Assembly (NCBI RefSeq): GCF_020405205.1
Contig: NZ_CP084470.1
Span: 248,001-312,000, forward strand
DNA length: 64,000 nucleotides
Reading direction: 5' to 3'
Origin: Natrinema salinisoli
GTDB lineage: Archaea; Halobacteriota; Halobacteria; Halobacteriales; Natrialbaceae
In this document: in pieces, positions 1-64,000 of the stretch
How positions within the stretch are numbered: the first letter of the stretch is position 1
Layout: each line of letters opens with the position of its first letter
The notes under the pieces: generated by a model
What the model saw: only the letters and a program-made list of their open reading frames with translations
What the model was told of the DNA's origin: nothing
Database searches by the model: none
Made by a program: the position numbers and the translations under genes

Positions 1-208
1 TTGTATCCTGCTATTCAATCCCGTTTTCCCAAAATGGTTACTATTAGTGCTATATAGGTGGTCGAACTCAGTGACTATATCGCCCACCTACCTACCGACC
101 GCTTCAGCGGGAAAGTGTCGAGGTAAGATGATTTCAACAGAGCCAATCAATTAAATGGTATTCATTCGCCGGTGAAGTCGGGACTCGGTGGCTCTGTACT
201 GAGCAATT

Positions 209-1225
209 CTACTCGAGGCATTCGCAGTCGCGTGCGACCTGCTGAATGGCGATACCGGCGATGTTCGCCCCGTACTCGGCGGTCCGACGGATACTGTCGA
301 GAAGGAGACCGACGACGTACGCCTCTGCGGGGTCGTCGTGCGTGTAGAGTTCCCGGTCCAACTTCCTGAGGTCGTCCGTGAGATCGTCCCGTTCGGTAAG
401 TGCGGTGTGTGCCCCCTCGATACCGGTGTCGGCAAGGATTACGTCCGCGGCAGTATCGATGACATGCCTGGAACTCGAGGCCAGCAAATCGATTCGATCC
501 TCGAAATTCGCCGGTATCGTGACCTCGGGATCGAGGGTGAAGCGAGCGATCTTCTCGGCGTGATCGGCAATGCGCTCGAACTGCCGGCTGACGTAGTAGT
601 ATTCGAACAGTTCGTCCCGGGTGTACTCGAGTTTCTCGACCTCGTGGAGGTTCGTCAGTGCCCGTCGGAAGTGGCGGGTCACCATTGCGAACAACTTGTC
701 GGCTTCGTTATCCCGGTCGATGACGCGCTGTGCCAGCGTCTCGTCGTCAGTCAGGACGGCACTCACCGCGTCACGGTGCATCCCGAGCATTACGAGGCGG
801 AGGCGCAGTGTCGACTTGCGTATGTCGACGTTCTCGGCGTCGATGAGGTTCGTCAGCTGGATCCTGGTGTCGCCGGCCTCCAGCAACTCGAATCCGGAGA
901 GGTTCGCGACCGTGTCCTCAACAACCGTACGGCGCTCAGCGGAATGGCCCGTCCTGTCGACCAACGTTACCGTATCGAAGCCGACGGCGTGAAGCGCGTG
1001 AATCCACTGTCTGATGCCGCTGTCCGAGTCAGTCGAGACGTCTACGGTCGTCGACCGCGTCTCAGTCGACCGGTCGGCCTCCGCCTCGACCAGCAGCGAA
1101 CCGTCGCCATTGGGATACAACGAGAGCGCTGACCCGGCGTCGATGCCGTGTTCCTGTGCCCACGACTTCGGAAGCGAGATCGTGTACGTCGTCCCTCCGG
1201 AGAGTTGGACTTTGCGTGTTTCCAT
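209..1225 (-). CDS. PhoU-domain regulator with AbrB-type N-terminus
   Basis: This 338-residue protein starts with a SpoVT/AbrB-like swapped-hairpin segment (METRKVQLSGGTTYTISLPK, about residues 1-45), followed by two helical PhoU repeats (about 115-335) with acidic helices such as DRDNEADKLF and ISRQFERIADHAEKIA-like text. In haloarchaea such fusions are thought to sense phosphate status and act on DNA through the AbrB head; that role is family knowledge, not seen here. A longer reading frame reaches 1330, but the METRKVQ start matches the domain boundary, so I chose 1225. It diverges from a second PhoU gene at 1422, and both sit beside the phosphonate genes rather than beside a pst operon, which suggests control of phn. 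Confidence 0.85.
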   Translation of the reverse strand: METRKVQLSGGTTYTISLPKSWAQEHGIDAGSALSLYPNGDGSLLVEAEADRSTETRSTTVDVSTDSDSGIRQWIHALHAVGFDTVTLVDRTGHSAERRTVVEDTVANLSGFELLEAGDTRIQLTNLIDAENVDIRKSTLRLRLVMLGMHRDAVSAVLTDDETLAQRVIDRDNEADKLFAMVTRHFRRALTNLHEVEKLEYTRDELFEYYYVSRQFERIADHAEKIARFTLDPEVTIPANFEDRIDLLASSSRHVIDTAADVILADTGIEGAHTALTERDDLTDDLRKLDRELYTHDDPAEAYVVGLLLDSIRRTAEYGANIAGIAIQQVARDCECLE

Positions 1226-1360
1226 ACGTGAACCGTCATGGGCCGATGAAACCTTAGATTTGGTATGAATAGTCCGTGCCGATAATGAGACGCATATATC
1301 AGTACACCATGCACAAGAGAGTTGATTCAAGATGGGATCGATTCGATTCAGTCATGAAGC

Positions 1361-1368
1361 TATATAAT
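1361..1368 (+). promoter_or_regulatory. Candidate TATA box for the HTH-PhoU gene
   Basis: TATATAAT lies about 55 bases before the start codon at 1422, in the 196-base gap between two divergent PhoU genes. This would place a transcript start near 1390 and leave a short leader. No mapping data support it. Confidence 0.35.
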
Positions 1369-1421
1369 CGTCCGAACAATTTGTGGACCAACCCTAATAC
1401 CGGCAGCCGCGACCAGCAGGT

Positions 1422-2327
1422 ATGTCCCGTCGAACATGGCAGCGCCCGCTGGGAACGGGTGGTCGTGACGCGACGCGTGCCCAGGTCGTCGAATCGATCG
1501 ACAGGATCGCACCGGAAACCAAAGAAGAACTGGCGCGCACTGTCGGCATCTCCGAACAGTATCTCTCGGAGCTGCTGCAGGAACTCAAAGCCGAAGAGAT
1601 AGTGCAAAAAGGCTACGTCGTTGACGACGCGGCGCTGTACGACAATTCGAGACATATCTCGAAACTGTTTGACGACGATCCCGACGGCGCGGAGATAGCA
1701 TCGGACGGAGAGACCAGTGATCGCGGGACGGAAGTACTGGAACTTCTCGACCGCCTGGAGTCAGTGACCACGCGCCAGTATGACGCCGCCCGTGCGGCAT
1801 TTCTCGGCGAGAGCGCAGAGCACTCAGCAAAGACTCTGGAGTCGCTCACCAACGAGCGCTACTCGGCGGTCCTCGCGGAATTGAAATCGTACACGTTGAC
1901 CACCGATTGGCCGAGCAACCGCGTCGCAGCGGACCTGTCGACCATCGCGACGAACCTCGAGATCGTCGGGGATCGTGCCTGCTTCATCGCTGATGTCGTC
2001 GACCGCGAAGGCACCGGCCCGAATGGAATCGTCGGCGAGCGGATGGCAGACATCTTCGCGTCGGGTACGCAGATCAACGAGTACTTCTCGGAAATCCTGT
2101 TCGACTGTGAGCTCACGGTCCATCGACAGCTCCGCGATCAGGAGGAGACCGTCCACCGAGACTTAGACGAACTGTTTGAGCTCGTGACGGCGTACGATCC
2201 GGACATGTACGGCTATCTGGTGACGGTTACGCGGGCGCTCGAGCGAGCGATCTATTACTGGGTCGACGCCGCGGAACTAGCGGTGCAAATACACTCCGGC
2301 CATCAGCCGGATCACGTCGAGATTTGA
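1422..2327 (+). CDS. HTH-PhoU phosphate-responsive regulator
   Basis: The 301-residue protein has an N-terminal winged-helix segment (about residues 10-65: ATRAQVVESIDRIAPETKEE, then ARTVGISEQYLSELLQELKA) and a helical PhoU-like region from about residue 100 to the end (motifs RQYDAARAAFLGESAEHS, RACFIADVVDREG, LERAIYYWVDAAELAVQI). It resembles haloarchaeal PhoU proteins in which a DNA-binding head replaces the AbrB head. It is divergent from the AbrB-PhoU gene at 209-1225, so the pair may share control sequences. A role in switching the phosphonate operons is inferred from position only. Confidence 0.8.
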   Translation: MSRRTWQRPLGTGGRDATRAQVVESIDRIAPETKEELARTVGISEQYLSELLQELKAEEIVQKGYVVDDAALYDNSRHISKLFDDDPDGAEIASDGETSDRGTEVLELLDRLESVTTRQYDAARAAFLGESAEHSAKTLESLTNERYSAVLAELKSYTLTTDWPSNRVAADLSTIATNLEIVGDRACFIADVVDREGTGPNGIVGERMADIFASGTQINEYFSEILFDCELTVHRQLRDQEETVHRDLDELFELVTAYDPDMYGYLVTVTRALERAIYYWVDAAELAVQIHSGHQPDHVEI

Positions 2328-2410
2328 AGTGCGCGGACTGACACCCATCCACGAACGACCGGCACGGGCTCCGTTAGGAACTGACCGAGCAAGCTCACAG
2401 CCGTCATCGA

Positions 2411-2720
2411 CCCACGACTGAAGTCATGGGCTTCCGCCTTGCATCTCTGTGAGCGAGCCCAGCCACTGTGGTCCGTGAACAGCAAGCGTTAGCTGCCACA
2501 GAGCTAGTCGCAGTGTACTCGTAGAGACGGTCGACACCGATCCCCCGCTCAGGAAAGACGTCCCGTCTCTCGGCGCGAACATAGTTGCCAAGTGGCGATA
2601 CATGTCGGTACTGACATTGGCGGCGGGGCATAGAGGCTTGACCTCCTCCACGCCCTGACGGACGTGGAATCCTACCATGGAATTTCCGCCGAGTGTGACG
2701 TTTGAGGTTCCAACCCGCAC
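2411..2720. mobile_element. Possible decayed IS200/IS605 (IS1341-type) end
   Basis: The 695-base gap from 2328 to 3022 has no convincing gene. It holds a near-perfect hairpin at 2411-2430 (CCCACGACT, two-base turn, AGTCATGGG, one G-T pair) followed by GGGCTTCCGCC, and a second stem at 2647-2668 (TCCACG / CGTGGA) followed by GAATCC. Hairpins of this type with this flanking wording are common at the ends of TnpB-bearing elements in haloarchaea. No TnpB coding sequence survives. The assignment rests on recognition of the hairpin style and is weak. Confidence 0.3.
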
Positions 2721-3022
2721 TTATGGGGAACCGGCGGCATACCGGAGAAACTCTCGTTTCCTCCCCTCTATAGGGCTGTGGCCCGGTCAATGAGACCCCA
2801 TCAAATACCATGTCATCGCCGTGTGAGGAACAGACCGCCTTCCTCACCACCCCTTGTCTGTTCGGGGACGGCATCTCACGGTATTCGTTTCATTTTCTAT
2901 TACACGGTGTCTCACCAAAATATTTACGAAAGAAATCCGGTCCAGCTACTGACAACAGGTGTCGAACAGACCCCATCGCTCGACCTGCGCCTGAAGACGC
3001 AGGTATGCGCTATTGGTCTGTA

Positions 3023-3691
3023 TCAGTCCGGGGTTGCCCGGTCAGTCTCTGCAGGCGCGTATCTCGAGAGAAAGGTATCCAGATCGCGGAACGCGTCGAG
3101 TCGCTCGGCCAGCGTCGCGTGGTCCCAGTGCCACCACTCGGTTGCCTCAATGCGAGCGGCCACGTCCTGGGGGAACCGCCGACGGATCGATTCGGCAGGG
3201 ACCCCACCGACGATGGTATAGGAGGGAACGTCCTTGGCGACGACGGCACCGGCACCGACGACCGCACCGTTACCGATAGTAACTCCAGGTAGGACGACCG
3301 CACCGTGCCCGATCCAGACGTCGTGACCGACCTCGACCGGCTGATCGGCCCGCCACTCGAAGATCGACTCGTCGTCGCTCCCGAGGTCGTACATCGCTGC
3401 CCGATAGGTGAAGTGGTGGGCCGTCGGGCGGTAGATCGGATGATTCGTCGGTCCGAGCCGGGCGTCGGCCGCGATATTGCCGAACTTCCCAACGGTGGCG
3501 TAATCGAGCTGGACGCGCTCCATGAGATAGGTGTAGTCACCGATGGCCGACTCGTTGAGCCGTGCGTTCCGCCGAACTTCGGTCCACGCACCGAGTTCGC
3601 TCTCGGTGATCGAGACGGGGTCGTGCAGCGTCGGTTCCGGCTCGAGCGTACGCGTCCGATCCGGTCCGTGGTCCTCGTAGTAGGTCATCAT
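3023..3691 (-). CDS. Phosphonate-associated hexapeptide acyltransferase
   Basis: This is a 222-residue left-handed beta-helix acyltransferase. Hexapeptide turns run through about residues 30-165 ([58 protein letters not shown]), with the usual C-terminal [13 protein letters not shown]. It matches the phosphonate-metabolism hexapeptide transferase family that travels with C-P lyase genes. An N-acetylating role, by analogy with PhnO on aminoalkylphosphonates, is inferred. Its ATG overlaps the phnE stop (ATGA, 3688-3691), so it is the last gene of the phnDCE operon. A second ATG at 3688 is an equally possible start. Confidence 0.85.
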
Positions 3692-4716
3692 TCGCGTCGC
3701 CCCATCGTTGAGGCGAGGATGTTCCTCGGCGCGTTGGCGAACGCCTCGATGATGCCCGACTTCTCGACATCGTCGTCGTCGCGGAGGGCCGAGCGGACGC
3801 GCTGGCTGACCAATTCGACTGAGCCTGCCAGCAGGAAGATGAGGATGATACAGGCCATCATCTCCGTGTAGTTGAACGTCTGGCGCTGGACGTACAGTTC
3901 GAGTCCGAGTCCACCGGCACCGATGATACCCAGCCCGATCGCGGCCCTGACGTTGTGTTCGAGGTCGAAGGCAATCCAGGCGATGAACTGCCGGAATACC
4001 TGACTCAACATACCGAAGGAGACGATCTGTGAACTGCTCGCGCCCGTCGAACGGATACCCTCGATCGGGCCGTCTTCGATCTCTTCGAGTTCATCGGTAA
4101 AGAGCCTCCCGAGGTAGCCAGTTGTATCAACCATGATCGCCAGGGCGCCAGTAAACGGTGTGACACCAGCCAGCGGAATTAAGATCAGAAACCACACCAG
4201 TCCCGGAATCGCACGGATGAGGCTCATCGTCCCGCGAAAGACGAAATTGAAGGGGTACGGAATGACCCGTTCGCTGGACATGACGCCGAAAAACAGAGCG
4301 AGCGGCAGGCCAAGTACCGTCCCGGCGAAAGCGACGGCCATTGTGACGAACATCGCGCCCCAGATAATCTGACCTCCCTCGACCGTGAGGATCAGGTTCT
4401 CTTCGATTATGAAGCTCACGTAGGCGCCCAGATCGACGAACGGGATGCCGAAGTACGTCGTCGGTGGGAAATACCCAAGCAGCGCGTCGTAGAACTGGTC
4501 GAGTTGGCCGACCAGTTCAGCCAGCTTGAACTCGATGAGGCGAAGACTAGCAAAAAACAGCAGATATGTGATGACGATCCCGGCGAATGCCCAGAGCCGC
4601 CGTTTCGTCTTGCGGCGTTTCAGGTCCTGAAGCTTCTGTTCGGCTGGCGAATCGCCGATATCGGCGTAGCCGAAGTACGCTGCGAGTGAGCTCCACTTCG
4701 AGGGCGGTGCACTCAT
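3688..4716 (-). CDS. phnE: Phosphonate ABC transporter permease PhnE
   Basis: The 342-residue protein has a cytoplasmic basic N-terminus ([10 protein letters not shown]), a first membrane helix at about 45-60, and a permease core of about five more helices. The EAA-loop region ([20 protein letters not shown]) contacts the ATPase, and [15 protein letters not shown] is typical of PhnE. It would form the membrane channel for phosphonates with PhnC and PhnD. There is only one permease gene, so it presumably works as a homodimer. The start overlaps the 3' end of phnC by four bases (4713-4716). Confidence 0.93.
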
Positions 4717-5519
4717 GCTTCGATCCCCCGCTCGATGTCGCCGAGCGGTACCTCCTCGTCCTCCCTGTTCTCGGTTGTGCTCGCTTGCTCGGCGAGGCTG
4801 ACGGTCTCGACACTGCCATAGAGGTCGTCGATCAGCTCAGGGGTGAGTTCCCCCCGTCCGACATCGAACAGCTTCTGTCCATCACGGAGCCCGATAAACC
4901 GATCACCGAAGTAGGCGGCGACGTTCACTTGATGGAGGCTTACGAGCGCGGTCACATCGTGCTCCTTCGCCGCCTTACGGAGATACTCCATCACCGTCTC
5001 GGCACTGGAGGGATCGAGACTGGCGACCGGCTCGTCGGCCAGCAACAACTGCGGGTCCTGAACGAGTGCTCTGGCGATCCCGACGCGTTGCTGTTGACCG
5101 CCGGACATCTGTGCGACCTTCTGGTGACTCTCTTCCAGTAATCCGACTGTTTCGAGGGCTTCCAGCGCTCGGACCTTGTCCTCTTGAGACTGCCACTGGA
5201 GCATACTTCGGAGCATCGAGACGCGGTTGAGCGAGCCCGTCAACGCGTTGAGATACGCCGAGACACCCTCGACGAGGTTGTGCTGCTGGAAGATCATCCC
5301 GATATCAGTCTGCGAGCCCGAGACCTCCTCGTCCTCGAGATAGATGGCACCCTCCGTCGGCTCAGTCAACCCGTTGACACACCGCAGCAGCGTTGACTTA
5401 CCTGCACCGGACTCGCCCAGCAGGACGACGAACTCGTCTTCGATCTCGAAGGAGACGTCTTCGAGTGCGGTCACGTCTCCGTAGTGTTTCGACACGTTTT
5501 CGACTGTTAATGTACTCAT
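4713..5519 (-). CDS. phnC: Phosphonate ABC transporter ATPase PhnC
   Basis: The 268-residue ATPase has Walker A GESGAGKST (about residue 35), the Q-loop in IGMIFQQHNL, signature MSGGQQQRVGIARAL, Walker B LLLADEPVASLD and the switch His in VSLHQVN. It powers import with PhnE. A longer frame starts at 5534, but MSTLTVENVSKHYGD is the normal N-terminus, giving 5519. It lies 26 bases after phnD. The C-terminal tail of about 30 acidic residues is a common haloarchaeal extension. Confidence 0.93.
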   Translation of the reverse strand: MSTLTVENVSKHYGDVTALEDVSFEIEDEFVVLLGESGAGKSTLLRCVNGLTEPTEGAIYLEDEEVSGSQTDIGMIFQQHNLVEGVSAYLNALTGSLNRVSMLRSMLQWQSQEDKVRALEALETVGLLEESHQKVAQMSGGQQQRVGIARALVQDPQLLLADEPVASLDPSSAETVMEYLRKAAKEHDVTALVSLHQVNVAAYFGDRFIGLRDGQKLFDVGRGELTPELIDDLYGSVETVSLAEQASTTENREDEEVPLGDIERGIEA

Positions 5520-5545
5520 TTGATTAAAAATCACCAGGTTGACGG

Positions 5546-6571
5546 TTATTCTGAGGGATCGATACCGACTGCGTTCATGCGCTCGATGACCGGCTGGTAG
5601 TCGTCTATGGATGTGTCTTCCAGTGTCGTGAACGGCAGTTCTTCCTCGTTGTAGTCGTCAGGATAGTGCTGTTCGATCTTCTCTTGCGTAGAGTTGCGGA
5701 GGACCTCACCGACTTCCTCTTTTATGTCCGATTCCCAGGAGCTACGGGCGTACATCGGTTGTTTCGGTATCGGGAACGACCACCAGATCGGTTTGAACTC
5801 CGGCGTCTCGGTTCCCATCGTATCCAGGAACGAGCTGTTCTCCTCAACCCGGTCGGGTAGATCCGTTCCCTCTGGGATGTGCGGGATACCGTTGCCACCC
5901 CAAGTGGTCGCACCGTCGGCTTGGCCCTCGGCGAGTCGCTGGAGCGCTTGGTCGTGGTCAGTCCAACTGCCCTCGAAGTCGACCGGATCGTCCTTTGGCG
6001 CTCCACCGATATCGAGTCCGGCCTCCTGAAGCGTATAGAGCGCGAAGATCGAACCGCTCGTCGAGAGTCGGTCTGCGAAGGCCCACGTCTTCCCTTCGAC
6101 GTCGGTGCGTTCTTCGATATCCGAATCCGGCTGGACGAGCATCATCGAGAAGTAAAACGCCGAGCCGCCGGTGACGGTCGTCCCGTAGATGTCCATCATG
6201 TCCGGTTTCGAGAGCACCGTCACGTCGTCCATCCCGATCTCGGCCTGCTCGCTTTCCAGTGCTGGACGGATTGCCGAGTAGTCCGTCGGGACTTGCATCT
6301 CGAACTCTGCATCGTCGATTTCTGCGTTGAGGAGGTTCTGAACGGGTTTGTACCGACGGCGAGCGTCTGCCGGTGTCCCCGGTGTCAACAGCATCGTAAC
6401 GACGCTTTCGTCCGCGGTCCCGCCAATGACGCCCCCACAGCCTGCTAAACTCGCAGTGAGGGCGGTCGCCGCGGTCCCTGAAATGAACCCGCGTCGACCG
6501 ACTGAATGTCTTCGACTGTTTCCATTGAGTGTTGATTCGCCCATTCCGTCGTCGCTCTGTCTGTCAGACAT
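5546..6571 (-). CDS. phnD: Phosphonate-binding lipoprotein PhnD
   Basis: The protein has 341 residues from the MSDRQ start. It carries a twin-arginine signal (VGRRGFISGTAATALTAS) and a lipobox LAGC, so it is exported folded and held in the membrane by a lipid. The body is a PhnD-type periplasmic-binding fold (SVVTMLLTPGTPADARRRY, ESEQAEIGMDDVTVLSK, ADRLSTSGSIFALYTL, GNGIPHIPEGTDLP), the receptor feeding PhnCE. A start at 6544 (MGEST) would still keep the signal, whereas a start at 6649 adds an implausible leader. It diverges from phnG, with inverted repeats between them. Confidence 0.92.
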   Translation of the reverse strand: MSDRQSDDGMGESTLNGNSRRHSVGRRGFISGTAATALTASLAGCGGVIGGTADESVVTMLLTPGTPADARRRYKPVQNLLNAEIDDAEFEMQVPTDYSAIRPALESEQAEIGMDDVTVLSKPDMMDIYGTTVTGGSAFYFSMMLVQPDSDIEERTDVEGKTWAFADRLSTSGSIFALYTLQEAGLDIGGAPKDDPVDFEGSWTDHDQALQRLAEGQADGATTWGGNGIPHIPEGTDLPDRVEENSSFLDTMGTETPEFKPIWWSFPIPKQPMYARSSWESDIKEEVGEVLRNSTQEKIEQHYPDDYNEEELPFTTLEDTSIDDYQPVIERMNAVGIDPSE

Positions 6572-6676
6572 CAATTCGACACTGGAAAACCGACCGAATA
6601 ACGATTGACTGGGTAGAGTCCGAAGGCTCCGTATCAGTCCTTCTGCCACCTAGATATGTATCCCGACTATCACGCG

Positions 6677-6698
6677 GAGTACGTACCCGACCGTACTC
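6677..6698. promoter_or_regulatory. Inverted repeat between divergent phn operons
   Basis: GAGTACG (6677-6683) and its perfect complement CGTACTC (6692-6698) are separated by eight bases, giving a 15-base centre-to-centre spacing. The site lies in the 226-base space between phnD (start 6571) and phnG (start 6798). This is a plausible operator for one of the PhoU-type regulators; the binding protein is unknown. Confidence 0.45.
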
Positions 6699-6702
6699 GA
6701 CA

Positions 6703-6714
6703 CACCGATCGGTG
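6703..6714. promoter_or_regulatory. Perfect 12-base palindrome CACCGATCGGTG
   Basis: CACCGATCGGTG reads the same on both strands and lies four bases after the 22-base inverted repeat, 84 bases before the phnG start. Its place in the shared promoter region suggests an operator, but short GC-rich palindromes also arise by chance in this genome. Confidence 0.4.
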
Positions 6715-6797
6715 GGATCAACCCCGGCGACGAGCGATCCATAGAGAGTACCGAGAGAATCCTTATGCAGTCGTTTGGACGTGTTTCGACCGAGTGT

Positions 6798-7241
6798 ATG
6801 GTTGATCCACACGACAGATCCGATCGGTTCGAGCTGATCGCCGCCTGCGAGGGGGCGACACTCGCTCAGTTCGCCAACGACGTGCTCGAAGGGGACCCGC
6901 CGCTGTCGGTCCGTCAAGAACCACGGCCACAGTTACTGATGCAACAGGTGTGTGACCCGGTCGAACGTCGCCCGTTCAACCTCGGCGAAGTTCTGGTGAC
7001 ACCCGCGGAGGTCGAACTCGAAGGGACACGCGGCTTTGCCATGGTGCCGGGCAAGGGCGAACGGGCCGCGCTCTCGGGCGCGATCGTCGATGCTGCTGTC
7101 GCCGCGGGCCACGAGGAGACGCCCGCGATCGTTGCTGCCCTCGAAGACGTGGCCGCTCGGGAACGCGAGCAGCGACGACAGGATTGGGCCCAGAGCAAAC
7201 ACACCGCCGTCGAATTCGAGACGATGGAGGGGCAAGAGTGA
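6798..7241 (+). CDS. phnG: C-P lyase core subunit PhnG
   Basis: The 147-residue protein is near the usual PhnG length. Family features include RPQLLMQQVCDPVERRPFNL, GEVLVTPAEVEL and the stretch FAMVPGKGERAALSGAIVDA. PhnG, H, I and J form the C-P lyase core complex; PhnG with PhnI, H and L transfers phosphonate onto the C1 of ribose of a nucleoside triphosphate. The start at 6798 is preferred over 6765 because the first eleven residues of the longer form are not family-like. It is the first gene of a nine-gene operon. Confidence 0.9.
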   Translation: MVDPHDRSDRFELIAACEGATLAQFANDVLEGDPPLSVRQEPRPQLLMQQVCDPVERRPFNLGEVLVTPAEVELEGTRGFAMVPGKGERAALSGAIVDAAVAAGHEETPAIVAALEDVAAREREQRRQDWAQSKHTAVEFETMEGQE

Positions 7242-7783
7242 GAGCCCTCGGCATCGATCCCGTTCACGACACCCGCCGGACGTTCGACGGGCTACTGGAG
7301 GCGATGAGCCGGCCCGGAACCGTCCACGCCGTCCCAGCGCCCGCGGACCACGCCGTCGTGGCGACCCTCGTCGATCACGAGGTGACGCTGGCGACCGACG
7401 ACGAGACCGTGCGGGCCGCCCTGTCCGATCAGGGCCGGCTTCAACGCGCTCCGTTCGGGGAGGCGGACATCGTCCACGCCCGCGAACACCTCGATTGGGA
7501 TGTGCAGGACTGCAGGCGTGGCTCGCTGACCGAGCCCAGCGACGGGGCGACCGTCGTCTACCGCGTCGAAACACTCGACGACGACGCGGGCGACGGAACA
7601 ACACTGAGCCTCTCGGGCCCAGGTGTCGACGGGACGGCAATGCTATCGGTGGCGCTGCCCGAGACGGAACTGTCCGCACTCGCTGCGGCCCAGTCCGACT
7701 ACCCGCGCGGCGTCGACGCTATCTTCGCCACCGAGGATCGCGTGGCCGCACTCCCGCGGTCGGTAACGTTGGAGGTGGTCTGA
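7238..7783 (+). CDS. phnH: C-P lyase core subunit PhnH
   Basis: The 181-residue protein starts at a GTG overlapping the phnG stop (GTGA at 7238). Recognisable PhnH text includes HDTRRTFDGLLEAMSRPGTV near the N-terminus, GTTLSLSGPGVDGTAML in the middle and YPRGVDAIFATEDRVAALPR near the C-terminus. PhnH is a catalytically silent relative of PLP transferases that dimerises inside the core complex. An ATG at 7184 would add 18 unrelated residues inside phnG, so the coupled GTG is chosen. Confidence 0.9.
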   Translation: MRALGIDPVHDTRRTFDGLLEAMSRPGTVHAVPAPADHAVVATLVDHEVTLATDDETVRAALSDQGRLQRAPFGEADIVHAREHLDWDVQDCRRGSLTEPSDGATVVYRVETLDDDAGDGTTLSLSGPGVDGTAMLSVALPETELSALAAAQSDYPRGVDAIFATEDRVAALPRSVTLEVV

Positions 7784-8917
7784 GTGGGGTACGTCGCGGT
7801 TACTGCCGGGGAGGAACTCGTCGAGCGCGCCGAGCAGTTGTTCGAAAAACAGCGCATCGACGACGACTCCGACGATATCGGCGTCGATCAGATCGAGGGG
7901 CAACTCGGCCGCCTCACCGCACAGGCGATGAGTGAGGGCGGCCTCTACGCTCCGCGACTGGCCGCGCTGGCGATCAAGCAGGCCCAGGGCGACACGGTCG
8001 AGGCCGCGTTCCTGCTGCGGGCGTACCGCTCGACGCTGGAACGGTTCGACGAAACTGCCACAGCCGATCCGGCCGAAATTATCGCCAGTAGGCGGGTTTC
8101 ACCGGCGTTCAAGGACGTCCCCGGTGGCCAGATCCTCGGTGCGACCAAGGACTACACCCAGCGACTACTGGATTTCGATCTCGCTGACGACGATCCCGAG
8201 GACCCCACTGCCGAGTGGGACCTCGACGACGAGGGTGATCCCGAGCGGCTGACTAACGTCACGGAACTGCTCCGGGAAGAAGGGCTGTTGCACGAACCCG
8301 ACGAACCGATGGTCGACGAACCCAACGACACGACCCGGGAGTCGGTCACATACCCGCCCGAGCGCGACGAGGTCCTCCAAGAGCTAGCCCGCGGCGAGAC
8401 CGGCGCGGTGACCGCGCTGGGCTACTCCGCGCTGCGGGGGTACGGCCAGGTCCATCCGACGCTGGCGGAGGTTCGGGTCGGACGCCTGCCTGTCCGGATC
8501 GAACACCCGTACACCGGTGAGGAGGTGACCGTCACCCACACCGAGGTCACCGAGTCCGAGGCGGTCGTCCCCGTCTACGAGAAGCGCGAGGACCCACAGT
8601 TCGCGTTCGGATACGGGCTGACCTTCGGCCGCAACGAGCGCAAGGCTATCGGAATGACGGTTCTGGACGCCTCAATCCAGCTCGACAGCGACGACGAACC
8701 CGCCGAGAACGCCGAGTTCGTCCTCGACACGGTCGACGGGATGGACTCCTTCGGGTTCATCGAACACCTCAAACTGCCCCACTACGTCACGTTCCAGTCG
8801 ATCCTGGACCGCATCCGCGCCATCAGAGAGCGCAAGGGGTTGAGCGAGGGCGGCCGCATCGAAACCGGCGAACAACTCGCGGATCCAGCAGTCGCGGGAA
8901 CGAGTGACGATGACTGA
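7784..8917 (+). CDS. phnI: C-P lyase core subunit PhnI
   Basis: The 377-residue protein begins with GTG directly after the phnH stop (VGYVAVTAGEELVERAEQLF). PhnI text includes GGLYAPRLAALAIKQAQGD, SPAFKDVPGGQILGATKDYT, ALGYSALRGYGQVHPTLAEV and GYGLTFGRNERKAIGMTVLD. PhnI has nucleosidase activity and replaces adenine by phosphonate with the help of G, H and L. It is somewhat longer than the E. coli protein (354), mainly through an acidic insertion near residues 125-185. It overlaps phnJ by eight bases. Confidence 0.93.
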   Translation: MGYVAVTAGEELVERAEQLFEKQRIDDDSDDIGVDQIEGQLGRLTAQAMSEGGLYAPRLAALAIKQAQGDTVEAAFLLRAYRSTLERFDETATADPAEIIASRRVSPAFKDVPGGQILGATKDYTQRLLDFDLADDDPEDPTAEWDLDDEGDPERLTNVTELLREEGLLHEPDEPMVDEPNDTTRESVTYPPERDEVLQELARGETGAVTALGYSALRGYGQVHPTLAEVRVGRLPVRIEHPYTGEEVTVTHTEVTESEAVVPVYEKREDPQFAFGYGLTFGRNERKAIGMTVLDASIQLDSDDEPAENAEFVLDTVDGMDSFGFIEHLKLPHYVTFQSILDRIRAIRERKGLSEGGRIETGEQLADPAVAGTSDDD

Positions 8918-9974
8918 ACAGACCACAACCGACGACGTATCGCCTGGCGGGGGCACGCCCATCGCGACAGACTCCGTCGACGCCGCTCTCGAGTCCCTGG
9001 ACAGTGACGGCCTGGAGGGGTACAATTACGCGTACCTCGACGAGCACACCAAACGCGAGGTCCGACGCTCGATACTGAAAGCCGTCGCCATCCCCGGCCA
9101 TCAGGTGCCCTACGCCTCCCGGCCGATGCCGCTGGCCCGCGGGTGGGGAACCGGCGGTATTCAGGCCTCGCTGTCGATCCTCGATCCCGAGGACACGTTC
9201 AAAGTGATCGACCAGGGCGCGGACGAGAGCGTCAACGCCGCCAACATCCGTCGGCTGGCGGAGAACACCGCCGACGTGGCGACGACGACCGACACCACTG
9301 AGGCGGACCTGATCCAGAGTCGCCACCGCATCCCCGAGGAGGTGCTGACCGACGAGCAGCGCCTGGTGTTGCAGGTTCCGATCACCGACGCGCTGCGGAC
9401 GGTCGATCCCTCGGACGCGGCCAACCGTCGGCGACACGCTCACAAGAACTACGGGAAAATGTGGGTCCACCTGTACGAGAACATCGTCGAGTACGGCGAG
9501 ATCAAGATCGCCTCTCGGTATCCGACGATGGTCGCCGGGCGCTACCTGATGGACCCCTCGCCGATCCCGCGATGGGACGTACCGAAACTCGATCACGCGG
9601 ACCATCTCACGGTGTTGGCTGCGGGCCGGGAGGCGCGTATCTACGCCGTCCCGCCACACACCGAGGTCGAACCACTGGCCTTCGAGGACCGGCAGTTCAC
9701 CGTCGAGCGCTTCCCCGAGCAGGCCTGCCACGCCTGCGGGTCGACCGACACATACCTCGTCGAAGTCTCAGAGGAGGCCACCGAGGACGGAGATGACGCC
9801 TTCGAAACCCGCTACGCCTGCAACGACTCGAGCTTCTGTGAGAAACGCCGCGAGAACCCCGACCTCCCGAAGGACCATCACCTCGACGAGGAGGTCGACT
9901 GGGGGCCGGGAACGCCCGACGCGGGCGCGGATGACGCCGGAGCAGCGACCGAACAGGGAGGTGCCGAGGAATGA
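8910..9974 (+). CDS. phnJ: Alpha-D-ribose 1-methylphosphonate 5-phosphate C-P-lyase PhnJ
   Basis: PhnJ is the radical-SAM enzyme that breaks the carbon-phosphorus bond, releasing the alkane (methane from methylphosphonate) and 5-phosphoribosyl 1,2-cyclic phosphate. The protein has 354 residues. GYNYAYLDEHTKREVRRSIL and IPGHQVPYASRPMPLARGWG are PhnJ hallmarks. The cluster-binding cysteines are ACHACG followed by YACNDSSFC, spaced C-x2-C-x27-C-x5-C; the E. coli form has 21 residues in the long gap. The C-terminus carries an acidic, low-complexity tail of about 30 residues. A GTG six bases upstream (8904) is also possible. Confidence 0.95.
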   Translation: MTEQTTTDDVSPGGGTPIATDSVDAALESLDSDGLEGYNYAYLDEHTKREVRRSILKAVAIPGHQVPYASRPMPLARGWGTGGIQASLSILDPEDTFKVIDQGADESVNAANIRRLAENTADVATTTDTTEADLIQSRHRIPEEVLTDEQRLVLQVPITDALRTVDPSDAANRRRHAHKNYGKMWVHLYENIVEYGEIKIASRYPTMVAGRYLMDPSPIPRWDVPKLDHADHLTVLAAGREARIYAVPPHTEVEPLAFEDRQFTVERFPEQACHACGSTDTYLVEVSEEATEDGDDAFETRYACNDSSFCEKRRENPDLPKDHHLDEEVDWGPGTPDAGADDAGAATEQGGAEE

Positions 9975-10801
9975 CGCTGTTGGAAGCCCACGACTTGCAG
10001 ACGCGCTACGGACCCGGCTGTCCCCGCTGTGTCGAGTCGACCGGCGACCGCGCTGGGACGAACCAGTGCCCCCACTGCGGTAGCGTCGTCGCCTGTGCCG
10101 AGGCGGATCTCAGCGTCGAGGCCGGGGAGGTGTTGGGTATCGTCGGCGAGTCCGGGTCCGGTAAGTCCAGCCTCGCGGAACTGCTCGCGATCGAGCGCGA
10201 CGACGACGCTACAACTGCCGGCGAGGTCAACTACGCGGGCCACGACGGTAATCTGCTCGAGGTAGACTACGAAACGCGCCACGATCTCCGCACGGGAGAG
10301 ATCGCGCTCGTCCACCAGCACATCCGCGACGGCCTGAATCTCGAGTTCACTGGCGGCGGCAACGTCGCGGAGAAACTGCTCTCGGCCGGGAACCGTTCGT
10401 ATGAGGATGTCCGCGGGCGCGTTCGGGATCTTTTCGATGAGACGGAGATCCCGGTCGCCCGGATGGACGACCCCACCAGCACCTACTCCGGGGGGATGCA
10501 GCGGCGCGTCCAGATCGCCCGCGCACTGGCGACCGACCCGGACCTGGTCGTGCTGGACGAACCGACGACGGGGCTCGACGTGAGCGTCCAAGCCCGCGTA
10601 CTGGACATGTTCCGCCGCGTCCAGCGCGAAGAGGGCGTCGCCGCCATTGTGGTCTCACACGATCTGAGCGTCGTCCGCCTACTCGCCGATCGGACGCTCG
10701 TAATGCGCCACGGTCGCATCGTCGAGTCCGGTCTCACCGATCGCATCATGGAAGACCCGCACCACGAGTACACCCAGACCCTCATCAATTCAGTCATATG
10801 A
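9971..10801 (+). CDS. phnK: C-P lyase ABC-type protein PhnK
   Basis: The 276-residue ATP-binding protein has Walker A GESGSGKSS (about residue 56), signature YSGGMQRRVQIARAL, Walker B LVVLDEPTTGLD and switch VVSHDLSVV. PhnK is not a transporter part; it docks on the PhnGHIJ core and drives its conformational cycle. Residues 17-37 contain CPRC and CPHC pairs, a likely zinc knuckle absent from the short E. coli protein, placed before the first strand. It overlaps phnJ by ATGA (9971-9974) and phnL by four bases. Confidence 0.93.
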   Translation: MTLLEAHDLQTRYGPGCPRCVESTGDRAGTNQCPHCGSVVACAEADLSVEAGEVLGIVGESGSGKSSLAELLAIERDDDATTAGEVNYAGHDGNLLEVDYETRHDLRTGEIALVHQHIRDGLNLEFTGGGNVAEKLLSAGNRSYEDVRGRVRDLFDETEIPVARMDDPTSTYSGGMQRRVQIARALATDPDLVVLDEPTTGLDVSVQARVLDMFRRVQREEGVAAIVVSHDLSVVRLLADRTLVMRHGRIVESGLTDRIMEDPHHEYTQTLINSVI

Positions 10802-11535
10802 CAGTCCTGTCCGTCGACGGTCTCTCCAAAACCTTCGACATGCACGTGCTCGGCGACACCCAGGTCGTCGGTCTCGACGACGTATCGTTCGACGTCCGCG
10901 AGGGCGAGTTCCTCGCTATCGTCGGAGAATCCGGCAGCGGTAAGTCCTCGCTGCTGAAGTGTCTGTACCGCACCTACGATCCCAGTTCGGGCGAGGTCGT
11001 CTACCACGGTCCCGACGGCGACGTCGATCTGGCCTCGTGTCTCGACCGGACGGTCATCGACCTCCGAGGGGACAGCATCGGATACACCTCACAGTTCCTC
11101 GACGAAATTCCCCGGGTCCCCGCGGTCGACGTGGTTGCTCGGCCCCTAGTCGAACAGGGGGTCGACCGCGAGGATGCGCGGTCGACTGCTCGTGACCTGC
11201 TTTCGGCGCTGTCGGTACCCGAAGAGCTGTGGCAGGCGTATCCGGCGACGTTCTCCGGCGGCGAGCGCCAGCGAGTGAACCTCGCACAGGCCCTCGCACC
11301 GAAACCGGACCTGCTCCTGCTGGACGAACCGACCAGCGCGCTCGACCCCGACACCCGCCAGGCCGCGATCGACCTCCTTTCGACGTATCTCGGTTCGGAG
11401 ACGACGGTCATCGGCGTCTTCCACAACACGGATGTGGTCGATGCCGTCGCGGATCGAGTGGTCGTCCTGGACGACGGTCGCCTCCAGCGCGTCGCCTCCA
11501 TCGAGGCGTACGATGAGGAAGTGGTGATCGGATGA
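10798..11535 (+). CDS. phnL: C-P lyase ABC-type protein PhnL
   Basis: The 245-residue protein has Walker A GESGSGKSS (about residue 45), signature FSGGERQRVNLAQAL, Walker B LLLLDEPTSALDPDTRQ and switch His in GVFHNTD. PhnL is the second ABC ATPase of the C-P lyase machinery and is needed for the first, nucleotide-phosphonate forming step. The ATATGA junction with phnK and the ATGA junction with phnM show tight translational coupling. Confidence 0.93.
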   Translation: MTVLSVDGLSKTFDMHVLGDTQVVGLDDVSFDVREGEFLAIVGESGSGKSSLLKCLYRTYDPSSGEVVYHGPDGDVDLASCLDRTVIDLRGDSIGYTSQFLDEIPRVPAVDVVARPLVEQGVDREDARSTARDLLSALSVPEELWQAYPATFSGGERQRVNLAQALAPKPDLLLLDEPTSALDPDTRQAAIDLLSTYLGSETTVIGVFHNTDVVDAVADRVVVLDDGRLQRVASIEAYDEEVVIG

Positions 11536-12695
11536 GTTCAACCGCCCAGACCACTGAGGGAAGTGTCGCCGTCGTCGGCGGACGCGTCATCACGCCCGAA
11601 GCCGTGCTCGAGGGCGGCGTTCGTATCGAGGGCGATCGCATCGTCGAAGTCGGAGATGTCGATGGCGACGCCGACACCGTGATCGACGCCGACGGCCGGC
11701 TCGTCCTGCCCGGTCTGGTCGATCTCCACGGCGACGACATCGAGAATCACCTCCATCCGCGCTCCGGAGCGCGAATGGCGCTCCCCATGGCGCTGGCCTC
11801 GGCTGACCGCGCGAACGTTGCGGCGGGAATCACGACGAAGTTTCACGCCATCTCGTTCGAACTTGACGAGGAAGCCGATCGGTCGCCCGAACTCGCGGCG
11901 ACGTTGACAGCGGCAATCACCGCTGCCGACGACCTCCTCGTGGACCACCGCCTGCACGCTCGCTGTGAAGTCACGCAAAAACGCTGTGTCGACGCGGTTC
12001 TCGAAGTCGTCGAGAACGGCGACGCCGACCTCGTTTCGGTGATGAGCCACATCCCCGGCAAGGGCCAGTTCCGCGACGTCGAGGCGTTCAAACGGTACTA
12101 CGAGAACGCCAGCGAGCACACGGCCGAGGAGGCCGAAGAGATGATCGAAGAGCGAACCGACATCGCGATGGCGACGCTGCGCGAGCGCGTCGACGAGATC
12201 GTCGAGGCCGCCCACGACACCGGTGCAGTGACGGCCTCGCACGACGATGAAAATCCCGCGGAAGTCGAGCGATTGGCCGAAGCCGGCGTGGACATCACGG
12301 AGTACCCGATCACGTTAGAGACCGCCGAACGCGCAGCCGAACTGGGTATGACGACCGCGATGGGCGCTCCGAATCTCGTCCGCGGAGAGAGCCAGTGGGG
12401 CAACCTCTCGACGGGCGACGCCATCGACGCCGGCGTCGTCGACTCTCTCGTGGCCGACTACCACCCGCCATCGTTGCTCGCGGCGGCGTTCGTCGACACC
12501 GGTGAACCACTGCCCGAGCGGGTCAACCGCGTCAGCGCAAATCCCGCCGACGCGGTCGGTTTCGACGACCGCGGTCGGATCGAAGTCGAGGCGCGAGCCG
12601 ACTTGCTCGTCGTCGACCGTGACCCGACACCGACGGTCGCTAGCGCGCTCGTCGCGGGCCAGCCGGTCTACCGCGCCGATCGGGTGGTGCGATGA
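11532..12695 (+). CDS. phnM: Ribose 1-methylphosphonate 5-triphosphate diphosphatase PhnM
   Basis: The 387-residue amidohydrolase-superfamily enzyme removes pyrophosphate from the triphosphate ribosyl phosphonate before PhnJ acts. Metal ligands are visible in VDLHGDDIENHLHPRSG (about residue 60), TTKFHAISFE, VSVMSHIPGKGQF-type text, TASHDDENPAEVERL and TAMGAPNLVRGESQWGN. It ends with the usual RIEVEARADLLVVD beta-sandwich strand. The length is close to E. coli PhnM (378). It overlaps both neighbours by four bases. Confidence 0.93.
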   Translation: MSSTAQTTEGSVAVVGGRVITPEAVLEGGVRIEGDRIVEVGDVDGDADTVIDADGRLVLPGLVDLHGDDIENHLHPRSGARMALPMALASADRANVAAGITTKFHAISFELDEEADRSPELAATLTAAITAADDLLVDHRLHARCEVTQKRCVDAVLEVVENGDADLVSVMSHIPGKGQFRDVEAFKRYYENASEHTAEEAEEMIEERTDIAMATLRERVDEIVEAAHDTGAVTASHDDENPAEVERLAEAGVDITEYPITLETAERAAELGMTTAMGAPNLVRGESQWGNLSTGDAIDAGVVDSLVADYHPPSLLAAAFVDTGEPLPERVNRVSANPADAVGFDDRGRIEVEARADLLVVDRDPTPTVASALVAGQPVYRADRVVR

Positions 12696-13498
12696 CCCCG
12701 AGCGTCGGCGCAGCGATGGACATTCGCTTCGGGGAGACCGTCGAAGAGTTCATGCGCTACGTCACCGACATCGGACTGGACCACGTGGAGTTCAAACGCG
12801 AGTACCTCGCGGGCCATCCGGAGACGCCCGGCCCCGAGCGGATTCGGGAACTGTCCGACCGCTACGGCGTCAGCGTCACGTACCACGCGCCCTTCCGAGA
12901 CTGGAACATCGGCAGTTATAACGAAGTGGTACGGCAGGACTCCGTCGAGCGGGTCAAGCGGACGATCGATGACGCTGCCGAGGCCGGGGCCGGGGCCGTC
13001 GTCGTCCACGGTGGGTCGGTCCCGAAGCGCTACCCCGAGTGGGTCCGCGACCGCGCGAAGCAGAACGCGCTGCACTCGCTTGCGGAGTGTGCCGAGTACG
13101 CTCAACTGGTTGGCGTGCCGCTGTGTCTGGAAAACCAGCCCATCAATGAGGAGAAGCGGCGCTACACTACGACGCCAGCAGATCTCGCGGCGATGCGGAA
13201 CACCGTCGACGTGCCACCGCAGTACCTCGGGGTCACGCTCGACGTGGGCCACGCGAAGGTCAACGGCTACGACTGGCGCGCGTTCGTGGAGGAATTCGGC
13301 CACCGAATTCGGGTCTGTCATCTCCACGACAACGACGGCACTGCCGACCAGCACGAGCCGTTTCCCGACTACGAGTCGGTCGTCGAGGCGATTCCGGCGG
13401 ACTACTTCGTCTTCGAGACGAAATCCGTCGACGACCTGGCGACAAGCGTCGGCACCGACGAAATGCCCCCGGAAACGGAGCTACCGGCCTATGAGTGA
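12692..13498 (+). CDS. Sugar-phosphate isomerase/endonuclease IV-like TIM barrel
   Basis: The 268-residue protein has the xylose-isomerase-like TIM-barrel pattern: a VSVTYHAPFRDWNIGSYNE strand, GAGAVVVHGGSVPKRYPE, CLENQPINEEKRRY (metal-ligand Glu), GVTLDVGHAKVNGYDW and RVCHLHDNDGTADQHEPF. Members are isomerases, epimerases or phosphodiester-cleaving enzymes. It is coupled to phnM by ATGA and to the HAD gene by an eight-base overlap. No phnP lies in the operon, so opening of the 1,2-cyclic phosphate is a reasonable guess. That function is inferred; an epimerase on the sugar product is the alternative. MDIRFGE at 12716 is a possible shorter start. Confidence 0.75.
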   Translation: MTPSVGAAMDIRFGETVEEFMRYVTDIGLDHVEFKREYLAGHPETPGPERIRELSDRYGVSVTYHAPFRDWNIGSYNEVVRQDSVERVKRTIDDAAEAGAGAVVVHGGSVPKRYPEWVRDRAKQNALHSLAECAEYAQLVGVPLCLENQPINEEKRRYTTTPADLAAMRNTVDVPPQYLGVTLDVGHAKVNGYDWRAFVEEFGHRIRVCHLHDNDGTADQHEPFPDYESVVEAIPADYFVFETKSVDDLATSVGTDEMPPETELPAYE

Positions 13499-14162
13499 TC
13501 GATGGGTGGGCGACTACGATGCCGTCGTCTTCGACAACGACGGTGTGCTGGTCGCGCCGACTGAGCACGAGATACTCGTCGACGCCGTCGTGGACTCGTT
13601 TCGAGCCTTCGGCGTCGAGATCGATCGTTCGATCGCCCGACGGACGGTCGCCGAGGATACCGTCCCGATCGAGGCGGCCCGCGAACACGGACTCGATCCG
13701 GAAACGTTCTGGCATCACCGCGAGTTGACCGCCAGCCTCGCCCAGCAGACCCACGTCCGGGATGGCGGCAAGCAAGTCTACGACGATGTCGCGGCGCTCG
13801 GACAGCTGGACCTGCCTCTCGGGATAGTGAGCAACAACCAGCACGCAACGATCGAGTTTCTGCTCGCACACTACGATCTGGACGGGTTCAGGACGGCCTA
13901 CGGTCGACAACCGACGCTCGAAGGTGCGGACCGACGGAAGCCGGAGCCGGATTACCTCGAGCGGGCGCTGGCGGACTTAGACTCGAGTGAGGCACTGTAC
14001 GTTGGTGACTCCGAGAAGGACGTCGTCGCGGCCCGGCGTGCCGGTATCGACTCGGTCTTTCTCCGCCGGGACCACATCGCAGACGTGGCCCTCTCAGTCG
14101 AGCCGACTGCTGAAGTGCCGGATCTCCGGACGCTGGTTGAAATACTGACCGAACAGCGCTGA
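13491..14162 (+). CDS. HAD-superfamily phosphatase of the phn operon
   Basis: The 223-residue HAD hydrolase has motif I VVFDNDGVLV with Asp nucleophile and second Asp, motif II LGIVSNNQHA, motif III Lys in RRKPEPDYLE and motif IV YVGDSEKDVVAARRAG. Its helical cap is typical of phosphoglycolate-phosphatase-like enzymes. I see no clear feature of phosphonoacetaldehyde hydrolase. As the last gene of the C-P lyase operon it may dephosphorylate a ribose phosphate product. The ATG at 13491 overlaps the TIM-barrel stop by eight bases. A far longer upstream frame exists but lies inside that gene and is not coding. Confidence 0.85.
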   Translation: MSDRWVGDYDAVVFDNDGVLVAPTEHEILVDAVVDSFRAFGVEIDRSIARRTVAEDTVPIEAAREHGLDPETFWHHRELTASLAQQTHVRDGGKQVYDDVAALGQLDLPLGIVSNNQHATIEFLLAHYDLDGFRTAYGRQPTLEGADRRKPEPDYLERALADLDSSEALYVGDSEKDVVAARRAGIDSVFLRRDHIADVALSVEPTAEVPDLRTLVEILTEQR

Positions 14163-14255
14163 CAGCGACCGATACTCTCTTTTAGCTCCCGAAGCAGACG
14201 AAGTACGGACTCTACAGACGATAAGTTCACAGTGAGACTGTTCGGGGGTTGGAGT

Positions 14256-14651
14256 ATGCACCGACGAGCCGTTCTCGGGACGCTTGCCGCAGGTTTCGGG
14301 ACACTGGTTGCGGGCTGTTTCGGATCGAGAGTTGACGGGGAGGTCATCTCAAACGAAACACCGCTCGCCTTCTCCCACGAGTACTCGACGCAAGCGACGT
14401 ACTCCGGTACCCGTGTCGTCGTCGATGTGACAGCCGAAAACCAAGGGATCGAACCAATTACGCCGGAGGGACGGGTCCCACGAGTCGTCTGCACGTTCTT
14501 GGACAACGGCGGCGAAACGCTGCACCGATCGGGGCTCGAGCTGAAGAGGTCCATCGGCGTCGAAGAAACGATCACGTTGGAGTTCACGCTGGCGGTCGAT
14601 GTCGACGATGTGAGCCGCTATGCGCTCCGGAGCGAATGGGTCGAGGAGTGA
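14256..14651 (+). CDS. Haloarchaeal Tat lipoprotein, unknown function
   Basis: The 131-residue protein starts MHRRAVLGTLAAGFGTLVAG with a lipobox Cys at residue 20 (VAGC), so it is likely lipid-anchored outside the cell. The rest has an immunoglobulin-like, FxxE-type beta pattern (RVVVDVTAENQGIEPITPEG, ETITLEFTLAVDVDDVSRYA). It lies 94 bases after the HAD gene and probably has its own promoter. A start at 14232 adds eight residues before the signal and is less likely. Confidence 0.65.
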   Translation: MHRRAVLGTLAAGFGTLVAGCFGSRVDGEVISNETPLAFSHEYSTQATYSGTRVVVDVTAENQGIEPITPEGRVPRVVCTFLDNGGETLHRSGLELKRSIGVEETITLEFTLAVDVDDVSRYALRSEWVEE

Positions 14652-15055
14652 CAGTTCCTAGACCTTGACAAAGGGAATTCTGACACCGAGTCGACTGTCC
14701 CGGGAAACTCAGAGCGACGCCAGTAGAGATGTCGGATGCCACTCATCAAGAGAAATCCAGACGACCGTCCCTCAAGCCAGGTAGAGCATCTCAAGTAAAT
14801 CTGGTTCTAACGTTCTCTTGGAGGTACTAACGATCACGATTTTGCTTTCCGAGGGAGCCGCCATTTGGCATCAATCGAGATTTTCGCAAATCCCATGACG
14901 GTTTCATCTGCTCCAAATGGCATCGCTACCTGCTGTCCGCTTCCCTTGCCCTGTACTGGTTGCCTATATGATGAACACTACACATTGATTTCTAAATTTC
15001 CAATATATATTACTAATATAAAATATGATTACGCGACTGGTCCCCGTTTCAGGTG
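14652..15055. other. Gene-free gap before the phosphodiesterase gene
   Basis: No convincing gene is present. The last 70 bases are very AT-rich (repeated ATATA and TAATATAAAATAT near 15002-15030), in sharp contrast to the surrounding GC-rich DNA, and probably contain the promoter of the phosphodiesterase gene starting at 15056. Confidence 0.4.
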
Positions 15056-15946
15056 ATGTCACGAGAGACAGACCGAATTGCGAGTCACGTATCGCGACGC
15101 AATGTCGTCAAAGGTACTGGTACGATGCTCGGTATCGCATCAATTAGCGGTACTGGTGCAGCGGATCGAAATAAAGGCCACGAGCAAGGCTGGGGAGACG
15201 AGATCCGTATCACTGCCCACCGCGGGTTTAGAGACGTCTTCCCGCAGAATACGGTCGCCGCTATCGAGGGATCGTGTCGCCTCGGTACCGACCGTATCGA
15301 AATCGACATCGAAGCGACGAAGGACGGCGAGATCGTCGTTTTCCACGATGCGGCCCTAGACGCGCTCACAGACGAGTCAGGACTCGTCGGTGAAACGTCA
15401 TCGGAAATAGTGTTGCAGGCGGAAGTCCTCAACTCCGGGGAGACAATCCCAACACTCGCCGAGACGCTCGAGGCGGCCAGACCGGACGTCACGATCAACA
15501 TCGAGTTCAAGAATTCGGGCCCACTCACTTGGACGGAGTTCGCTGAGCGAACACTGCATATCGCATCGTACTACTCAGGCGAGTACTACGCATCCTCGTT
15601 CGACCCGGGCGCGCTCAGGGCGGTTCGAGACGTCGACCCGAACGTCGATGTGGCACCCATCTTCGGCGAAAACAAGGCCGAAAACCTGGCTATTGCCCGC
15701 GAACTCGACGCTAAAGCAGTCAATGTATCGACCGGAGTGCTCGACGAGGACCTTGTGGAGACCGCACACGAGGAGGGTCGGGAAGTAAACGTCTGGACGA
15801 TCGACAGCTGGCGGGAAGCCAGCGGACCGGTTGAGCTGGGCGTCGATGCCCTGATCGCGGATTACCCCCATATGGCTACCTTCGCTACCAAAGATACGCA
15901 TCGTAGCCCGCCGGGTTGGGGGTGGCACGGGTCCAGCGGGGAATAG
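15056..15946 (+). CDS. Tat-exported glycerophosphodiester phosphodiesterase
   Basis: The 296-residue enzyme has a twin-arginine-like leader (SRRNVVKGTGTMLGIASISG) followed by a GDPD TIM barrel: catalytic His in ITAHRGFRDVFPQNTVAAIE, metal-binding EIDIEATKDGEIVVFHDAAL, then VNIEFKN-type strand and the C-terminal VNVWTIDS and DALIADYP. It would split glycerophosphodiesters outside the cell to glycerol 3-phosphate. That fits the phosphorus-scavenging genes upstream. GTG at 15053 is an alternative start. The tail HRSPPGWGWHGSSGE is loose and Gly-rich. Confidence 0.88.
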   Translation: MSRETDRIASHVSRRNVVKGTGTMLGIASISGTGAADRNKGHEQGWGDEIRITAHRGFRDVFPQNTVAAIEGSCRLGTDRIEIDIEATKDGEIVVFHDAALDALTDESGLVGETSSEIVLQAEVLNSGETIPTLAETLEAARPDVTINIEFKNSGPLTWTEFAERTLHIASYYSGEYYASSFDPGALRAVRDVDPNVDVAPIFGENKAENLAIARELDAKAVNVSTGVLDEDLVETAHEEGREVNVWTIDSWREASGPVELGVDALIADYPHMATFATKDTHRSPPGWGWHGSSGE

Positions 15947-16231
15947 AGTTACACTCCGGTCAGAGGCCACTGATCGGAATAGAGTTGTAACGGTGAGTTC
16001 GCGTTCAAAACGCTCGGACGGCCGGTTATTTTCTAGGCACTGATCAAGGGCCACAGTTGTCGCCGCTGCTCCCACGCCTCAGCAGTGGCCGACGGCGAAC
16101 AGGGCGATCGATGGCGTTGACGTCTCTCGACCGCCATCAGGTTGCTAGTGCCTGACAGTGAATCGAGAAACACGGCGTAAATAGGCGAGAACGGTTCGGT
16201 AAGACGGCGAAAAAGCCGGTCCGAAGACTGC

Positions 16232-16678
16232 CTACTCGGCCGTACTGAATTCGTTGAACAACGCGACGACGCGGCGTTCGATCTCGTCGCGAATGCCGCG
16301 AACTCGCTCCGGATCCCGTCCGTCAGGGTCGTCAAGCGCCCAGTCACGGATGTCAACGTCCTCGCCGACTTGGCCGACATCGAGCGTCGAACAGCCCATC
16401 GTTGCGACGTAATCACAGGACTGTAACTCTTCCAGCGAGATCTCTCGCGGCGTTCGGTCCGAGAGGTCGAATCCCGCTTCTTCCATCACGTCGATGACTT
16501 CGTCGTGGACGTGCTCGGCCGGGTGGGTCCCACCGGTGAGGATCTCAACGCGGTCCCTGAGCCCACGTTGTTCTCGTTCACGTTCCGCAAAGGCCGTAGA
16601 CATCTGGGAGCGGCCAGCGTTCTGGACGCACATGAAGGCGATGCGAATCGGTCCTTCTGTTTCAGTGTTGGATGACAT
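16232..16678 (-). CDS. arsC: Arsenate reductase, low-molecular-weight phosphatase type
   Basis: The 148-residue protein has the phosphatase loop FMCVQNAGRSQMS (Cys-x5-Arg) near residue 17 and the later WALDDPDGRD acid motif typical of thioredoxin-linked arsenate reductases. YVATMGCSTLDVG supplies the further redox cysteine region. It would reduce arsenate to arsenite for export by the transporter twelve bases upstream. It is the last gene of an arsR-acr3-arsC operon. A plain protein-tyrosine phosphatase role is the less likely alternative. Confidence 0.85.
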   Translation of the reverse strand: MSSNTETEGPIRIAFMCVQNAGRSQMSTAFAEREREQRGLRDRVEILTGGTHPAEHVHDEVIDVMEEAGFDLSDRTPREISLEELQSCDYVATMGCSTLDVGQVGEDVDIRDWALDDPDGRDPERVRGIRDEIERRVVALFNEFSTAE

Positions 16679-16690
16679 TGATTTGGATGG

Positions 16691-17854
16691 TTAGTCGTCC
16701 GTCGCCGAGTCAGACACAGACGAATCGAGACTACCGGTATCGAAGCCGCCCCAGTCGAACTTTCGCTGGAAGTACAGTGCGACGTTGACCAGCGCGAGCA
16801 AGACGGGGACTTCAATAAGCGGGCCGACAACGGTTGCGAATGCGACACCAGAGCCGACACCGAATACCGCCACGGCGACGGCGATGGCGAGCTCGAAGTT
16901 GTTCGACGCCGCTGTGAACCCGATGGCAGTCGTCGTGGAGTAGTCCGCGCCGATACCTCGCCCCATCCCGAAGCTCACGAGGAACATCACGACGAAGTAG
17001 ATCGTCAGCGGCACCGCGATCAACAGGACATCGCCCGGCGAGGCGACGATGGCGCCGCCCTGCGTGGCGAACATCACGATCACGGTGAACAGCAGCGCAA
17101 CGAGCGTTAGCGGATCAATCTTCGGAATAAACTCGTCATCGTACCAGGCTTCACTCTTGGCGCGAGTTCCGACATACCGGGTCAGGAAGCCGCCCGCGAA
17201 CGGAATCCCGAGAAAGATGACGATCGCCTCAAACACCTGCATCGGCGAGATGTCGAAGGTCGTGATCCCAGCGACGAGCGATTCCATGCCGAGCAGCGGC
17301 GGGAGGAACAGCGCGAAGAACCAGACGTACACCCCGTAGGTGATGATCTGGAAGAGGCTGTTGAACGCGACGAGGCCGGTGACGTACTCGGTCGAGCCCT
17401 CCGCGAGTTCGTTCCAGACCAGTACCATCGCGATACACCGCGCCATTCCGATGAACACGAGCCCGAGGAAGTACTCCGGCCGCGCTGGCAGGCCGGGGGC
17501 GAGCCCACTGAAGAAGACGACTGCCAACCCGAACATCAACGTCGGGCCGATCAACCAGTTCTGGATGAGACTGAGTCCGAGCACACGCCAGTTGCTGAAG
17601 ACGGTCCGAAGTTGCGAGTAATCGGCCTTCGCCAGTGGTGGGTACATCATCAGAATGAGCCCGATCTCGACGAGATGGAAGTCCTGAATCGGTTGGGTCA
17701 CCGACGGGGCGACGAAACCGAGTCCAACGCCGATTGCCATCGCACCAAAGATCCAGACGGTAAGGTACTTGTCGAGAAAGTCCATCGACCGCGGGTCACC
17801 ACAGCTCTCACAGTCGCAGTTGGGGCCGTGGTCGTGGGCGTCGACGTTACTCAT
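16691..17854 (-). CDS. acr3: ACR3-family arsenite efflux transporter
   Basis: The 387-residue protein has about ten membrane helices and the ACR3 signature around GMARCIAMVLVWNELAEGST with the conserved membrane Cys. Helices such as FTAASNNFELAIAVAVAVFG are also typical. It pumps arsenite out of the cell. The soluble N-terminus (DAHDHGPNCDCESCGD) is rich in His and Cys and could pick up metalloid, an unusual addition. The start at 17854 follows directly from arsR, whose stop it overlaps by eight bases; longer forms reaching 17989 lie inside arsR. Confidence 0.93.
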   Translation of the reverse strand: MSNVDAHDHGPNCDCESCGDPRSMDFLDKYLTVWIFGAMAIGVGLGFVAPSVTQPIQDFHLVEIGLILMMYPPLAKADYSQLRTVFSNWRVLGLSLIQNWLIGPTLMFGLAVVFFSGLAPGLPARPEYFLGLVFIGMARCIAMVLVWNELAEGSTEYVTGLVAFNSLFQIITYGVYVWFFALFLPPLLGMESLVAGITTFDISPMQVFEAIVIFLGIPFAGGFLTRYVGTRAKSEAWYDDEFIPKIDPLTLVALLFTVIVMFATQGGAIVASPGDVLLIAVPLTIYFVVMFLVSFGMGRGIGADYSTTTAIGFTAASNNFELAIAVAVAVFGVGSGVAFATVVGPLIEVPVLLALVNVALYFQRKFDWGGFDTGSLDSSVSDSATDD

Positions 17855-18248
17855 CGGCCACACTCCCATCGAGGACGGTAACGAGCGCGACGGCCCGGTT
17901 GGTAGCGCGGTACTTCTTCCACCGGCCGTCCTTTCGGCCGTCAACCAGTCCTGCATCGACGAGTTTCGAGAGCGCGTGGCTGAGACCACTCTCGGTCACG
18001 TCGACAACCGCGTTCAGCTCACAGACGCAGAGTTCATCTTGCGCGGCAACGAGCACCCGGACGAGCGTATACCGCGTCTCGTTGGAGAGTGCCGAAAGTA
18101 CATCGAGTTCAGTGTCCACCTGCGCTGTCCCGAGTGCTGCTTCGAGAGTGCTGAGCTCGTCGAGCCGGCGTTCGACGTCCTCATTGCGACACTCCTCGAG
18201 TTCGTCGTCGAGATAGCGTCGAAGTCGTTCCGTCGCTTGGGTCATCAT
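17847..18248 (-). CDS. arsR: ArsR-family arsenic-responsive repressor
   Basis: The 133-residue protein has an ArsR winged helix at about residues 48-120 (LDVLSALSNETRYTLVRVLV, TESGLSHALSKLVDAGLVDG, RWKKYRATNRAVALVTVL). DELCVCEL carries the Cys pair that binds arsenite in ArsR proteins. It should repress its own operon until arsenite binds. The N-terminal 45 residues form an extra acidic helical region. The second Met (18245) is an equally good start. Confidence 0.9.
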   Translation of the reverse strand: MMTQATERLRRYLDDELEECRNEDVERRLDELSTLEAALGTAQVDTELDVLSALSNETRYTLVRVLVAAQDELCVCELNAVVDVTESGLSHALSKLVDAGLVDGRKDGRWKKYRATNRAVALVTVLDGSVADE

Positions 18249-18264
18249 CGTCGAATTGAATAGA

Positions 18265-18346
18265 TACTCAAGTAAGAGTTCCGATTATCACTCCATATAG
18301 CGCATATTCTCGCTAATAGCCCTAACAGAGCGTGGGAATACTTGAG
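18265..18346. promoter_or_regulatory. ars operon promoter and operator region
   Basis: CTCAAGTA (18267-18274) and its complement TACTTGAG (18339-18346) form an inverted repeat. The first copy sits in a dyad-like TACTCAAGTA just before arsR. Read leftward, a TATATGG box at about 18294-18300 is placed to start transcription close to that half site, as expected for a repressor-controlled promoter. ArsR binding here is inferred. Confidence 0.4.
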
Positions 18347-18529
18347 CACTTTCTAAAGTATGTGATCGGCGGCCGTTATGAACCATGTGGACTCTCGGTC
18401 AAAGAAGAACTCAAGAAATACGGATCTATGATCTTACCAGCAACTCATTCTAACGTCGGCCCTTTCCGCTCATTCTACTGCCCGCTCATCAGTTAGCACT
18501 TCATCAAATGTTCCACGTAATCGCTCAAC

Positions 18530-18561
18530 TTTTTATCGCCCCAGAAGGGGTGAAGGGGCTG
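18530..18561 (+). promoter_or_regulatory. T-tract plus hairpin leader element, copy 1
   Basis: TTTTT at 18530 is followed by a GC-rich inverted repeat (GCCCC, loop, GGGGC) containing GGGGTGA. Near-identical arrangements stand before the ArdC-like gene (19570) and the SWIM gene (21515), always 51-60 bases before the ATG. It may be a TATA-like box with an operator, or an RNA hairpin in a short leader. Confidence 0.5.
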
Positions 18562-18583
18562 TTCTGTTGTCCCTTCGGAGTCA

Positions 18584-19513
18584 ATGATGGCAACGAGAGA
18601 TATCTATACGACGGCGTTCGACGAAGACGTCCAGACGACTACAACTACTTGTCCTGACTGTGGGGGCAGTCGCCGAAGAACTGGCCGCGAAACGATTTGT
18701 GAGGACTGTGGCCTCATGCTCGAGGAGACCCAGAATGACCGAGGACCAAACTGGGGACGGAGTGACGGGCAGGAATCGAAGAAACGGACTGGCGCACCAC
18801 TGACGCCAACGCGTCACGATCGGGGTCTGTCCACTGAAATTGGCTATCACCGAGATGGGAACGGAAACACGCTCTCGAGTTAAAAGCGACGGCAGCTGAA
18901 CCGACTGCGTCGCGAACAGTCTCGCGCACAGTGGCAGTCGAAAGCGGAACGGAACCTCGCGTATGGCCTCAGTGAAGTCCGGCGGATCGTCGCTCGTCTC
19001 GGTCTGGCGGAGAGTATCCGTGATCAGGCATGTACGCTCTTCCGACGGGCCCAATCCGAGGGGCTCTGTCACGGTCGATCGCTCGAGGCGGTAGCCGCAG
19101 CCAGTGTCTATGCAACGTCCCGATGTAACGGGTTCGGGCGATCACGGGCAGAAATCGCTGCCAGTGCTCGCTGTGATCAGGGGAGACTCACCAACGCCTA
19201 CGACGCGATGAATGTCGACCTCGAGTTACCGACACAGCCGATATCGTCGATCGATCGCATTCCAAAACTAGCGACGGAGCTCGAGGTTCCAGACCGAGTC
19301 CGTCGACGGGCAGTTGAGCTCGCACAGCAGGCGAGTGACGCTGGACTCACGATCGGCCGTCGACCGAGTGGCGTCGCGGCGGGGTGTCTGTATCTCGCTG
19401 CCGAGCGAGCTGGATTATGTCTCTCACAGCAGCAAATCGCTGATACTGCAGGAACATCGCCGAACACACTTCGAAATCGACGGGACGAGCTACTCGAGCT
19501 CGACGCCTGCTAA
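18584..19513 (+). pseudogene. Transcription factor B (TFB) with an in-frame stop
   Basis: The frame encodes a complete TFB layout. It has an N-terminal zinc ribbon (CPDCGGSRRR, CEDCGLM), the B-finger text DRGLSTEIGYHRDGNGNTLSS, and two cyclin repeats, including AGCLYLAAERAGLCLSQQQIADTAG near the end. A TAA at 18881-18883, where TFBs have a basic residue (Lys or Arg), ends the first part at 99 residues. The remaining 210 codons stay open in the same frame. TFB brings RNA polymerase to TATA promoters, and haloarchaea have many copies. The 99-residue zinc-ribbon part could still be made; otherwise this is a recent pseudogene or a sequencing error. Confidence 0.85.
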
Positions 19514-19569
19514 GAAAGAAGGACAGGATGAAGGTAGCGAGACTCCACTCGAACGGTGACTCGTGTAGG

Positions 19570-19600
19570 TTTTTCACCCCCTGAGGGGTGAGGGGCGTTC
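19570..19600 (+). promoter_or_regulatory. T-tract plus hairpin leader element, copy 2
   Basis: TTTTT (19570-19574) is followed by CACCCC, CTGA, GGGGTG, a perfect six-base-pair stem, then AGGGGCG. It lies 60 bases before the ATG of the ArdC-like gene and matches the elements at 18530 and 21515. Confidence 0.5.
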
Positions 19601-19629
19601 TCAGAAGTGAGCGTCCGTCATCGAAACCA

Positions 19630-20568
19630 ATGACTATGAGCGACTGTTCGCAGGTGTCCTTCGATAACTCAGACACCAGACGTGAGGAGATGCATAATAC
19701 GATGGAAGCGTGGGCCGAAGACCTCGTCGAGGAAGTCGACGACGCAGCCTCGAGTAAGCAGTTCCAGGAGTGGCTCGATGTGCAGAGTCGCTTCCATGAC
19801 TACTCCTACCGAAATACACTCCTGATCAACCGGCAGTGTCCACATGCGACCCGCGTCGCCGGCTATCGGACTTGGCAGACTGAATTCGATCGTCATGTGA
19901 AAGAAGGTGAAAACGCGATCTGGATCTGGGCACCAATCATCGCGAAGCAGTGTCCCGACTGTGAGAACTCGCCATCATACCACGAGCGAAGCGACTGTGA
20001 CTACGACGAGACGCCACCTGAAGAATGGTCGAAAGGTCTTGTCGGTTTTCGGCCAGCACCAGTGTTCAATATTTCCCAGACTGAGGGAGAGCAACTGCCC
20101 GAGCTCGAGACCGAAGCGACTGGAGATGTCGATGAACTACTGCCAGCGCTTCTCGAGGCAGCCTCGTCACTCACTGTGGATGTGGCGGTCGTCTCCCGAG
20201 ACGAATGGTCTCACGGCGATGCCAAGGGTATCTGTCAGTATCGTTCGCCTGCAGAGCCACCACTCGTCGAAGCACGTAACCGTGAGAACAGTGCCGATCT
20301 CGCTGTGACGCTCGTCCACGAGTACGCGCATGCCCTCTTACACAATGACACCGACGACAAGACCGAGCGCTCGAAACGCGAACTCGAAGCAGAGGCAGTC
20401 GGCTACATCGTCGGGCGGTACTTCGGCCTGGATACGAGCGGGTCGGCGTTCTATCTGGCTGCATGGGAAGGTAACGAGCCGGAGGTTATCTTCGACCGTC
20501 TCGAGTGGATCAGTTCGACAGCTGCGGAGATCATCGATGTCGTTGACGGGGTGATGGAGGATGAGTGA
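19630..20568 (+). CDS. ArdC-like DNA-binding / zinc metallopeptidase protein
   Basis: The 312-residue protein starts with an ArdC-type single-strand-DNA-binding region (about 40-140: FQEWLDVQSRFHDYSYRNTL, VAGYRTWQTEFDRHVKEGEN, IWIWAPIIAK). It ends with an ImmA/IrrE-like peptidase part with the zinc motif HEYAHALLH (about 233-241) and a downstream acid in ELEAEAVGYIVG. Between them a Cys pair insert (CPDCENSPSYHERSDC) may bind zinc. Such proteins are typical of haloarchaeal plasmids and integrated elements and may protect incoming DNA. The 3' end overlaps the next gene by eight bases. Confidence 0.75.
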   Translation: MTMSDCSQVSFDNSDTRREEMHNTMEAWAEDLVEEVDDAASSKQFQEWLDVQSRFHDYSYRNTLLINRQCPHATRVAGYRTWQTEFDRHVKEGENAIWIWAPIIAKQCPDCENSPSYHERSDCDYDETPPEEWSKGLVGFRPAPVFNISQTEGEQLPELETEATGDVDELLPALLEAASSLTVDVAVVSRDEWSHGDAKGICQYRSPAEPPLVEARNRENSADLAVTLVHEYAHALLHNDTDDKTERSKRELEAEAVGYIVGRYFGLDTSGSAFYLAAWEGNEPEVIFDRLEWISSTAAEIIDVVDGVMEDE

Positions 20569-20773
20569 TCGAAGGCTCCTCCTCGAGATCGTCACTACGC
20601 TCGAAGAGCAGGGACTCGGTCGTGACGAGTACCAATTGCAGCGGGCGGTCGATATCGAAGCACTTGAGCAACTCGTTGACTCAGCAGGTGCTGATCTCGA
20701 GGTCACATTCTCGGTTGGTGAGTTCCGTCTCTGCGTGACGCAGTCCGATGTGCAAGTTCTCGAAGGCCCGTAG
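20561..20773 (+). CDS. HalOD1-like small protein coupled to the ArdC-like gene
   Basis: This 70-residue protein overlaps the upstream stop by eight bases. Its pattern LLLEIVTTLEEQGLGRDEYQ, LQRAVDIEALEQLVDSAGA, FSVGEFRLCVTQSDVQVLE resembles the HalOD1 output domain: two helices, a D-x-EAL-x-xL helix and a final beta hairpin. HalOD1 is a haloarchaeal signalling output module of unknown mechanism. Co-translation suggests a partner of the ArdC-like protein. Confidence 0.6.
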   Translation: MSDRRLLLEIVTTLEEQGLGRDEYQLQRAVDIEALEQLVDSAGADLEVTFSVGEFRLCVTQSDVQVLEGP

Positions 20774-21093
20774 TAGGAGAACCTAGCTGGTTCTCCTATC
20801 GTATCGCACTCGATGAATCGTCGATCTTGACAGTCATCGCTCGAGGTGGCTATGGGCGAGCGGACACAGTTGGGAGAGAAAGAAGACCGGTCGCTACCGT
20901 CGTGTCTGTACTGGGGGAGAGCAGTGATTCTGGTATACACACGTAGGCAGATAGAACATATCGCATCGCCGTATGGCTGTCGAGTAGCGTCGCCAGACCT
21001 CTGTGGAATACTCTGCATCGATGTGATTGCAACCACCGATGCTACATATTTTGGAGCGGCATGATCAACGCGATTTTGAACCGCATTCAGGAG
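20774..21093. other. Gene-free stretch
   Basis: Nothing supportable was found in these 320 bases. Short frames on both strands lack family features, and the following gene is on the opposite strand, pointing toward this gap. Confidence 0.4.
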
Positions 21094-21357
21094 TTAGTCT
21101 TCCGGCATCGTCACTCGAAGTTCGCCGTCAACCTCGTAAAAGTAGCCTCGCTCGATCAACCGGGAGAGTGCGTGGGTCGCGTCCTCGGATTCAAGCCCTA
21201 AGTCATCAGTACTGCAAAGAACCTCGGTCGCTTGCTCTCGGGGGACTGACTGCACATCTTCCTCTTCAGCTGAATTGAAACTGTGAGTACAAAGGACATC
21301 GTACGCGTCTAAAATCCACCTTGGAAGCGGTGGCCGTGGATCGGAAACATCGTTCAT
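21094..21357 (-). CDS. Conserved haloarchaeal small protein (paralogue of 48417)
   Basis: This 87-residue protein shares the frame DPRPPLPRWILDAYDVLC, SVPREQATEVL, STDDLGLESEDATHALSRLI and ERGYFYEVDGELRVT with the gene at 48417-48695 in this window, about half the residues being identical. The C-terminal part looks like a winged-helix wing (two helices, then a beta hairpin). The function is unknown; a small DNA-binding role is only suggested by the fold pattern. Confidence 0.7.
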   Translation of the reverse strand: MNDVSDPRPPLPRWILDAYDVLCTHSFNSAEEEDVQSVPREQATEVLCSTDDLGLESEDATHALSRLIERGYFYEVDGELRVTMPED

Positions 21358-21514
21358 ATCGAATTCGTATTTGGAACTTCGTCATCGGCTCGGTTAAGAG
21401 CATCCCCCAACAGGTACAGAGCTGACTCCGTGAGGTATCACACCACTTCGAGTGCTGTCTCAAACAAACAGAGTCTGAGATACTTTCTACCGCCGATTAC
21501 CTAATCTGAAAGTG

Positions 21515-21543
21515 TTTTTCGCGCCTGACGGGTGAGGCGCGTC
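21515..21543 (+). promoter_or_regulatory. T-tract plus hairpin leader element, copy 3
   Basis: TTTTT (21515-21519) is followed by CGCGCC, a ten-base loop containing GGGTGA, and GGCGCG. The stem bases differ from copies 1 and 2, but the T-tract, the stem and the GGGTGAGG core are kept. It lies 51 bases before the SWIM protein start. Confidence 0.5.
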
Positions 21544-21565
21544 CACGTGTGCCTCGAGAGTACCC

Positions 21566-22126
21566 ATGAGTACAGATCGGCCAATTCAGAGCAAGCAACA
21601 CCAAGACCACCAACATGATTGCAATGACACCAGTGACCGAGAGCGACGTTATTCCGGCGACGTTGCTCGACAGAACGAGCACGAACTCGTCGCCATCGAC
21701 GAGTGGCTGCCAGGCACGGAGCCAACACCGTACGAGATCGATCTCACCGATGGTTTTGAGTACCGCACGCGCTACTGGCGCTGCCGAAACTGCGGTCAAG
21801 AACGAAATCGTCGTGACGAGTTCATCGATCGCTGTGAGACACCAGATCCACCAACTCCGCTCGGGGCCGGTGGCTACTCGATTGAGGATTCGCGAACCCG
21901 GCGTGCATTGAGCGAGGAGATGGACGTTCGCTTCGCCAGCGTGGGTTCAACCTACGAGGTCGTCAGCGAGAGCGGGAACACCTACGAGGTTGATGTTGAG
22001 ACAGAGACCTGTACCTGTCCAGATTGGGAACAACGCCAGCCCACCGGTGGTTGCAAACATCTCAGACGTGTTGAACTCGAGATCCGAACTGGAATCATCC
22101 CCGCTCCAGATGGGGCGTTCAATTGA
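21566..22126 (+). CDS. SWIM zinc-finger protein
   Basis: The 186-residue protein has a C-terminal SWIM finger, CTCPDWEQRQPTGGCKHLRR (C-x-C-x(n)-C-x-H), at about residues 150-170. It sits just after an alternating beta pattern (STYEVVSESGNTYEVDVETE). A separate Cys pair in WRCRNCGQERNRRDEFIDRC near the middle may bind a second zinc. The His-rich N-terminus (QHQDHQHDC) looks disordered. SWIM proteins bind DNA or proteins; in haloarchaea they often lie on mobile DNA near ArdC-like genes, as here. Confidence 0.75.
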   Translation: MSTDRPIQSKQHQDHQHDCNDTSDRERRYSGDVARQNEHELVAIDEWLPGTEPTPYEIDLTDGFEYRTRYWRCRNCGQERNRRDEFIDRCETPDPPTPLGAGGYSIEDSRTRRALSEEMDVRFASVGSTYEVVSESGNTYEVDVETETCTCPDWEQRQPTGGCKHLRRVELEIRTGIIPAPDGAFN

Positions 22127-22458
22127 TAACAGTAGTTGGTATACGGTTTCTTTATCCAGTGTTGGTCAGGAAACTCCGTTCAGTACAGAGATGACATTTG
22201 CCGCGGATTTTACGATTCATTCTAAATAGATAAGCCCTGCTACTATCTCCAGATAACTACTCGATCAAAACAGTGAATTCGTCGTCGAGATCGATTGTAG
22301 CAGTGGATCCAGCATATGGAAACACAATCGTCTCAATTCTATCACTAGCGAAGAGGTGAACAATTAGAAAATTATGCGATCCAATACACGTTCTAAATAG
22401 ACATTCATTGATTGTCATTGCAGAAATATTGAAGACATTCCAATTGATACAGTGTAGT
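22127..22458. other. AT-rich intergenic stretch
   Basis: No solid gene is present. A leftward frame ending at 22257 reads as a plausible short protein of about 50 residues (ending in DLDDEFTVLIE), but it has no recognisable family or clear start. Confidence 0.3.
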
Positions 22459-22668
22459 ATGAGTCCAAGACTCACGCTCGAACCGGTTGACAATATTCCC
22501 TCTGACTCCCAAGTATGCCACTACGACGAACTGAGTGAAGACGCGAAAGAAGAACTCCCTCTCCTCACAGTATCTGATGGTGTCTCTGTCGATGGATCAA
22601 TCGCAGACGGGTTCCATAACTGTGATCTCGTGAAGTCCACTGACTACTACGAGGTTTCTGTTGTCTAA
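22459..22668 (+). CDS. Conserved haloarchaeal small protein
   Basis: The 69-residue protein reads MSPRLTLEPVDNIPSDSQVC, HYDELSEDAKEELPLL and, at the end, CDLVKSTDYYEVSVV. The HYDELSE-x-AK and LVK-x-TDYY-x-V wording is that of a widespread small haloarchaeal protein without known function. Its stop overlaps, tail to tail, the end of the decayed PadR gene. A start at 22408 adds an unrelated hydrophobic leader and is not preferred. Confidence 0.6.
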   Translation: MSPRLTLEPVDNIPSDSQVCHYDELSEDAKEELPLLTVSDGVSVDGSIADGFHNCDLVKSTDYYEVSVV

Positions 22669-22951
22669 TCGATGAACTGTTCCTCCCATCTCTGCCTGTC
22701 CTCAATCGCTTCCTCTCCCTTATTAGCAATTGCATAGTAGTTTGTTCGCCTGTCGAGTTGCCCTTTCTCAACCAACTCCTTGTTGACGAGCGTGTCGAGG
22801 TTGGATAGAGCCGTCCATGACTGATATCGGCGTTGTAGTACTGTTCAACTTCGTCTTTGACGTACTGACCTGATGGTTGGTCTGCGCCTGCGATGACGTA
22901 CAACGGGTCGCGTTGGAATCCCGTGAGGTCGTCCACTTCGTTGGATTCCAT
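22665..22951 (-). pseudogene. PadR-type regulator with one-base frameshift
   Basis: The first half (VDDLTGFQRDPLYVIAGADQ, PSGQYVKDEVEQYYNADISH, GRLYP) is almost the same as the intact PadR protein at 32511-32786. After GRLYP the frame is lost. Comparison of the two genes shows one missing base near 22797-22803, just where NLDT should follow. The shifted frame then reads the expected PadR wing and ends with a WEEQFID-like tail at 22665. PadR proteins are small winged-helix repressors. This copy is probably dead. Confidence 0.75.
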
Positions 22952-23227
22952 TGGGCGTGGTGTTTGTTATCCATCCGATATCATATTATAAGCTCACTGT
23001 AGTCACCGAATCGGGCGATTCGGTTTCAGAAATCGTTCTGAATACGGGCTACTATCTACTGATAAACTGTGGGTTGAACTGATCGACCGCTCGAGATAAT
23101 TTGTCGCCCCCAGAGAGGTGCGGAGGCCCTATTGAAGCCTGCCGCAACAATCCATGCGAACAACTGATATAGCACCAGCGTCGCCAGCCGCGGAGACAAT
23201 TCAGTTCCTGAAGCGAGGTATCGCCAG

Positions 23228-23383
23228 ATGACCGAGCGCAACACGTGTCGGATACCGAATTATTCAGCACTCACTTGCGATCAGGCAGGATACGCTATCC
23301 GATTCTGTTCGGATAGCTGTGAGGTCCGAGATGACCACCTGCAGGCGGACGCTCGAGACGCGGCTCAGGAGGCTGCACTCTGA
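23228..23383 (+). CDS. Very small zinc-finger protein
   Basis: A 51-residue frame reads MTERNTCRIPNYSALTCDQA, then GYAIRFCSDSCEVRDDHLQA and ends DARDAAQEAAL. The GYAIRFCSDSC pattern resembles the treble-clef or YHS-like tail of haloarchaeal micro zinc-finger proteins. The first Cys pair is loosened (C-x9-C), which may mean decay. The remainder of 22952-23227 holds no clear gene, only a leftward hydrophobic fragment around 23056-23244. Confidence 0.45.
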   Translation: MTERNTCRIPNYSALTCDQAGYAIRFCSDSCEVRDDHLQADARDAAQEAAL

Positions 23384-23416
23384 TGCTCGAGCAGATCGAA
23401 GGACACTGAGTTTGAG

Positions 23417-23566
23417 GTGACAGCCAAGATTACCGCGCCCGGACTGCTCTCTGGATTGTCGATTAGGGGACCGATCGGCGGGGTAGGTGTTTTTCGTGGA
23501 TCAGTGATCGTTGGTGTGTTGCTCGTATTGGGTATCGGTGCTGCATGGCAGCTGTGGTCCTACTAA
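23417..23566 (+). CDS. Possible small membrane protein
   Basis: A GTG-started frame of 49 residues contains GLLSGLSIRGPIGGVGVFRG and one strong membrane helix (SVIVGVLLVLGIGAAWQLW), ending in SY. The helix and the clean end speak for a real gene, but no family is recognised and the start codon is uncertain. Confidence 0.35.
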   Translation: MTAKITAPGLLSGLSIRGPIGGVGVFRGSVIVGVLLVLGIGAAWQLWSY

Positions 23567-23689
23567 CTGATAGTTCTGTGTTGCTGCGAGTCTTCCGAAA
23601 AACGTCTACTATCTGCTGGGAATCTCCATGCCGGTGATGAGTATTGTCGTACCAACATTTTTTACGAGTAGATTCAGTAGTGCTATGGT

Positions 23690-24091
23690 ATGGCATCCGA
23701 TACTCCTCCCAGTACGACGGTCGATACGCCAGCCGCTGATAAGAGTGGGTCCAGTACTGCGATCAACGCGTTGATCGGGGCGGCCGCCGGTGTCATCCTC
23801 TCGTTCGTGCCGTTTTCCACATTGCTCGGTGGGGCGATCGCTGGCTACCTCGAGGGCGGCGAACCAGGTGATGGGTTGAGAGTTGGCGCTATCGCGGGGG
23901 TTGTCATGCTCATCCCGATGGTGCTCATAGGAATGTTCTTCATGATGTTTTTCGTTGGTTTCGGGACCGGTGGTGCTCCCCTCGCGTTCGGTATGATGGC
24001 GATCCTCATGCTGATGTTTGGTGCCTTGTATACCGTCGGTTTGAGTGCTGCCGGTGGTTACCTCGGTATCTACCTCAAGCACGAACTGTGA
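23690..24091 (+). CDS. DUF5518-type membrane protein
   Basis: The 133-residue protein has a polar N-terminus and three to four membrane helices. NALIGAAAGVILSFVPFSTL, GGAIAGYLEGGEPGDGLRVG and AIAGVVMLIPMVLIG match the haloarchaeal DUF5518 family, in which a Gly-rich pair of helices is followed by a short loop and further helices. The function is unknown. A longer relative lies at 28419-29159 in this window. Confidence 0.75.
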   Translation: MASDTPPSTTVDTPAADKSGSSTAINALIGAAAGVILSFVPFSTLLGGAIAGYLEGGEPGDGLRVGAIAGVVMLIPMVLIGMFFMMFFVGFGTGGAPLAFGMMAILMLMFGALYTVGLSAAGGYLGIYLKHEL

Positions 24092-24139
24092 TGCGATGAA
24101 TTACAATCAGAAGCGCACTTAACTAGCGTGCGATGGCTA

Positions 24140-24567
24140 TCAGGTTCCTTCCCGTGCCGTCCATTCTGCACTTGCCTCGACGGCATTCTCAATCGTCAGC
24201 CTCGCGTACTCTGGTGGCGCATCGCTCTCGTCGCCCCCACCATCTGGGAGAAACTCAAACGTTTTCTGCTCACCATCATCACCGATACGGGCAGCGAGTG
24301 TGGCGGCTGTCCCCGGCGCAGTGGAGATAAATTCCCGTCGAATGACTGTTTCTCCTGCTGGGATCGTCGTCTCAAGGGTGGCTGATGGGGAATGGTCAAC
24401 CGTTGTAACGGTGATAGACAAGTCTGACTGTGATGTATTGTAAACCCAGAGCGTCCCGCCGGGGTATTCGGGAGCGGAATCACCTTCAGAGGGAGCATCC
24501 CTACACATCCAGATATCGAGACAAGGCCGCCACCTGCCCCCACCGAAAGGAACTGCCGTCTCATCAT
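24140..24567 (-). pseudogene. Tat lipoprotein gene with frameshift at the lipobox
   Basis: The start encodes MMRRQFLSVGAGGGLVSISG followed by CVG, a Tat/lipobox signal. The mature part (DAPSEGDSAPEYPGGTLWVY, then TTIPAGETVIRREFISTAPG and a C-terminal NAVEASAEWTAREGT) is in another frame. Restoring one G in the run at 24499-24501 joins the two as CVGDAPSEGDS, so a single lost base explains the break. It may be a true frameshift or a homopolymer sequencing error. The product would be a beta-rich surface lipoprotein of unknown role. Confidence 0.7.
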
Positions 24568-24791
24568 GCTGGAGATTAGTATACTTATCCTATAAATAGG
24601 GCTGGGCCAGAGTCCACACCGTTTCCAAATTAAAATCTCCCCGTCTGATCCATACCTGATTCTACAGAGACCGAGAGATCTGCTGGTGAAAGTTACTCTG
24701 TCTCATCACATCGGTATACTTCTGCACGTCAACTGGATCCAGGTCGGCTAAGTTATCTGAGATCAGTATATTATTACATACAGCTGTCTGT

Positions 24792-25787
24792 TCAGGACTG
24801 CTCAGGAGACGCGTCACTATTTCGCTGCCAGCGAAGTGTCGGTCGGACAATTGATGGTATGATTCGTACACGGCCGTTCGTGGAGTGATACCAGAAGACC
24901 AGTACTAGGATCGCAATGCCAGCCCCAACGAGGCGTACAGTGACTGCCTCAACTGGAAGGACGAGCGTCTCTGCAACAGTCGTCGTGGATGTTAGTTGAA
25001 CGAGGGAGACTGACATGGGCTGTGTTCCAAGAAGTCCGCCAGCAAAGTTCACTCCGAAATGGATTCCGATCGGGACGGCCAGACTCCCGCTGAGAACGTA
25101 CGCGACACCGAGAAGTACGGCCAGTCCAGCGGCCATCACACCGAACACCGCTCCGCGTGCAGAGTGAGTGAGGTAGAAAAAGACCGATGCAATCACCACG
25201 GCAATGCCTGCAGCCATTCCACGTGGGAGTACCGGGATACTGTCAAGGCCCTCCATCACGTTCGTGATGAGGTATCCGCGAGCCAGTAATTCCTCCGCGA
25301 CAACGATCAGGAGTTGCGAAAGACCGGTAACCCCGACAAGGAGCAGCCATACAGCAGGGCCACTGCTCACGTGGACACCGCTCACGTTGTAGTACCCGGT
25401 CACCGTTCCGACAGTGACGCTCAGGGCAGTGATACCGGCCCCGATGACAAAACCACCGGCAAACCGACACCATACATGTGAATCAAGCCTGATTCCGAGA
25501 TCGGAGAGTACTCGCCGATCAAGCACCACACTGACGAGGATCACACCGAGCACGATCCCCATTGATTGGGGGAGGCCCCTTACAAGGGAATTGATCGCTT
25601 CCGGGATCGGACCACCATCTGTGAGAAGGGTTGGCCGGTATCCGCTACCGAATCCGGCGAACAGAAAGACGATCACTATTCCGAAGAGAATCCGGATCGG
25701 CGAACGGAGTCGACGTTCACTCTCATTCCAGATCAGGCGGAGTGGAAGCCGCAACTGCTCATTCTCGGTGCGAAGTATCCTGGACAT
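24792..25787 (-). CDS. CPBP-family intramembrane metalloprotease
   Basis: The 331-residue protein has about eight membrane helices. The catalytic EELLARGYL motif (EExxxR) lies near residue 165, a helix with FYLTHSARG near 205, and the second zinc-ligand helix HFGVNFAGG near 245. CPBP proteases (Abi, Rce1-like) cleave substrates within the membrane. Two other members lie in this window at 29225-30055 and 36746-37678, with similar VPIGIHFG wording here and at the latter. The substrate is unknown. Confidence 0.85.
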   Translation of the reverse strand: MSRILRTENEQLRLPLRLIWNESERRLRSPIRILFGIVIVFLFAGFGSGYRPTLLTDGGPIPEAINSLVRGLPQSMGIVLGVILVSVVLDRRVLSDLGIRLDSHVWCRFAGGFVIGAGITALSVTVGTVTGYYNVSGVHVSSGPAVWLLLVGVTGLSQLLIVVAEELLARGYLITNVMEGLDSIPVLPRGMAAGIAVVIASVFFYLTHSARGAVFGVMAAGLAVLLGVAYVLSGSLAVPIGIHFGVNFAGGLLGTQPMSVSLVQLTSTTTVAETLVLPVEAVTVRLVGAGIAILVLVFWYHSTNGRVRIIPSIVRPTLRWQRNSDASPEQS

Positions 25788-25984
25788 GCAGAACTAATCT
25801 CTACCGTAGTGGTAGATATATTGACTCTTAAATTCCGGGTGATAATCGGTATCGTCGGTATTGGCGATATTGGTGGACAGTAGAAAGCCAGCACCGGTCA
25901 GAGATGGTCGTCGATTCTGGTCGTGCTGAACAAGGATTCCTGTAGTTACCATGCGGACTCATTACATTTCGAAAATTACCGTCC

Positions 25985-26641
25985 TCAGGTTAACTGTGCC
26001 CGGAGTACTCGTGATTCGGCTTTACGCAGGTGTTCGGCAATAGTACTCGGCGCACAGTCCAGTTCAACGGCAATGTCTTCTTGGCTTGCAGTCCGAGGAA
26101 TGTCGTAGTAGCCCAATTCAACCGCTGTTTCGACGACTTCGTGCTGGCGGACAGTGAGGAGGGTCTCGATAGCAGCTGTCGTACCAGCGAGACCGCCCAC
26201 CGCTTCGATAGTCACGTCAACCGGGACAGAGATGTCCTTCATTGCATCCTGTAGCTCGTCATCAGGGCCGAATATCGAGAACACCACTGTTCCATCAGGC
26301 TCGTATTTGATGGGGGGAACAACGACCAGTCCGCCGGAGGAGATCGGTCCGAACATTTCTTGGAGCGAGTCGGTCGTCGCGTCCCGGATGTACACGTAAC
26401 AGGACCGCTTATCGATACGTTCTATGTCATAGCCGACGACCTCTGGAATCTCTTGCATCGCTCTCTCGAGCGCATCGGCGTCGCCCAGAACGTAATGGAG
26501 GATACCCAGTGCGTCACCGGTGTAGTTCCACTGTACTGCCGTCGCTCGCTCGATGAACGGTGCTTCGGTCATCACGCCGTACATTGGGTGGATATCTCCT
26601 GCCTGTCCGTGGGCCATGATGCGCACCCGGACGTGTTTCAT
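25985..26641 (-). CDS. Bat-type HTH regulator
   Basis: The 218-residue protein has an N-terminal sensor-like region (MKHVRVRIMAHGQAGDIHPM onward) and a C-terminal HTH_10 domain (about 155-215: LLTVRQHEVVETAVELGYYD, TASQEDIAVELDCAPSTIAE, HLRKAESRVL). Such proteins are haloarchaeal relatives of the bacterio-opsin activator. It diverges from the NmrA-like gene at 26726 with an 84-base gap, so that gene is a likely target. Confidence 0.85.
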   Translation of the reverse strand: MKHVRVRIMAHGQAGDIHPMYGVMTEAPFIERATAVQWNYTGDALGILHYVLGDADALERAMQEIPEVVGYDIERIDKRSCYVYIRDATTDSLQEMFGPISSGGLVVVPPIKYEPDGTVVFSIFGPDDELQDAMKDISVPVDVTIEAVGGLAGTTAAIETLLTVRQHEVVETAVELGYYDIPRTASQEDIAVELDCAPSTIAEHLRKAESRVLRAQLT

Positions 26642-26725
26642 AAGTGACGATACGTGATTGAGAACTTAAATCCGCCGAGCGTACTCGGCAGTAACCACTC
26701 GGGCTGATGGAACAAATGATCTCCT

Positions 26726-27541
26726 ATGGTCCGAACGCTGGTGACCGGTGCAACAGGTACGCTCGGAACGGCACTGCGGCCGCGGCTCACAGCGGCAGGA
26801 CACGCTGTCCGGGCGGCGAGCCGTTCACCGCCCGAAGAGACTGAAGAGGATATCGAGTGGGTAGAATTCAACGTGCTCGAGGACACGGGTATCGAGTCAG
26901 CACTCGAAAACATTGATGTCGTCATCCACACGGCGACGGCCCCACAGGGAGACACAGCGGCAGTTGACGTACAGGGCACAAAACGACTTCTCGAAGTAGC
27001 CGAGGAGGCCAGCATAGAGAATTTTATCTACCCCTCCATCGTTGGTATCGACGACATTCCCTTCTCCTACTACAAACACAAGGCCACCGCCGAGACCGCA
27101 GTCGAGGAGAGCAATGTACCGGTGACTATCGTCCGTGCGACGCAGTTCCACTCGTTCGTCGCGGAAATGTTGGGCTATGTGGCGAAACTTCCGGTATGGC
27201 CCCTCCCAACAAAAATGCAGATCCAGCCTATCGATGTCGGCGAGGTCGCGGATATTATCGTGGATTACACGACGCTGGAAGCAAGCGGCCGAATCGGCCC
27301 CATCGGCGGCCCTCAAATCCACTCAGTAGGCGAGCTCGCACAGGCGTACCGCGATTCGCGTGGGCACCGACGTCCTATCATCAGGCTCCCTATCCCCAGC
27401 AAAACTGTGGCGGCGTTTCGGACTGGCCATGCGATCTGTCCCGACCATATGATCGGGACAGTCACTTGGGAAGAGTGGCTCGCAAACCGGTATACGAGCG
27501 GAGCAGACGAAACCGACCCTCGTGTGCAGTCGCCAATCTGA
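26726..27541 (+). CDS. NmrA-like NAD(P)-binding protein
   Basis: The 271-residue protein begins with the Rossmann motif TLVTGATGTLGTALRPRL (GxxGxxG, about residue 8). It has DVVIHTATAPQGDTAAVDVQ and YYKHKATAETAVEESNVPVT, the atypical SDR/NmrA arrangement in which the Tyr-x3-Lys is not strictly catalytic. IQPIDVGEVADIIVDY and GPIGGPQIHSVGELAQAYRD are standard for this group. It may be a redox sensor or an oxidoreductase of unknown substrate. Control by the divergent Bat-type regulator is inferred from layout. Confidence 0.85.
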   Translation: MVRTLVTGATGTLGTALRPRLTAAGHAVRAASRSPPEETEEDIEWVEFNVLEDTGIESALENIDVVIHTATAPQGDTAAVDVQGTKRLLEVAEEASIENFIYPSIVGIDDIPFSYYKHKATAETAVEESNVPVTIVRATQFHSFVAEMLGYVAKLPVWPLPTKMQIQPIDVGEVADIIVDYTTLEASGRIGPIGGPQIHSVGELAQAYRDSRGHRRPIIRLPIPSKTVAAFRTGHAICPDHMIGTVTWEEWLANRYTSGADETDPRVQSPI

Positions 27542-27644
27542 CCGCTGATGAGGCAACACTAACTACTTTTTGCCGCGGTGGCCAGCCATTTACTGCTGAT
27601 TGAATCAGTTATAGTGCCAATCCGGCTGTTGAACTGCTAATCAG

Positions 27645-28127
27645 TCAGTATCCGCCAGGGAGCGAGAATACAAGTCCCAGCAGTGTGAGCGGCACTGCGA
27701 AGATTGCCGTGTACCAGACTGCTCCGGCAGTGAGAATGCCCCAGGTAGATGGGCTGTATCCGTTTGGATCCCAGTCTATCCCGAGTCGTGGCAGGCCGAT
27801 CACGCCGATAACCGGAATCGAAACGACGTAGCAGAGAGACAGTATAGCGGTCAATCCAAGGATCGGTGGTCCCCAGACACCATCTGGATCAACTGTGACG
27901 ACGACGGCGAGCAGTCCGAACACGTACGGGAGGGACGCAGCAATCGCGACGAAAATGTATGTCAGTACCATCGAATCGAATGGCGGTAGCTGCTTGAATA
28001 GGGATCGTATTCGGCTTGACCCCAGGAAGGGCGCCCAGATGAGCGTTGCGACGATGCCTGGAGCCAGCAGATATGCGATGATGAGAGCTACCCCGATCGC
28101 CTGGTCCACGAGTGTCTGAAGGATCAT
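27645..28127 (-). CDS. Haloarchaeal four-helix membrane protein
   Basis: The 160-residue protein has helices at about 10-30, 50-75, 90-115 and 130-155 and no soluble domain. The text AYLLAPGIVATLIWAPFLGS and LPRLGIDWDPNGYSPSTWGI is of a kind seen in uncharacterised haloarchaeal membrane proteins. No motif suggests a function. Confidence 0.6.
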   Translation of the reverse strand: MILQTLVDQAIGVALIIAYLLAPGIVATLIWAPFLGSSRIRSLFKQLPPFDSMVLTYIFVAIAASLPYVFGLLAVVVTVDPDGVWGPPILGLTAILSLCYVVSIPVIGVIGLPRLGIDWDPNGYSPSTWGILTAGAVWYTAIFAVPLTLLGLVFSLPGGY

Positions 28128-28418
28128 ACCAAGATATGTGATGGGTAGTAGGAGCTAGGTTCGCTGTCTGATACCATGGCTCGGTGAGAGCGGTCTCACA
28201 ATACCATATCTCTACGCTTCCCAACAGCAAACAGTATCAAAATGATTCTGGTGTCAGATACGTATTCTCTGATCTACATATACTCCTTGAACAGTACTCA
28301 GCGACGGTTCTCTCGCCATCCTTAGACGGGATGGGACGTTGCCAGAGATCCAGTGCAGGTGTTCTCTGATGGATGAATGACGGGTTTAAGTGTGAAACCC
28401 ATGATAGAACAAGATGTC

Positions 28419-29159
28419 ATGAGTTCTACGCCATCGGAAAGTCCAAACGTGGAAGATTCAACGACGTCTAGTACCCTACTCCCGGAGGTCGTCGACTGGC
28501 TCGTAGGAGCCCTCATTGCGCTGGGTGGGTTGATCTTTGTAGCAATCGGGGCCGCCCTTGTGTCTGGTATTGATCGAGAATTGCTCGAACAGGCTATCGA
28601 AGAAGAAACCACGACGGTCACAGTCGGTACGACTGAACTTACTGACGCCGAGGCGCTTGAGGTAGCTGACGCGGTCATCTCATGGATGGGCCCAGGTCTG
28701 CTCATAACGGGTCTCGGAATGATCGTCTTTGCGATTGGATATATTATCCTCAGACGTCGCGCGCACCGACGGGCTCGGACAGATGACACCGTTAGTTCGT
28801 ACAGGTCGTTTGCCGTTTTCGGGGCAGTCATCACTGCAATTTTCTCTTTTATCCCGATTTCATCCGCCCTTGGCGGTGCTGTCGCGGGGTATCTTGAGAA
28901 GAGTGAGTCTGATCGAACGATCAGCGTCGGGGCGCTTGCAGGTGTCTTGCCCTTACTCCCGCTGCTCATAGTCGGGCTGTTCAGCGTTGGTGGATTCGTC
29001 ACCGGACTTCTTGCTATTGAACAGGGCGGCAACGCGGCTTTTGTCGGTGTCACGGTGGTTCTCTCGTTGGTAGTGTCCGCAGCCCTTGGGGCCGGCCTCG
29101 GCGGTCTCGGCGGATACCTTGGTGGCTGGTTTGCGGAACGCCGAACTACAGCAAATTGA
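28419..29159 (+). CDS. Long DUF5518-type membrane protein
   Basis: The 246-residue protein has an N-terminal membrane pair around a loop (VDWLVGALIALGGLIFVAIG, then a helix near 100) and a basic linker RRRAHRRARTDD. It then has a DUF5518-like half: VFGAVITAIFSFIPISSALG, GAVAGYLEKSESDRTISVGA, LAGVLPLLPLLIVGLF. The second half matches the short protein at 23690-24091. MSSTPSESPN at 28419 is the preferred start; ATGs at 28377 and 28401 are in frame. Confidence 0.65.
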   Translation: MSSTPSESPNVEDSTTSSTLLPEVVDWLVGALIALGGLIFVAIGAALVSGIDRELLEQAIEEETTTVTVGTTELTDAEALEVADAVISWMGPGLLITGLGMIVFAIGYIILRRRAHRRARTDDTVSSYRSFAVFGAVITAIFSFIPISSALGGAVAGYLEKSESDRTISVGALAGVLPLLPLLIVGLFSVGGFVTGLLAIEQGGNAAFVGVTVVLSLVVSAALGAGLGGLGGYLGGWFAERRTTAN

Positions 29160-29224
29160 CGCTCATCACGCGTTACGATCCGGTGGACAGCAATACACGG
29201 TGAGGAGATACAATATTAGGAGTC

Positions 29225-30055
29225 TCAGTGATTGTGAGTCTTCCCGGGGATCGGTGGTTCAGGCCGAGTAGCAGCCAGGTACGTTCGTCCATAGTAGAGG
29301 ATGATACCGATCGGGAGTCCAAGGAGAATAGCGAGTTCCGCGAGTTCCATCACGGCCGTGACGTTTGCTACCTCGAGTATTGGCGTCGTGTTGATCATCG
29401 TGTGGAAGTGCATCGCGAACAGTACTCCGCCCCGTGTACTGTTGTAGACCCATGCTATCACGATCGAGAAGAGCGGGAGTCCGATGAGGAGAGCGGTTAT
29501 CTCGCCGCTCTCGTATCCGGCACCGGTTCCACCGATCGTCAGCGGTGCGTGCCATAGCGCCCAGATGATCCCGATGACGACTGCGGCAAACAGTGCCGAT
29601 CGCTGTTCTTGAAGCCGTGGCTGGAGGAATCCCCGCCATCCAAACTCCTCGAGGGCACCCGCGAGGAACAGGGTGAACACAAATCGAAACCCGATTTCGG
29701 ATAGGTCGGCGAACGCGACCGGTTCACCGAGAATCCAGCCAACCACGGCCCCGGTCTGGGTCAGTGCCAGTGGAGCAGCGAATGCGATAATATATCACCG
29801 GAGTCTCACACCATGTTTCGGGAAGAGCTGTGCAGCCCATGTACGTACGTCGTATCCGGCAGCTTTGGTGACAGCTGCCGCCGCGAGAGGCGGTCCCCAC
29901 GCACCGACAGCCTGGAGTCCGCGTGTGTCACCGTACCCTAGTGCGATTCCGGAGAGCCGTACGGTCCATGTCCACCCGGATGTGAAGACCAGGAAGGCTG
30001 CAATCTGGTACTCCTGGATCACCGCCGAGTAGCCCGTTCCTCGATCGTTCATCAC
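29225..30055 (-). pseudogene. CPBP protease gene with in-frame TGA
   Basis: The frame runs 277 codons from MMNDRGTGYSAVIQEYQIAA. Both catalytic helices are present in the second half: EEFGWRGFLQPRL (EExxxR) and HFHTMINTT, with ALWHAPLTIGGTG between. A TGA at 29795-29797 ends the first part at GVRLR. The following codons read YIIAFAAPLALTQTG in the same frame. CPBP proteins often have Trp there, so TGG to TGA is the simplest change. The 172-codon 3' part has a GTG at 29746 but lacks the first helices. Confidence 0.8.
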
Positions 30056-30389
30056 GGTTTTATCAGTGATCGAGGCAGAAATGACGTTTCTCTGAGGAGT
30101 CAGGGCCTATCAGATATGCCGCAACAGCAACGTTTATTTCTGCGATGTGCGTTAACGAGTACCACAGAGGTGATCCAACGATAGAACATTATCTGATGAT
30201 GACCACTGAGTTTTCAATTGTTGCTCGCCAGAATGCCGTGGGCCCGATTTTGTCCGCTGATTCCTCTCCAGTTTCTCGTTACGTAGCGACACGACGACCT
30301 CTTGGACCAACTGGACAATTACCTTGGTTATACTTAGCCACGCAGCCGTGTACAATGCTGTTCGCCTATTCTGTCTCGAAATACTGGTG
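30056..30389. other. Gene-free stretch
   Basis: I see no gene here. It is AT-richer than average, and the frames on both strands lack family features. It probably contains the promoter of the decayed CPBP gene, which reads leftward from 30055. Confidence 0.35.
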
Positions 30390-31358
30390 CTACGGCGCAC
30401 CCCAGTGTGTCCGAGAGAATGAATACCCCTCACCTTCGTACTGGATATAGGGAGAATTTTTCCGATTATGATGCTCCATAAAGTTTAGATCATCTAAGTC
30501 AGTCTTTTCCTGTGCCTTGGATCGAATCTCCTCAACTACACGGTTGTATGACGTAAAGTCCTCATCATCCTCGGAGGTAGAGAAGGATCAATCGCTCTCG
30601 TCTATTCTGTCAAGGAGGTCATGTGCATCGGTACTGAGATCAGATGCCTTGACAGCATATCTCTTCGTAACGTACTCCCCGAACGAAATAGGATCTTCCC
30701 CAACGAGTTCAGCCGTATATCGAACCCGTTCTATAGATGACGAATGTTCTCCCTCCTCTTCCAGTTTGATATACCGATCGCTGAATTTGATGAACTGCTC
30801 GTCGATACCGTCAACCAGCAGTGAATTAGCCTGATAGTCTGAATCAAGGTATCCAGCGACCAGCGTATCTGAAAACGGGATTACTCCGCCAGTATCCGAT
30901 ATACTGAGTGAATCATGGAGGAGCCATTGATCATGATACGGCAGGTCCGACATCGGAAGCACGTCTTCTTCTGAGATATCTTGCTCAGTTCCACTCCGCG
31001 AGACTTCGTATTTCAGTCCAGTGACCGTCCCTTTCTCAAGTGTTTTCTCACCAATTCTATAGAACGATCCTCCATCGACATAATGAAAAAATGCGTTATA
31101 GGATGTGTTTTCCAAAATTTCGATATCCCTGACTTCAAGATCGACCTCATCACCACTGAGGAGTTTATCAATAAGACCGATAACGAGTGGAGACGGAACC
31201 AGATCGTCTTTGCTTCCTGTCATACGGTCTCTGACCTCCTCGGACTGAATTGGGACTAAGGAAAAGGAATAGCCTGATTCCATGTTGGCACCCATACAGC
31301 CAGCGACAGAGGGAATTGTAGCCACGGGGATACTTTTCAGAAGCTTTCTGCGACGCAT
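30390..31358 (-). pseudogene. Lipoprotein gene with in-frame TGA
   Basis: The protein starts MRRRKLLKSIPVATIPSVAG followed by a lipobox Cys, so it is an exported lipoprotein. The 256 residues before the TGA at 30588-30590 contain no known domain. After the stop the same frame stays open for 65 codons with normal acidic wording (FSTSEDDEDFTSYNRVVEEI, RSKAQEKTDLDDLNFMEHHN) and ends with TAG at 30390. The original protein was probably about 322 residues. A truncated product could still be anchored at the membrane. Confidence 0.65.
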
Positions 31359-31586
31359 ATAGAACCAGGATTGTCAAGCAGGTATATGCTTTGTGTAGAG
31401 GACGTGTTATGGCTTGTCGCTACTCTCAGAATCATCATCTGAGAGTTTTATCCGGTTCGCACTGATATCCACACAGGTGAGCGTGGTGAGTCACCACCGT
31501 GGCTATCCGGCACGACCGTGGTGCTTCCCCAGAGCGGTGAAAGACTGATGGGACCTTGCCTCCGGCAAGATCGGTTTCTGTGCCAT

Positions 31587-32021
31587 TCACAGTGATGAAT
31601 CTGCAGGAGTATTGAGACCGGATGTTAGTTGTTGCTGCGTTTGGAGTCCGGTCTGGAACCGTTGAACGATCTCTGACTGGTGCTTCGGACACGCCATCGG
31701 GACAAGTGCACCGTCCTGGACCTGTATCATGGGATGTGGCGCATTATACGGTGCAAGGCGGCAACTGGGACACGGGAGACCGCCAGCTGGTTTGTGGTGT
31801 AGGAGATTAGCTGGATCCTCGGAGGTTAACTCGCAGACCGAGGAGAACTGCTCGAGATGATCGTCACAGCTGATAACGGGGATCGTGAGCTGATCCAAGA
31901 GGAGAAATGACAGAGCCTGCTGGCCTCCAGATTGGACAGCAGACTCGCACTCATCACACTGGATGGCTGATGCTGGCTGCTGGACATCTAGTGATGCCAT
32001 TGTGTATTCGCAGGCCGCCAT
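31587..32021 (-). CDS. Cys/His-rich haloarchaeal protein
   Basis: The protein has 144 residues, or 137 if it begins at MASLDV (32000). It has four paired Cys/His sites: CDECESAV, CDDHLEQFSSVC, CPSCRLAPYN and CPKHQSEIV, which would bind two zinc ions. Small proteins with a terminal CPKH box are common among haloarchaea, but the role is unknown. The Gln-rich tail (TGLQTQQQLTSGL) looks disordered. Confidence 0.6.
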   Translation of the reverse strand: MAACEYTMASLDVQQPASAIQCDECESAVQSGGQQALSFLLLDQLTIPVISCDDHLEQFSSVCELTSEDPANLLHHKPAGGLPCPSCRLAPYNAPHPMIQVQDGALVPMACPKHQSEIVQRFQTGLQTQQQLTSGLNTPADSSL

Positions 32022-32109
32022 ACGGGAAAGTCATTGGTTGACACTCACTCACAGAATTCCCTAACCGCGTCCGGCGATTGGTTGCAGTAGAAACATCTTT
32101 GTCACCAGT

Positions 32110-32415
32110 TCAGTTACTGTTCTCTCGAGGAGGAACGCCGTAATCGACATGGACTTCCGGCGTACTCGGCGATTCCGGTGCAGAAGTACCGTTCCAATCA
32201 ACGAGGTGGACGTTCGCCATCTCGCCGGAGAACTGGAACCGCATTACACCGGTCTCGATCGCGCCTTCCGCAGCATGGTCTGTGACGACCGTTGCTTCCT
32301 CGAGCGGGTCAGCTCCGACCAATTCGATCTCACCGTCGACGCTAATTTCGTAGTTCGATGGTACTCCCCTGCCAACGATTGTGATGCGATTTGTCAGACT
32401 TCCCTCAGATGACAT
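32110..32415 (-). CDS. Conserved haloarchaeal small protein
   Basis: The 101-residue protein reads NRITIVGRGVPSNYEISVDG, then EGAIETGVMRFQFSGEMANV, HLVDWNGTSAPESPSTPEVH and VDYGVPP. The same wording recurs in many haloarchaeal genomes as an uncharacterised protein of this length. It is probably a beta sandwich. No signal peptide or catalytic motif is visible. Confidence 0.7.
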   Translation of the reverse strand: MSSEGSLTNRITIVGRGVPSNYEISVDGEIELVGADPLEEATVVTDHAAEGAIETGVMRFQFSGEMANVHLVDWNGTSAPESPSTPEVHVDYGVPPRENSN

Positions 32416-32510
32416 ACTCTGAGAACGCGATTATTCCAGTATAAGCCTTCTTGTTGACGAAACCATTGGTTTCGGAGACTATGCGGATCATCCGGAAACA
32501 GGTATCTCCC

Positions 32511-32786
32511 TCAAAGTTCAACGTATTGGTCCTCCCACTCCCGGCGCTCCTGAATCTGTTCTTCACCTGCGTCGGTGATGGCGTAGTAGTTCGTCCGGCG
32601 ATCGAGTTGCCCTTTCTCGACCAGCTCTTTGTTGACGAGGGTGTCGAGGTTCGGGTAGAGCCGACCGTGGTTGATCTCGGAACTGTAGTACTGTTCTACT
32701 TCATCCTTGACGCTTTGGCCGGACGGCTGGTCTGAGCCTGCGATGACGTACAGGAGGTCGCGCTGGAAGCCGGTGAGGTCGTGCAT
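32511..32786 (-). CDS. PadR-family winged-helix regulator
   Basis: The 91-residue protein is a complete minimal PadR domain: HDLTGFQRDLLYVIAGSDQP, SGQSVKDEVEQYYSSEINHG, RLYPNLDTLVNKELVEKGQL and DRRTNYYAITDAGEEQIQ. PadR proteins bind operators as dimers and often control transporters or stress genes. It is the intact version of the broken copy at 22665-22951. The upstream 520 bases have no gene, so its own promoter lies there. Confidence 0.85.
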   Translation of the reverse strand: MHDLTGFQRDLLYVIAGSDQPSGQSVKDEVEQYYSSEINHGRLYPNLDTLVNKELVEKGQLDRRTNYYAITDAGEEQIQERREWEDQYVEL

Positions 32787-33314
32787 CTCGGGTGAGACTT
32801 CAACGAATCTGTATTTGACTTCTTTTCCGAATCAAAGCATATGTATCTTCTATATGAACGTCTCGATCTGATTCATGTCTGACTGCGTGCTTCTCCGTTA
32901 CTTCCGAGTACCGTCCAGAGTATCGCCGAGAAGACGCTTCTACTGCATACTAGGAGGACATAGATGAAGGAAATCGAATTACAGAGGTTGACGTATTCCA
33001 GTACACAGCCGCGTGCAGGAACACAGAGGCGTAGGGTCACAGCGGCCTTCTGATCTTAGGGGCGTCGTAGGGAGTTGACCAGGGTGTTATTCGTTGTCAT
33101 CACCTCATCTACCCACCGATACATGGTGTCTAATAATAAAGGTTATTGCTAGGGAGAATACGGGAAAAAACACGCTAAAATTGATCAACCAGGGCCGATA
33201 TAACGAATTATTTTACTCAGTCTAAATTACCCCTCTTTCAGCGTGGTATGGTACCATGATGGGCACTGGCTGAGCACCGAGAAACTTTTACTCATAGCTG
33301 AGTAGTGGTTGTTG
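32787..33314. other. Gene-free AT-rich region
   Basis: No gene is visible in these 528 bases. The DNA is markedly AT-rich between 33125 and 33300 (for example GGGAAAAAACACGC and TATAACGAATTATTTTAC). It lies between the divergent PadR and membrane-protein genes and must hold both promoters. Confidence 0.4.
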
Positions 33315-33674
33315 ATGATGTGGCAAGACCTCGTCTTCCTTGTCGGAAGCATTCTCTCGATCGTTTTCCTCGCTCCGACACTGCGAGACAAAACAGCACA
33401 GATCCCGCTCGGCTCCAGCATGCCGTCCATGACCATCGGCAGCATCTACACCATCACGTACGCTACAATGGGGATGCGGTTCTCGGCACTCGGCTCGGCC
33501 GGCGTTGCCATCATGTGGTCACTGATCGTCTGCTACCGGTCGCCCGGTCCACACGACGGCCCCGTCAATATCCCGGTCTTCCTCAAGGATCTGTCCCGCC
33601 AAGGCCGTCGCCTGCTTCAGGAAACCGAGACAGACAACGAACAACCCGGACCTGGCCACCAATCCGCTGACTAA
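33315..33674 (+). CDS. Small haloarchaeal membrane protein
   Basis: The 119-residue protein starts MMWQDLVFLVGSILSIVFLA. It has three membrane helices up to about residue 75 (the third AGVAIMWSLIVCYRSPG), with a conserved-looking TLRDKTAQIPLGSSMPSMTI loop, followed by a charged cytoplasmic tail. This pattern is common in uncharacterised haloarchaeal proteins of about 100-120 residues. Two TTG codons upstream and an ATG at 33318 are alternative starts. Confidence 0.6.
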   Translation: MMWQDLVFLVGSILSIVFLAPTLRDKTAQIPLGSSMPSMTIGSIYTITYATMGMRFSALGSAGVAIMWSLIVCYRSPGPHDGPVNIPVFLKDLSRQGRRLLQETETDNEQPGPGHQSAD

Positions 33675-33728
33675 GTTCGTTCAATTCTCCTGTTCTATAA
33701 AAAGCAGTTTCATCCGTTCTATGACCGG

Positions 33729-34301
33729 CTATGAGCGATTGTCCTTTCCGTATACCTGGTACCGGTCTTTTGAAAGGTCCGAGTACAGGTGGTCGTCGTT
33801 CAGTAGCCGGATGATGTCCCATTTTTTCCGCAGGTCAGGGATCGCAATTGCCCAGTCTTCGTTCCCGTCACCTTCCTCAACATCGATTGAGAGGTTAAAA
33901 TCGGAAACAATCTGCTCCACTTCACCCCGCGACAAATTATTGTAAATCCCGACCCGCTTGATCTCCCGCATCTTCCATAGGGCCCGTCGATCGTTTCTCA
34001 CCGAATCAACAAACCGATCGAAGTCAGCGATATTGATCTCTGATTCCTTGACCGTGGTAAGCACATCGTTTGAATCATCTTTGTACTCGTGGAGGTAATC
34101 AAAGATATCCTTGAACTGAGTCGGATTCAGGATATTGATCGAACCATCAAAATAGAAGCAGTCGATCCGATCAATGCTGTCGACGTTCTTTCGCATGGGT
34201 ATTGCCTAGCGCTTCATCAAGGAAACGATTGATCCGAATACCTCTGAGGGGTTTATATCATCCAGCGGGTTTTTTGTGGCATCACCGGCGTAATGGTTCA
34301 C
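33729..34301 (-). pseudogene. DUF4868 (KwaB-like) C-terminal half, with in-frame TAG
   Basis: The open part (33729-34196, 155 residues) reads DRIDCFYFDGSINILNPTQF, FDYLHEYKDDSNDVLTTV, NDRRALWKMREIKRVGIYN and LLNDDHLYSDLSKDRYQVYG. This resembles the C-terminal half of DUF4868 proteins, such as KwaB of the Kiwa defence system. Full-length members are about 300 residues. The same frame continues upstream past a TAG (34206-34208) to a GTG at 34301 that overlaps the stop of the Bat-type gene (GTGA). A kwaA-like membrane partner is not seen. The family call is by eye only. Confidence 0.45.
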
Positions 34302-34951
34302 GTCTCGAAGAGAGAGATCATCGCCTTCGATTCCGCTCGTTGCAGGTGTTCCGCAGCAGTCGAGCGCGCACACTCCATCTCCTCTGCTATTTCCGTGATC
34401 GTCGCATCGCGCGGTGTATCATAGTAACCGACATCCACCGCCGTTTCAACCGTCTCACACTGCCGATCCGACAACTCTCCCAGAACACTCTCGGGACGGA
34501 CCGATGTGCCACCCACCCGCTCAACATCAACCGGGATGTCCCCCGGTACACCATCAACTGCGGCCTGAATATCCTCCTCAGTACCGATCAGTGCGAACGT
34601 ACTACTGCCATCATCGTTCCACTCAACAGGCGGAATCGTCATCAAACTCCCACGGTTGAAGTTCGCCCAAAGTTCCTGTGCATCTGCCGGTCCTGTCCCT
34701 TCGAGAAAACAGTGACACTCATTGTCCGTGAGTGGAAGAATATCGTAGTCCGAGATCTGCGGATCGTCTTTGATTTCCTCTTCCAGACGACGATAATCAC
34801 CACGAATCCACAGCAGAAATCCGGCTGGAGGAGTCTTGTTATTCCAGTTCACAGTCTGCACCTCAGAGATATACGGAGCTTCCGTAATACGCCTGTACAG
34901 CGCCGGATTCTCCAAATCCTGCGGGTAGATGGTTATCCGAACACGTTTCAT
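34298..34951 (-). CDS. Bat-type HTH regulator
   Basis: The protein has 217 residues from MKRVRITIYPQDLENPALYR. The C-terminal HTH_10 domain (about 155-215) shows LSDRQCETVETAVDVGYYDT, PRDATITEIAEEMECARSTA and AEHLQRAESKAM. The N-terminal region matches the paralogue at 25985-26641. A longer frame begins at 35089, but its extra residues do not resemble the family. The stop is joined by a GTGA overlap to the DUF4868-like frame, so the two form an operon. Confidence 0.85.
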   Translation of the reverse strand: MKRVRITIYPQDLENPALYRRITEAPYISEVQTVNWNNKTPPAGFLLWIRGDYRRLEEEIKDDPQISDYDILPLTDNECHCFLEGTGPADAQELWANFNRGSLMTIPPVEWNDDGSSTFALIGTEEDIQAAVDGVPGDIPVDVERVGGTSVRPESVLGELSDRQCETVETAVDVGYYDTPRDATITEIAEEMECARSTAAEHLQRAESKAMISLFET

Positions 34952-35222
34952 GGCGTCCAGTTTGGCGAACGACCTGAAAAGCGTTACCACGGATTTCTGG
35001 TCGTACGCACGCTGCTGATAAATCCGCTGGAAATATTCGGAGCAATCAGTTCCCCAAATCCGCTCCAAGGCAGTTACCGATGCGCTCAATCAACGACACA
35101 GGCAGTCTCCTCAGGAGCAGTGTAGCGAGGTGGCTATCCCCCGTTACGGCCATAGGGCCGTTTAATCACCAATCAACGGCCGTCTCCACTCCAAGTAGGA
35201 CCCGTTCGTTTGAGGCGGTAAC

Positions 35223-35417
35223 ATGATATCTGATTGGCCGCTGATCATAGCCGGGATCGTCGTCTCAATCCTGCTCATACCGCTATTTGTATCCTGGCAG
35301 CTGGTTATCAACCCAACTGGCATCGCTGACCTCCCATTTCTTGTAATCGGATTCATCGCAATGCTTCCCGGCGTTCTCATGGGCGGAATCGGTCTCTGGA
35401 TGGCTGCACGCGGATGA
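35223..35417 (+). CDS. Two-helix small membrane protein
   Basis: The 64-residue protein has two membrane helices (SDWPLIIAGIVVSILLIPLF and PFLVIGFIAMLPGVLMGGIG) joined by the loop VINPTGIADL. The composition and clean ends suggest a real gene, though no family is recognised. Confidence 0.5.
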   Translation: MISDWPLIIAGIVVSILLIPLFVSWQLVINPTGIADLPFLVIGFIAMLPGVLMGGIGLWMAARG

Positions 35418-35523
35418 CCGCTACGGAAAATGCTACTGTGTCGATCAGCCGCTGTTTTAAACCGTTGAGAGATATTCGGCCCAATCATTTCTAATCACTC
35501 GGCTGTAACTCGAATCAGAAACA

Positions 35524-36687
35524 ATGGATTTTCAGCTTACAGAGGCCCAGCAGGCCCTTCGCGATGAGGCACGTGAATACGCACAGACAACCATCAAGCC
35601 AGAAGCTATCGAACTGGATCAAAACGAAGAGCATCCTACCGAAATCCTTGACGAGTTAGGTGACCGGGGATATGCCGGTCTCACGCTTTCCGAGGAGTAT
35701 GGAGGGATGGGAGAAGGACTGGTCGAACTCACACTCGTCATCGAAGAGCTATCGGCTGCACTCATGCCCGTTGCCAGTGCACTCGGTCTTCACCTCGGCG
35801 TTGCAACGATCGTAGAACAGTTCGGGACCAGCCAACAGCGAGACCGATTCCTGCCGTCGATGGCCGATTTCGACACGGTCTGTGCACTCGGGCTCAGCGA
35901 GACGAACGCCGGAAGCGATAAACTGGAGATGGAGACAACCGCGGAGAAAAACGGTGATAAATGGGTGTTAAACGGCCATAAGCGGTGGATCACTAACTTT
36001 CGCCATGCTGACTACGTCCTCACGTACGCAAAAACCGGTTCTGATGACGAAGCACCGCACAACATCAGTGCCTTTCTCGTCCCCACAGACGATTTCACGG
36101 TCGAAACTGTCTGGGACACACTCGGTGCGAATACAGTGAAATCACCGAAAGCAACGCTCTCCGACGTGACCGTACCAGACGACCAGCGGATCGGCGAGCC
36201 AGGTGAAGCATACATCCAGCGTGGTGAGGTCAACACTGGAGTCAATGTCCCCGCCCGTGGTGTTGGCATCGCTCGCGCTACGCTTGATGAGACAGTCGCG
36301 TACACGAAGCAGCGCGAACAATACGACCATCCTATCGCTGATTTCCAGGGAGTCAAATGGCAGATCGGCGAGATGGCTGAACGCGTTGACACGGCACGGT
36401 TGCTTACGTTACGAGCAGCAGAGAAGGCAGACCGGGGACAGGATATTACTCGCGAGTTCAGTATGGCAAAAGTGTCTGCAACCCAGGCCGCTGTCGATAA
36501 TGCGAATGATGCGCTACAACTCCATGGCGGGATCGGCTACACCACCGAGAAACATGTGGAACGCCATCTCCGTGACGCCCGCCTGCTGACCATTGCTGGT
36601 GGACCAAACGAAGGTCACAAGGACACGCTTGGTGAGGCCGTCTACGAGAATCATCCAAAACCAGTAGGTGCTGACAGAGATGGGTGA
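35524..36687 (+). CDS. Acyl-CoA dehydrogenase family protein
   Basis: The 387-residue FAD enzyme has the N-terminal helical domain (DFQLTEAQQALRDEAREYAQ), the FAD/substrate loop CALGLSETNAGSDKLEMET, the KRWITNFRHADYVLTYAKTG strand and the C-terminal ALQLHGGIGYTTEKHVERHL helix. It would oxidise acyl-CoA to enoyl-CoA. At the position where many members have YEG with the catalytic Glu, this one has TIAGGPNEG, so the base may lie elsewhere. No other beta-oxidation gene adjoins it. A MaoC-type hydratase lies at 52138. Confidence 0.88.
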   Translation: MDFQLTEAQQALRDEAREYAQTTIKPEAIELDQNEEHPTEILDELGDRGYAGLTLSEEYGGMGEGLVELTLVIEELSAALMPVASALGLHLGVATIVEQFGTSQQRDRFLPSMADFDTVCALGLSETNAGSDKLEMETTAEKNGDKWVLNGHKRWITNFRHADYVLTYAKTGSDDEAPHNISAFLVPTDDFTVETVWDTLGANTVKSPKATLSDVTVPDDQRIGEPGEAYIQRGEVNTGVNVPARGVGIARATLDETVAYTKQREQYDHPIADFQGVKWQIGEMAERVDTARLLTLRAAEKADRGQDITREFSMAKVSATQAAVDNANDALQLHGGIGYTTEKHVERHLRDARLLTIAGGPNEGHKDTLGEAVYENHPKPVGADRDG

Positions 36688-36745
36688 ACACTTGCCAACC
36701 CGCATGACGGACGTTATACTTGATGGAGTGGTTGCTGTCAGGTAG

Positions 36746-37678
36746 ATGCAGCTGCTTCGTGAACGGGGTTCGACACGTATCCGTGCAAGTCTTCGGGGCG
36801 TGTTGCCCGCTGTAGTGACGCTCGTATTGTTCCTCGGTGGGACCGCATTACTCGGGTTGATCGTTCAGGCAGTCACAGAAGCACACTCCAGTACCGAGGT
36901 ACTCCTGGCTTCTATTGGGCAGTTCGTCTTGTATGCCGTGCTGATCGGGGTGGCAGTCTGGAGCGCAGCAACACTCGAACACCGGGAGTACACGAACTTC
37001 GGATTGACTGTCGACGGGGATTGGATGCGAGAGTTTGCTGCCGGGATCGTGATTACGCTACTTGGGATCATGGTATCGGTATGGTGGGCTGACGTCCGCG
37101 GAATTAGAGCTGTTACCCTCACAGCTGCCAGTATTACTGGACCTGAGAGACCGCTTCTACTGGGCGCCGTGTTCGGACTGTTCATCTGCTATTTCTTGCT
37201 CGGGAATATTTACGAAGAAGTTGTCTACCGGCGTATCGTGCTCGGTAATTTCGTGGAAGGACTTACTGCACGCGGCGTTTCACCGCAAGTGGCTGTTATC
37301 CTTGCCACCGTGGTCAGCCTGTTGCTGTTCGGCGTCTACCATATCCCGCTTCGCGGCAACATCGTAGTAGCACTTGACGCCGCTCTCACTGGAATTCCGT
37401 TCGCGCTGGCATATCTCCTTACTGATCGATTGGCGCTTCCTGTCGGGATTCACTTTGGCCGTATCCTGATCGAGTTCCTCCATGGACGCGTGACGAGAGG
37501 GGAGTTCAACGTCTCTGCGATCGTGGAGATCACACAAGATACACTGCTGGCGAATCTCGAGTTCAAACTGCTCCGTATCGGGCTGACCTGCCTGGGTATC
37601 CTCACGTGGGTCTACCTGCACCACGGAGAAATCCAGATTGCCAAGACGGTTTACCGCCGGAACAGCGATCACGCATAG
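36746..37678 (+). CDS. CPBP-family intramembrane metalloprotease
   Basis: The 310-residue protein has about eight membrane helices. Catalytic motifs are YEEVVYRRIVLGNFVEG (EExxxR, near residue 155), LLFGVYHIPLRGN (zinc-ligand His) and LPVGIHFGRILIEFLHG (second His helix). The N-terminal REFAAGIVITLLGIMVSVWW also matches the group. It begins 58 bases after the acyl-CoA dehydrogenase and may be co-transcribed. Substrate unknown. Confidence 0.85.
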   Translation: MQLLRERGSTRIRASLRGVLPAVVTLVLFLGGTALLGLIVQAVTEAHSSTEVLLASIGQFVLYAVLIGVAVWSAATLEHREYTNFGLTVDGDWMREFAAGIVITLLGIMVSVWWADVRGIRAVTLTAASITGPERPLLLGAVFGLFICYFLLGNIYEEVVYRRIVLGNFVEGLTARGVSPQVAVILATVVSLLLFGVYHIPLRGNIVVALDAALTGIPFALAYLLTDRLALPVGIHFGRILIEFLHGRVTRGEFNVSAIVEITQDTLLANLEFKLLRIGLTCLGILTWVYLHHGEIQIAKTVYRRNSDHA

Positions 37679-37744
37679 CGCAGAGTCTAATACTAGATCC
37701 CCTCATCAACATGGAGAGTCGTTCTTCAACAGCGTCGCGTATAC

Positions 37745-39055
37745 CTACGATTCTGTCCCGTGCACGTAGACGCCACGCTCAGCTGTACTCTCTCCGGTTT
37801 CCACGCGTACCGGGAACTCATCGTCCTGCTTCACCGGATATGTCTCAAACACGAGTGTGATTTGCTCTGTTCCACCGGCAGGAACCGTCATCGCCTGAGT
37901 ATCCACGGTCTCCGGGTTGTTACCGACCACGAGAGCGACCTCACGTGTCACCTCTGACGTATCCGTATTCTCGAGTGTCGCGTCCACCTCCAAGACCTCA
38001 CCACCGGTCACCGGGCTATTCGTCCCCTGAATCCTCACGGTAACGCTTCCACCGTTCTCGCCATCATCACCTGCACCGAAGCCTTCGAACTGCCACGGAC
38101 TGACCGAGGCATGCATATTATTCTCGTCGATCACCCATGCCTCAATCTGACACGTATGACAGCCACCGTCGACCTGGATCGTGGCGGTGTCACTAGATCC
38201 AGTAAGATCAGACACACCAAGGATCACGTCCGACTGGGACATCCACCAGACGACACGGTCCAGTTCGGTGGCAGCACTCGACACATCAAGTTCGAGCGTG
38301 GTTGTTTCGTCGGCAGCAAGCTCACGCGAGGTTGGCCGCGTAGCATCGACGGTTGGCGGTTCAAGTCCATCCTCAGCTACCGTCACCTCCCAGCGTGAGG
38401 CAGTGTTCCCATCGTCAGCAGTCACGGCCGTATCCACGAGGTGTGACCCTGTTGAGTCGAACGTGTGCGTGAAGAGTTCCCGACCAACGTCAGCGAAATA
38501 CGTTGAAGACCACGGTCCGGCCGGCGTCGTGACGTAGTCGCCGTCAACATACCAGTGTGTGGAGCCTTGCTGCTGTACCAGTTCGGCATCAACCTCGAAG
38601 ATGATCGTCGTCTCTGGTTGAACTGTTAGCTTCTGACTGCGATCAGGGTACGTATACTGGGCGTCACACGGGTCGACACCAGTGACAGTGACCGTTGTCT
38701 CGGCCGTGTCGACCCCAGTCTCAAGCCGTACCGGGAACGTGTCATCGCCGCGGACCGGATACGTCCGAAATTGCAGAAAATCAACAGTGCGTGTCTCGCC
38801 TGCCCCAACTGGAACCGTTCGTTCACCTACCATTACTGCGTCCTCACCAATGAGGAAGTCCAGGTCAACCCGTTCATCAGCAGATCCGCTATTCTCAAGT
38901 TCGGCAGTCATCTCGAGGAGATCACCACCCTCGAGTGGAGCATTCGTCTCGACGATGTCGATAGAGATGTGCCCGGTCGCCCCACCACTGGATGACACAA
39001 GCGGGAGTGTGCTGATGCCCGTCCCAGCTCCAATCAGGTACTGCCGCCGGTTCAT
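37745..39055 (-). CDS. Tat-exported protein with two CARDB-like domains
   Basis: The 436-residue protein starts MNRRQYLIGAGTGISTLPLV, a twin-arginine signal without a lipobox Cys. Two related beta-sandwich domains at about 30-130 and 340-435 share the wording ISIDIVETNAPLEGGDLLEM / VTVRIQGTNSPVTGGEVLEV and FRTYPVRGDDTFPVRLETG / FETYPVKQDDEFPVRVETG. They resemble CARDB modules used in surface proteins. The middle (140-330) contains PKD-like strands and CHTC. It is probably a cell-surface binding protein. Confidence 0.75.
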   Translation of the reverse strand: MNRRQYLIGAGTGISTLPLVSSSGGATGHISIDIVETNAPLEGGDLLEMTAELENSGSADERVDLDFLIGEDAVMVGERTVPVGAGETRTVDFLQFRTYPVRGDDTFPVRLETGVDTAETTVTVTGVDPCDAQYTYPDRSQKLTVQPETTIIFEVDAELVQQQGSTHWYVDGDYVTTPAGPWSSTYFADVGRELFTHTFDSTGSHLVDTAVTADDGNTASRWEVTVAEDGLEPPTVDATRPTSRELAADETTTLELDVSSAATELDRVVWWMSQSDVILGVSDLTGSSDTATIQVDGGCHTCQIEAWVIDENNMHASVSPWQFEGFGAGDDGENGGSVTVRIQGTNSPVTGGEVLEVDATLENTDTSEVTREVALVVGNNPETVDTQAMTVPAGGTEQITLVFETYPVKQDDEFPVRVETGESTAERGVYVHGTES

Positions 39056-39270
39056 GGTAGAACCCATTTCACCTACTGGCAAGAAGTTTACATAGGAATC
39101 AGATCAAATAAGTCTTCAAAACCAACACACAGAGCCACGGAGCAATCGAATATCGCCCCTTCCGGTACGAGAGGTGAGAGAATCCCCATTCCAGCGGCCA
39201 TACACAGAGATTATCCCTGTCCCAGACCTTCGGATACTGGAGACACTCTCTTTAATACCTCAAAACAATT

Positions 39271-39750
39271 TTGCGGCCAGCCTTGCTACACAGCCACACA
39301 GGAAGAATAAATGTATTCGTCCAGTTGCTTGGATGGTTGCTGTTAGGTGTTACCTTCATCGGGAGCTTCCGCCTCTCCCGGTACCTGGCCCGGTCCGACG
39401 ATGCTGTCCTGTATCCCGAACTGATCGCGTCCACTGTCACCGCCGTCTTCATCATCATCGTTGACGTCGTGATCCTCGTCACTGGCGTGCTGGCCATCGC
39501 CCTGCCCACGCTCTGGGCGGTGCAGCGGTTCACCGGGTACGGCCCCTCTATCGATCTGTCCATGCCAGATATCCTCGATCACGACACCGATACAGCGCCT
39601 GACGCCGACCACCTAACCTATCCGAATCCGGAGTTGGGTGGACGGCCGTTGTTCGATGTCGTCGGTCACCTCCAGAACAGATTCGACCATATGGTACCGG
39701 ACTGGCTCGGACAGCAGTCAGACGAGATGGAACCGACCGACATCGTCGAA
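39271..39750 (+). pseudogene. Membrane-protein fragment cut at a recombination scar
   Basis: The frame starts at a TTG and encodes two membrane helices (FVQLLGWLLLGVTFIGSFRL and STVTAVFIIIVDVVILVTGV), then an acidic loop ending near DWLGQQSDEMEPTDIV. From about 39745 the bases belong to the opposite-strand CoiA-like gene, whose frame is clearly the true one there. So this gene has lost its 3' end. The lack of an ATG suggests that the 5' end may be damaged too. The open frame runs on to 39858, but as antisense. Confidence 0.5.
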
Positions 39751-40104
39751 CTCGAGAAGGGTATCGGCCCGGCGCTGATCCACAGCGGTCTCCGTCGCTG
39801 CAACATCAATCGTGATCTCCGGGTCGCACCGTGTATAGTCGTCAAACCGGCGGCGTAACCCGGCGACGGCAAACGCTTTCAGTTTCTCGTGGGTTTCGGA
39901 CTCGGCCGGTCCCGGATCACCGGTAGCTCCGGCCGCAGTACAGCCGCCGACGTTCTCGATATGGTAGAAGTGCCGTGCCCGGCCGTCATCGAATGGACCG
40001 CGTACCCGCATCGGACCACCGCAGCTGGTACAGTAGATGGTGTCGCCATCGTCCACATCTTGGGGGATGATAGTGCGGTCGTCCTTACAGGCGATGAACG
40101 GCAT
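39718..40104 (-). pseudogene. CoiA-like competence/nuclease protein, 3' end missing
   Basis: The 128-residue frame has a zinc ribbon (YCTSCGGPMRVRGPFDDGRA then HFYHIENVGGC), a helix with ESETHEKLKAFAVAGLRRRF, and the start of a nuclease-like core (DPEITIDVAATETAVDQRRA, DTLLEFDD). Relatives continue for a hundred or more residues with an EVQY-type core, which is absent here. The last residues VGRFHLV are out of family. The 3' end was replaced at about 39745 by the end of another gene. Confidence 0.6.
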
Positions 40105-40247
40105 CTAGAAACGATGTTGTCCGTCAGTTACAATGGACGTATGGTCTACGTGACGGTAGCCCCAGTTTGCCACCAGAACCGCGGTGAACAACCAGAGGTA
40201 CGAGTGCTGTAGATACGGGGAAGTCCATCCCTCCTCAATCAGAATAT

Positions 40248-40418
40248 ATGCCGTCGAGAAGCAAAGCCAAATGTCCGTCGTGCGACTCTGGAAGGATCGG
40301 GGAGAAAACGAGAAAGACGAACAGTTCTCCGTCCGGACCCGGTAAAGCAACCATCTGGTACTGCAAGAGCTGCGGTCTCGAATCGGGAAGATTACGCTCA
40401 TTTACCTCATACCCGTGA
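40248..40418 (+). CDS. Small zinc-ribbon protein
   Basis: A 56-residue frame reads MPSRSKAKCPSCDSGRIGEK, then KATIWYCKSCGLESGRLRSF and TSYP. Two C-x2-C pairs 27 residues apart form a classical zinc ribbon. It stands alone, with a short AT-rich run before the ATG. The function is unknown; nucleic-acid binding is usual for such ribbons. Confidence 0.55.
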   Translation: MPSRSKAKCPSCDSGRIGEKTRKTNSSPSGPGKATIWYCKSCGLESGRLRSFTSYP

Positions 40419-40718
40419 CGAACTCTCTGCCCTGAAGGACGGAGATCGGAACGTGACGGTAGTCCACGGCTTAGTAGCATCCGTCGGCCCCCGAACCAAG
40501 ACCGGACGCAGAATCCGCGTCCTCGACAGGGACGACGTCAGTGTGTGAAAGTTCGATGTCCAGTGGGTGTTGACGGCATCCTGCCACAGTTTCACCAGTT
40601 CCAGATCCTTTTCCCGGATTACCGCAACCTCCCGGTCACACTTAGTGGACATGTCTTCTCCGCGATCATCTCTGTCTCAACGCCAAGCGTTTACCGGGGC
40701 AGGTCTATATACGAGTCC

Positions 40719-43700
40719 ATGGGATTCCCCGGTTCAACTCCGGAAGTCACTCGGGAGGAGGTGCGGGGTGTTTTTACTCAGTTCGATCAGCCGTCGACAC
40801 CGATCACTGCTGACGAAACCGCCGAAGCCCTCGACTGTCCGCGGCAAACTGCACAGAATAGTTTAGAGGATCTTGCCGATAACGGTGAAATCGAGAGCAG
40901 ACAGATCGGCGATGGCACACGGGTCTGGTGGCGGCCCGAATCCAGGAAGCTACCTGACCAGATCGACAGAGAGGAGTTTGCGTCCTTCGTGAGCGCTGTC
41001 AAGGACTACGCGATTTTCATGCTCGATCCTGACGGCACCGTTGCCAGCTGGAACGAGGGCGCTGAACGGATCAAGGGCTACAAAGAGGACGAGATCGTTG
41101 GCGAACACTTCTCCACCTTCTACACGGATACTGCAACCGCTGACGGAGTCCCTGAACAGAACCTCGAGGCAGCAGCGGAATCAGGTCGTACCGAAGATGA
41201 AGGCTGGCGCGTCCGCAGCGACGGCACCCGGTTCTGGGCGCACGTCACCATCACTGCGATCCGTGACGATGACGGTACACTTCGAGGGTTCACGAAGGTC
41301 ACGCGTGACATGACCGAACGACGCGAATACGAACAACAACTCCGACAAGAACGCGATCTCACCGAACAGATCCTCGAGACCGTCCCGGCCAGTATCTGTG
41401 TGGTGACCGGTGACGGTGAGTTCGTCCGCGCAAACCAGCGCATGCTCGACCGGATCGGTAGTGACGACACAGAACTCCCGGACTACAGTGTCGACTCATG
41501 GGAGATCTACGACGCTGACGACGAGCCAATTCCGGTTGAGGAGTGGCCGTGGACACAGGTCACCGATACCGGCGACCCGGTCTACGATTACCAATGCCAG
41601 GTTGAACTCCCGGAGATCGGTCGACGCTGGCTCTCGCTCAATGCCGTGCCACTCGACTCCGAGGAAGATGACGAACCGAGAGTCGTCGTCTCTGTTGACG
41701 ATATCACCAAGCAGAAAGAACGCGAACAGCAACTCCGCCGCCAGTACAACCAAACTGAACAGCTGTTACGGACGGCACCGGTCGCCATTGCCGTGCAGGA
41801 CGCTGACGGGAAGACAGTGATGGCGAATCAGCGGGCACAGGATGTTCTTGGCCTCTCTGAACAGGAATTCATCGAGGAACCGGACGACGCCGAGGATTGG
41901 GAAATCTACGACACAGATGGTGAGCCGGTTTCCCCAGAGGAAACGCCGTCTGCCCGTGTCCTTGCAACCGGAGAACCGGTGTTCGACGAAGAACTCACGA
42001 TCGACCCACCGGACAGCGACCCAATGCAGTTCCGGGTAAACGCGGCCCCGCTCTTCGGATCCGACGGATCGGTCGACCGTGTTGTCACGGCCGCGAAGGA
42101 CATTACTGCACTCAAAGAACGGGAGAAACAACTTGAGCAGCGGAAGACGGAACTTGAGACCGAACTCAACGAAATCCTTGGGCGGATCTCCGACGCCTTC
42201 TACGCGATTGATGACGAGTGGCGGTTCACGCACCTCAATGAGCGGGCCGCCGACATCATGCAACAACCCAGAGAGGAGTTGCTCGGGAGAAACGTCTGGG
42301 ACGTGTTCCCCGAGGCGACAGAGGGCGTATACTGGGATGAATTCCAGACGGCAATGGAGACGCAGGAGCCAGTCAGCTTCAACGTGTACGGGGATGAACT
42401 CGACGCCTGGTTAGAGTTCAATGTCTACCCATCTGAGTCCGGTCTGTCGATCTACTTCCGCGATGTGACTGACCAGGTCGAATACGAGCAGGAACTGGCA
42501 AAGTATGAAACCATTGTTGAGACAATCAACGACGCGATCTACGTCCTTGATGACGAGTTGCGGTTCACGATGGTCAACGAAGCGTATTCAGAGCTCACTG
42601 GCTATGATCGTGATGAACTGATCGGTGAGCACGCATCACTGGTCGTTGACAAGGAGACGATCCAGCAAGGACGTGAGTTACGGGAAAGACTTGCAGAGGG
42701 CGATGTCACCGATCCGACGCTGGAGGGAACGATTGAGACTGCGAGCGGCCGCCACGTTCCGGTCGAAGGTTCCTTCACACCACTCTCACAGAATGAAGAG
42801 AACCAGCAGCGGATCGGCGTGTTACGCGATATTACGGAACGCAAGAAGAACCGGCGCAAACTCGAGGAGAGTGAACGCCGATACCGGACGCTTGTCGAGA
42901 ACTTCCCGAACGGTGCCGTCGCGTTGTTCGACGACGATCTCCGGTACACGGCTGCTGGCGGCGAACTTATGGATGCAACCGGCGTGGATCCAGAGGACCG
43001 GGTCGGCAATCGTATCTCCAACCTCTATCCGTCCGACATTGTCGAGGAAGTCGAACCGTACTTCCACGATGCACTCGACGGTGAGGCGAACTCGTTCGAG
43101 ATCGAGTATCTCAACCGCCACCTGCTCGCCTATACGCTGCCAATCCGGGACGCCGACGATGAAATCTATGCGGGGATGCTCGTCGTCCAAGATATCACGG
43201 AACTCAAAGAGACACAACGGCAGCTCGAAGAATCCAACGAACGCCTCGAACAGTTCGCCTACGCTGCGTCACACGACCTGCAAGAGCCGCTGCGGATGGT
43301 CACCAGTTACCTGCAACTGCTCGAAAGCCGCTATGCTGACGACCTTGACGAGGATGCGGAAGAGTTCATCGAATTTGCTGTCGATGGCGCAGAGCGGATG
43401 CGTGAGATGATCGACGGCCTGCTCCAGTACTCACGAGTTGAAACACAGGGCGACCCGTTCGAACCGGTCGATTTAGAGGATGTCCTTGAAGATACACGTG
43501 AGAACCTCCAGATGACGATCGAAGAAAGCAATGCCAAGATCACAGCAGACTCCTTGCCGGAGGTCCATGGCGATCATAGCCAGCTCCAGCAAGTCTTCCA
43601 GAACCTGGTCAGTAATGCGATCGAGTACAGCGGTGATGAGCCACCACAAATCCAGATCACAGCCGAGCAGAATGGATCGGAATACGTCATCTCAGTTCGT

Positions 43701-43904
43701 GACGATGGGATTGGGATCGACCCTGAGGATCAGGACCGGATTTTCCAGGTGTTCCAGCGGCTTCACAGCCGGGAGGAGCATCCGGGTACCGGGATCGGGC
43801 TTGCACTCTCTCAGCGGATCGTCGAACGCCACGGTGGCGAAATCTGGGTCGACTCCGAACCAGGTGAGGGAACAACGTTCTCGTTCACACTACCTGCAGC
43901 GTGA
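40719..43904 (+). CDS. Multi-PAS sensor histidine kinase with HTH head
   Basis: The 1061-residue soluble kinase begins with a winged-helix-like segment (TREEVRGVFTQFDQPSTPIT, about 10-70). Six PAS domains follow (for example FVSAVKDYAIFMLDPDGTVA, ILGRISDAFYAIDDEWRFTH, IVETINDAIYVLDDELRFTM), then HisKA with FAYAASHDLQEPLRM (phospho-acceptor His) and an HATPase (QNLVSNAIEYSG, VRDDGIGIDPED, GTGIGLALSQRIVERHGG). No membrane helix is seen. PAS3 and PAS4 are joined by a short coiled coil. A longer frame from 40545 is not family-like. No response regulator gene adjoins. Confidence 0.9.
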   Translation: MGFPGSTPEVTREEVRGVFTQFDQPSTPITADETAEALDCPRQTAQNSLEDLADNGEIESRQIGDGTRVWWRPESRKLPDQIDREEFASFVSAVKDYAIFMLDPDGTVASWNEGAERIKGYKEDEIVGEHFSTFYTDTATADGVPEQNLEAAAESGRTEDEGWRVRSDGTRFWAHVTITAIRDDDGTLRGFTKVTRDMTERREYEQQLRQERDLTEQILETVPASICVVTGDGEFVRANQRMLDRIGSDDTELPDYSVDSWEIYDADDEPIPVEEWPWTQVTDTGDPVYDYQCQVELPEIGRRWLSLNAVPLDSEEDDEPRVVVSVDDITKQKEREQQLRRQYNQTEQLLRTAPVAIAVQDADGKTVMANQRAQDVLGLSEQEFIEEPDDAEDWEIYDTDGEPVSPEETPSARVLATGEPVFDEELTIDPPDSDPMQFRVNAAPLFGSDGSVDRVVTAAKDITALKEREKQLEQRKTELETELNEILGRISDAFYAIDDEWRFTHLNERAADIMQQPREELLGRNVWDVFPEATEGVYWDEFQTAMETQEPVSFNVYGDELDAWLEFNVYPSESGLSIYFRDVTDQVEYEQELAKYETIVETINDAIYVLDDELRFTMVNEAYSELTGYDRDELIGEHASLVVDKETIQQGRELRERLAEGDVTDPTLEGTIETASGRHVPVEGSFTPLSQNEENQQRIGVLRDITERKKNRRKLEESERRYRTLVENFPNGAVALFDDDLRYTAAGGELMDATGVDPEDRVGNRISNLYPSDIVEEVEPYFHDALDGEANSFEIEYLNRHLLAYTLPIRDADDEIYAGMLVVQDITELKETQRQLEESNERLEQFAYAASHDLQEPLRMVTSYLQLLESRYADDLDEDAEEFIEFAVDGAERMREMIDGLLQYSRVETQGDPFEPVDLEDVLEDTRENLQMTIEESNAKITADSLPEVHGDHSQLQQVFQNLVSNAIEYSGDEPPQIQITAEQNGSEYVISVRDDGIGIDPEDQDRIFQVFQRLHSREEHPGTGIGLALSQRIVERHGGEIWVDSEPGEGTTFSFTLPAA

Positions 43905-44206
43905 TCCTGCCGGATTGAGATGACAGGCTGCAATCTCTGGTTGGTATAGGTATCCCTCATAGAAACCTTCATCACCCGCTGAGAGAGATTTTCCGAGTGC
44001 CACAGCATAACCCTGAATCCCACGTTGTGCCTGGCTAGAGCCGCCCTGTATCCCCCTCTCACCACCACACCATCTCAATCGACACGAGATCACCCCTGTC
44101 ACCGTCAGAGGCACCTCAGATCTCCTCTCCCTGTCCGACCTACCGTTTCAGAGATGAACTGGTCAAGAGTCTTTCCCCCGTGGTTACAGGAGTTGGGAGA
44201 TACTGG
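43905..44206. other. Gene-free stretch
   Basis: Nothing supportable was found between the sensor kinase and the decayed zinc-finger gene. The DNA is pyrimidine-rich on the plus strand around 44046-44150. Confidence 0.35.
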
Positions 44207-44405
44207 TCAGTCAGCATTCGCTTCTCTGGTTTCGTCCGAGAACGTTGGGAACGGCCTGAACTCTGTTCCCCCGCAGGACGCATATCTCTCATCCCTTCCG
44301 GTTCCCGATCGGTCGTATCTCACCGTTCGGTCGCTTGAAAGCCGCATACATCGACCCGCAGTCTTCGCACGCTGCCACGAGTCGATTGCGTTCCCCACCC
44401 TTCAT
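44207..44405 (-). pseudogene. Decayed small zinc-finger gene
   Basis: Read leftward from 44405 the frame gives MKGGERNRLVAACEDCGSMY, then AAFKRPNGEIRPIGNRKG and a TGA. A neighbouring frame then gives ASCGGTEFRPFPTFSDETRE. The two halves together match the intact protein at 52906-53085 (CDRCGNAYAAMNTDDGEIVP, IGSRNGCRCGGTSFS). At least a stop and a one-base shift separate them. Confidence 0.6.
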
Positions 44406-44617
44406 TGCCTCTGAATCGGCGAATGCCACAGAAAAGGATGCTGTGAACACAAGAGGAGTAACCTGGCTCCTTATTACAGGGGTAGCAACAAAAGATTGTT
44501 CAGTAGAGATGCTAACTAACCGACTCCTATAGTAGCCCTTGAAAGCGTTTTCCCAGTCGTGCGATCGTCTCTGTACTGGTCTTTCAGGAGCTACTAGAGG
44601 TGGTACATGTACTGGTG

Positions 44618-44863
44618 CTAGTAATCAATCGACCGATATAGGACGAAAAGGATGGCGTTAAGCAACCCTGCTAACGCGACAAGAGCTCCGATCTGTAGAC
44701 CGAACGTCTCTAAGAGGCCCCCGGTACCACCCCAGTTGCTCACGCCGTACGTAAAGAATGCCGCGATAACACCCCAGATCAGCAGGATCGCGGCGATATG
44801 AGCGCCATCGGTGATGTACTCAGATACCGAGTGTGCTGATGAAATAGAGGGCGGTGTAGGCAC
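44618..44863 (-). CDS. Two-helix small membrane protein
   Basis: The 81-residue protein starts at GTG. Helices are at about 22-40 (AHIAAILLIWGVIAAFFTYG) and 55-75 (LQIGALVALAGLLNAILFVL). A strong TATATAAA box 34-41 bases upstream supports this start with a very short leader. No family function is known. Confidence 0.65.
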   Translation of the reverse strand: MPTPPSISSAHSVSEYITDGAHIAAILLIWGVIAAFFTYGVSNWGGTGGLLETFGLQIGALVALAGLLNAILFVLYRSIDY

Positions 44864-44896
44864 AACTGGTCCTTCCTACAATTACTTGTTAAATAC

Positions 44897-44904
44897 TTTA
44901 TATA
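44897..44904 (-). promoter_or_regulatory. TATA box of the small membrane protein gene
   Basis: Read leftward, GGTATATAAAG fits the haloarchaeal TATA element. Transcription would begin near 44873, leaving a leader of about ten bases before the GTG at 44863. Confidence 0.5.
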
Positions 44905-45116
44905 CCTTATCTGTAATGCCCGGTTGTCACCATTTCGCGGCGGGTTCAAGAGTGGGATGTAGTTGGTAGAGAAACCGGAATGATGCAACCGGCAACCCGA
45001 GACATATGTTGGATTGGGTATGTATAACAGCGGTTAGGGCATCAAGGTGTACGATACTCGCCGATCAGGTACAAAGTACCAGACTGAACTAATTGACAAA
45101 GCCCTCGATCCACTTC

Positions 45117-45365
45117 TCAATCGATATTAGCGATGAACTCATCTAATGTGTCGGTAAGTTCATCGATTGATTCGCCCTCCTGCTTAGCCGAGTAGCGCAC
45201 AATGATCACGTCCTTTTGATCTGTATTCCGGGCGGTGTCGACTTGTTTGACACCCCTCCAGATTCCTGTGACTTCAACGATTCCGTGTTCTTCGTGATCG
45301 TACGTCTCCTCTCGTTCAACGATGCGATCCGACTCGGGGCCGGGGCGGTCAACCGAGTCATCCAT
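45117..45365 (-). CDS. Haloarchaeal hypothetical protein
   Basis: The 82-residue acidic protein reads ESDRIVEREETYDHEEHGIV, EVTGIWRGVKQVDTARNTDQ, KDVIIVRYSAKQEGESIDEL. It is probably a small beta-rich fold with a C-terminal helix. It resembles short proteins that sit near Bat and DUF7344 genes in haloarchaea, as here. No function can be given. Confidence 0.55.
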   Translation of the reverse strand: MDDSVDRPGPESDRIVEREETYDHEEHGIVEVTGIWRGVKQVDTARNTDQKDVIIVRYSAKQEGESIDELTDTLDEFIANID

Positions 45366-45450
45366 GTGAGTTAGTCCTTCTATGAAACCGGCCGGGGGCG
45401 TTTGGCTGCTATACTCCTTACTGGAATAAGTATTGACAAAATTTTTACTA

Positions 45451-45735
45451 TTATTCGAGTGATAGAGTATCGAATCGTTTTCCTCGTGTTATCTCGTCCT
45501 GATGATGGTCAAACTGGATGATATCATCAGCTTCTAATTCGGGCAGTTCGACGTGATGTAGTTCGTAGACGAGGGTGACGTAACCCTCAGTGCTAAGGGA
45601 TTCATCGCCCCGAAGAATTGGGGTAGTGTCTATCGTTTTCTCCTCTACGAGTGCCAAAACCACCCGCTCCTTTTGCTTTCGAAGAGTTGTTACCAACTGC
45701 TCGCTATGCTCAGATGACTGTTCACTTACTGTCAT
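45451..45735 (-). CDS. DUF7344-like winged-helix protein
   Basis: The 94-residue protein has the DUF7344 plan: helix TTLRKQKERVVLALVEEKTI, a short strand, LVYELHHVELPELEADDIIQ, then FDHHQDEITRG. The LHHVELPEL segment corresponds to the LHHVHIPKL box in the members at 47676 and 53296. DUF7344 proteins are presumed small haloarchaeal transcription regulators. It lies 85 bases before the next gene on the same strand. Confidence 0.65.
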   Translation of the reverse strand: MTVSEQSSEHSEQLVTTLRKQKERVVLALVEEKTIDTTPILRGDESLSTEGYVTLVYELHHVELPELEADDIIQFDHHQDEITRGKRFDTLSLE

Positions 45736-45839
45736 TCTCCATTCCTCTCCCGAAGTTCGTTCTGGTATTTTCGAGGTTCCTCTCTCGGACGATGTGACAT
45801 CGAAATCGTCTGGACGTGTTCGGACTAAAGGGGTGCAGA

Positions 45840-46184
45840 CTACGCATTCCCCTCAGGGCTGACCTCGACTGTTCCTTCGCCGAATACGGTCACATCAAAC
45901 CCTTCATAGGAGAATGAGAGACAGCCGTTTCTCTGGCGTGCGTTGCCTGTCGGGGAGAATAGGTCATTGAGCGCACTTGTATTGACCACCGAATGGAGAG
46001 GCGTCAGTTCCTCCGGTTCTGTATTGCTGACCCCAGCTACCGCGGCAACTACTGCTAGACTTGGCTGATCACGACTGCTGTCGTACTCCGCTCGAAAGGT
46101 GTCCTCGTCCACGTCAAACTCAACGTTGTCCATTGAGGACACGATCTCGACGGCTCCGATCGCATTTTGGGAGGATTGCATCAC
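45840..46184 (-). CDS. HalOD1 output-domain protein
   Basis: The 114-residue protein has the HalOD1 pattern at about 40-112: SLAVVAAVAGVSNTEPEELT, PLHSVVNTSALNDLFSPT, LSFSYEGFDVTVFGEGTVEV. HalOD1 is a haloarchaeal output module, often carried on response regulators; here it stands alone. A TATATAAAAGG box (leftward) near 46239-46250 is a likely promoter. A start at 46133 (MDNVEF) is an alternative. Confidence 0.75.
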   Translation of the reverse strand: MMQSSQNAIGAVEIVSSMDNVEFDVDEDTFRAEYDSSRDQPSLAVVAAVAGVSNTEPEELTPLHSVVNTSALNDLFSPTGNARQRNGCLSFSYEGFDVTVFGEGTVEVSPEGNA

Positions 46185-46258
46185 CAGAATAGAGGGGCTC
46201 TACGGGTTTGACGCTGGATTTTACTCGCGCAACATCCTTTTATATACGTAGATAATCG

Positions 46259-46912
46259 TCACTCGTCAGATGTTATCAGGGTACTCGCTACGAGCCGTCG
46301 AAGACCGCGGTGCAACCGTGATGAAACCGCTTGTCTGCTGATTTCGAGTTCGTCGGCGAGATCATCTTGTGTGGCACCCCGCGGTGAGTCGAAGTAACCT
46401 CGGGAGTACGCCAGTACTAGTGCACTGCGTTGTCCCTCTGTCAGATCATACTCTCGATCCGACTTGAGTGTTGAGAGAGCGTGGAGTTGAGTAAGTTCGA
46501 TTGGAATGTCGTTATCTTGGCAATATGTTTGAAAGTCCGATATTTCCTGTTGCTCATCTGCACGGATTTCGAATGTCCACTGTTCATTATTTCCAATGCC
46601 TGAGATAAGATTGACATCAGTATTGACAACCGCCGTGAGAACGCTCTCATGGGCGAGGTTCCAGTCAATCCGAACAAACATCTGTTCCTCCTCCACTTCA
46701 TCAATTACCTTCACCTGATCAATCCCGAGATCGTTACTCAGGTCTGTTGTAAGTTTGGCGGTGTCATCGGCATGAATCCAGAAGTAGGGGATAACAGCCT
46801 CACTCGTTGGGACAACCCGATCCAGTTCGATCGTGGAGTCAGGTAATTGCTCAAAAACAGCACTTAGTGGGAAGTCGGATTGATCGATAGTGAACGAGGC
46901 TTCAATGGTCAT
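46259..46912 (-). CDS. Bat-type HTH regulator
   Basis: The 217-residue protein has the N-terminal sensor region MTIEASFTIDQSDFPLSAVF and a C-terminal HTH_10 domain: LTEGQRSALVLAYSRGYFDS, PRGATQDDLADELEISRQAV, SSRLHRGLRRLVAS. It is a clear paralogue of the gene at 53720-54376 (shared FPL-x2-FEQLP and NEQWTFEI/D). Both differ from the pair at 25985 and 34298 by the start and by the SSRLRRG-type recognition helix. It is divergent from the Lrp gene at 47007. Confidence 0.85.
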   Translation of the reverse strand: MTIEASFTIDQSDFPLSAVFEQLPDSTIELDRVVPTSEAVIPYFWIHADDTAKLTTDLSNDLGIDQVKVIDEVEEEQMFVRIDWNLAHESVLTAVVNTDVNLISGIGNNEQWTFEIRADEQQEISDFQTYCQDNDIPIELTQLHALSTLKSDREYDLTEGQRSALVLAYSRGYFDSPRGATQDDLADELEISRQAVSSRLHRGLRRLVASTLITSDE

Positions 46913-47006
46913 AGATTCGATTAGCGGTGCTCCCTTTTGAGTTAGTCGCTGATGTGAGAAGTGCTACACAGAAAATGTTCTTTGATGAGACGCTGTTACA
47001 AGGCCT

Positions 47007-47495
47007 ATGCCTGAAATAGAGCTTGATGGGGTCGATCGAGCAATTCTCCATGAACTCCAAGAAGATGCACGAAGGACGACTGCCGAAGAGATGGGCGAGG
47101 CAGCAGGCGTCGCTGCCAGTACCGTCCGGAACCGGATCGAGAATTTAGAGAAATCGGGGGTGATTCAAGGGTACCATCCCCACATCGACTATGAAGCAGC
47201 GAATTACCAACTCCATCTGTTCATCATTTGTCGGGCTCCACCGGCCGAGCGTGCGGAACTCGCTGAAGAGGCTTTAGAGATAGTTGGAACAGTTACTGTC
47301 CGGGAGATGATGACTGGGTCAAATAACCTTCATATTGAGGCTATCGCTGAGGATTCAGCTGCAGTCGATACTGTTGCTGAGAAAATTGATGATCTCGGTC
47401 TCGAAATTGTGAGTACCGAGGTTGTGAAGGATGAGAAAGTCCAACCTTTCAATCATTTCGGCCCTGCACCCAGTACCGGCGAAGACGGGGAGTAG
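47007..47495 (+). CDS. Lrp/AsnC-family regulator
   Basis: The 162-residue protein has an N-terminal HTH (DGVDRAILHELQEDARRTTA, GEAAGVAASTVRNRIENLEK, SGVIQGYHPHIDYEAANYQL) and a RAM-like effector domain (LHLFIICRAPPAERAELAEE, VTVREMMTGSNNLHIEAIAE). Lrp proteins form octamers and sense amino acids or other small ligands. It lies 94 bases from the divergent Bat-type gene. Its last 25 residues are a loose tail. Confidence 0.88.
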   Translation: MPEIELDGVDRAILHELQEDARRTTAEEMGEAAGVAASTVRNRIENLEKSGVIQGYHPHIDYEAANYQLHLFIICRAPPAERAELAEEALEIVGTVTVREMMTGSNNLHIEAIAEDSAAVDTVAEKIDDLGLEIVSTEVVKDEKVQPFNHFGPAPSTGEDGE

Positions 47496-47675
47496 CTTCC
47501 CTCCAGATACAGATGCTGCTCTAAGCCGTGTCTCGTTGAACTGCTAAAACCGCTCCTACTTCTGCGATTTCCTGTGAAATTCCCAGTCCTAAGGACAGCG
47601 GATCCCCCAATGTCCTTGTCCATTCGAGCCGTTATTCCCTATGTGACTACGGAATCCCCAAATGAAGGCAGTGAG

Positions 47676-48017
47676 ATGGCTTCCCGGGTAGACAGCCTGT
47701 CACTCGACACAATCTTTACTCTACTCTCTCACGATCGCCGTCGCGCAGTCCTCGATTTGCTCCTCACTCACGACCGGGCACTGACCCTCTCCGATCTCCG
47801 GAACGAGGTTGTCGAATGGGAGGAGAATGAGGAAATCACGGAGATTCCCGGCGAAAAGGTGAAGCAAGTTCACGCGGATCTCCATCACGTCCACATTCCA
47901 AAACTGGCTGAGGCAGGAGTTGTCATCTACGATATTGACCGGAATGTCGTGGAGCCAACAGAGGAACTCAGCCAGATGGAGCCTTTCCTTGTTCAATTGT
48001 CGGCGGTTTCTCACTGA
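47676..48017 (+). CDS. DUF7344 winged-helix protein
   Basis: The 113-residue protein is a textbook DUF7344: LDTIFTLLSHDRRRAVLDLL, LTHDRALTLSDLRNEVVEWE, VHADLHHVHIPKLAEAGVVI, YDIDRNVVEPTEEL. It is probably a small DNA-binding regulator; target unknown. A longer frame begins at 47574, but the family starts near MASRVDSLSLD, so 47676 is chosen. Confidence 0.85.
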   Translation: MASRVDSLSLDTIFTLLSHDRRRAVLDLLLTHDRALTLSDLRNEVVEWEENEEITEIPGEKVKQVHADLHHVHIPKLAEAGVVIYDIDRNVVEPTEELSQMEPFLVQLSAVSH

Positions 48018-48416
48018 CATCTCTCACTTGATCGGGGTATCCGCGACCCCGGCGACCGCGGACACAACTGACCGAATCTATTGCGAGAGATAGTCTGCTA
48101 TCGACACTATTATATTTTCATTCAGTTCCGATAAATCCGTTTCTCCGATCTCATTGGAGTGTTTAACGCATCCGAGTAGAGAAACGATTTAGTAATATCG
48201 ACAGCAAGTCCTCCTACTATATTGAACGTGTATTTCGCGAGCAGTTCTAGATTAAGAAATCGTGCTGCGGTTTCATGCTAATCTGAGATACTAGTACGTG
48301 ACACCATTCATACTCGGTCAGTCTGTGAACAGTTACAAGTCCAGAGCTGGCAGCCAGATCGGGGATATAGTTAAGCCCGATCATCTGGAACGGTCTGTTG
48401 ACAGGTGATCTGACAG
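48018..48416. other. Gene-free stretch
   Basis: No gene is seen. It is AT-rich from about 48095 to 48260 and should contain the promoter of the gene at 48417. Confidence 0.35.
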
Positions 48417-48695
48417 ATGTCCCTGGCCACTGATCCCCGTCCACCGCTCCCCGATTGGGTGTTGGACGCATACAATATCCTCTGCGATCACATCACCAGG
48501 CAGGAACACGGTGAAAGTCAGCGCCACGTCCTGGCGATTCCTCGTGACGAGGCGATCGAAGTGCTGCGATCCACTGACGAGATCAGGCTTGAACAGGGGG
48601 ATGCTGACCATGCACTGACGCGGCTGCTCGAGCGTGGCTACCTCTACGAGGTTGACAGCGAATTCCGCGTCACCGAGCCACCTGAAGACATCTGA
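48417..48695 (+). CDS. Conserved haloarchaeal small protein (paralogue of 21094)
   Basis: The 92-residue protein shares DPRPPLPDWVLDAYNILCDH, IPRDEAIEVLRSTDEIRLEQ, GDADHALTRLLERGYLYEVD with the leftward gene at 21094-21357. The repeated winged-helix-like end (ERGYLYEVDSEFRVTEP) suggests a nucleic-acid-binding fold. The two copies lie 27 kb apart and in opposite directions, so this is an old duplication or a common accessory gene. Confidence 0.7.
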   Translation: MSLATDPRPPLPDWVLDAYNILCDHITRQEHGESQRHVLAIPRDEAIEVLRSTDEIRLEQGDADHALTRLLERGYLYEVDSEFRVTEPPEDI

Positions 48696-48804
48696 GTCGA
48701 AACGCCGCTCCGTATTATTAAGACGAATATCGCAGGACGGCGAGTAGAGAGATCAGCGAAACGCTTTTCCGAGTTACTGGTGAAACAGGCACGAGTGATT
48801 TAAT

Positions 48805-48987
48805 ATGGGGGGATGGGAGCGGCTGAAACGAGCGGTTTCGATAGATGGGAAACCGAGACGTCCAGATGAACCCGAATACGCGGACGTGATCCATGAGTGC
48901 CGGCACTGTGGAACGACTGTGGATCAGCGAACAGAGTACTGTCCGGCATGCGGTGGATCAGAAATCGCGACGTATGCGATCGAGTAA
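48805..48987 (+). CDS. Small zinc-ribbon protein
   Basis: The 60-residue protein has CRHCGTTVDQRTEYCPACGG (C-x2-C-x11-C-x2-C) at about 32-51 after a basic start (MGGWERLKRAVSIDGKPRRP). Single zinc-ribbon proteins of this shape are frequent in haloarchaea and may bind RNA or partner proteins. Confidence 0.7.
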   Translation: MGGWERLKRAVSIDGKPRRPDEPEYADVIHECRHCGTTVDQRTEYCPACGGSEIATYAIE

Positions 48988-49033
48988 CCGAAATACCGGG
49001 GACAGCGTGATCTCCCCCGATCGAAATGCTCTC

Positions 49034-49783
49034 CTATCGAAACATGCCCCGGACGGGTTCTTCCTGCTGGCCCTGCGCCTGCTGTAATTGCTGTGCAACT
49101 TGCTGTTTCTGGCGCTGAATCTCCTCCGCTTTCTCCTGTAGCTCACTGGTGTCAATCTCGAACTCAACGAGCGGTTCAAGCGCGTTCTCGATCACGGACC
49201 GGGCCGCGGCCGGATCCGGGAGCCGTGGGTCCGCCCGGACGAGCAGCAGCGCTGCCGGAACATCCGCCTGATAGCACGCATTGATGAGTGCACCGGTCAC
49301 GCCACTCACAGCACCGTCTTCCTCTGCGAGTGCGATATCCGCCTCCTCGAGTTCTGCTTTCAGGTCCTCGGTCGTTGCCACGCCGACAACGTTGCCCTGC
49401 TGTTCCTCGGACTGGGCCGGTGCACCAGCAAGGAAGATCGCCCGGTTAAAGTCCTCGACCAACTCCTCCAGTACGCACTGGCTCAGATCGGAGAACGCGT
49501 CCTCTGGTATCGGGACATCACTCTGCAACGTCATGATATCAGGATCCGAACCACCGTAGACGCGTACCGTGTCCTGGACCAGACCGTCCGTGAAGGAAGC
49601 AACGGGTGGCAAGGTATCGGACCGGATCGCCCCATACTGCTCAAGGCCCAGTTGGTCGGTGATCTGATCGACAGCGATCGAAGCAACCAATCCATGCCCT
49701 GGTAGTCCCTCGATCAGTGTCGGTGCCGCCGCATCAAAGTCGGCTGACCGGTGAAATGTTACGTCAGGAGTCTCTGGAGTCAT
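49034..49783 (-). CDS. PAC2-family (proteasome assembly chaperone-like) protein
   Basis: The 249-residue protein shows PAC2 wording: APTLIEGLPGHGLVASIAVD, TDQLGLEQYGAIRSDTLPP, GVATTEDLKAELEEADIALA, VSGVTGALINACYQADVPAA. It has a C-terminal coiled coil rich in Gln and Glu (ELQEKAEEIQRQKQQVAQQL). PAC2 proteins are related to proteasome assembly chaperones; the archaeal role is not settled. The start at 49783 (MTPETPDVTFHRS) is family-like, while longer forms to 49999 are not. Confidence 0.85.
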   Translation of the reverse strand: MTPETPDVTFHRSADFDAAAPTLIEGLPGHGLVASIAVDQITDQLGLEQYGAIRSDTLPPVASFTDGLVQDTVRVYGGSDPDIMTLQSDVPIPEDAFSDLSQCVLEELVEDFNRAIFLAGAPAQSEEQQGNVVGVATTEDLKAELEEADIALAEEDGAVSGVTGALINACYQADVPAALLLVRADPRLPDPAAARSVIENALEPLVEFEIDTSELQEKAEEIQRQKQQVAQQLQQAQGQQEEPVRGMFR

Positions 49784-50075
49784 GCCTGGCGACCTACATC
49801 GACCAGTCAGATATGCGTACGGGGCACCGGTAGATTCGTGCGGCCACTCATTCTCCTGTATAGCACTACGTGTCCTGATTCTCCGGTGTGAAGAAGTCTT
49901 CCTGTGTCTTACCCCGTGGTGAATCCGATCCACGGGATCCACAAGAAAATGTCTACTCGTCCAGAAACTCCACGTAGAAATACTCGTCCTGCGTCTCACC
50001 CCGCGGCGGCTCTGCCACGTCTATCTCGGTTGTTTCCTCGCCATCCGCGGCCTCTCCTAATCGACGACGCCGGTT

Positions 50076-51105
50076 TCAGACCTGTTCAATGGAGTCGATC
50101 CCGGAAATCTCGAAACAGGCACCGCCGTCCCGCCCCTCGTGTATGGAGAACGACCAGTCGTGGGCGATCACGATCGCACGGACGATTGCCAAGCCAAGAC
50201 CGGTTTTCGCATCCTGCGAGACATCCTGGTCCTGTAACCGTTCACGTTTCTCAGCTGGAATCCCCGGCCCATCATCCTCGACGTATATCCCGCCGCGAGT
50301 TATTCCCACCTGGACGGTGACCGATGGTCCACCATGTTCCACAGCGTTCCGAAACAGGTTCTCGAACACCTGCCGGAGGAGGTGTTCGTCAGCAACGAAC
50401 GATTGAGACGCTTCGATTTCCAGTGACGCATCGGCGGTCGGCGTCTGGTCCCATGCTTCCTGAGCGATCGTTGCCAGTGAGACCTGGGTTAGGTCATCCA
50501 CTCCCTGTGTACGGGCGAATGCGAGGGTCGTATCGATCAGTTCGGTCATCCGGCCGATACTTTCCTGAATAGCTGCAACTGCATCGCCATCCGTCTCTGC
50601 TGTCCCGAGCTGCTCGGTGTAGCCACGGATGATGCTAAGTGGGTTGCGGAGATCATGAGAGAGGACGTTGACGATCGTTTCCAGTTGTTCGATCCGTGTA
50701 TCTCGCTGGAGTTCTGCCTGCTTGCGAGCGGTGATATCGACATGAGCCATGATAGCGTACCGGGTCTCGTCATGGGTGACCGTCGTTGCCTCGAGAAGGA
50801 ACCACCGCTGATCGTCAGGCGGATGGCACGGGTACTCCAGTCGAAAATGGCTTCGATCGCCAGCGAGCATCGCGTCAAGAGAGTCTGCAACCGTCGTCGC
50901 AACCGGGTCGTCGGCCTGGCGACAGACAGTCAGATAGTTTTCTCCAATCCAATAGGCGTCGTGAGTCGCACCGTTGACTTTGCCAAACCGCTTTCCATGC
51001 TTCGTTAGCGAACACGATCTGACCCGTCTCATCTACCAGTGCAACCTCGAACGGCAGTGCATGAAATCCGACGTGGAGGAGATTGGGATCAACTTCAGGG
51101 CTCAC
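50076..51105 (-). pseudogene. PAS histidine kinase with one-base frameshift
   Basis: The first frame (from 51105) encodes a PAS start, HALPFEVALVDETGQIVFAN followed by EAWK. The second encodes the rest: RFGKVNGATHDAYWIGENYL, RQADDPVATTVADSLDAML and WFLLEATTVTHDETRYAIMA. HisKA follows (NVLSHDLRNPLSIIRGYTEQ), then HATPase (NLFRNAVEHGG, VEDDGPGIP, GLGLAIVRAIVIAHDW). Removing one A from the run at 50992-50994 joins EAWK to RFGKVNG. The gene would then give a cytosolic kinase of about 342 residues. It may be a real lesion or a sequencing error. Confidence 0.8.
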
Positions 51106-51240
51106 ACTCGGCTTAGAGAAGCCATGATGGAGAGAAATACCTGACGGCCTTCTGACTCACCCCTACCCTGTCGCCATCAAAAAACTTTCTCAGAACAAAT
51201 CGGACAAGATACAGTTATAGTAGACGTTCAGATCCAGTCC

Positions 51241-51678
51241 TTAGCAGGCGTACCAGGATTCAATCGAACCGTCTGACTGTAATGTGAGCCCGATATCTTC
51301 ACCGTCGCAGTCCATGTCCAGATCAGGTGCGTACTCCCATGTAGCGGAGACACCGTCTGGAGTGAATGCTGTTACCGTTGCCGGGGTCGTTTCAATTCCA
51401 GCAGAGGAGTCAAGGTGACCAGATTCAAGCTCGTATACACGGCTGAATAGCACCTCTCCATCGTCATCCTCAACTCGGACTCCGATCTGGGCACGGTCAT
51501 CCGTCCGGTTCTCAACCATGATCTCGATGGTATCCCCTTCTCCTTCTGATCCATTCGATAAGACTGTATCACTACAGCCAGCAACGGAAACTGGGATGAT
51601 CATACCGGTTGTAGCAAGCAGTTCCCGTCGAGAAACCCGGTTACTAGGAGACAGAGATAGCAGAGACGTATCAGGCAT
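51241..51678 (-). CDS. Tat lipoprotein, unknown function
   Basis: The 145-residue protein has a signal NRVSRRELLATTGMIIPVSV with lipobox VAGC. The mature part is an immunoglobulin-like beta sandwich (IEIMVENRTDDRAQIGVRVE, LFSRVYELESGHLDSSAGIE) with two Cys near the C-terminus (DMDCDGEDIG, SWYAC) that may form a disulfide. It is a typical small haloarchaeal surface lipoprotein. Confidence 0.7.
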   Translation of the reverse strand: MPDTSLLSLSPSNRVSRRELLATTGMIIPVSVAGCSDTVLSNGSEGEGDTIEIMVENRTDDRAQIGVRVEDDDGEVLFSRVYELESGHLDSSAGIETTPATVTAFTPDGVSATWEYAPDLDMDCDGEDIGLTLQSDGSIESWYAC

Positions 51679-51743
51679 TGTTTCTGTACTAGTCACTTCC
51701 CTCGGTAAATAGTTTTTACCCGACTCTATTTGATGCGAGGGAA

Positions 51744-51935
51744 GTGATCGTCGGACTCGGGATTCTGCTCGTTTTGGCTTACTTGACCGCAGACGCGTGG
51801 GCGACAGTCCAGCGGTTCGCGGGTCTTGAGCCCCGACCGAATGGCGTGGCGGTCTCAACGCATGTGACAGGGCTCGTTCTCGGAATGCTGTGGTTCGGCT
51901 GGCGGGCGTTGCGGCACGGACTGGACGACGCATGA
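51744..51935 (+). CDS. Small membrane protein
   Basis: The 63-residue protein starts at GTG (VIVGLGILLVLAYLTADAWA) and has two helices, the second VTGLVLGMLWFGWRALRHGL. TADAWATVQRFAGLEPRPNG forms the loop. No family function is known, and the start is uncertain. Confidence 0.5.
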   Translation: MIVGLGILLVLAYLTADAWATVQRFAGLEPRPNGVAVSTHVTGLVLGMLWFGWRALRHGLDDA

Positions 51936-51950
51936 TGAGCGCTCCGTGAG

Positions 51951-52031
51951 CTACTTACGCTTTGTATTCAGCAGAAACTGAACGTTCTACTCAAATTCTG
52001 TCAGAAGATGCCTGCTGACTATAGAGGATGG
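51951..52031 (+). repeat. Dispersed intergenic repeat, copy A
   Basis: It contains the words TACGCTTTGTATTCAGCAG, CTGAACGTTCT, CTGTCAGAAG and GCTGACTATAGAGGATGG. Related copies in the same direction are at 52753, 54537 and 58681. Copy A lies just after the 3' end of the MaoC gene, which reads leftward. Confidence 0.6.
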
Positions 52032-52137
52032 TTGCAGCACGATCATTTAGTTTGTTTCACGCTTAATCACACGGACCGGCCGTTCCGGCGATATGCCACG
52101 TTAGCAACTGACCGGGAGTATGGCGCGAGGCCATGTG

Positions 52138-52602
52138 TTACTCTCCTGACCCTCCGTGTTTCTCAACGATGCCGAGTCCGTACATCGTCAGGACTGTGTC
52201 GCCATTCTGGTTCGTAGTCGTGACCAGTATCCGCGTGTGGCCATACGCAGGGTTCTCGCCAGTGCGCTTTTCCACCAGCTCGGTCGTCACCGAGAGGGTG
52301 TCTCCGGCGTACACTGGCTGGTGCCATCGGACCTCGTCCATCCCCCGACCGCCGAGGGTTGCATTGTCGTTCATATATTCCGTCACGAGCAGGCGAGCCG
52401 ATAGCGCGCAGGTTAACCACCCGCTTGCGATCAGGTCGCCGTACATCGACTCCCTCGCAGCGTCCTCGTCAACGTGGATCGGCTGCGGGTCGTAACGCTC
52501 TGCAAAGTCCAGCATCTCCACCTCAGTCACTTCGATACTCCCACAGTCGTAGGTCGCTCCCTCCTCCAGATCTTCGAAGTACCGATTGTCAGTGTCTGTC
52601 AT
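52138..52602 (-). CDS. MaoC-family hydratase
   Basis: The 154-residue hot-dog-fold protein has the hydratase motif RYDPQPIHVDEDAARESMYG (catalytic Asp and His), IASGWLTCALSARLLVTEYM, and VRWHQPVYAGDTLSVTTELV. It would hydrate trans-2-enoyl-CoA to (R)-3-hydroxyacyl-CoA. It could serve polyhydroxyalkanoate or fatty-acid metabolism. A GTG six bases upstream is an alternative start. It is flanked by two copies of the dispersed repeat. Confidence 0.85.
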   Translation of the reverse strand: MTDTDNRYFEDLEEGATYDCGSIEVTEVEMLDFAERYDPQPIHVDEDAARESMYGDLIASGWLTCALSARLLVTEYMNDNATLGGRGMDEVRWHQPVYAGDTLSVTTELVEKRTGENPAYGHTRILVTTTNQNGDTVLTMYGLGIVEKHGGSGE

Positions 52603-52752
52603 GGACACAGGGTTTCAGAATGGACGCCGGAACAAATAGCTGAGTGAATCCAGTGGTGATTAAATCGAGTTCATAGTCGAGACGGAGAGCAGATAGCAAC
52701 AACAGCCGTCTTGACCGATCCTGCCTCCTAAAATCGACTACACCGCTGTGCA

Positions 52753-52832
52753 AGATACGCGCTAGGTATTCAGCACGGTCTGAACATTCTGCCAGAATAC
52801 GGTCAGGAACGGCTTGCGAGATACAGAGGGTG
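52753..52832 (+). repeat. Dispersed intergenic repeat, copy B
   Basis: It contains GATACGCGCTAGGTATTCAG, CTGAACATTCTGCCAGAATA and GGTCAGGAACGGCTTGCG with ATACAGAGGGTG, aligning with copy A over its whole length. Together with copy A it brackets the MaoC gene as direct repeats. The gap from 52603 to 52905 holds no gene. Confidence 0.6.
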
Positions 52833-52905
52833 AATGCATCACGGGGTTGCCGTTCATTTCACGTCGAGACGGGTGAACCAGCCACTCACTATATCTGCAT
52901 ACTGA

Positions 52906-53085
52906 TCAGCTGCCGTCAGTAGCTTCGTCAAAATCTTCTTCGTCTACTCGGGAGAATGATGTCCCGCCACATCTGCAACCATTTCGAGAACCAATCGGGA
53001 CTATTTCTCCATCGTCAGTATTCATGGCCGCATATGCGTTTCCGCATCGGTCGCAGACCACGAGAAAATCTTGATCTTCCCCCAT
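52906..53085 (-). CDS. Small zinc-finger protein
   Basis: The 59-residue protein reads MGEDQDFLVVCDRCGNAYAA, MNTDDGEIVPIGSRNGCRCG, GTSFSRVDEEDFDEATDGS. The CDRCG and CRCGG pairs form a zinc ribbon. The family is common in haloarchaea and of unknown role. The decayed relative at 44207-44405 has the same length and layout. Confidence 0.7.
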   Translation of the reverse strand: MGEDQDFLVVCDRCGNAYAAMNTDDGEIVPIGSRNGCRCGGTSFSRVDEEDFDEATDGS

Positions 53086-53295
53086 AGGTTAAGAGTTCCC
53101 AACTTCGTCAGATTACTTAAACTTTACAGGGAGCTAAACCAGTTCTGATTGAACACACCAGCTCCTGTACTAAACGGCAACTACGTGTACGAACTGATCG
53201 CGGCTCCAACACAGACCATTTCAACCCCAACTGATAATCAGCGTATGTCACGTGCGTGCCGTCGTTGGTCGTTATCGTGTGCTGGTTAGTGTCCT

Positions 53296-53646
53296 TCAAA
53301 TGGTTGGAAGCTCAGAATCCATAGCGAGGATTGCCGAAAGGTGGGACTCTTCTCGTCCGACTTGGGCTGTTGGCTCTACCACTTGCCCCTCAAGGTCGTA
53401 TTGGATGAACCCGGCCTCGGCTAACTTCGGAAGATGAACGTGTTGAAGGCTGGTCTGAATCTGTGTGACAATCTCGTCAGCAGTCTCTGCCAGTGGCATG
53501 TGATGATTGTGTTTGGCGATTGCGCTTGTAAGGTCAGTTTTCGAGACTGACTGTTGCTGATTTGCGAGTGTCGCAAGGACGATACGGCGATGCTTGTGTC
53601 CACAGACGTCAAGAACTGTGTCGAACGGGATGGGAATTTCGCTCAT
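53296..53646 (-). CDS. DUF7344 winged-helix protein
   Basis: The 116-residue protein follows the DUF7344 plan: FDTVLDVCGHKHRRIVLATL, ANQQQSVSKTDLTSAIAKHN, IQTSLQHVHLPKLAEAGFIQ, YDLEGQVVEPTAQV. It stands next to a Bat-type gene on the same strand, as does the member at 45451. It is presumed to be a regulator. The family's usual LHH is LQH here. Confidence 0.8.
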   Translation of the reverse strand: MSEIPIPFDTVLDVCGHKHRRIVLATLANQQQSVSKTDLTSAIAKHNHHMPLAETADEIVTQIQTSLQHVHLPKLAEAGFIQYDLEGQVVEPTAQVGREESHLSAILAMDSELPTI

Positions 53647-53719
53647 TACATTATCATCTTCAGAGGCCTACACGAATCACTCACACGTTTTAATGGCCAA
53701 TGCGCTTTTAAACCCACTC

Positions 53720-54376
53720 TCAAGGGGGAGCCGATACGTCGGATAGCGTATTTCCGAGGATGTGTTTGATTCCGCGCCGGAGTCTGGATGCGACGGCCTG
53801 CGGTGTGATGCCGAGTTCGTCGCCGAGGTCTGCCATCGTCACGTCACGGGGTGTGTTGAAGTACCCTCGCTTGTACGCGAGCACCAGTGCCTCCTGCTGG
53901 GTGTCGGTGAGTGTGGTTTCAGCCTCCGAGTCGATGGGTGTGAGCGCGTGCAATTTGGTGAGCGTCGTCGAAATGCCTAAATCCCGACATTTTTCTTGAC
54001 ACGCCGCGATGGCACGTTGGTCGTCACCCTGAATATCGAACGTCCACTGCTCGTTGGTGCCGACCACTTTAATAGGGGTAACCCCCGTTTCTATCAGCGC
54101 GCTCAGAACGCCGTCGTACCCCATCTCCCACTCGACGCGCAACAGATGCTCGTCAACAACGGAATCGACGAACCGGATGTTCTCCACGCCCGGATGTTCG
54201 ACAAACGCATTCTCGATGTCGTCAACATCAGTCCCGCGAACCCAGAAATAGGGAATCATAACATCTTTGGCCGGAATAATTCGCTCCAGTTCGACAATCA
54301 CTTCCGGTAATTGTTCGAACAGGGTTCCTAAGGGGAACTGGCCGGACGGAATCGTAAACGTCGCTTCGGTAGCCAT
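53720..54376 (-). CDS. Bat-type HTH regulator
   Basis: The protein has 218 residues from MATEATFTIPSGQFPLGTLF. The C-terminal HTH_10 domain reads LTDTQQEALVLAYKRGYFNT, PRDVTMADLGDELGITPQAV, ASRLRRGIKHILGNTL. It is a close paralogue of the gene at 46259. The longer frame to 54649 adds 91 residues without family features. It probably forms an operon with the DUF7344 gene 73 bases downstream. Confidence 0.85.
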   Translation of the reverse strand: MATEATFTIPSGQFPLGTLFEQLPEVIVELERIIPAKDVMIPYFWVRGTDVDDIENAFVEHPGVENIRFVDSVVDEHLLRVEWEMGYDGVLSALIETGVTPIKVVGTNEQWTFDIQGDDQRAIAACQEKCRDLGISTTLTKLHALTPIDSEAETTLTDTQQEALVLAYKRGYFNTPRDVTMADLGDELGITPQAVASRLRRGIKHILGNTLSDVSAPP

Positions 54377-54536
54377 TATCGAGTCAGTCTTCCACCCCAG
54401 TAAAGTAATAGTAGCCATACAAATAATCGAAAAACGCAATTTCACATAGAGACACGCGACTGCTATCTGAAACGATAAATTCGCTCTGTACTGAGCGATC
54501 ACGACCTTCGTAAATCGAGCTGGGTCTCGGCTGCAT

Positions 54537-54612
54537 TTGCGCATTCTATTCAGCAGCGGCTGCTCATTCTGCGTAAACACTGTCAGAAACGGCGTGCTGA
54601 CTACAGAGGATG
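54537..54612 (+). repeat. Dispersed intergenic repeat, copy C
   Basis: It contains CATTCTATTCAGCAGCGGC, CTGTCAGAAACGGCGTGCTG and ACTACAGAGGATG, aligning best with copy A. It lies 40 bases before the gene at 54652. Confidence 0.55.
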
Positions 54613-54651
54613 TAGTCAGCGCCTCTGTTCGGCGTTTTTTTGACCTCATAG

Positions 54652-55011
54652 ATGGTGCACCAGTCTATGGAAGAGGACATCCCTCTCGATGGCCGGACGC
54701 TTATTGGCGTTGCAAATACCGATGCTGGCGAAGTGAGTGGGGATACCCGCTTCGAGTTTGAGCAAGAGAGCCACCGGATTTACGCACACTATTCAGGTGG
54801 GGACATCGTCGATGGGCATCTCGTTGGGACGTTCGATGGTCGTGAGTGGGACATCAGGTATTCACAAATCAACTCGGAGCACGAAACTGCGAGTGGCCAC
54901 TCCGTAGGTACCGTCGAACTGCTTGACGACGGTCGCGTGCGTATCGAAGACGAGTGGGAGTGGGAATCGCGGGATGGCAGTGGCGAGTCAGTGCTCGAAG
55001 AGCTCTCCTGA
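54652..55011 (+). CDS. Conserved beta-rich protein (n-acetylglutamate-synthase-like name group)
   Basis: The 119-residue protein reads LDGRTLIGVANTDAGEVSGD, TRFEFEQESHRIYAHYSGGD, IVDGHLVGTFDGREWDIRYS, QINSEHETASGHSVGTVELL, then RVRIEDEWEWESRDGSGESV. This is the repeated-strand pattern of a bacterial and archaeal family often mislabelled as n-acetylglutamate synthase. No acetyltransferase motif is present. The true function is unknown. ATG at 54667 is an alternative start. Confidence 0.7.
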   Translation: MVHQSMEEDIPLDGRTLIGVANTDAGEVSGDTRFEFEQESHRIYAHYSGGDIVDGHLVGTFDGREWDIRYSQINSEHETASGHSVGTVELLDDGRVRIEDEWEWESRDGSGESVLEELS

Positions 55012-55106
55012 AACAAACCTCTGCCCTGACCGATACACGCTCTCTATGCAGGAGGTGAACCACATACCCGGCGGCTGTCAGTAGCGATGTGCCCGATAAA
55101 GAGGGT

Positions 55107-55295
55107 CTATACAGTATCGAATACGACACCGGTAATCTGGACTAGTGCACTACCATCGGGGCATTCGGTCACATCGAATATTCTAGCCGTGTACACCGAC
55201 AACAGCGAGTTGAAGTCCCTAAGACTGACGAATTGACAGATGAGCGTGGACGCTACTTTCCGGATGCCGAACGGGGCTGAGCCAAGAGCGATCAA
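55107..55295 (-). pseudogene. Small conserved-looking fragment
   Basis: The frame opens at a TTG directly after a TGA and gives 62 residues: APFGIRKVASTLICQFVSLR, DFNSLLSVYTARIFDVTECP, DGSALVQITGVVFDTV. The wording is protein-like and ends cleanly, but there is no ATG. It is probably the 3' part of a longer gene cut by the rearrangement that left the HNH fragment next to it. The family is not recognised. Confidence 0.35.
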
Positions 55296-55324
55296 TCAAT
55301 AAGGGTTGTAACCACGAGTACCCA

Positions 55325-55743
55325 CTAAATCATGGACTGGTCCGTGGTAGGACGAAGAAATGAGTCCTCCACGAGTCCGTCCAGATAGTCGTTGATGCCC
55401 TCCGCGATGAGTTGCCGTCGCTTGGCGAGGAACTCCTCGTAGTTCTCAATTTTCCAGAGCTGTTCATCTAGCGGAATAAACGCGGGTTCCAGCGCACCTA
55501 GATGATTCTCGCGGACGGTTGGGAGATACTCAGTCGGTCGTGAATCGAATATGTCAAGGTATCCCGATTAGGTGAGTGGGACACGGTTCGCGACTTCATT
55601 CACACGCTTCCTGTCGTGGTGGTTGTTCCCCGAATCGTATCCTGTCCGTTCTAACTGGGCTCGCGGGAAGATATGATGGCTTTGAATTGCGTAACGATCT
55701 CCACCGTTACAATCCAAACCTTGCAACTGAGCCGGTATGTATG
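55325..55743 (-). pseudogene. Fragment of DUF262/HNH (GmrSD-like) protein
   Basis: Read leftward, the frame gives RYAIQSHHIFPRAQLERTGY, DSGNNHHDRKRVNEVANRVP and LT, then a TAA. It continues in the same frame as SGYLDIFDSRPTEYLPTVRE, FIPLDEQLWKIENYEEFLAK and RRQLIAEGINDYLDGLV. The HHIFP and NEVANR text is the HNH part of DUF262-DUF1524 (GmrSD-type, modified-DNA restriction) proteins, and the rest is their C-terminal end. The first several hundred residues are missing beyond about 55743. This is the remnant of a defence gene. Confidence 0.6.
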
Positions 55744-55791
55744 ACACATCTTTGTCAATAATAATTAAGTAAGAGGCTACACTTCAGAAAG

Positions 55792-55887
55792 ATGATGTTC
55801 TCTAATAACCAAACCGACCAACCTGAACTGCAATCGGTACCGACACCCGCTGTGGCGACCACCGCAGCGGAGGAGGTGGGCCGATGA
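55792..55887 (+). CDS. Possible 31-residue leader peptide before the monooxygenase
   Basis: The frame MMFSNNQTDQPELQSVPTPA followed by VATTAAEEVGR ends at a TGA that overlaps the monooxygenase ATG (ATGA, 55884-55887). It might be a coupling peptide or the broken end of a former gene. Confidence 0.25.
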   Translation: MMFSNNQTDQPELQSVPTPAVATTAAEEVGR

Positions 55888-57710
55888 GCTCGCCAGAGCA
55901 GATGTCCGATGGCGACATCGACCATGCGACCGAGACGGCACAGGCGTACCTGGCGGAGCTCGAGGATGCGATGCGCCGGGAGGATGCCGCCGCTGCGGCG
56001 GAGATGTTCTGTGAGTCGAGCTACTGGCGCGACCTGGTCGCGTTTACCTGGAACATCAAGACGGTGGAGAATCCCAGTGGCGTCGAGGACATGCTCGAGG
56101 AGACACTCGCGCACATCGGTCCGTCGGACTTCGAGCTTAGCGAGCCGGCGGAGGAGGAGGATGGGATCATCACCGCCTGGTTCACCTTCGAGACCGAGGT
56201 GGGTCGTGGTGAGGGTGTCGTCCGGCTGAAAGATGGCGGTGCGTGGACCTTCCTGACCGCACTGACGGAGCTGAAGGGGCATGAGGAGCCCAAGGGCAGA
56301 GACCGACCGATAGGCGCAGAGGCAGTTGCGGACCCAGACCGCAAAACGTGGACAGAGCGCCGTGAGGAGGAGCTGGAGAACCTGGGGTACACCGAACAGC
56401 CGCACACCGTGATCGTCGGTGGGGGACAGGGCGGCATCGCACTCGGTGCACGGCTCCGCCAGCTCGGCGTGCCCACGATCATCGTCGAGAAGAACGACCG
56501 GCCGGGCGACTCCTGGCGCAACCGGTACAAGGGGCTCGCGCTGCACGACCCCGTCTGGTACGACCACCTCCCGTATATCAAGTTCCCCGACAACTGGCCG
56601 GTGTTCTCACCGAAGGACAAGCTCGGCGATTGGCTGGAAATGTACACGCAGGTGATGGAGCTGAACTACTGGTCGAAGACCGAGGCCACCAGTGCACAGT
56701 ACGACGAGGAGACGGGCACTTGGGAGGTCGAGGTCAACCGCGACGGTGAGGAGCTCGTGCTGCGCCCACAAGAGCTCGTGATGGCGACGGGCATGAGCGG
56801 CAAGCCCAACGTACCCGACCTCTCCGGCGAGGAGCGCTTCAGCGGCGAGGTACACCACTCATCCGAGCACCCCGGCCCCGACGAGGAGTATGAGGGCAAG
56901 TCCGTGGTAGTGGTGGGCTCGAACAACTCAGCCCACGACATCTGTGAGGGGCTCTGGGAGGTCGGCGCGGACGTGACGATGGTGCAGCGGTCATCGACGT
57001 GCGTCGTCAAGAGGGACTCAATGCTGGAGCACGCACTCGGTGATCTGTACTCCGAGCAGGCCGTCGAGAACGGCATCAACACCCACCGGGCGGACATGAT
57101 CTTCGCATCCGTCCCGTACCGCATCATGCATGAGTTCGAAAAACCCAAGTATGACACGATCAGAGAGATCGACGCCGACTTTTACGAGGCGCTCGAGGAC
57201 ACCGGATTCATGATCGACTTTGGTCCCGACGACTCGGGGCTGTTCATGAAGTACCTCCGCCGTGGCTCGGGCTACTACATCGACACCGGCGCCAGTCAGC
57301 TCATTATCGACGGTGAGGTCGAGGTGGCCCGTGGGCAGGTGACCGAGTTCACCGAGGATGCGATCCTGCTGGAGGATGGCACCGAACTCCCCGCCGACCT
57401 TGTCGTGTACGCCACGGGGTACGGCTCGATGAACGGCTGGGTGGCCGGCCTGATGGATGAGGAGACGGCGCGGCAGGCGGGGAAGGTCTGGGGGCTCGGC
57501 TCAGACACGCCCAAAGACCCCGGACCGTGGGAGGGCGAGCAGCGCAACATGTGGAAGCCGACGCAGGTGGAACAACTGTGGTTCCACGGTGGCAACCTGC
57601 ACCAGTCACGCCACTACTCGCTGTATCTGGCGCTGCAGCTGAAGGCACGCTATGAGGAGATCCCCACGCCGGTGTACGGCAGGCAGGAAGTCCACCACGA
57701 GGGGATCTAG
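55884..57710 (+). CDS. Flavin-dependent monooxygenase with SnoaL-like N-terminus
   Basis: The 608-residue protein begins with a SnoaL/NTF2-like domain (about 10-135: QAYLAELEDAMRREDAAAAA, MFCESSYWRDLVAFTWNIKT, WFTFETEVGRGEGVVRLKDG). The flavin monooxygenase body follows. FAD binding is in VIVGGGQGGIALGARLRQLG (179-184 GGGQGG) and the NADPH site is VVVVGSNNSAHDICEGLWEV. FSGEVHHSSEHPG corresponds to the family fingerprint between the two sites. It may oxygenate nitrogen, sulfur or ketone compounds. GC content is much higher than in nearby genes, and it is bounded by broken genes, so recent acquisition is likely. Confidence 0.85.
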   Translation: MSSPEQMSDGDIDHATETAQAYLAELEDAMRREDAAAAAEMFCESSYWRDLVAFTWNIKTVENPSGVEDMLEETLAHIGPSDFELSEPAEEEDGIITAWFTFETEVGRGEGVVRLKDGGAWTFLTALTELKGHEEPKGRDRPIGAEAVADPDRKTWTERREEELENLGYTEQPHTVIVGGGQGGIALGARLRQLGVPTIIVEKNDRPGDSWRNRYKGLALHDPVWYDHLPYIKFPDNWPVFSPKDKLGDWLEMYTQVMELNYWSKTEATSAQYDEETGTWEVEVNRDGEELVLRPQELVMATGMSGKPNVPDLSGEERFSGEVHHSSEHPGPDEEYEGKSVVVVGSNNSAHDICEGLWEVGADVTMVQRSSTCVVKRDSMLEHALGDLYSEQAVENGINTHRADMIFASVPYRIMHEFEKPKYDTIREIDADFYEALEDTGFMIDFGPDDSGLFMKYLRRGSGYYIDTGASQLIIDGEVEVARGQVTEFTEDAILLEDGTELPADLVVYATGYGSMNGWVAGLMDEETARQAGKVWGLGSDTPKDPGPWEGEQRNMWKPTQVEQLWFHGGNLHQSRHYSLYLALQLKARYEEIPTPVYGRQEVHHEGI

Positions 57711-57807
57711 CGGCCGCTCTCCCAAGGACGGTCGCCTGACAGGCGATACCCCTTCGGAGATCGGATGGCTGGTCGGCATCACCTCAAGTGGTGCTCGCCG
57801 TCCGCAC

Positions 57808-57969
57808 TCACCGGCCGAACTGCGCCGCAGGTGGTGTGTCCATCGCAAGCACGTGCGCCCCGACCAGATCCATCTCCACCTCGAGGTGGGCCGCCAGTGA
57901 GATCAGCTCCTCACGGGCGGCCCAGCTCACACACGCATCGGCACCGATCCGTTCGTTCGAGCGCTCGCC
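57808..57969 (-). pseudogene. C-terminal gene fragment in mosaic region
   Basis: Read leftward, the frame has no start codon but reads GERSNERIGADACVSWAARE, ELISLAAHLEVEMDLVGAHV and LAMDTPPAAQFGR and then stops. Codon use and wording are those of a real protein end. Upstream it is cut by an in-frame TAA next to the opposite-strand fragment at 57961. Confidence 0.4.
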
Positions 57970-58062
57970 TTAGCCCCGCTCGTCGAGTTCGGCAGCGACC
58001 CCGAACTCGAACGTGTTCGTCGCGAACTCGACCGCGCCGAGAAACTGGAGGCGTCGGAATGA
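57961..58062 (+). pseudogene. C-terminal gene fragment in mosaic region
   Basis: The frame gives LAPLVEFGSDPELERVRREL and DRAEKLEASE and stops at 58060, overlapping an ATG at 58059. It looks like the helical end of a real protein with its 5' part lost. Family unknown. Confidence 0.35.
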
Positions 58063-58528
58063 CCGCCTCAATCACCGTCGGCGGTCTCATCGACGAACCG
58101 TCGCGCCGTGTCGATTACTTTGGGATCACCCCAAGGGCCTCGACGAGCGGTTCCATCTCACCGAGCCGGCCACGGCGAATACCGTGATCAACCACAACGT
58201 GATCGAGGAGATCTCCAGCGCCGAGACGATCCTGTCGGAAGCCGTTAAGATCGACGGAGACGGGAGTGGCCTGACGTTCCGGGCGAACAAGTTCCTCGTC
58301 GCGATCGGTCTCAATAATAAAAACGGTACTGATGACGGGAGTCGAGAACTATCCAGTGATCGACGCAAAAACAACTGGTGGGGAAGTGTGGACGGTCCTG
58401 AGGAAGCAACGTTCAATCAGGACGCTGATGAGGACGGTCGCAGTGATGTTATCGGGAATGCCACGGTCAAGCCGTTCCTCCGCAATCCTCCAGGTAAGGA
58501 GAGGCAGGGCAAGGGCAACGGAAACTAA
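58059..58528 (+). pseudogene. Frameshifted frame ending in a beta-helix protein tail
   Basis: An ATG at 58059 gives MTASITVGGLIDEPSRRVDY and FGITP, after which the frame is lost. One base later the text resumes as KGLDERFHLTEPATANTVIN and runs to KNNWWGSVDGPEEATFNQDA, DEDGRSDVIGNATVKPFLRN and a Gly/Lys end. NNWWGSVDGP is typical for the last coil of secreted right-handed beta-helix proteins. So this is a joined remnant of a surface-protein gene, with a one-base break near 58130-58135. Confidence 0.45.
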
Positions 58529-58680
58529 ACAAGTAACAATATTTTATATGATTGAGTTGCTCCGATTGTGTCTCAAACACGTTATGACTCGTTACAGCAA
58601 CGATTTTACCCGTAATTTGTTGGATGTACCCTCTGTACTGACCGATCCAATCTGATCGAATTGGGAGAGAATTCTGTGGG

Positions 58681-58730
58681 AGATACGCGCTTTGTATTCA
58701 GCACGACTCGCTGAACATCATCTGAAACTG
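58681..58730 (+). repeat. Dispersed intergenic repeat, copy D
   Basis: AGATACGCGCTTTGTATTCA followed by GCACGACTCGCTGAACATCA and a CTGAAACTGG tail matches the first half of copies A and B; the second half is lost. It lies in the 377-base gap before the recombinase module, which otherwise holds no gene. Confidence 0.55.
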
Positions 58731-58865
58731 GCACGATCCTCAACGGTATCTCCGCAGATCTACTTACAACCATATCAGGGCCGAATGATACGTAATTTAC
58801 CACATCTGTCTCTACTACTCACACGTGCCGTCTTGGAAACCCCCCTTTCAGACATATCCTCAATT

Positions 58866-58895
58866 AACGTTAGAACTAACAAGCAAGCTAACGTT
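58866..58895. promoter_or_regulatory. Inverted-repeat operator before the AbrB-recombinase pair
   Basis: AACGTTAG (58866-58873) and CTAACGTT (58888-58895) are perfect complements. Inside, GTTAG-AA-CTAAC (58869-58880) forms a second dyad, so three GTTAG-type half sites lie within 30 bases. The site ends eleven bases before the AbrB start and is a likely target of the AbrB-type protein or the recombinase. Confidence 0.5.
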
Positions 58896-58905
58896 GGTGG
58901 GAGCA

Positions 58906-59067
58906 ATGCCGAAGCGAACCACGACGAGGGTCTCCCAGAACAGTAACGGCCAGTACCAAGTGACGATCCCGAAGGCGATGGGCGACGCTCTCGACCTTGC
59001 TGGCGAGGACGTCGAGTGGGATATCGTCTCGTCAACGAAACTCGCCCTCGAGAAAGCTGATGAGTAG
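58906..59067 (+). CDS. AbrB/SpoVT-type small DNA-binding protein
   Basis: The 53-residue protein MPKRTTTRVSQNSNGQYQVT then IPKAMGDALDLAGEDVEWDI and VSSTKLALEKADE is a single swapped-hairpin AbrB domain, as in antitoxins and transition regulators. It overlaps the recombinase gene by eight bases, so the two are made together. It may repress the pair through the inverted repeats just upstream. Confidence 0.7.
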   Translation: MPKRTTTRVSQNSNGQYQVTIPKAMGDALDLAGEDVEWDIVSSTKLALEKADE

Positions 59068-59752
59068 GGCTGCTGCGTTCATCCGCAAGTCACAAGGGAG
59101 CGACGACGACGTCTCCCTCGAGTTGCAGCGCAAACGTGTCCCGGAGCTCGCGGAGAGACTGGCCGATGAGGTCGACGTGATCGACCTCGGTGTTCACACC
59201 GGATTCAGCGTGCACATGAAGGGCGCCACCGAGGAACGGATCGACGCGAACCCGGAGGTAGAGACATTACTCGAGACACTCCACGGCGGTGAATACGACT
59301 ACCTCGTCGCGTGGGATGATACTCGCTTGGCTCGTGACCAATTCTACTGGGAACTAAAACGGGCGGCTGTCCTCGGCGACTGTCTGTTCGAGTTTGTCGA
59401 GGACCCACCGGAGGACGAACTCACCTTCCGAGTCCAAAGAGCCGTCGAGAGCGATGTCAAACGCCGGGAGATAAAGAAATCGCAGGCCGCGATGGATGCC
59501 CGTGAACAGCGTGGGGACGACCACGGACGTCCGCCCTTCGGCCTCTGCTACGACGAGGACGGCAGACGGTGGATCCCCGATCGCGAGAGTGGGGAGTTCG
59601 CGACTGCCCTCGAAGTGATCCGACTTCGAGAAACTGGCCGTTCCTGGAGAGACATTGGTGACGAAACGGGTGTGAACCGATCAACCGCCCGTGGAATCTA
59701 CAATCGGCGAGACCGCTATCTCGAAGAAGCCGAAACCGGAATGGTAGCATGA
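59060..59752 (+). CDS. Small serine recombinase (resolvase family)
   Basis: The 230-residue protein has a resolvase catalytic domain at about 1-145: AAFIRKSQGSDDDVSLELQR with the likely nucleophile Ser11, and EYDYLVAWDDTRLARDQFYW with the DRL-x-R-like arginines. A basic helix (VESDVKRREIKKSQAAMDAR) leads to a C-terminal HTH (VIRLRETGRSWRDIGDETGV, NRSTARGIYNRRDRYLEEAE). It is in the size class of invertases and resolvases rather than large phage integrases. Its DNA site is not known. Confidence 0.8.
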   Translation: MSRAAAFIRKSQGSDDDVSLELQRKRVPELAERLADEVDVIDLGVHTGFSVHMKGATEERIDANPEVETLLETLHGGEYDYLVAWDDTRLARDQFYWELKRAAVLGDCLFEFVEDPPEDELTFRVQRAVESDVKRREIKKSQAAMDAREQRGDDHGRPPFGLCYDEDGRRWIPDRESGEFATALEVIRLRETGRSWRDIGDETGVNRSTARGIYNRRDRYLEEAETGMVA

Positions 59753-60261
59753 TCAGCGATTTGCTCAAGTGGCCTCTCGAGTCAAGGTCAACCCCTAGGC
59801 AACCAAAAACGACACCGGAAGGGAATACTCCTCCCGGTGGCCGATCGAAGCGAGCGGTGTCGTGCGGGACTGTCGTTCGCTGCGTCTTGTCGCCGGTCGC
59901 GCCCTTACCATGAACGCGGGTAGATGTTGGTGGGTGCCTCTGGCCATCGACCAGCACAACATGGTCTAATCCGAGAGCAAATAGGACTGCTACTTGCATG
60001 AGACTATGACACTCAGCACGATACTATGAAAAACCGTGTACTATTACGGTTTGGCCTATTTCGAGGTCGGTCGTTTATGCCCAGGGTGTCTGTAAACGGG
60101 GTTTCCCAGACAGTCCCGTAGGAGACAACAGTTACTAATAAATTCCGCGTGCCGTTGAGCTAATTAGGCCAGTAAGTACACATGCGGACATACCGCTGAG
60201 TTACCTTGTCAACAATACCTACACCCGTGTATTTATACTGAGCTAAACGCGCATAGGACAC
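59753..60261. other. Non-coding stretch after the recombinase, with hairpin
   Basis: No gene is accepted here. An imperfect hairpin, CACCGG (59813-59818) with CCGGTG (59834-59839), could be a terminator or recombination site. The next 130 bases are GC-rich and open in several frames, and could be a remnant. A run before 60262 is AT-rich and likely the MOSC promoter. Confidence 0.35.
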
Positions 60262-60753
60262 ATGACCGGGAGTGGCACTGTCGAACGAATTTTTATCGCA
60301 CCTGAAGCCGAAGCGGAGATGGAAGAACAGACCGACGTTGAAGCAGTTGCCGGAAGAGGTCTTCGAGGTGATCGCTACTTTAGCGAGATTGAGACGGGAA
60401 CCTTCGTCGAGTGGGAGCCAGATGAAGAACGCCACGATGGGTATGACCTCACGTTGATCGAGCAGGAGGCTGTCACAGCAATCGAACGTGAAGCGGGAAT
60501 CGAACTCGCACCAGGAGAACACCGACGAAACATCGAAACCCGCGATGTCGCACTCAATCATCTCGTTGGGCAACGATTCCGAGTCGGTGACGCCATCTGT
60601 CGAGGGGATCGACTGTGTGAACCGTGTAATCATCTGCAGCGCATCACTCAGGACGGCGTATTGCAGGCACTCACTCACCGCGGTGGACTCCGAGCGAACA
60701 TTCTCGAAGATGGAATTATTCGCCCCGGAGACGTTATCGAACCGCTCGAATAA
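60262..60753 (+). CDS. MOSC-domain protein
   Basis: The 163-residue protein is a single MOSC domain: GTVERIFIAPEAEAEMEEQT, GRGLRGDRYF, TLIEQEAVTAIEREAGIELA, PGEHRRNIETRDVALNHLVG and GDRLCEPCNHLQRIT. MOSC proteins bind molybdenum cofactor or carry sulfur on the conserved Cys (here in CEPC). It might take part in detoxifying N-hydroxylated compounds or in sulfur delivery. The neighbouring enzyme of sulfur amino-acid metabolism reads toward it. Confidence 0.88.
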   Translation: MTGSGTVERIFIAPEAEAEMEEQTDVEAVAGRGLRGDRYFSEIETGTFVEWEPDEERHDGYDLTLIEQEAVTAIEREAGIELAPGEHRRNIETRDVALNHLVGQRFRVGDAICRGDRLCEPCNHLQRITQDGVLQALTHRGGLRANILEDGIIRPGDVIEPLE

Positions 60754-60866
60754 TCTGCGTTCTCTCGTTTAGAAACAGTTCGCATTCCCGCTTGCGGCTG
60801 TCACATCTGGTGGACAATCGACCCGCTTGCGGATCGGAATGGTTGGGAGGAAAGGGAAACGTGCGT

Positions 60867-62051
60867 CTATGGTAGCGCCTTCTGGAGGTCCTCGCAGAGG
60901 TCATCGGCGTCTTCGAGGCCAACGGATACCCGGACCAACGTCTCGGAAATCTTCGCTGAACCCTCACTTCGACTGAATTCGTCGGGGATCATTAGTGAGG
61001 GGACCTCAATAAGGCTCTCGGCCCCACCGAGACTTGCTCCCGGCGTGAATACCTCGAGTCCCTCGATGAATGCCTCAAGTTCGATGAGTGTGCCATCAAA
61101 CTCGAAGGACAGCATCCCGCTGTACCCCGACATCTGCTCACTCGCAAGATCGTGTTGCGGGTGGCTCTCAAGACCCGGATAGTAGACACGAGCGACCCGA
61201 TCGTGGCTTTCGAGGAATCGGGCAACTGCCATTGCGTTCTTTTCGTGATGTTCCATCCGAGCGGGCAGCGTCTTGATGCCTCGCGCAACGAGGTAGCAGT
61301 CGAACGGCGAAAGTATATTCCCAAACCCAACCCGCTGCGCGAACGCTAATTCCTCGAAAACCCCACTGTCGTCGGTGATAACGGCACCGCCGATCGAGTC
61401 GGAGTGTCCATTGAGATACTTGGTGGTGCTGTGAACGGCGATGTCAGCACCCAGTTCGAGTGGGGCTTGGTAGTACGGACTCGCAAAGGTACTGTCCACG
61501 CCGAATAGAGCATCATGGTCATCGGCGATGGCGGCTATCGTTTGGATATCGCACAACCTCATCAAGGGGTTCGACGGTGTTTCTGCCCAGATCAAGTCAG
61601 TGTCCGCGTTGACTGCACCGGCGACGTTGTTGGGGTCACGGACGTCAACAAAGTCGATGTCAACGCCGAGATGTCCAGCCATGTGTTCTGTGAGCAGTTT
61701 TTCGGTTCCGCTATAGATGGTGTCGGAGGAGACAACGTGACCTCCCGGAGGGACCACTGACAGCATCGTCGTCGATGTGGCGGCCATTCCGGAGGCGAAC
61801 ACCAACCCATGTTCACCGCCTTCGAGGCGGGCTAACTGCTCTTCAAGGGCTGCCCGCGTCGGATTGCTCTCGCGCGAATAGTCGTGTTCATTAGCGTCCT
61901 CCCCGCTGGCCCACTCGAACGTAGTCGAAAGGTGGATCGGCGGGACGACGTCGTTCGTTCCATCTCTGTGAGGTTGCGTTTCGGTTTCAGCTGCACCGAC
62001 TGCAATGGTTGCGAATCGATTTCTGTCGGACTGGCTATTGTGTCGTGTCAT
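60867..62051 (-). CDS. Cystathionine gamma-synthase/lyase family PLP enzyme
   Basis: The 394-residue enzyme has the Cys/Met metabolism PLP fold: YSRESNPTRAALEEQLARLE, LVFASGMAATSTTMLSVVPP, IWAETPSNPLMRLCDI, and HSTTKYLNGHSDSIGG with the PLP lysine. Near the end are GFGNILSPFDCYLVARGIKT and TLVRVSVGLEDADDL. It could be a gamma-synthase, a gamma-lyase or a sulfhydrylase; sequence alone does not decide. It is a single gene with its own promoter. Confidence 0.9.
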   Translation of the reverse strand: MTRHNSQSDRNRFATIAVGAAETETQPHRDGTNDVVPPIHLSTTFEWASGEDANEHDYSRESNPTRAALEEQLARLEGGEHGLVFASGMAATSTTMLSVVPPGGHVVSSDTIYSGTEKLLTEHMAGHLGVDIDFVDVRDPNNVAGAVNADTDLIWAETPSNPLMRLCDIQTIAAIADDHDALFGVDSTFASPYYQAPLELGADIAVHSTTKYLNGHSDSIGGAVITDDSGVFEELAFAQRVGFGNILSPFDCYLVARGIKTLPARMEHHEKNAMAVARFLESHDRVARVYYPGLESHPQHDLASEQMSGYSGMLSFEFDGTLIELEAFIEGLEVFTPGASLGGAESLIEVPSLMIPDEFSRSEGSAKISETLVRVSVGLEDADDLCEDLQKALP

Positions 62052-62501
62052 CAGATACTCACCACGGGACCCACTTGGACCCGATTTAGAGGGGTGTTCA
62101 TAGGAATGTTCCCAATTTCGAAGGATAGGTGTGAAGTTCCCGGCGATGGTGGCCAGAAACCCGAACCCAACTCGGGCGCGGGTCAGCGAGTTGTCGGTTG
62201 CTAACCGTTGTCTGCTCTCAGGGAAAGCGTCTCGTTTGCGTGGACTAGTGAACAGTCCTTACTCTGTACTTACCGCTGACTCGAGTTCGATTCTACGAGT
62301 CTGTTCTGATTCTCGGACACAGCACTTTTGGTACTTACAGATGCGTAGTGAGCAGTAGTTTCACTATAACAAGTGTATAATGAATAATATTTCACCAGAG
62401 TCTTGTGAACATAATCGCTGGACGACATCGTTATCTGTGTCCCATGCTTGGATCCTGTGAGCGTTCGGGGCGTGCTCACCGCCCTGATCCCTCTATCCAT
62501 C
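62052..62501. other. Gene-free stretch
   Basis: No gene is seen in these 450 bases. They hold the promoter of the leftward PLP-enzyme gene and of the small gene at 62502. The segment 62330-62410 is AT-rich. Confidence 0.35.
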
Positions 62502-62711
62502 ATGGAAGCCAATCACCCCTCCACTGATGCATCGGCCACATTCGAACACGAACTCAAGGAACTAATCATCTCGGCGTATGGCCGTGGAGTCACCATCGAA
62601 GATATGTGGGAGTTTCCCGGACCTGTTTCCGATGCCCCGAATTGGCGAGTCACGATCGAAAAAGTGCCGCCTGCTGAGCGGACATACGATCCATCGCTGC
62701 TCGAAGAGTAA
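62502..62711 (+). CDS. Conserved haloarchaeal small protein
   Basis: The 69-residue protein reads MEANHPSTDASATFEHELKE, LIISAYGRGVTIEDMWEFPG, PVSDAPNWRVTIEKVPPAER. An acidic helix is followed by a strand pair with W-x-V-x-I. Proteins of this wording (AYGRGV, PNWRV-x-IEK) are frequent in haloarchaea but uncharacterised. ATG at 62448 would add 18 unlikely residues. Confidence 0.6.
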   Translation: MEANHPSTDASATFEHELKELIISAYGRGVTIEDMWEFPGPVSDAPNWRVTIEKVPPAERTYDPSLLEE

Positions 62712-62901
62712 TCAGGAAGCCGGACGGATAACCCGAACCGATCGACAGCATACATGGAGTGTTAGTTTTCTAGTACTATAAGTGGACAATAAGATTTATA
62801 GTGATCGTTCACACACGTGGTGCCATACGTACTCTGCTGAAGTTGGTGCGCGAGGAAGTGTTGGAGAAAACGCCGTGTAGGTACAGTACCAGCAGATAAC
62901 C

Positions 62902-63258
62902 ATGATGCCAAAAACCGGAAACCCGAACCAGCCCGACGATGAGCGCCGCGATATTACTCCGACGCAGTTTTTTACGGCCTTTTCGAACGAACGTCGGCAG
63001 CACGCAGTGGCATATCTGGCGCAAAAACCGGCAGCCGTCCGGCTCGGCGATCTGGCCGAGTACATCGCGATCAAAGAAGGCGAACCGACGTACGAACGGT
63101 ACGAGCGCGTTCTCACCGACTTGGCGCACTGTCACCTGCCGCATCTCCATGATGCGGGACTCGTTCGATACAACACGGACGAGGAACAGGTGGAATTAGT
63201 CGTCAAGCGAAATATGGTTGCGCCGTATCTGGAACTTGCCGGTCACGCTGACGCATAG
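62902..63258 (+). CDS. DUF7344 winged-helix protein
   Basis: The 118-residue protein has TPTQFFTAFSNERRQHAVAY, LAQKPAAVRLGDLAEYIAIK, VLTDLAHCHLPHLHDAGLVR, YNTDEEQVELV. This is the same arrangement as the other three DUF7344 members in the window, with AHCHLPHL in place of LHHVHIPKL. It may regulate the convergent sensor kinase gene or others. ATG at 62905 is an alternative start. Confidence 0.8.
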   Translation: MMPKTGNPNQPDDERRDITPTQFFTAFSNERRQHAVAYLAQKPAAVRLGDLAEYIAIKEGEPTYERYERVLTDLAHCHLPHLHDAGLVRYNTDEEQVELVVKRNMVAPYLELAGHADA

Positions 63259-63326
63259 ACGACTACCCTACAGTTTTTCGCGAGACGTTCCTGTGTGGTG
63301 ACGATAGTAACTTGTCAGAACGTAGT

Positions 63327-64000
63327 TTATACTGCTGGTAGTGTGAACGAGAATGTTGCTCCCTCACCGGGTTCAGAATCGACCCAAATCTCCCCGTCGT
63401 GACGTTCAATAATCCGTTCGCAGACTGCGAGACCAATTCCCGTGCCAACGTAGTCCTCACCCCCATGTAACCCCTCAAAGACTTTGAAGATGCGGTCGTG
63501 GTCCTCTGGATCGATGCCGATCCCGTTGTCGGTGACAGACACGATCCAGTCCGCTCCGTTCTGCTCGGCAGAGACATGCACCTGTGGTTGCTCCTCACCA
63601 CTGAATTGAATCGCATTCGATAACAGATTCTGAAACACCTGTTGTAACTGTCCCTCGTCACCCTTGACACGGGGAAGGGATTCAGCGGTGATTTCGGTAT
63701 CGGTCTCTTCGATTTTCATCTGAAGGTTTTTACGAACGTCGTCCAGAACAGTGTCGAGATCGACCGGCTCAAACTCATCTCCCCGTGTCTCAATTCGGGA
63801 ATACTGGAGCAGCCCATCGATCATCCTCCGCATCCGCTCAGACCCGTCAACGGCGAACTCAAGGAATTCTTCAGCTTCCTCGTTCAGTTCGTCACCGTAT
63901 CGGCTCTCTATCAGTTGCAGGTAACTTGAGACCATTCGCAAGGGTTCCTGCAGGTCGTGCGAGGCTGCGTATGCGAATTGCTCCAAGCGCTCGTTCGATT
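63327..64000 (-). CDS. Sensor histidine kinase, 3' part (cut by window edge)
   Basis: The visible 224 residues are the end of a kinase that continues beyond 64000. HisKA has FAYAASHDLQEPLRMVSSYL with the phospho-acceptor His. The ATPase part has QNLLSNAIQFSG, VTDNGIGIDPEDHDRIFKVF, VGTGIGLAVCERIIERHDGE and GEGATFSFTLPAV. It is very similar to the end of the kinase at 40719-43904, roughly three quarters of residues matching, so both are recent paralogues. The sensor part is not in view. Confidence 0.9.
   Translation of the reverse strand, partial: SNERLEQFAYAASHDLQEPLRMVSSYLQLIESRYGDELNEEAEEFLEFAVDGSERMRRMIDGLLQYSRIETRGDEFEPVDLDTVLDDVRKNLQMKIEETDTEITAESLPRVKGDEGQLQQVFQNLLSNAIQFSGEEQPQVHVSAEQNGADWIVSVTDNGIGIDPEDHDRIFKVFEGLHGGEDYVGTGIGLAVCERIIERHDGEIWVDSEPGEGATFSFTLPAV

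Follow-up and report, generated by a model that had tools for sequence, protein, structure and literature searches.

Frpo and ssi are single-stranded promoters of the leading regions of F and ColIb-P9 (PMC9849209, PMC11541004); PMC11541004 leaves archaea unmentioned. The haloarchaeal element family reported here resembles them in several ways. It sits on conjugative-type plasmids in several co-oriented copies, which precede genes of anti-restriction or establishment type, its secondary structure is conserved, and SSB-like and primase genes lie nearby. The family differs in being archaeal and about 55 nt long and in lying 3' of the transfer genes. Because folding rebuilds neither a -35/-10 nor a TATA box, the T-tract, its one TATA-like stretch, lying outside both helices, we do not file the element under Frpo.

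Bacterial attenuators and riboswitch-type leaders offer a second comparison. The element has three arms, of which A and C compete for B, the last hairpin stands at the translation start, and the sense-strand helices covary, with wobble tolerated in B-C only and A-B covarying free of wobble bias. Unlike such leaders, it has no Rfam match and no known ligand, C is not an anti-Shine-Dalgarno sequence, and one element serves at least 19 unrelated plasmid gene families. Haloarchaeal BRE/TATA promoters with operators likewise have a T-rich stretch that precedes an inverted repeat close to the presumed start, but here BRE and TATA are missing at any fixed distance, the arms vary freely, and the last hairpin keeps its distance from the start codon, not from a TATA box. 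Judged from sequence alone, the family looks like a previously undescribed cis-regulatory element, common to at least 19 mostly uncharacterised plasmid gene families.

Results

The window, a 64,000-nt stretch of Natrinema salinisoli DNA, is part of a 400-kb contig (C2) in a 4.70-Mb genome of three contigs. An initial annotation had pointed to a T-tract and a GC-rich inverted repeat with GGGTGA before genes for a TFIIB-family protein (TFB), an ArdC-like protein and a SWIM protein, and we find the element before all three, at 18530, 19570 and 21515 on the + strand. In the TFB copy, TTTTT (18530–18534; covariance-model match 18531–18559) is followed by A arm GCCCC (18538–18542), the GGGTGA loop and B arm GGGGC (18555–18559), spanning 18538–18559, and then by C arm GTCCCTTC (18569–18576), whose partner GAAGGGGC at 18552–18559 pairs with one G·U. 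The TFIIB-family gene downstream (18584–19513, +) has an in-frame stop at 18881–18883, with one domain match in each half (Zn_Ribbon_TF, 1e-9; TFIIB, 1.6e-33). An uninterrupted relative of this gene lies on G000 C3.

The ArdC copy carries TTTTT at 19570–19574 (model match 19569–19597), an A arm, GGGTGA loop and B arm GGGGCG (19592–19597) within 19575–19597, and C arm GAGCGTCC at 19609–19616, which pairs through two wobbles with B plus a 3' extension, GGGCGTTC. Its gene (19630–20568, +) combines an N-terminal ArdC domain (Pfam ArdcN, 5.6e-5) with an IrrE/M78-like protease region; a HalOD1-like gene (20561–20773, +; Pfam PF18545, 4.2e-5, under the family cut-off) overlaps the 3' end of ardC and is probably on the same transcript. 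In the SWIM copy, TTTTT at 21515–21519 (model match 21514–21541) precedes A arm CGCGCC (21520–21525), loop TGACGGGTGA and B arm GGCGCG (21536–21541), so that the stem is changed and its pairing intact, as the initial annotation had noted. C arm TGTGCCTC (21548–21555) pairs with GAGGCGCG at 21534–21541 through two G·U, and the SWIM zinc-finger gene follows at 21566–22126 (+; Pfam SWIM, 0.0028, under the family cut-off). Relatives of this gene occur in 123 of 125 Natrialbaceae genomes. The spacing from T-tract to ATG is 54 nt for TFB (18584), 60 nt for ArdC (19630) and 51 nt for SWIM (21566).

Two features had escaped the first reading: the third arm, C, pairing with B, and a fourth, degenerate copy at about 23099–23127. 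With its C arm GCCTGCCG, this weaker element extends over about 23099–23144 (+; T-rich stretch, A, B CGGAGGC; E = 0.0012 in the scan of its own genome). It precedes a degenerate short ORF at 23154, whose relative at G000 C2:223835 has an intact 71-aa ORF. The motif GGGTGAGG by itself is not enriched in the window (62 matches with at most one mismatch vs 61 expected); the whole element, unlike the motif alone, is unusual. Rfam gave no match at gathering score over the window, and none up to E = 1 for 18400–23300.

A plain consensus pattern, with two matches in the genome of origin, was too rigid for searching, so we used a covariance model, R1 (T-tract, arm A, loop, arm B), built from the SWIM, ArdC and TFB copies; a regex-type hairpin scanner was less sensitive. 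In its own 4.7-Mb genome R1 marks 13 sites at E<0.01, all on the + strand and all on the non-chromosomal contigs C2 and C3; the chromosome has none at this threshold. Genes selected by protein from Natrialbaceae, Haladaptatus and Halorientalis gave the same picture: the element precedes 29 of the 30 SWIM genes read, the window's own copy included, and, of 11 further ArdC homologues, 10 have it clearly and the last one in a variant form. R1 matches occur in 67 of 125 Natrialbaceae genomes, and across a phylum-wide sample 28 of the 31 genomes with matches belong to the same order, the remaining three having one weak match each.

Within 1.22 Mb of plasmid DNA there are 113 R1 matches, and an ORF starts a few to about 60 nt downstream at 93 of 108 distinct plasmid sites. 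The proteins encoded there fall into 21 families by BLAST (19 usable for pairing tests), among them ArdC, two SWIM families, TFIIB, DUF6166, DUF6610 and DUF6735; most others are unnamed. One copy precedes the TFIIB gene VNG_RS11900 on pNRC200 of Halobacterium salinarum NRC-1, a tractable laboratory strain, and pJ7-1 of Natrinema sp. J7-2 also carries genes with the element. The element is not described in the literature searched, and the one H. salinarum processing-site paper checked omits the pNRC200 genes. On enrichment before ArdC, SWIM or TFB genes in other genomes, and on the keeping of pairing, the outcome favours the initial annotation. The regulon that it proposed would be larger, with at least 19 plasmid-borne families instead of three genes. 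A viral origin was rejected, since only 4 strict-pattern matches turned up in 2.9 million viral contigs. So was an integron-like recombination site, as the copies stand at set distances before start codons of unrelated genes.

Arm A pairs with B around a GGGTG loop, and B also pairs with the downstream arm C. Both pairings are kept while the sequences differ among gene families: one copy on pNG600 of Haloarcula marismortui reads GCGCCGGC in A, GCCGGCGC in B and GCGCCGGC in C, and another on the same plasmid reads CGTCCCGC, GCGGGACG and CGTCCCG. As in the former, A and C are often identical and rivals for the same B bases; a few families are without a C arm. In the protein-selected SWIM/ArdC series the outer pair is C-G or U-A and an inner pair G-C or C-G. 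The covariation score is 0.229; shuffles give 0.098 ± 0.022 and slid controls no more than 0.083. Among 98 distinct copies all six A-B pairs change on both sides, with 74 both-side-change cells vs 29.8 ± 4.4 in shuffles in an alignment that was itself fitted to the structure.

A stronger test swapped partners between the 19 gene families, and here A-B and B-C each beat 20,000 of 20,000 permutations in five draws (p<5e-5). On model-selected copies the A-B test is partly circular because that pairing is part of the search model, and the protein-selected series stands outside this circularity. Selection does not touch the B-C result, since that pairing was never in the model. The claim that base changes with kept pairing reflect selected structure is supported in orthologues, across the 98 copies and on swapping partners; the simple dyad operator offered alongside it is disfavoured, as the arms vary freely from gene to gene. 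In predicted RNA folds of the full element, B-C forms in 61 of 98 copies and A-B in 14 of 98.

The two helices differ in the mismatches they tolerate. Internal mismatches comprise 28 G·T, 0 A·C and 14 others in B-C, and 1 G·T, 3 A·C and 15 others in A-B. A looser count gives 89 G·T to 13 A·C for B-C (695 to 305 with foreign C partners) and 14 to 19 for A-B. Because each gene family supplies several copies, the events counted are not independent. The excess of own over foreign partners in B-C rises from 1.56 to 3.06 when G·U is allowed and falls to 1.35 when A·C is allowed, and the A-B excess gains from neither. From these mismatch counts and the G·U-specific gain, B-C behaves as a sense-strand RNA helix would, and A-B has no sign of wobble, as expected for a DNA hairpin or a very strict helix.

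In 10 of 15 families the 3' end of C stops 8–11 nt short of the start codon (median 10), although the distance from hairpin core to start codon varies from 20 to 55 nt; this anchors B-C to translation initiation. Shine-Dalgarno sequestration was rejected on two counts, the pyrimidine-rich composition of the C arms and the excessive distance of the GGTGA-like loop from the start codon. So was a Rho-independent terminator, for which the T-tract, preceding the hairpin on the gene strand, has the wrong geometry.

The sequence upstream of 91 copies has a level base composition and shows neither TATA nor BRE at any set distance, whereas minus-strand genes of the same plasmids show the expected promoter peaks at -34/-35 and -26 to -29. 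An AT-rich 7-mer is present upstream in 40% of element copies, compared with 68% for minus-strand genes and 28% for random stretches. What precedes about 15 copies is instead a TGTTGGTTAA half-palindrome, which may be an ordinary promoter. We rejected the T-tract as an ordinary TATA box as a general rule, there being no BRE and too short a distance from T-tract to B for B to be transcribed. The SWIM copies nevertheless keep a BRE-like AA about 11–12 nt before the end of the T-tract.

The plasmid-scan matches divide 108 to 5 in favour of the cluster strand. At nine annotated loci 49 of the 178 plus genes have the element and none of the 102 minus genes does (Fisher p = 2.5e-11). Adjacent copies at most 50 kb apart on one contig share a strand in every one of 36 cases. 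Of 34 contigs with more than one copy 31 are uniform, and complete plasmids divide 62 to 2, with seven further plasmids giving nearly the same. Co-orientation of the backbone genes could account for part of this polarity, since most minus genes are cargo or transposon genes.

The orientation follows that of type IV secretion genes. The plasmids carry a module of VirB4-like ATPase, VirD4/TraD-like protein and TrbL/VirB6, and on 55 contigs with both features element and nearest VirB4 share a strand in 84 of 91 cases overall and 60 of 61 within 60 kb. These contigs have no copies in the zone from 17 kb 5' to 7.6 kb 3' of the VirB4 start; the cluster begins about 8 kb 3' of VirB4, directly 3' of the module. 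In the genome of origin, C2 and C3 both have the module on the element strand. This linkage fits the initial annotation's surmise that the genes may be expressed when a mobile element becomes active. A 433-aa primase-polymerase is encoded behind TraD (PDB primases 7rr3 and 6a9w, E ~1e-45; NrS-1 polymerase HBD domain, 3.6e-31), and the first conserved gene past the module has an OB-fold product akin to replication factor A/SSB. These two proteins, and ArdC with its annotation as ssDNA-binding, hint at transfer of single strands. MOB-suite types the element plasmids as non-mobilizable.

Discussion

The best-supported reading, to which we give about an even chance, is a structured leader that acts in cis through competing hairpins and would mark a transfer/establishment regulon of haloarchaeal conjugative-type plasmids. 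In the mRNA, B would have a choice of two partners, A on its upstream side and C close ahead of the start codon. Forming first during transcription, A-B would keep the start region open; B-C, usually ending 8–11 nt before the start codon, would occupy the site needed by the 30S subunit. The leader would then have two states, A-B open (early, or when stabilised) and B-C closed at equilibrium, and the outcome would be coordinated, transient or ligand-gated expression of many plasmid genes together. Its footing is in direct observation: the arms and their two pairings, the wobble bias of B-C, the distance of C, the gene set, the polarity and the type IV secretion linkage. We infer the placement of A within the transcript, the choice of "on" state and what sets it, possibly a protein reading the GGGTG loop or the T-tract. 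Against a leader stand the missing C in a few families and the A-B helix, intolerant of wobble, unlike B-C and an ordinary RNA helix; the A arm may lie outside the transcript. A leader switch alone also leaves the strict polarity and the near absence of upstream TATA/BRE signals unexplained.

Those last features would be explained together, along with a DNA-like A-B and an RNA-like B-C, if the element were an archaeal analogue of Frpo and ssi, the main rival and a real though rather unlikely possibility. A-B would fold in the transferred strand and direct early transcription of establishment genes, RNA would start in or near the GGGTG loop, and B-C would be an RNA hairpin at the 5' end of the transcript. 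The strictly one-stranded arrangement on plasmids with type IV secretion genes (60 v 1 on the VirB4 strand within 60 kb) and the empty zone from -17 to +7.6 kb around VirB4 point this way. So do most copies' want of the fixed-distance TATA/BRE that minus-strand genes have, and a regulon and neighbours reminiscent of a bacterial leading region, with ArdC, an OB protein of RPA/SSB type and, within the transfer module, a primase-polymerase. On the other side, the non-mobilizable typing fits poorly, and the T-tract is unpaired, so that folding rebuilds no TATA box. The copies lie 3' of the transfer genes, unlike the leading genes of F, which are on the other side of oriT, and the TGTTGGTTAA half-palindrome may supply an ordinary promoter to the copies that have it. 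To our knowledge no archaeal single-stranded promoter is known; that this is the first, folding in the transferred strand to activate some 20 establishment genes ahead of second-strand synthesis, is a tentative and somewhat doubtful proposition.

Double-stranded DNA could also account for A-B. A dyad operator beside a TATA-like T-tract, bound by one plasmid-encoded regulator such as the accessory TFB, would suit an inverted repeat that lacks wobble pairs, has GGGTG unchanged at its centre and keeps a T-rich stretch at a set distance, as well as the BRE-like AA of the SWIM copies. We consider it improbable, because one regulator would keep one half-site and here the arms differ between genes with the symmetry kept, all six pairs changing. 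Nor does the BRE signal appear over the 91 copies, and the C arm, its G·U bias and its fixed distance from the start codon find no place in such an operator. Least probable, to the point of being a marginal candidate, is an element for RNA processing or stability in which B-C (A-B in copies that lack C) would cap each mRNA at its 5' end or be cut between adjacent genes, without switching. A hairpin does lie shortly before the start codon in almost every copy, and several copies sit directly between co-oriented genes with too little room for an ordinary promoter. Processing leaves unexplained why A and C are both complementary to the same B bases and why the element is restricted to one plasmid region.

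The element looks like a switch for genes that a plasmid may need when moving between cells. As such it would offer a way into the question of how an archaeal plasmid becomes established after entering a cell, and the shared leader flags candidate anti-defence genes. Its strict polarity makes the movement of single-stranded DNA in archaeal conjugation, and archaeal single-stranded promoters, directly testable. One further feature of the region stands just past the type IV secretion module: ahead of the OB-fold gene runs a multi-hairpin stretch of about 180 nt, highly conserved, which is a candidate for oriT or for a site of single-strand initiation.

A multi-hairpin stretch, roughly 180 nt long, is conserved at 46068–46247 of L114 (plasmid NZ_CP101874), immediately 5′ of position 183992 on C2, the Natrinema salinisoli contig that carries the window, and at corresponding sites of further plasmids. 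In order, it contains GGCGCGCTCTCGCTCGCGCC ... GGCGCGAGCGAGAGCGCGC ... GTCGGTCGTTGTCGTCGG ... ACCGCGATG/CATCGCGGT. Downstream is an RPA/SSB-like OB-fold gene, which adjoins the type IV secretion module. We consider this stretch a candidate oriT or single-strand initiation site. The haloarchaeal secretion module of NZ_CP101874 also includes, directly after the TraD-like gene, a primase-polymerase of the NrS-1 family (L114, 38774–40072), and the C-terminus of the TraD-like protein has weak primase/D5-like similarity.

Distinct from the three-arm element, TTAACCAACA-N about 20-TGTTGGTTAA is a second repeated motif and probably an operator. It occurs 5′ of several genes with the three-arm leader (DUF6610, SWIM family 2), and the TFIIB gene of pNRC200 is preceded by it as well. 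Copies are located at about 20970–21010 and 24360–24420 in L116, at about 16850–16890 in L122 (both scanned plasmid sequences), and at about 1634–1675 in L172, the sequence from pNRC200 (NC_002608) of Halobacterium salinarum NRC-1. On pNRC200, the three-arm element itself occupies 308358–308389, upstream of the TFIIB-family gene VNG_RS11900.

C2 and C3 are plasmids that share one N. salinisoli cell; each has a VirB4 module and a separate set of element genes, and their TFB, ArdC and SWIM copies are closely similar. An in-frame TAA (window 18881–18883) breaks the TFIIB-family gene downstream of the first element; the C3 copy (start 91078) has an open reading frame of 307 aa. An additional VirB4-like gene resides on the chromosome (C1:1684250).
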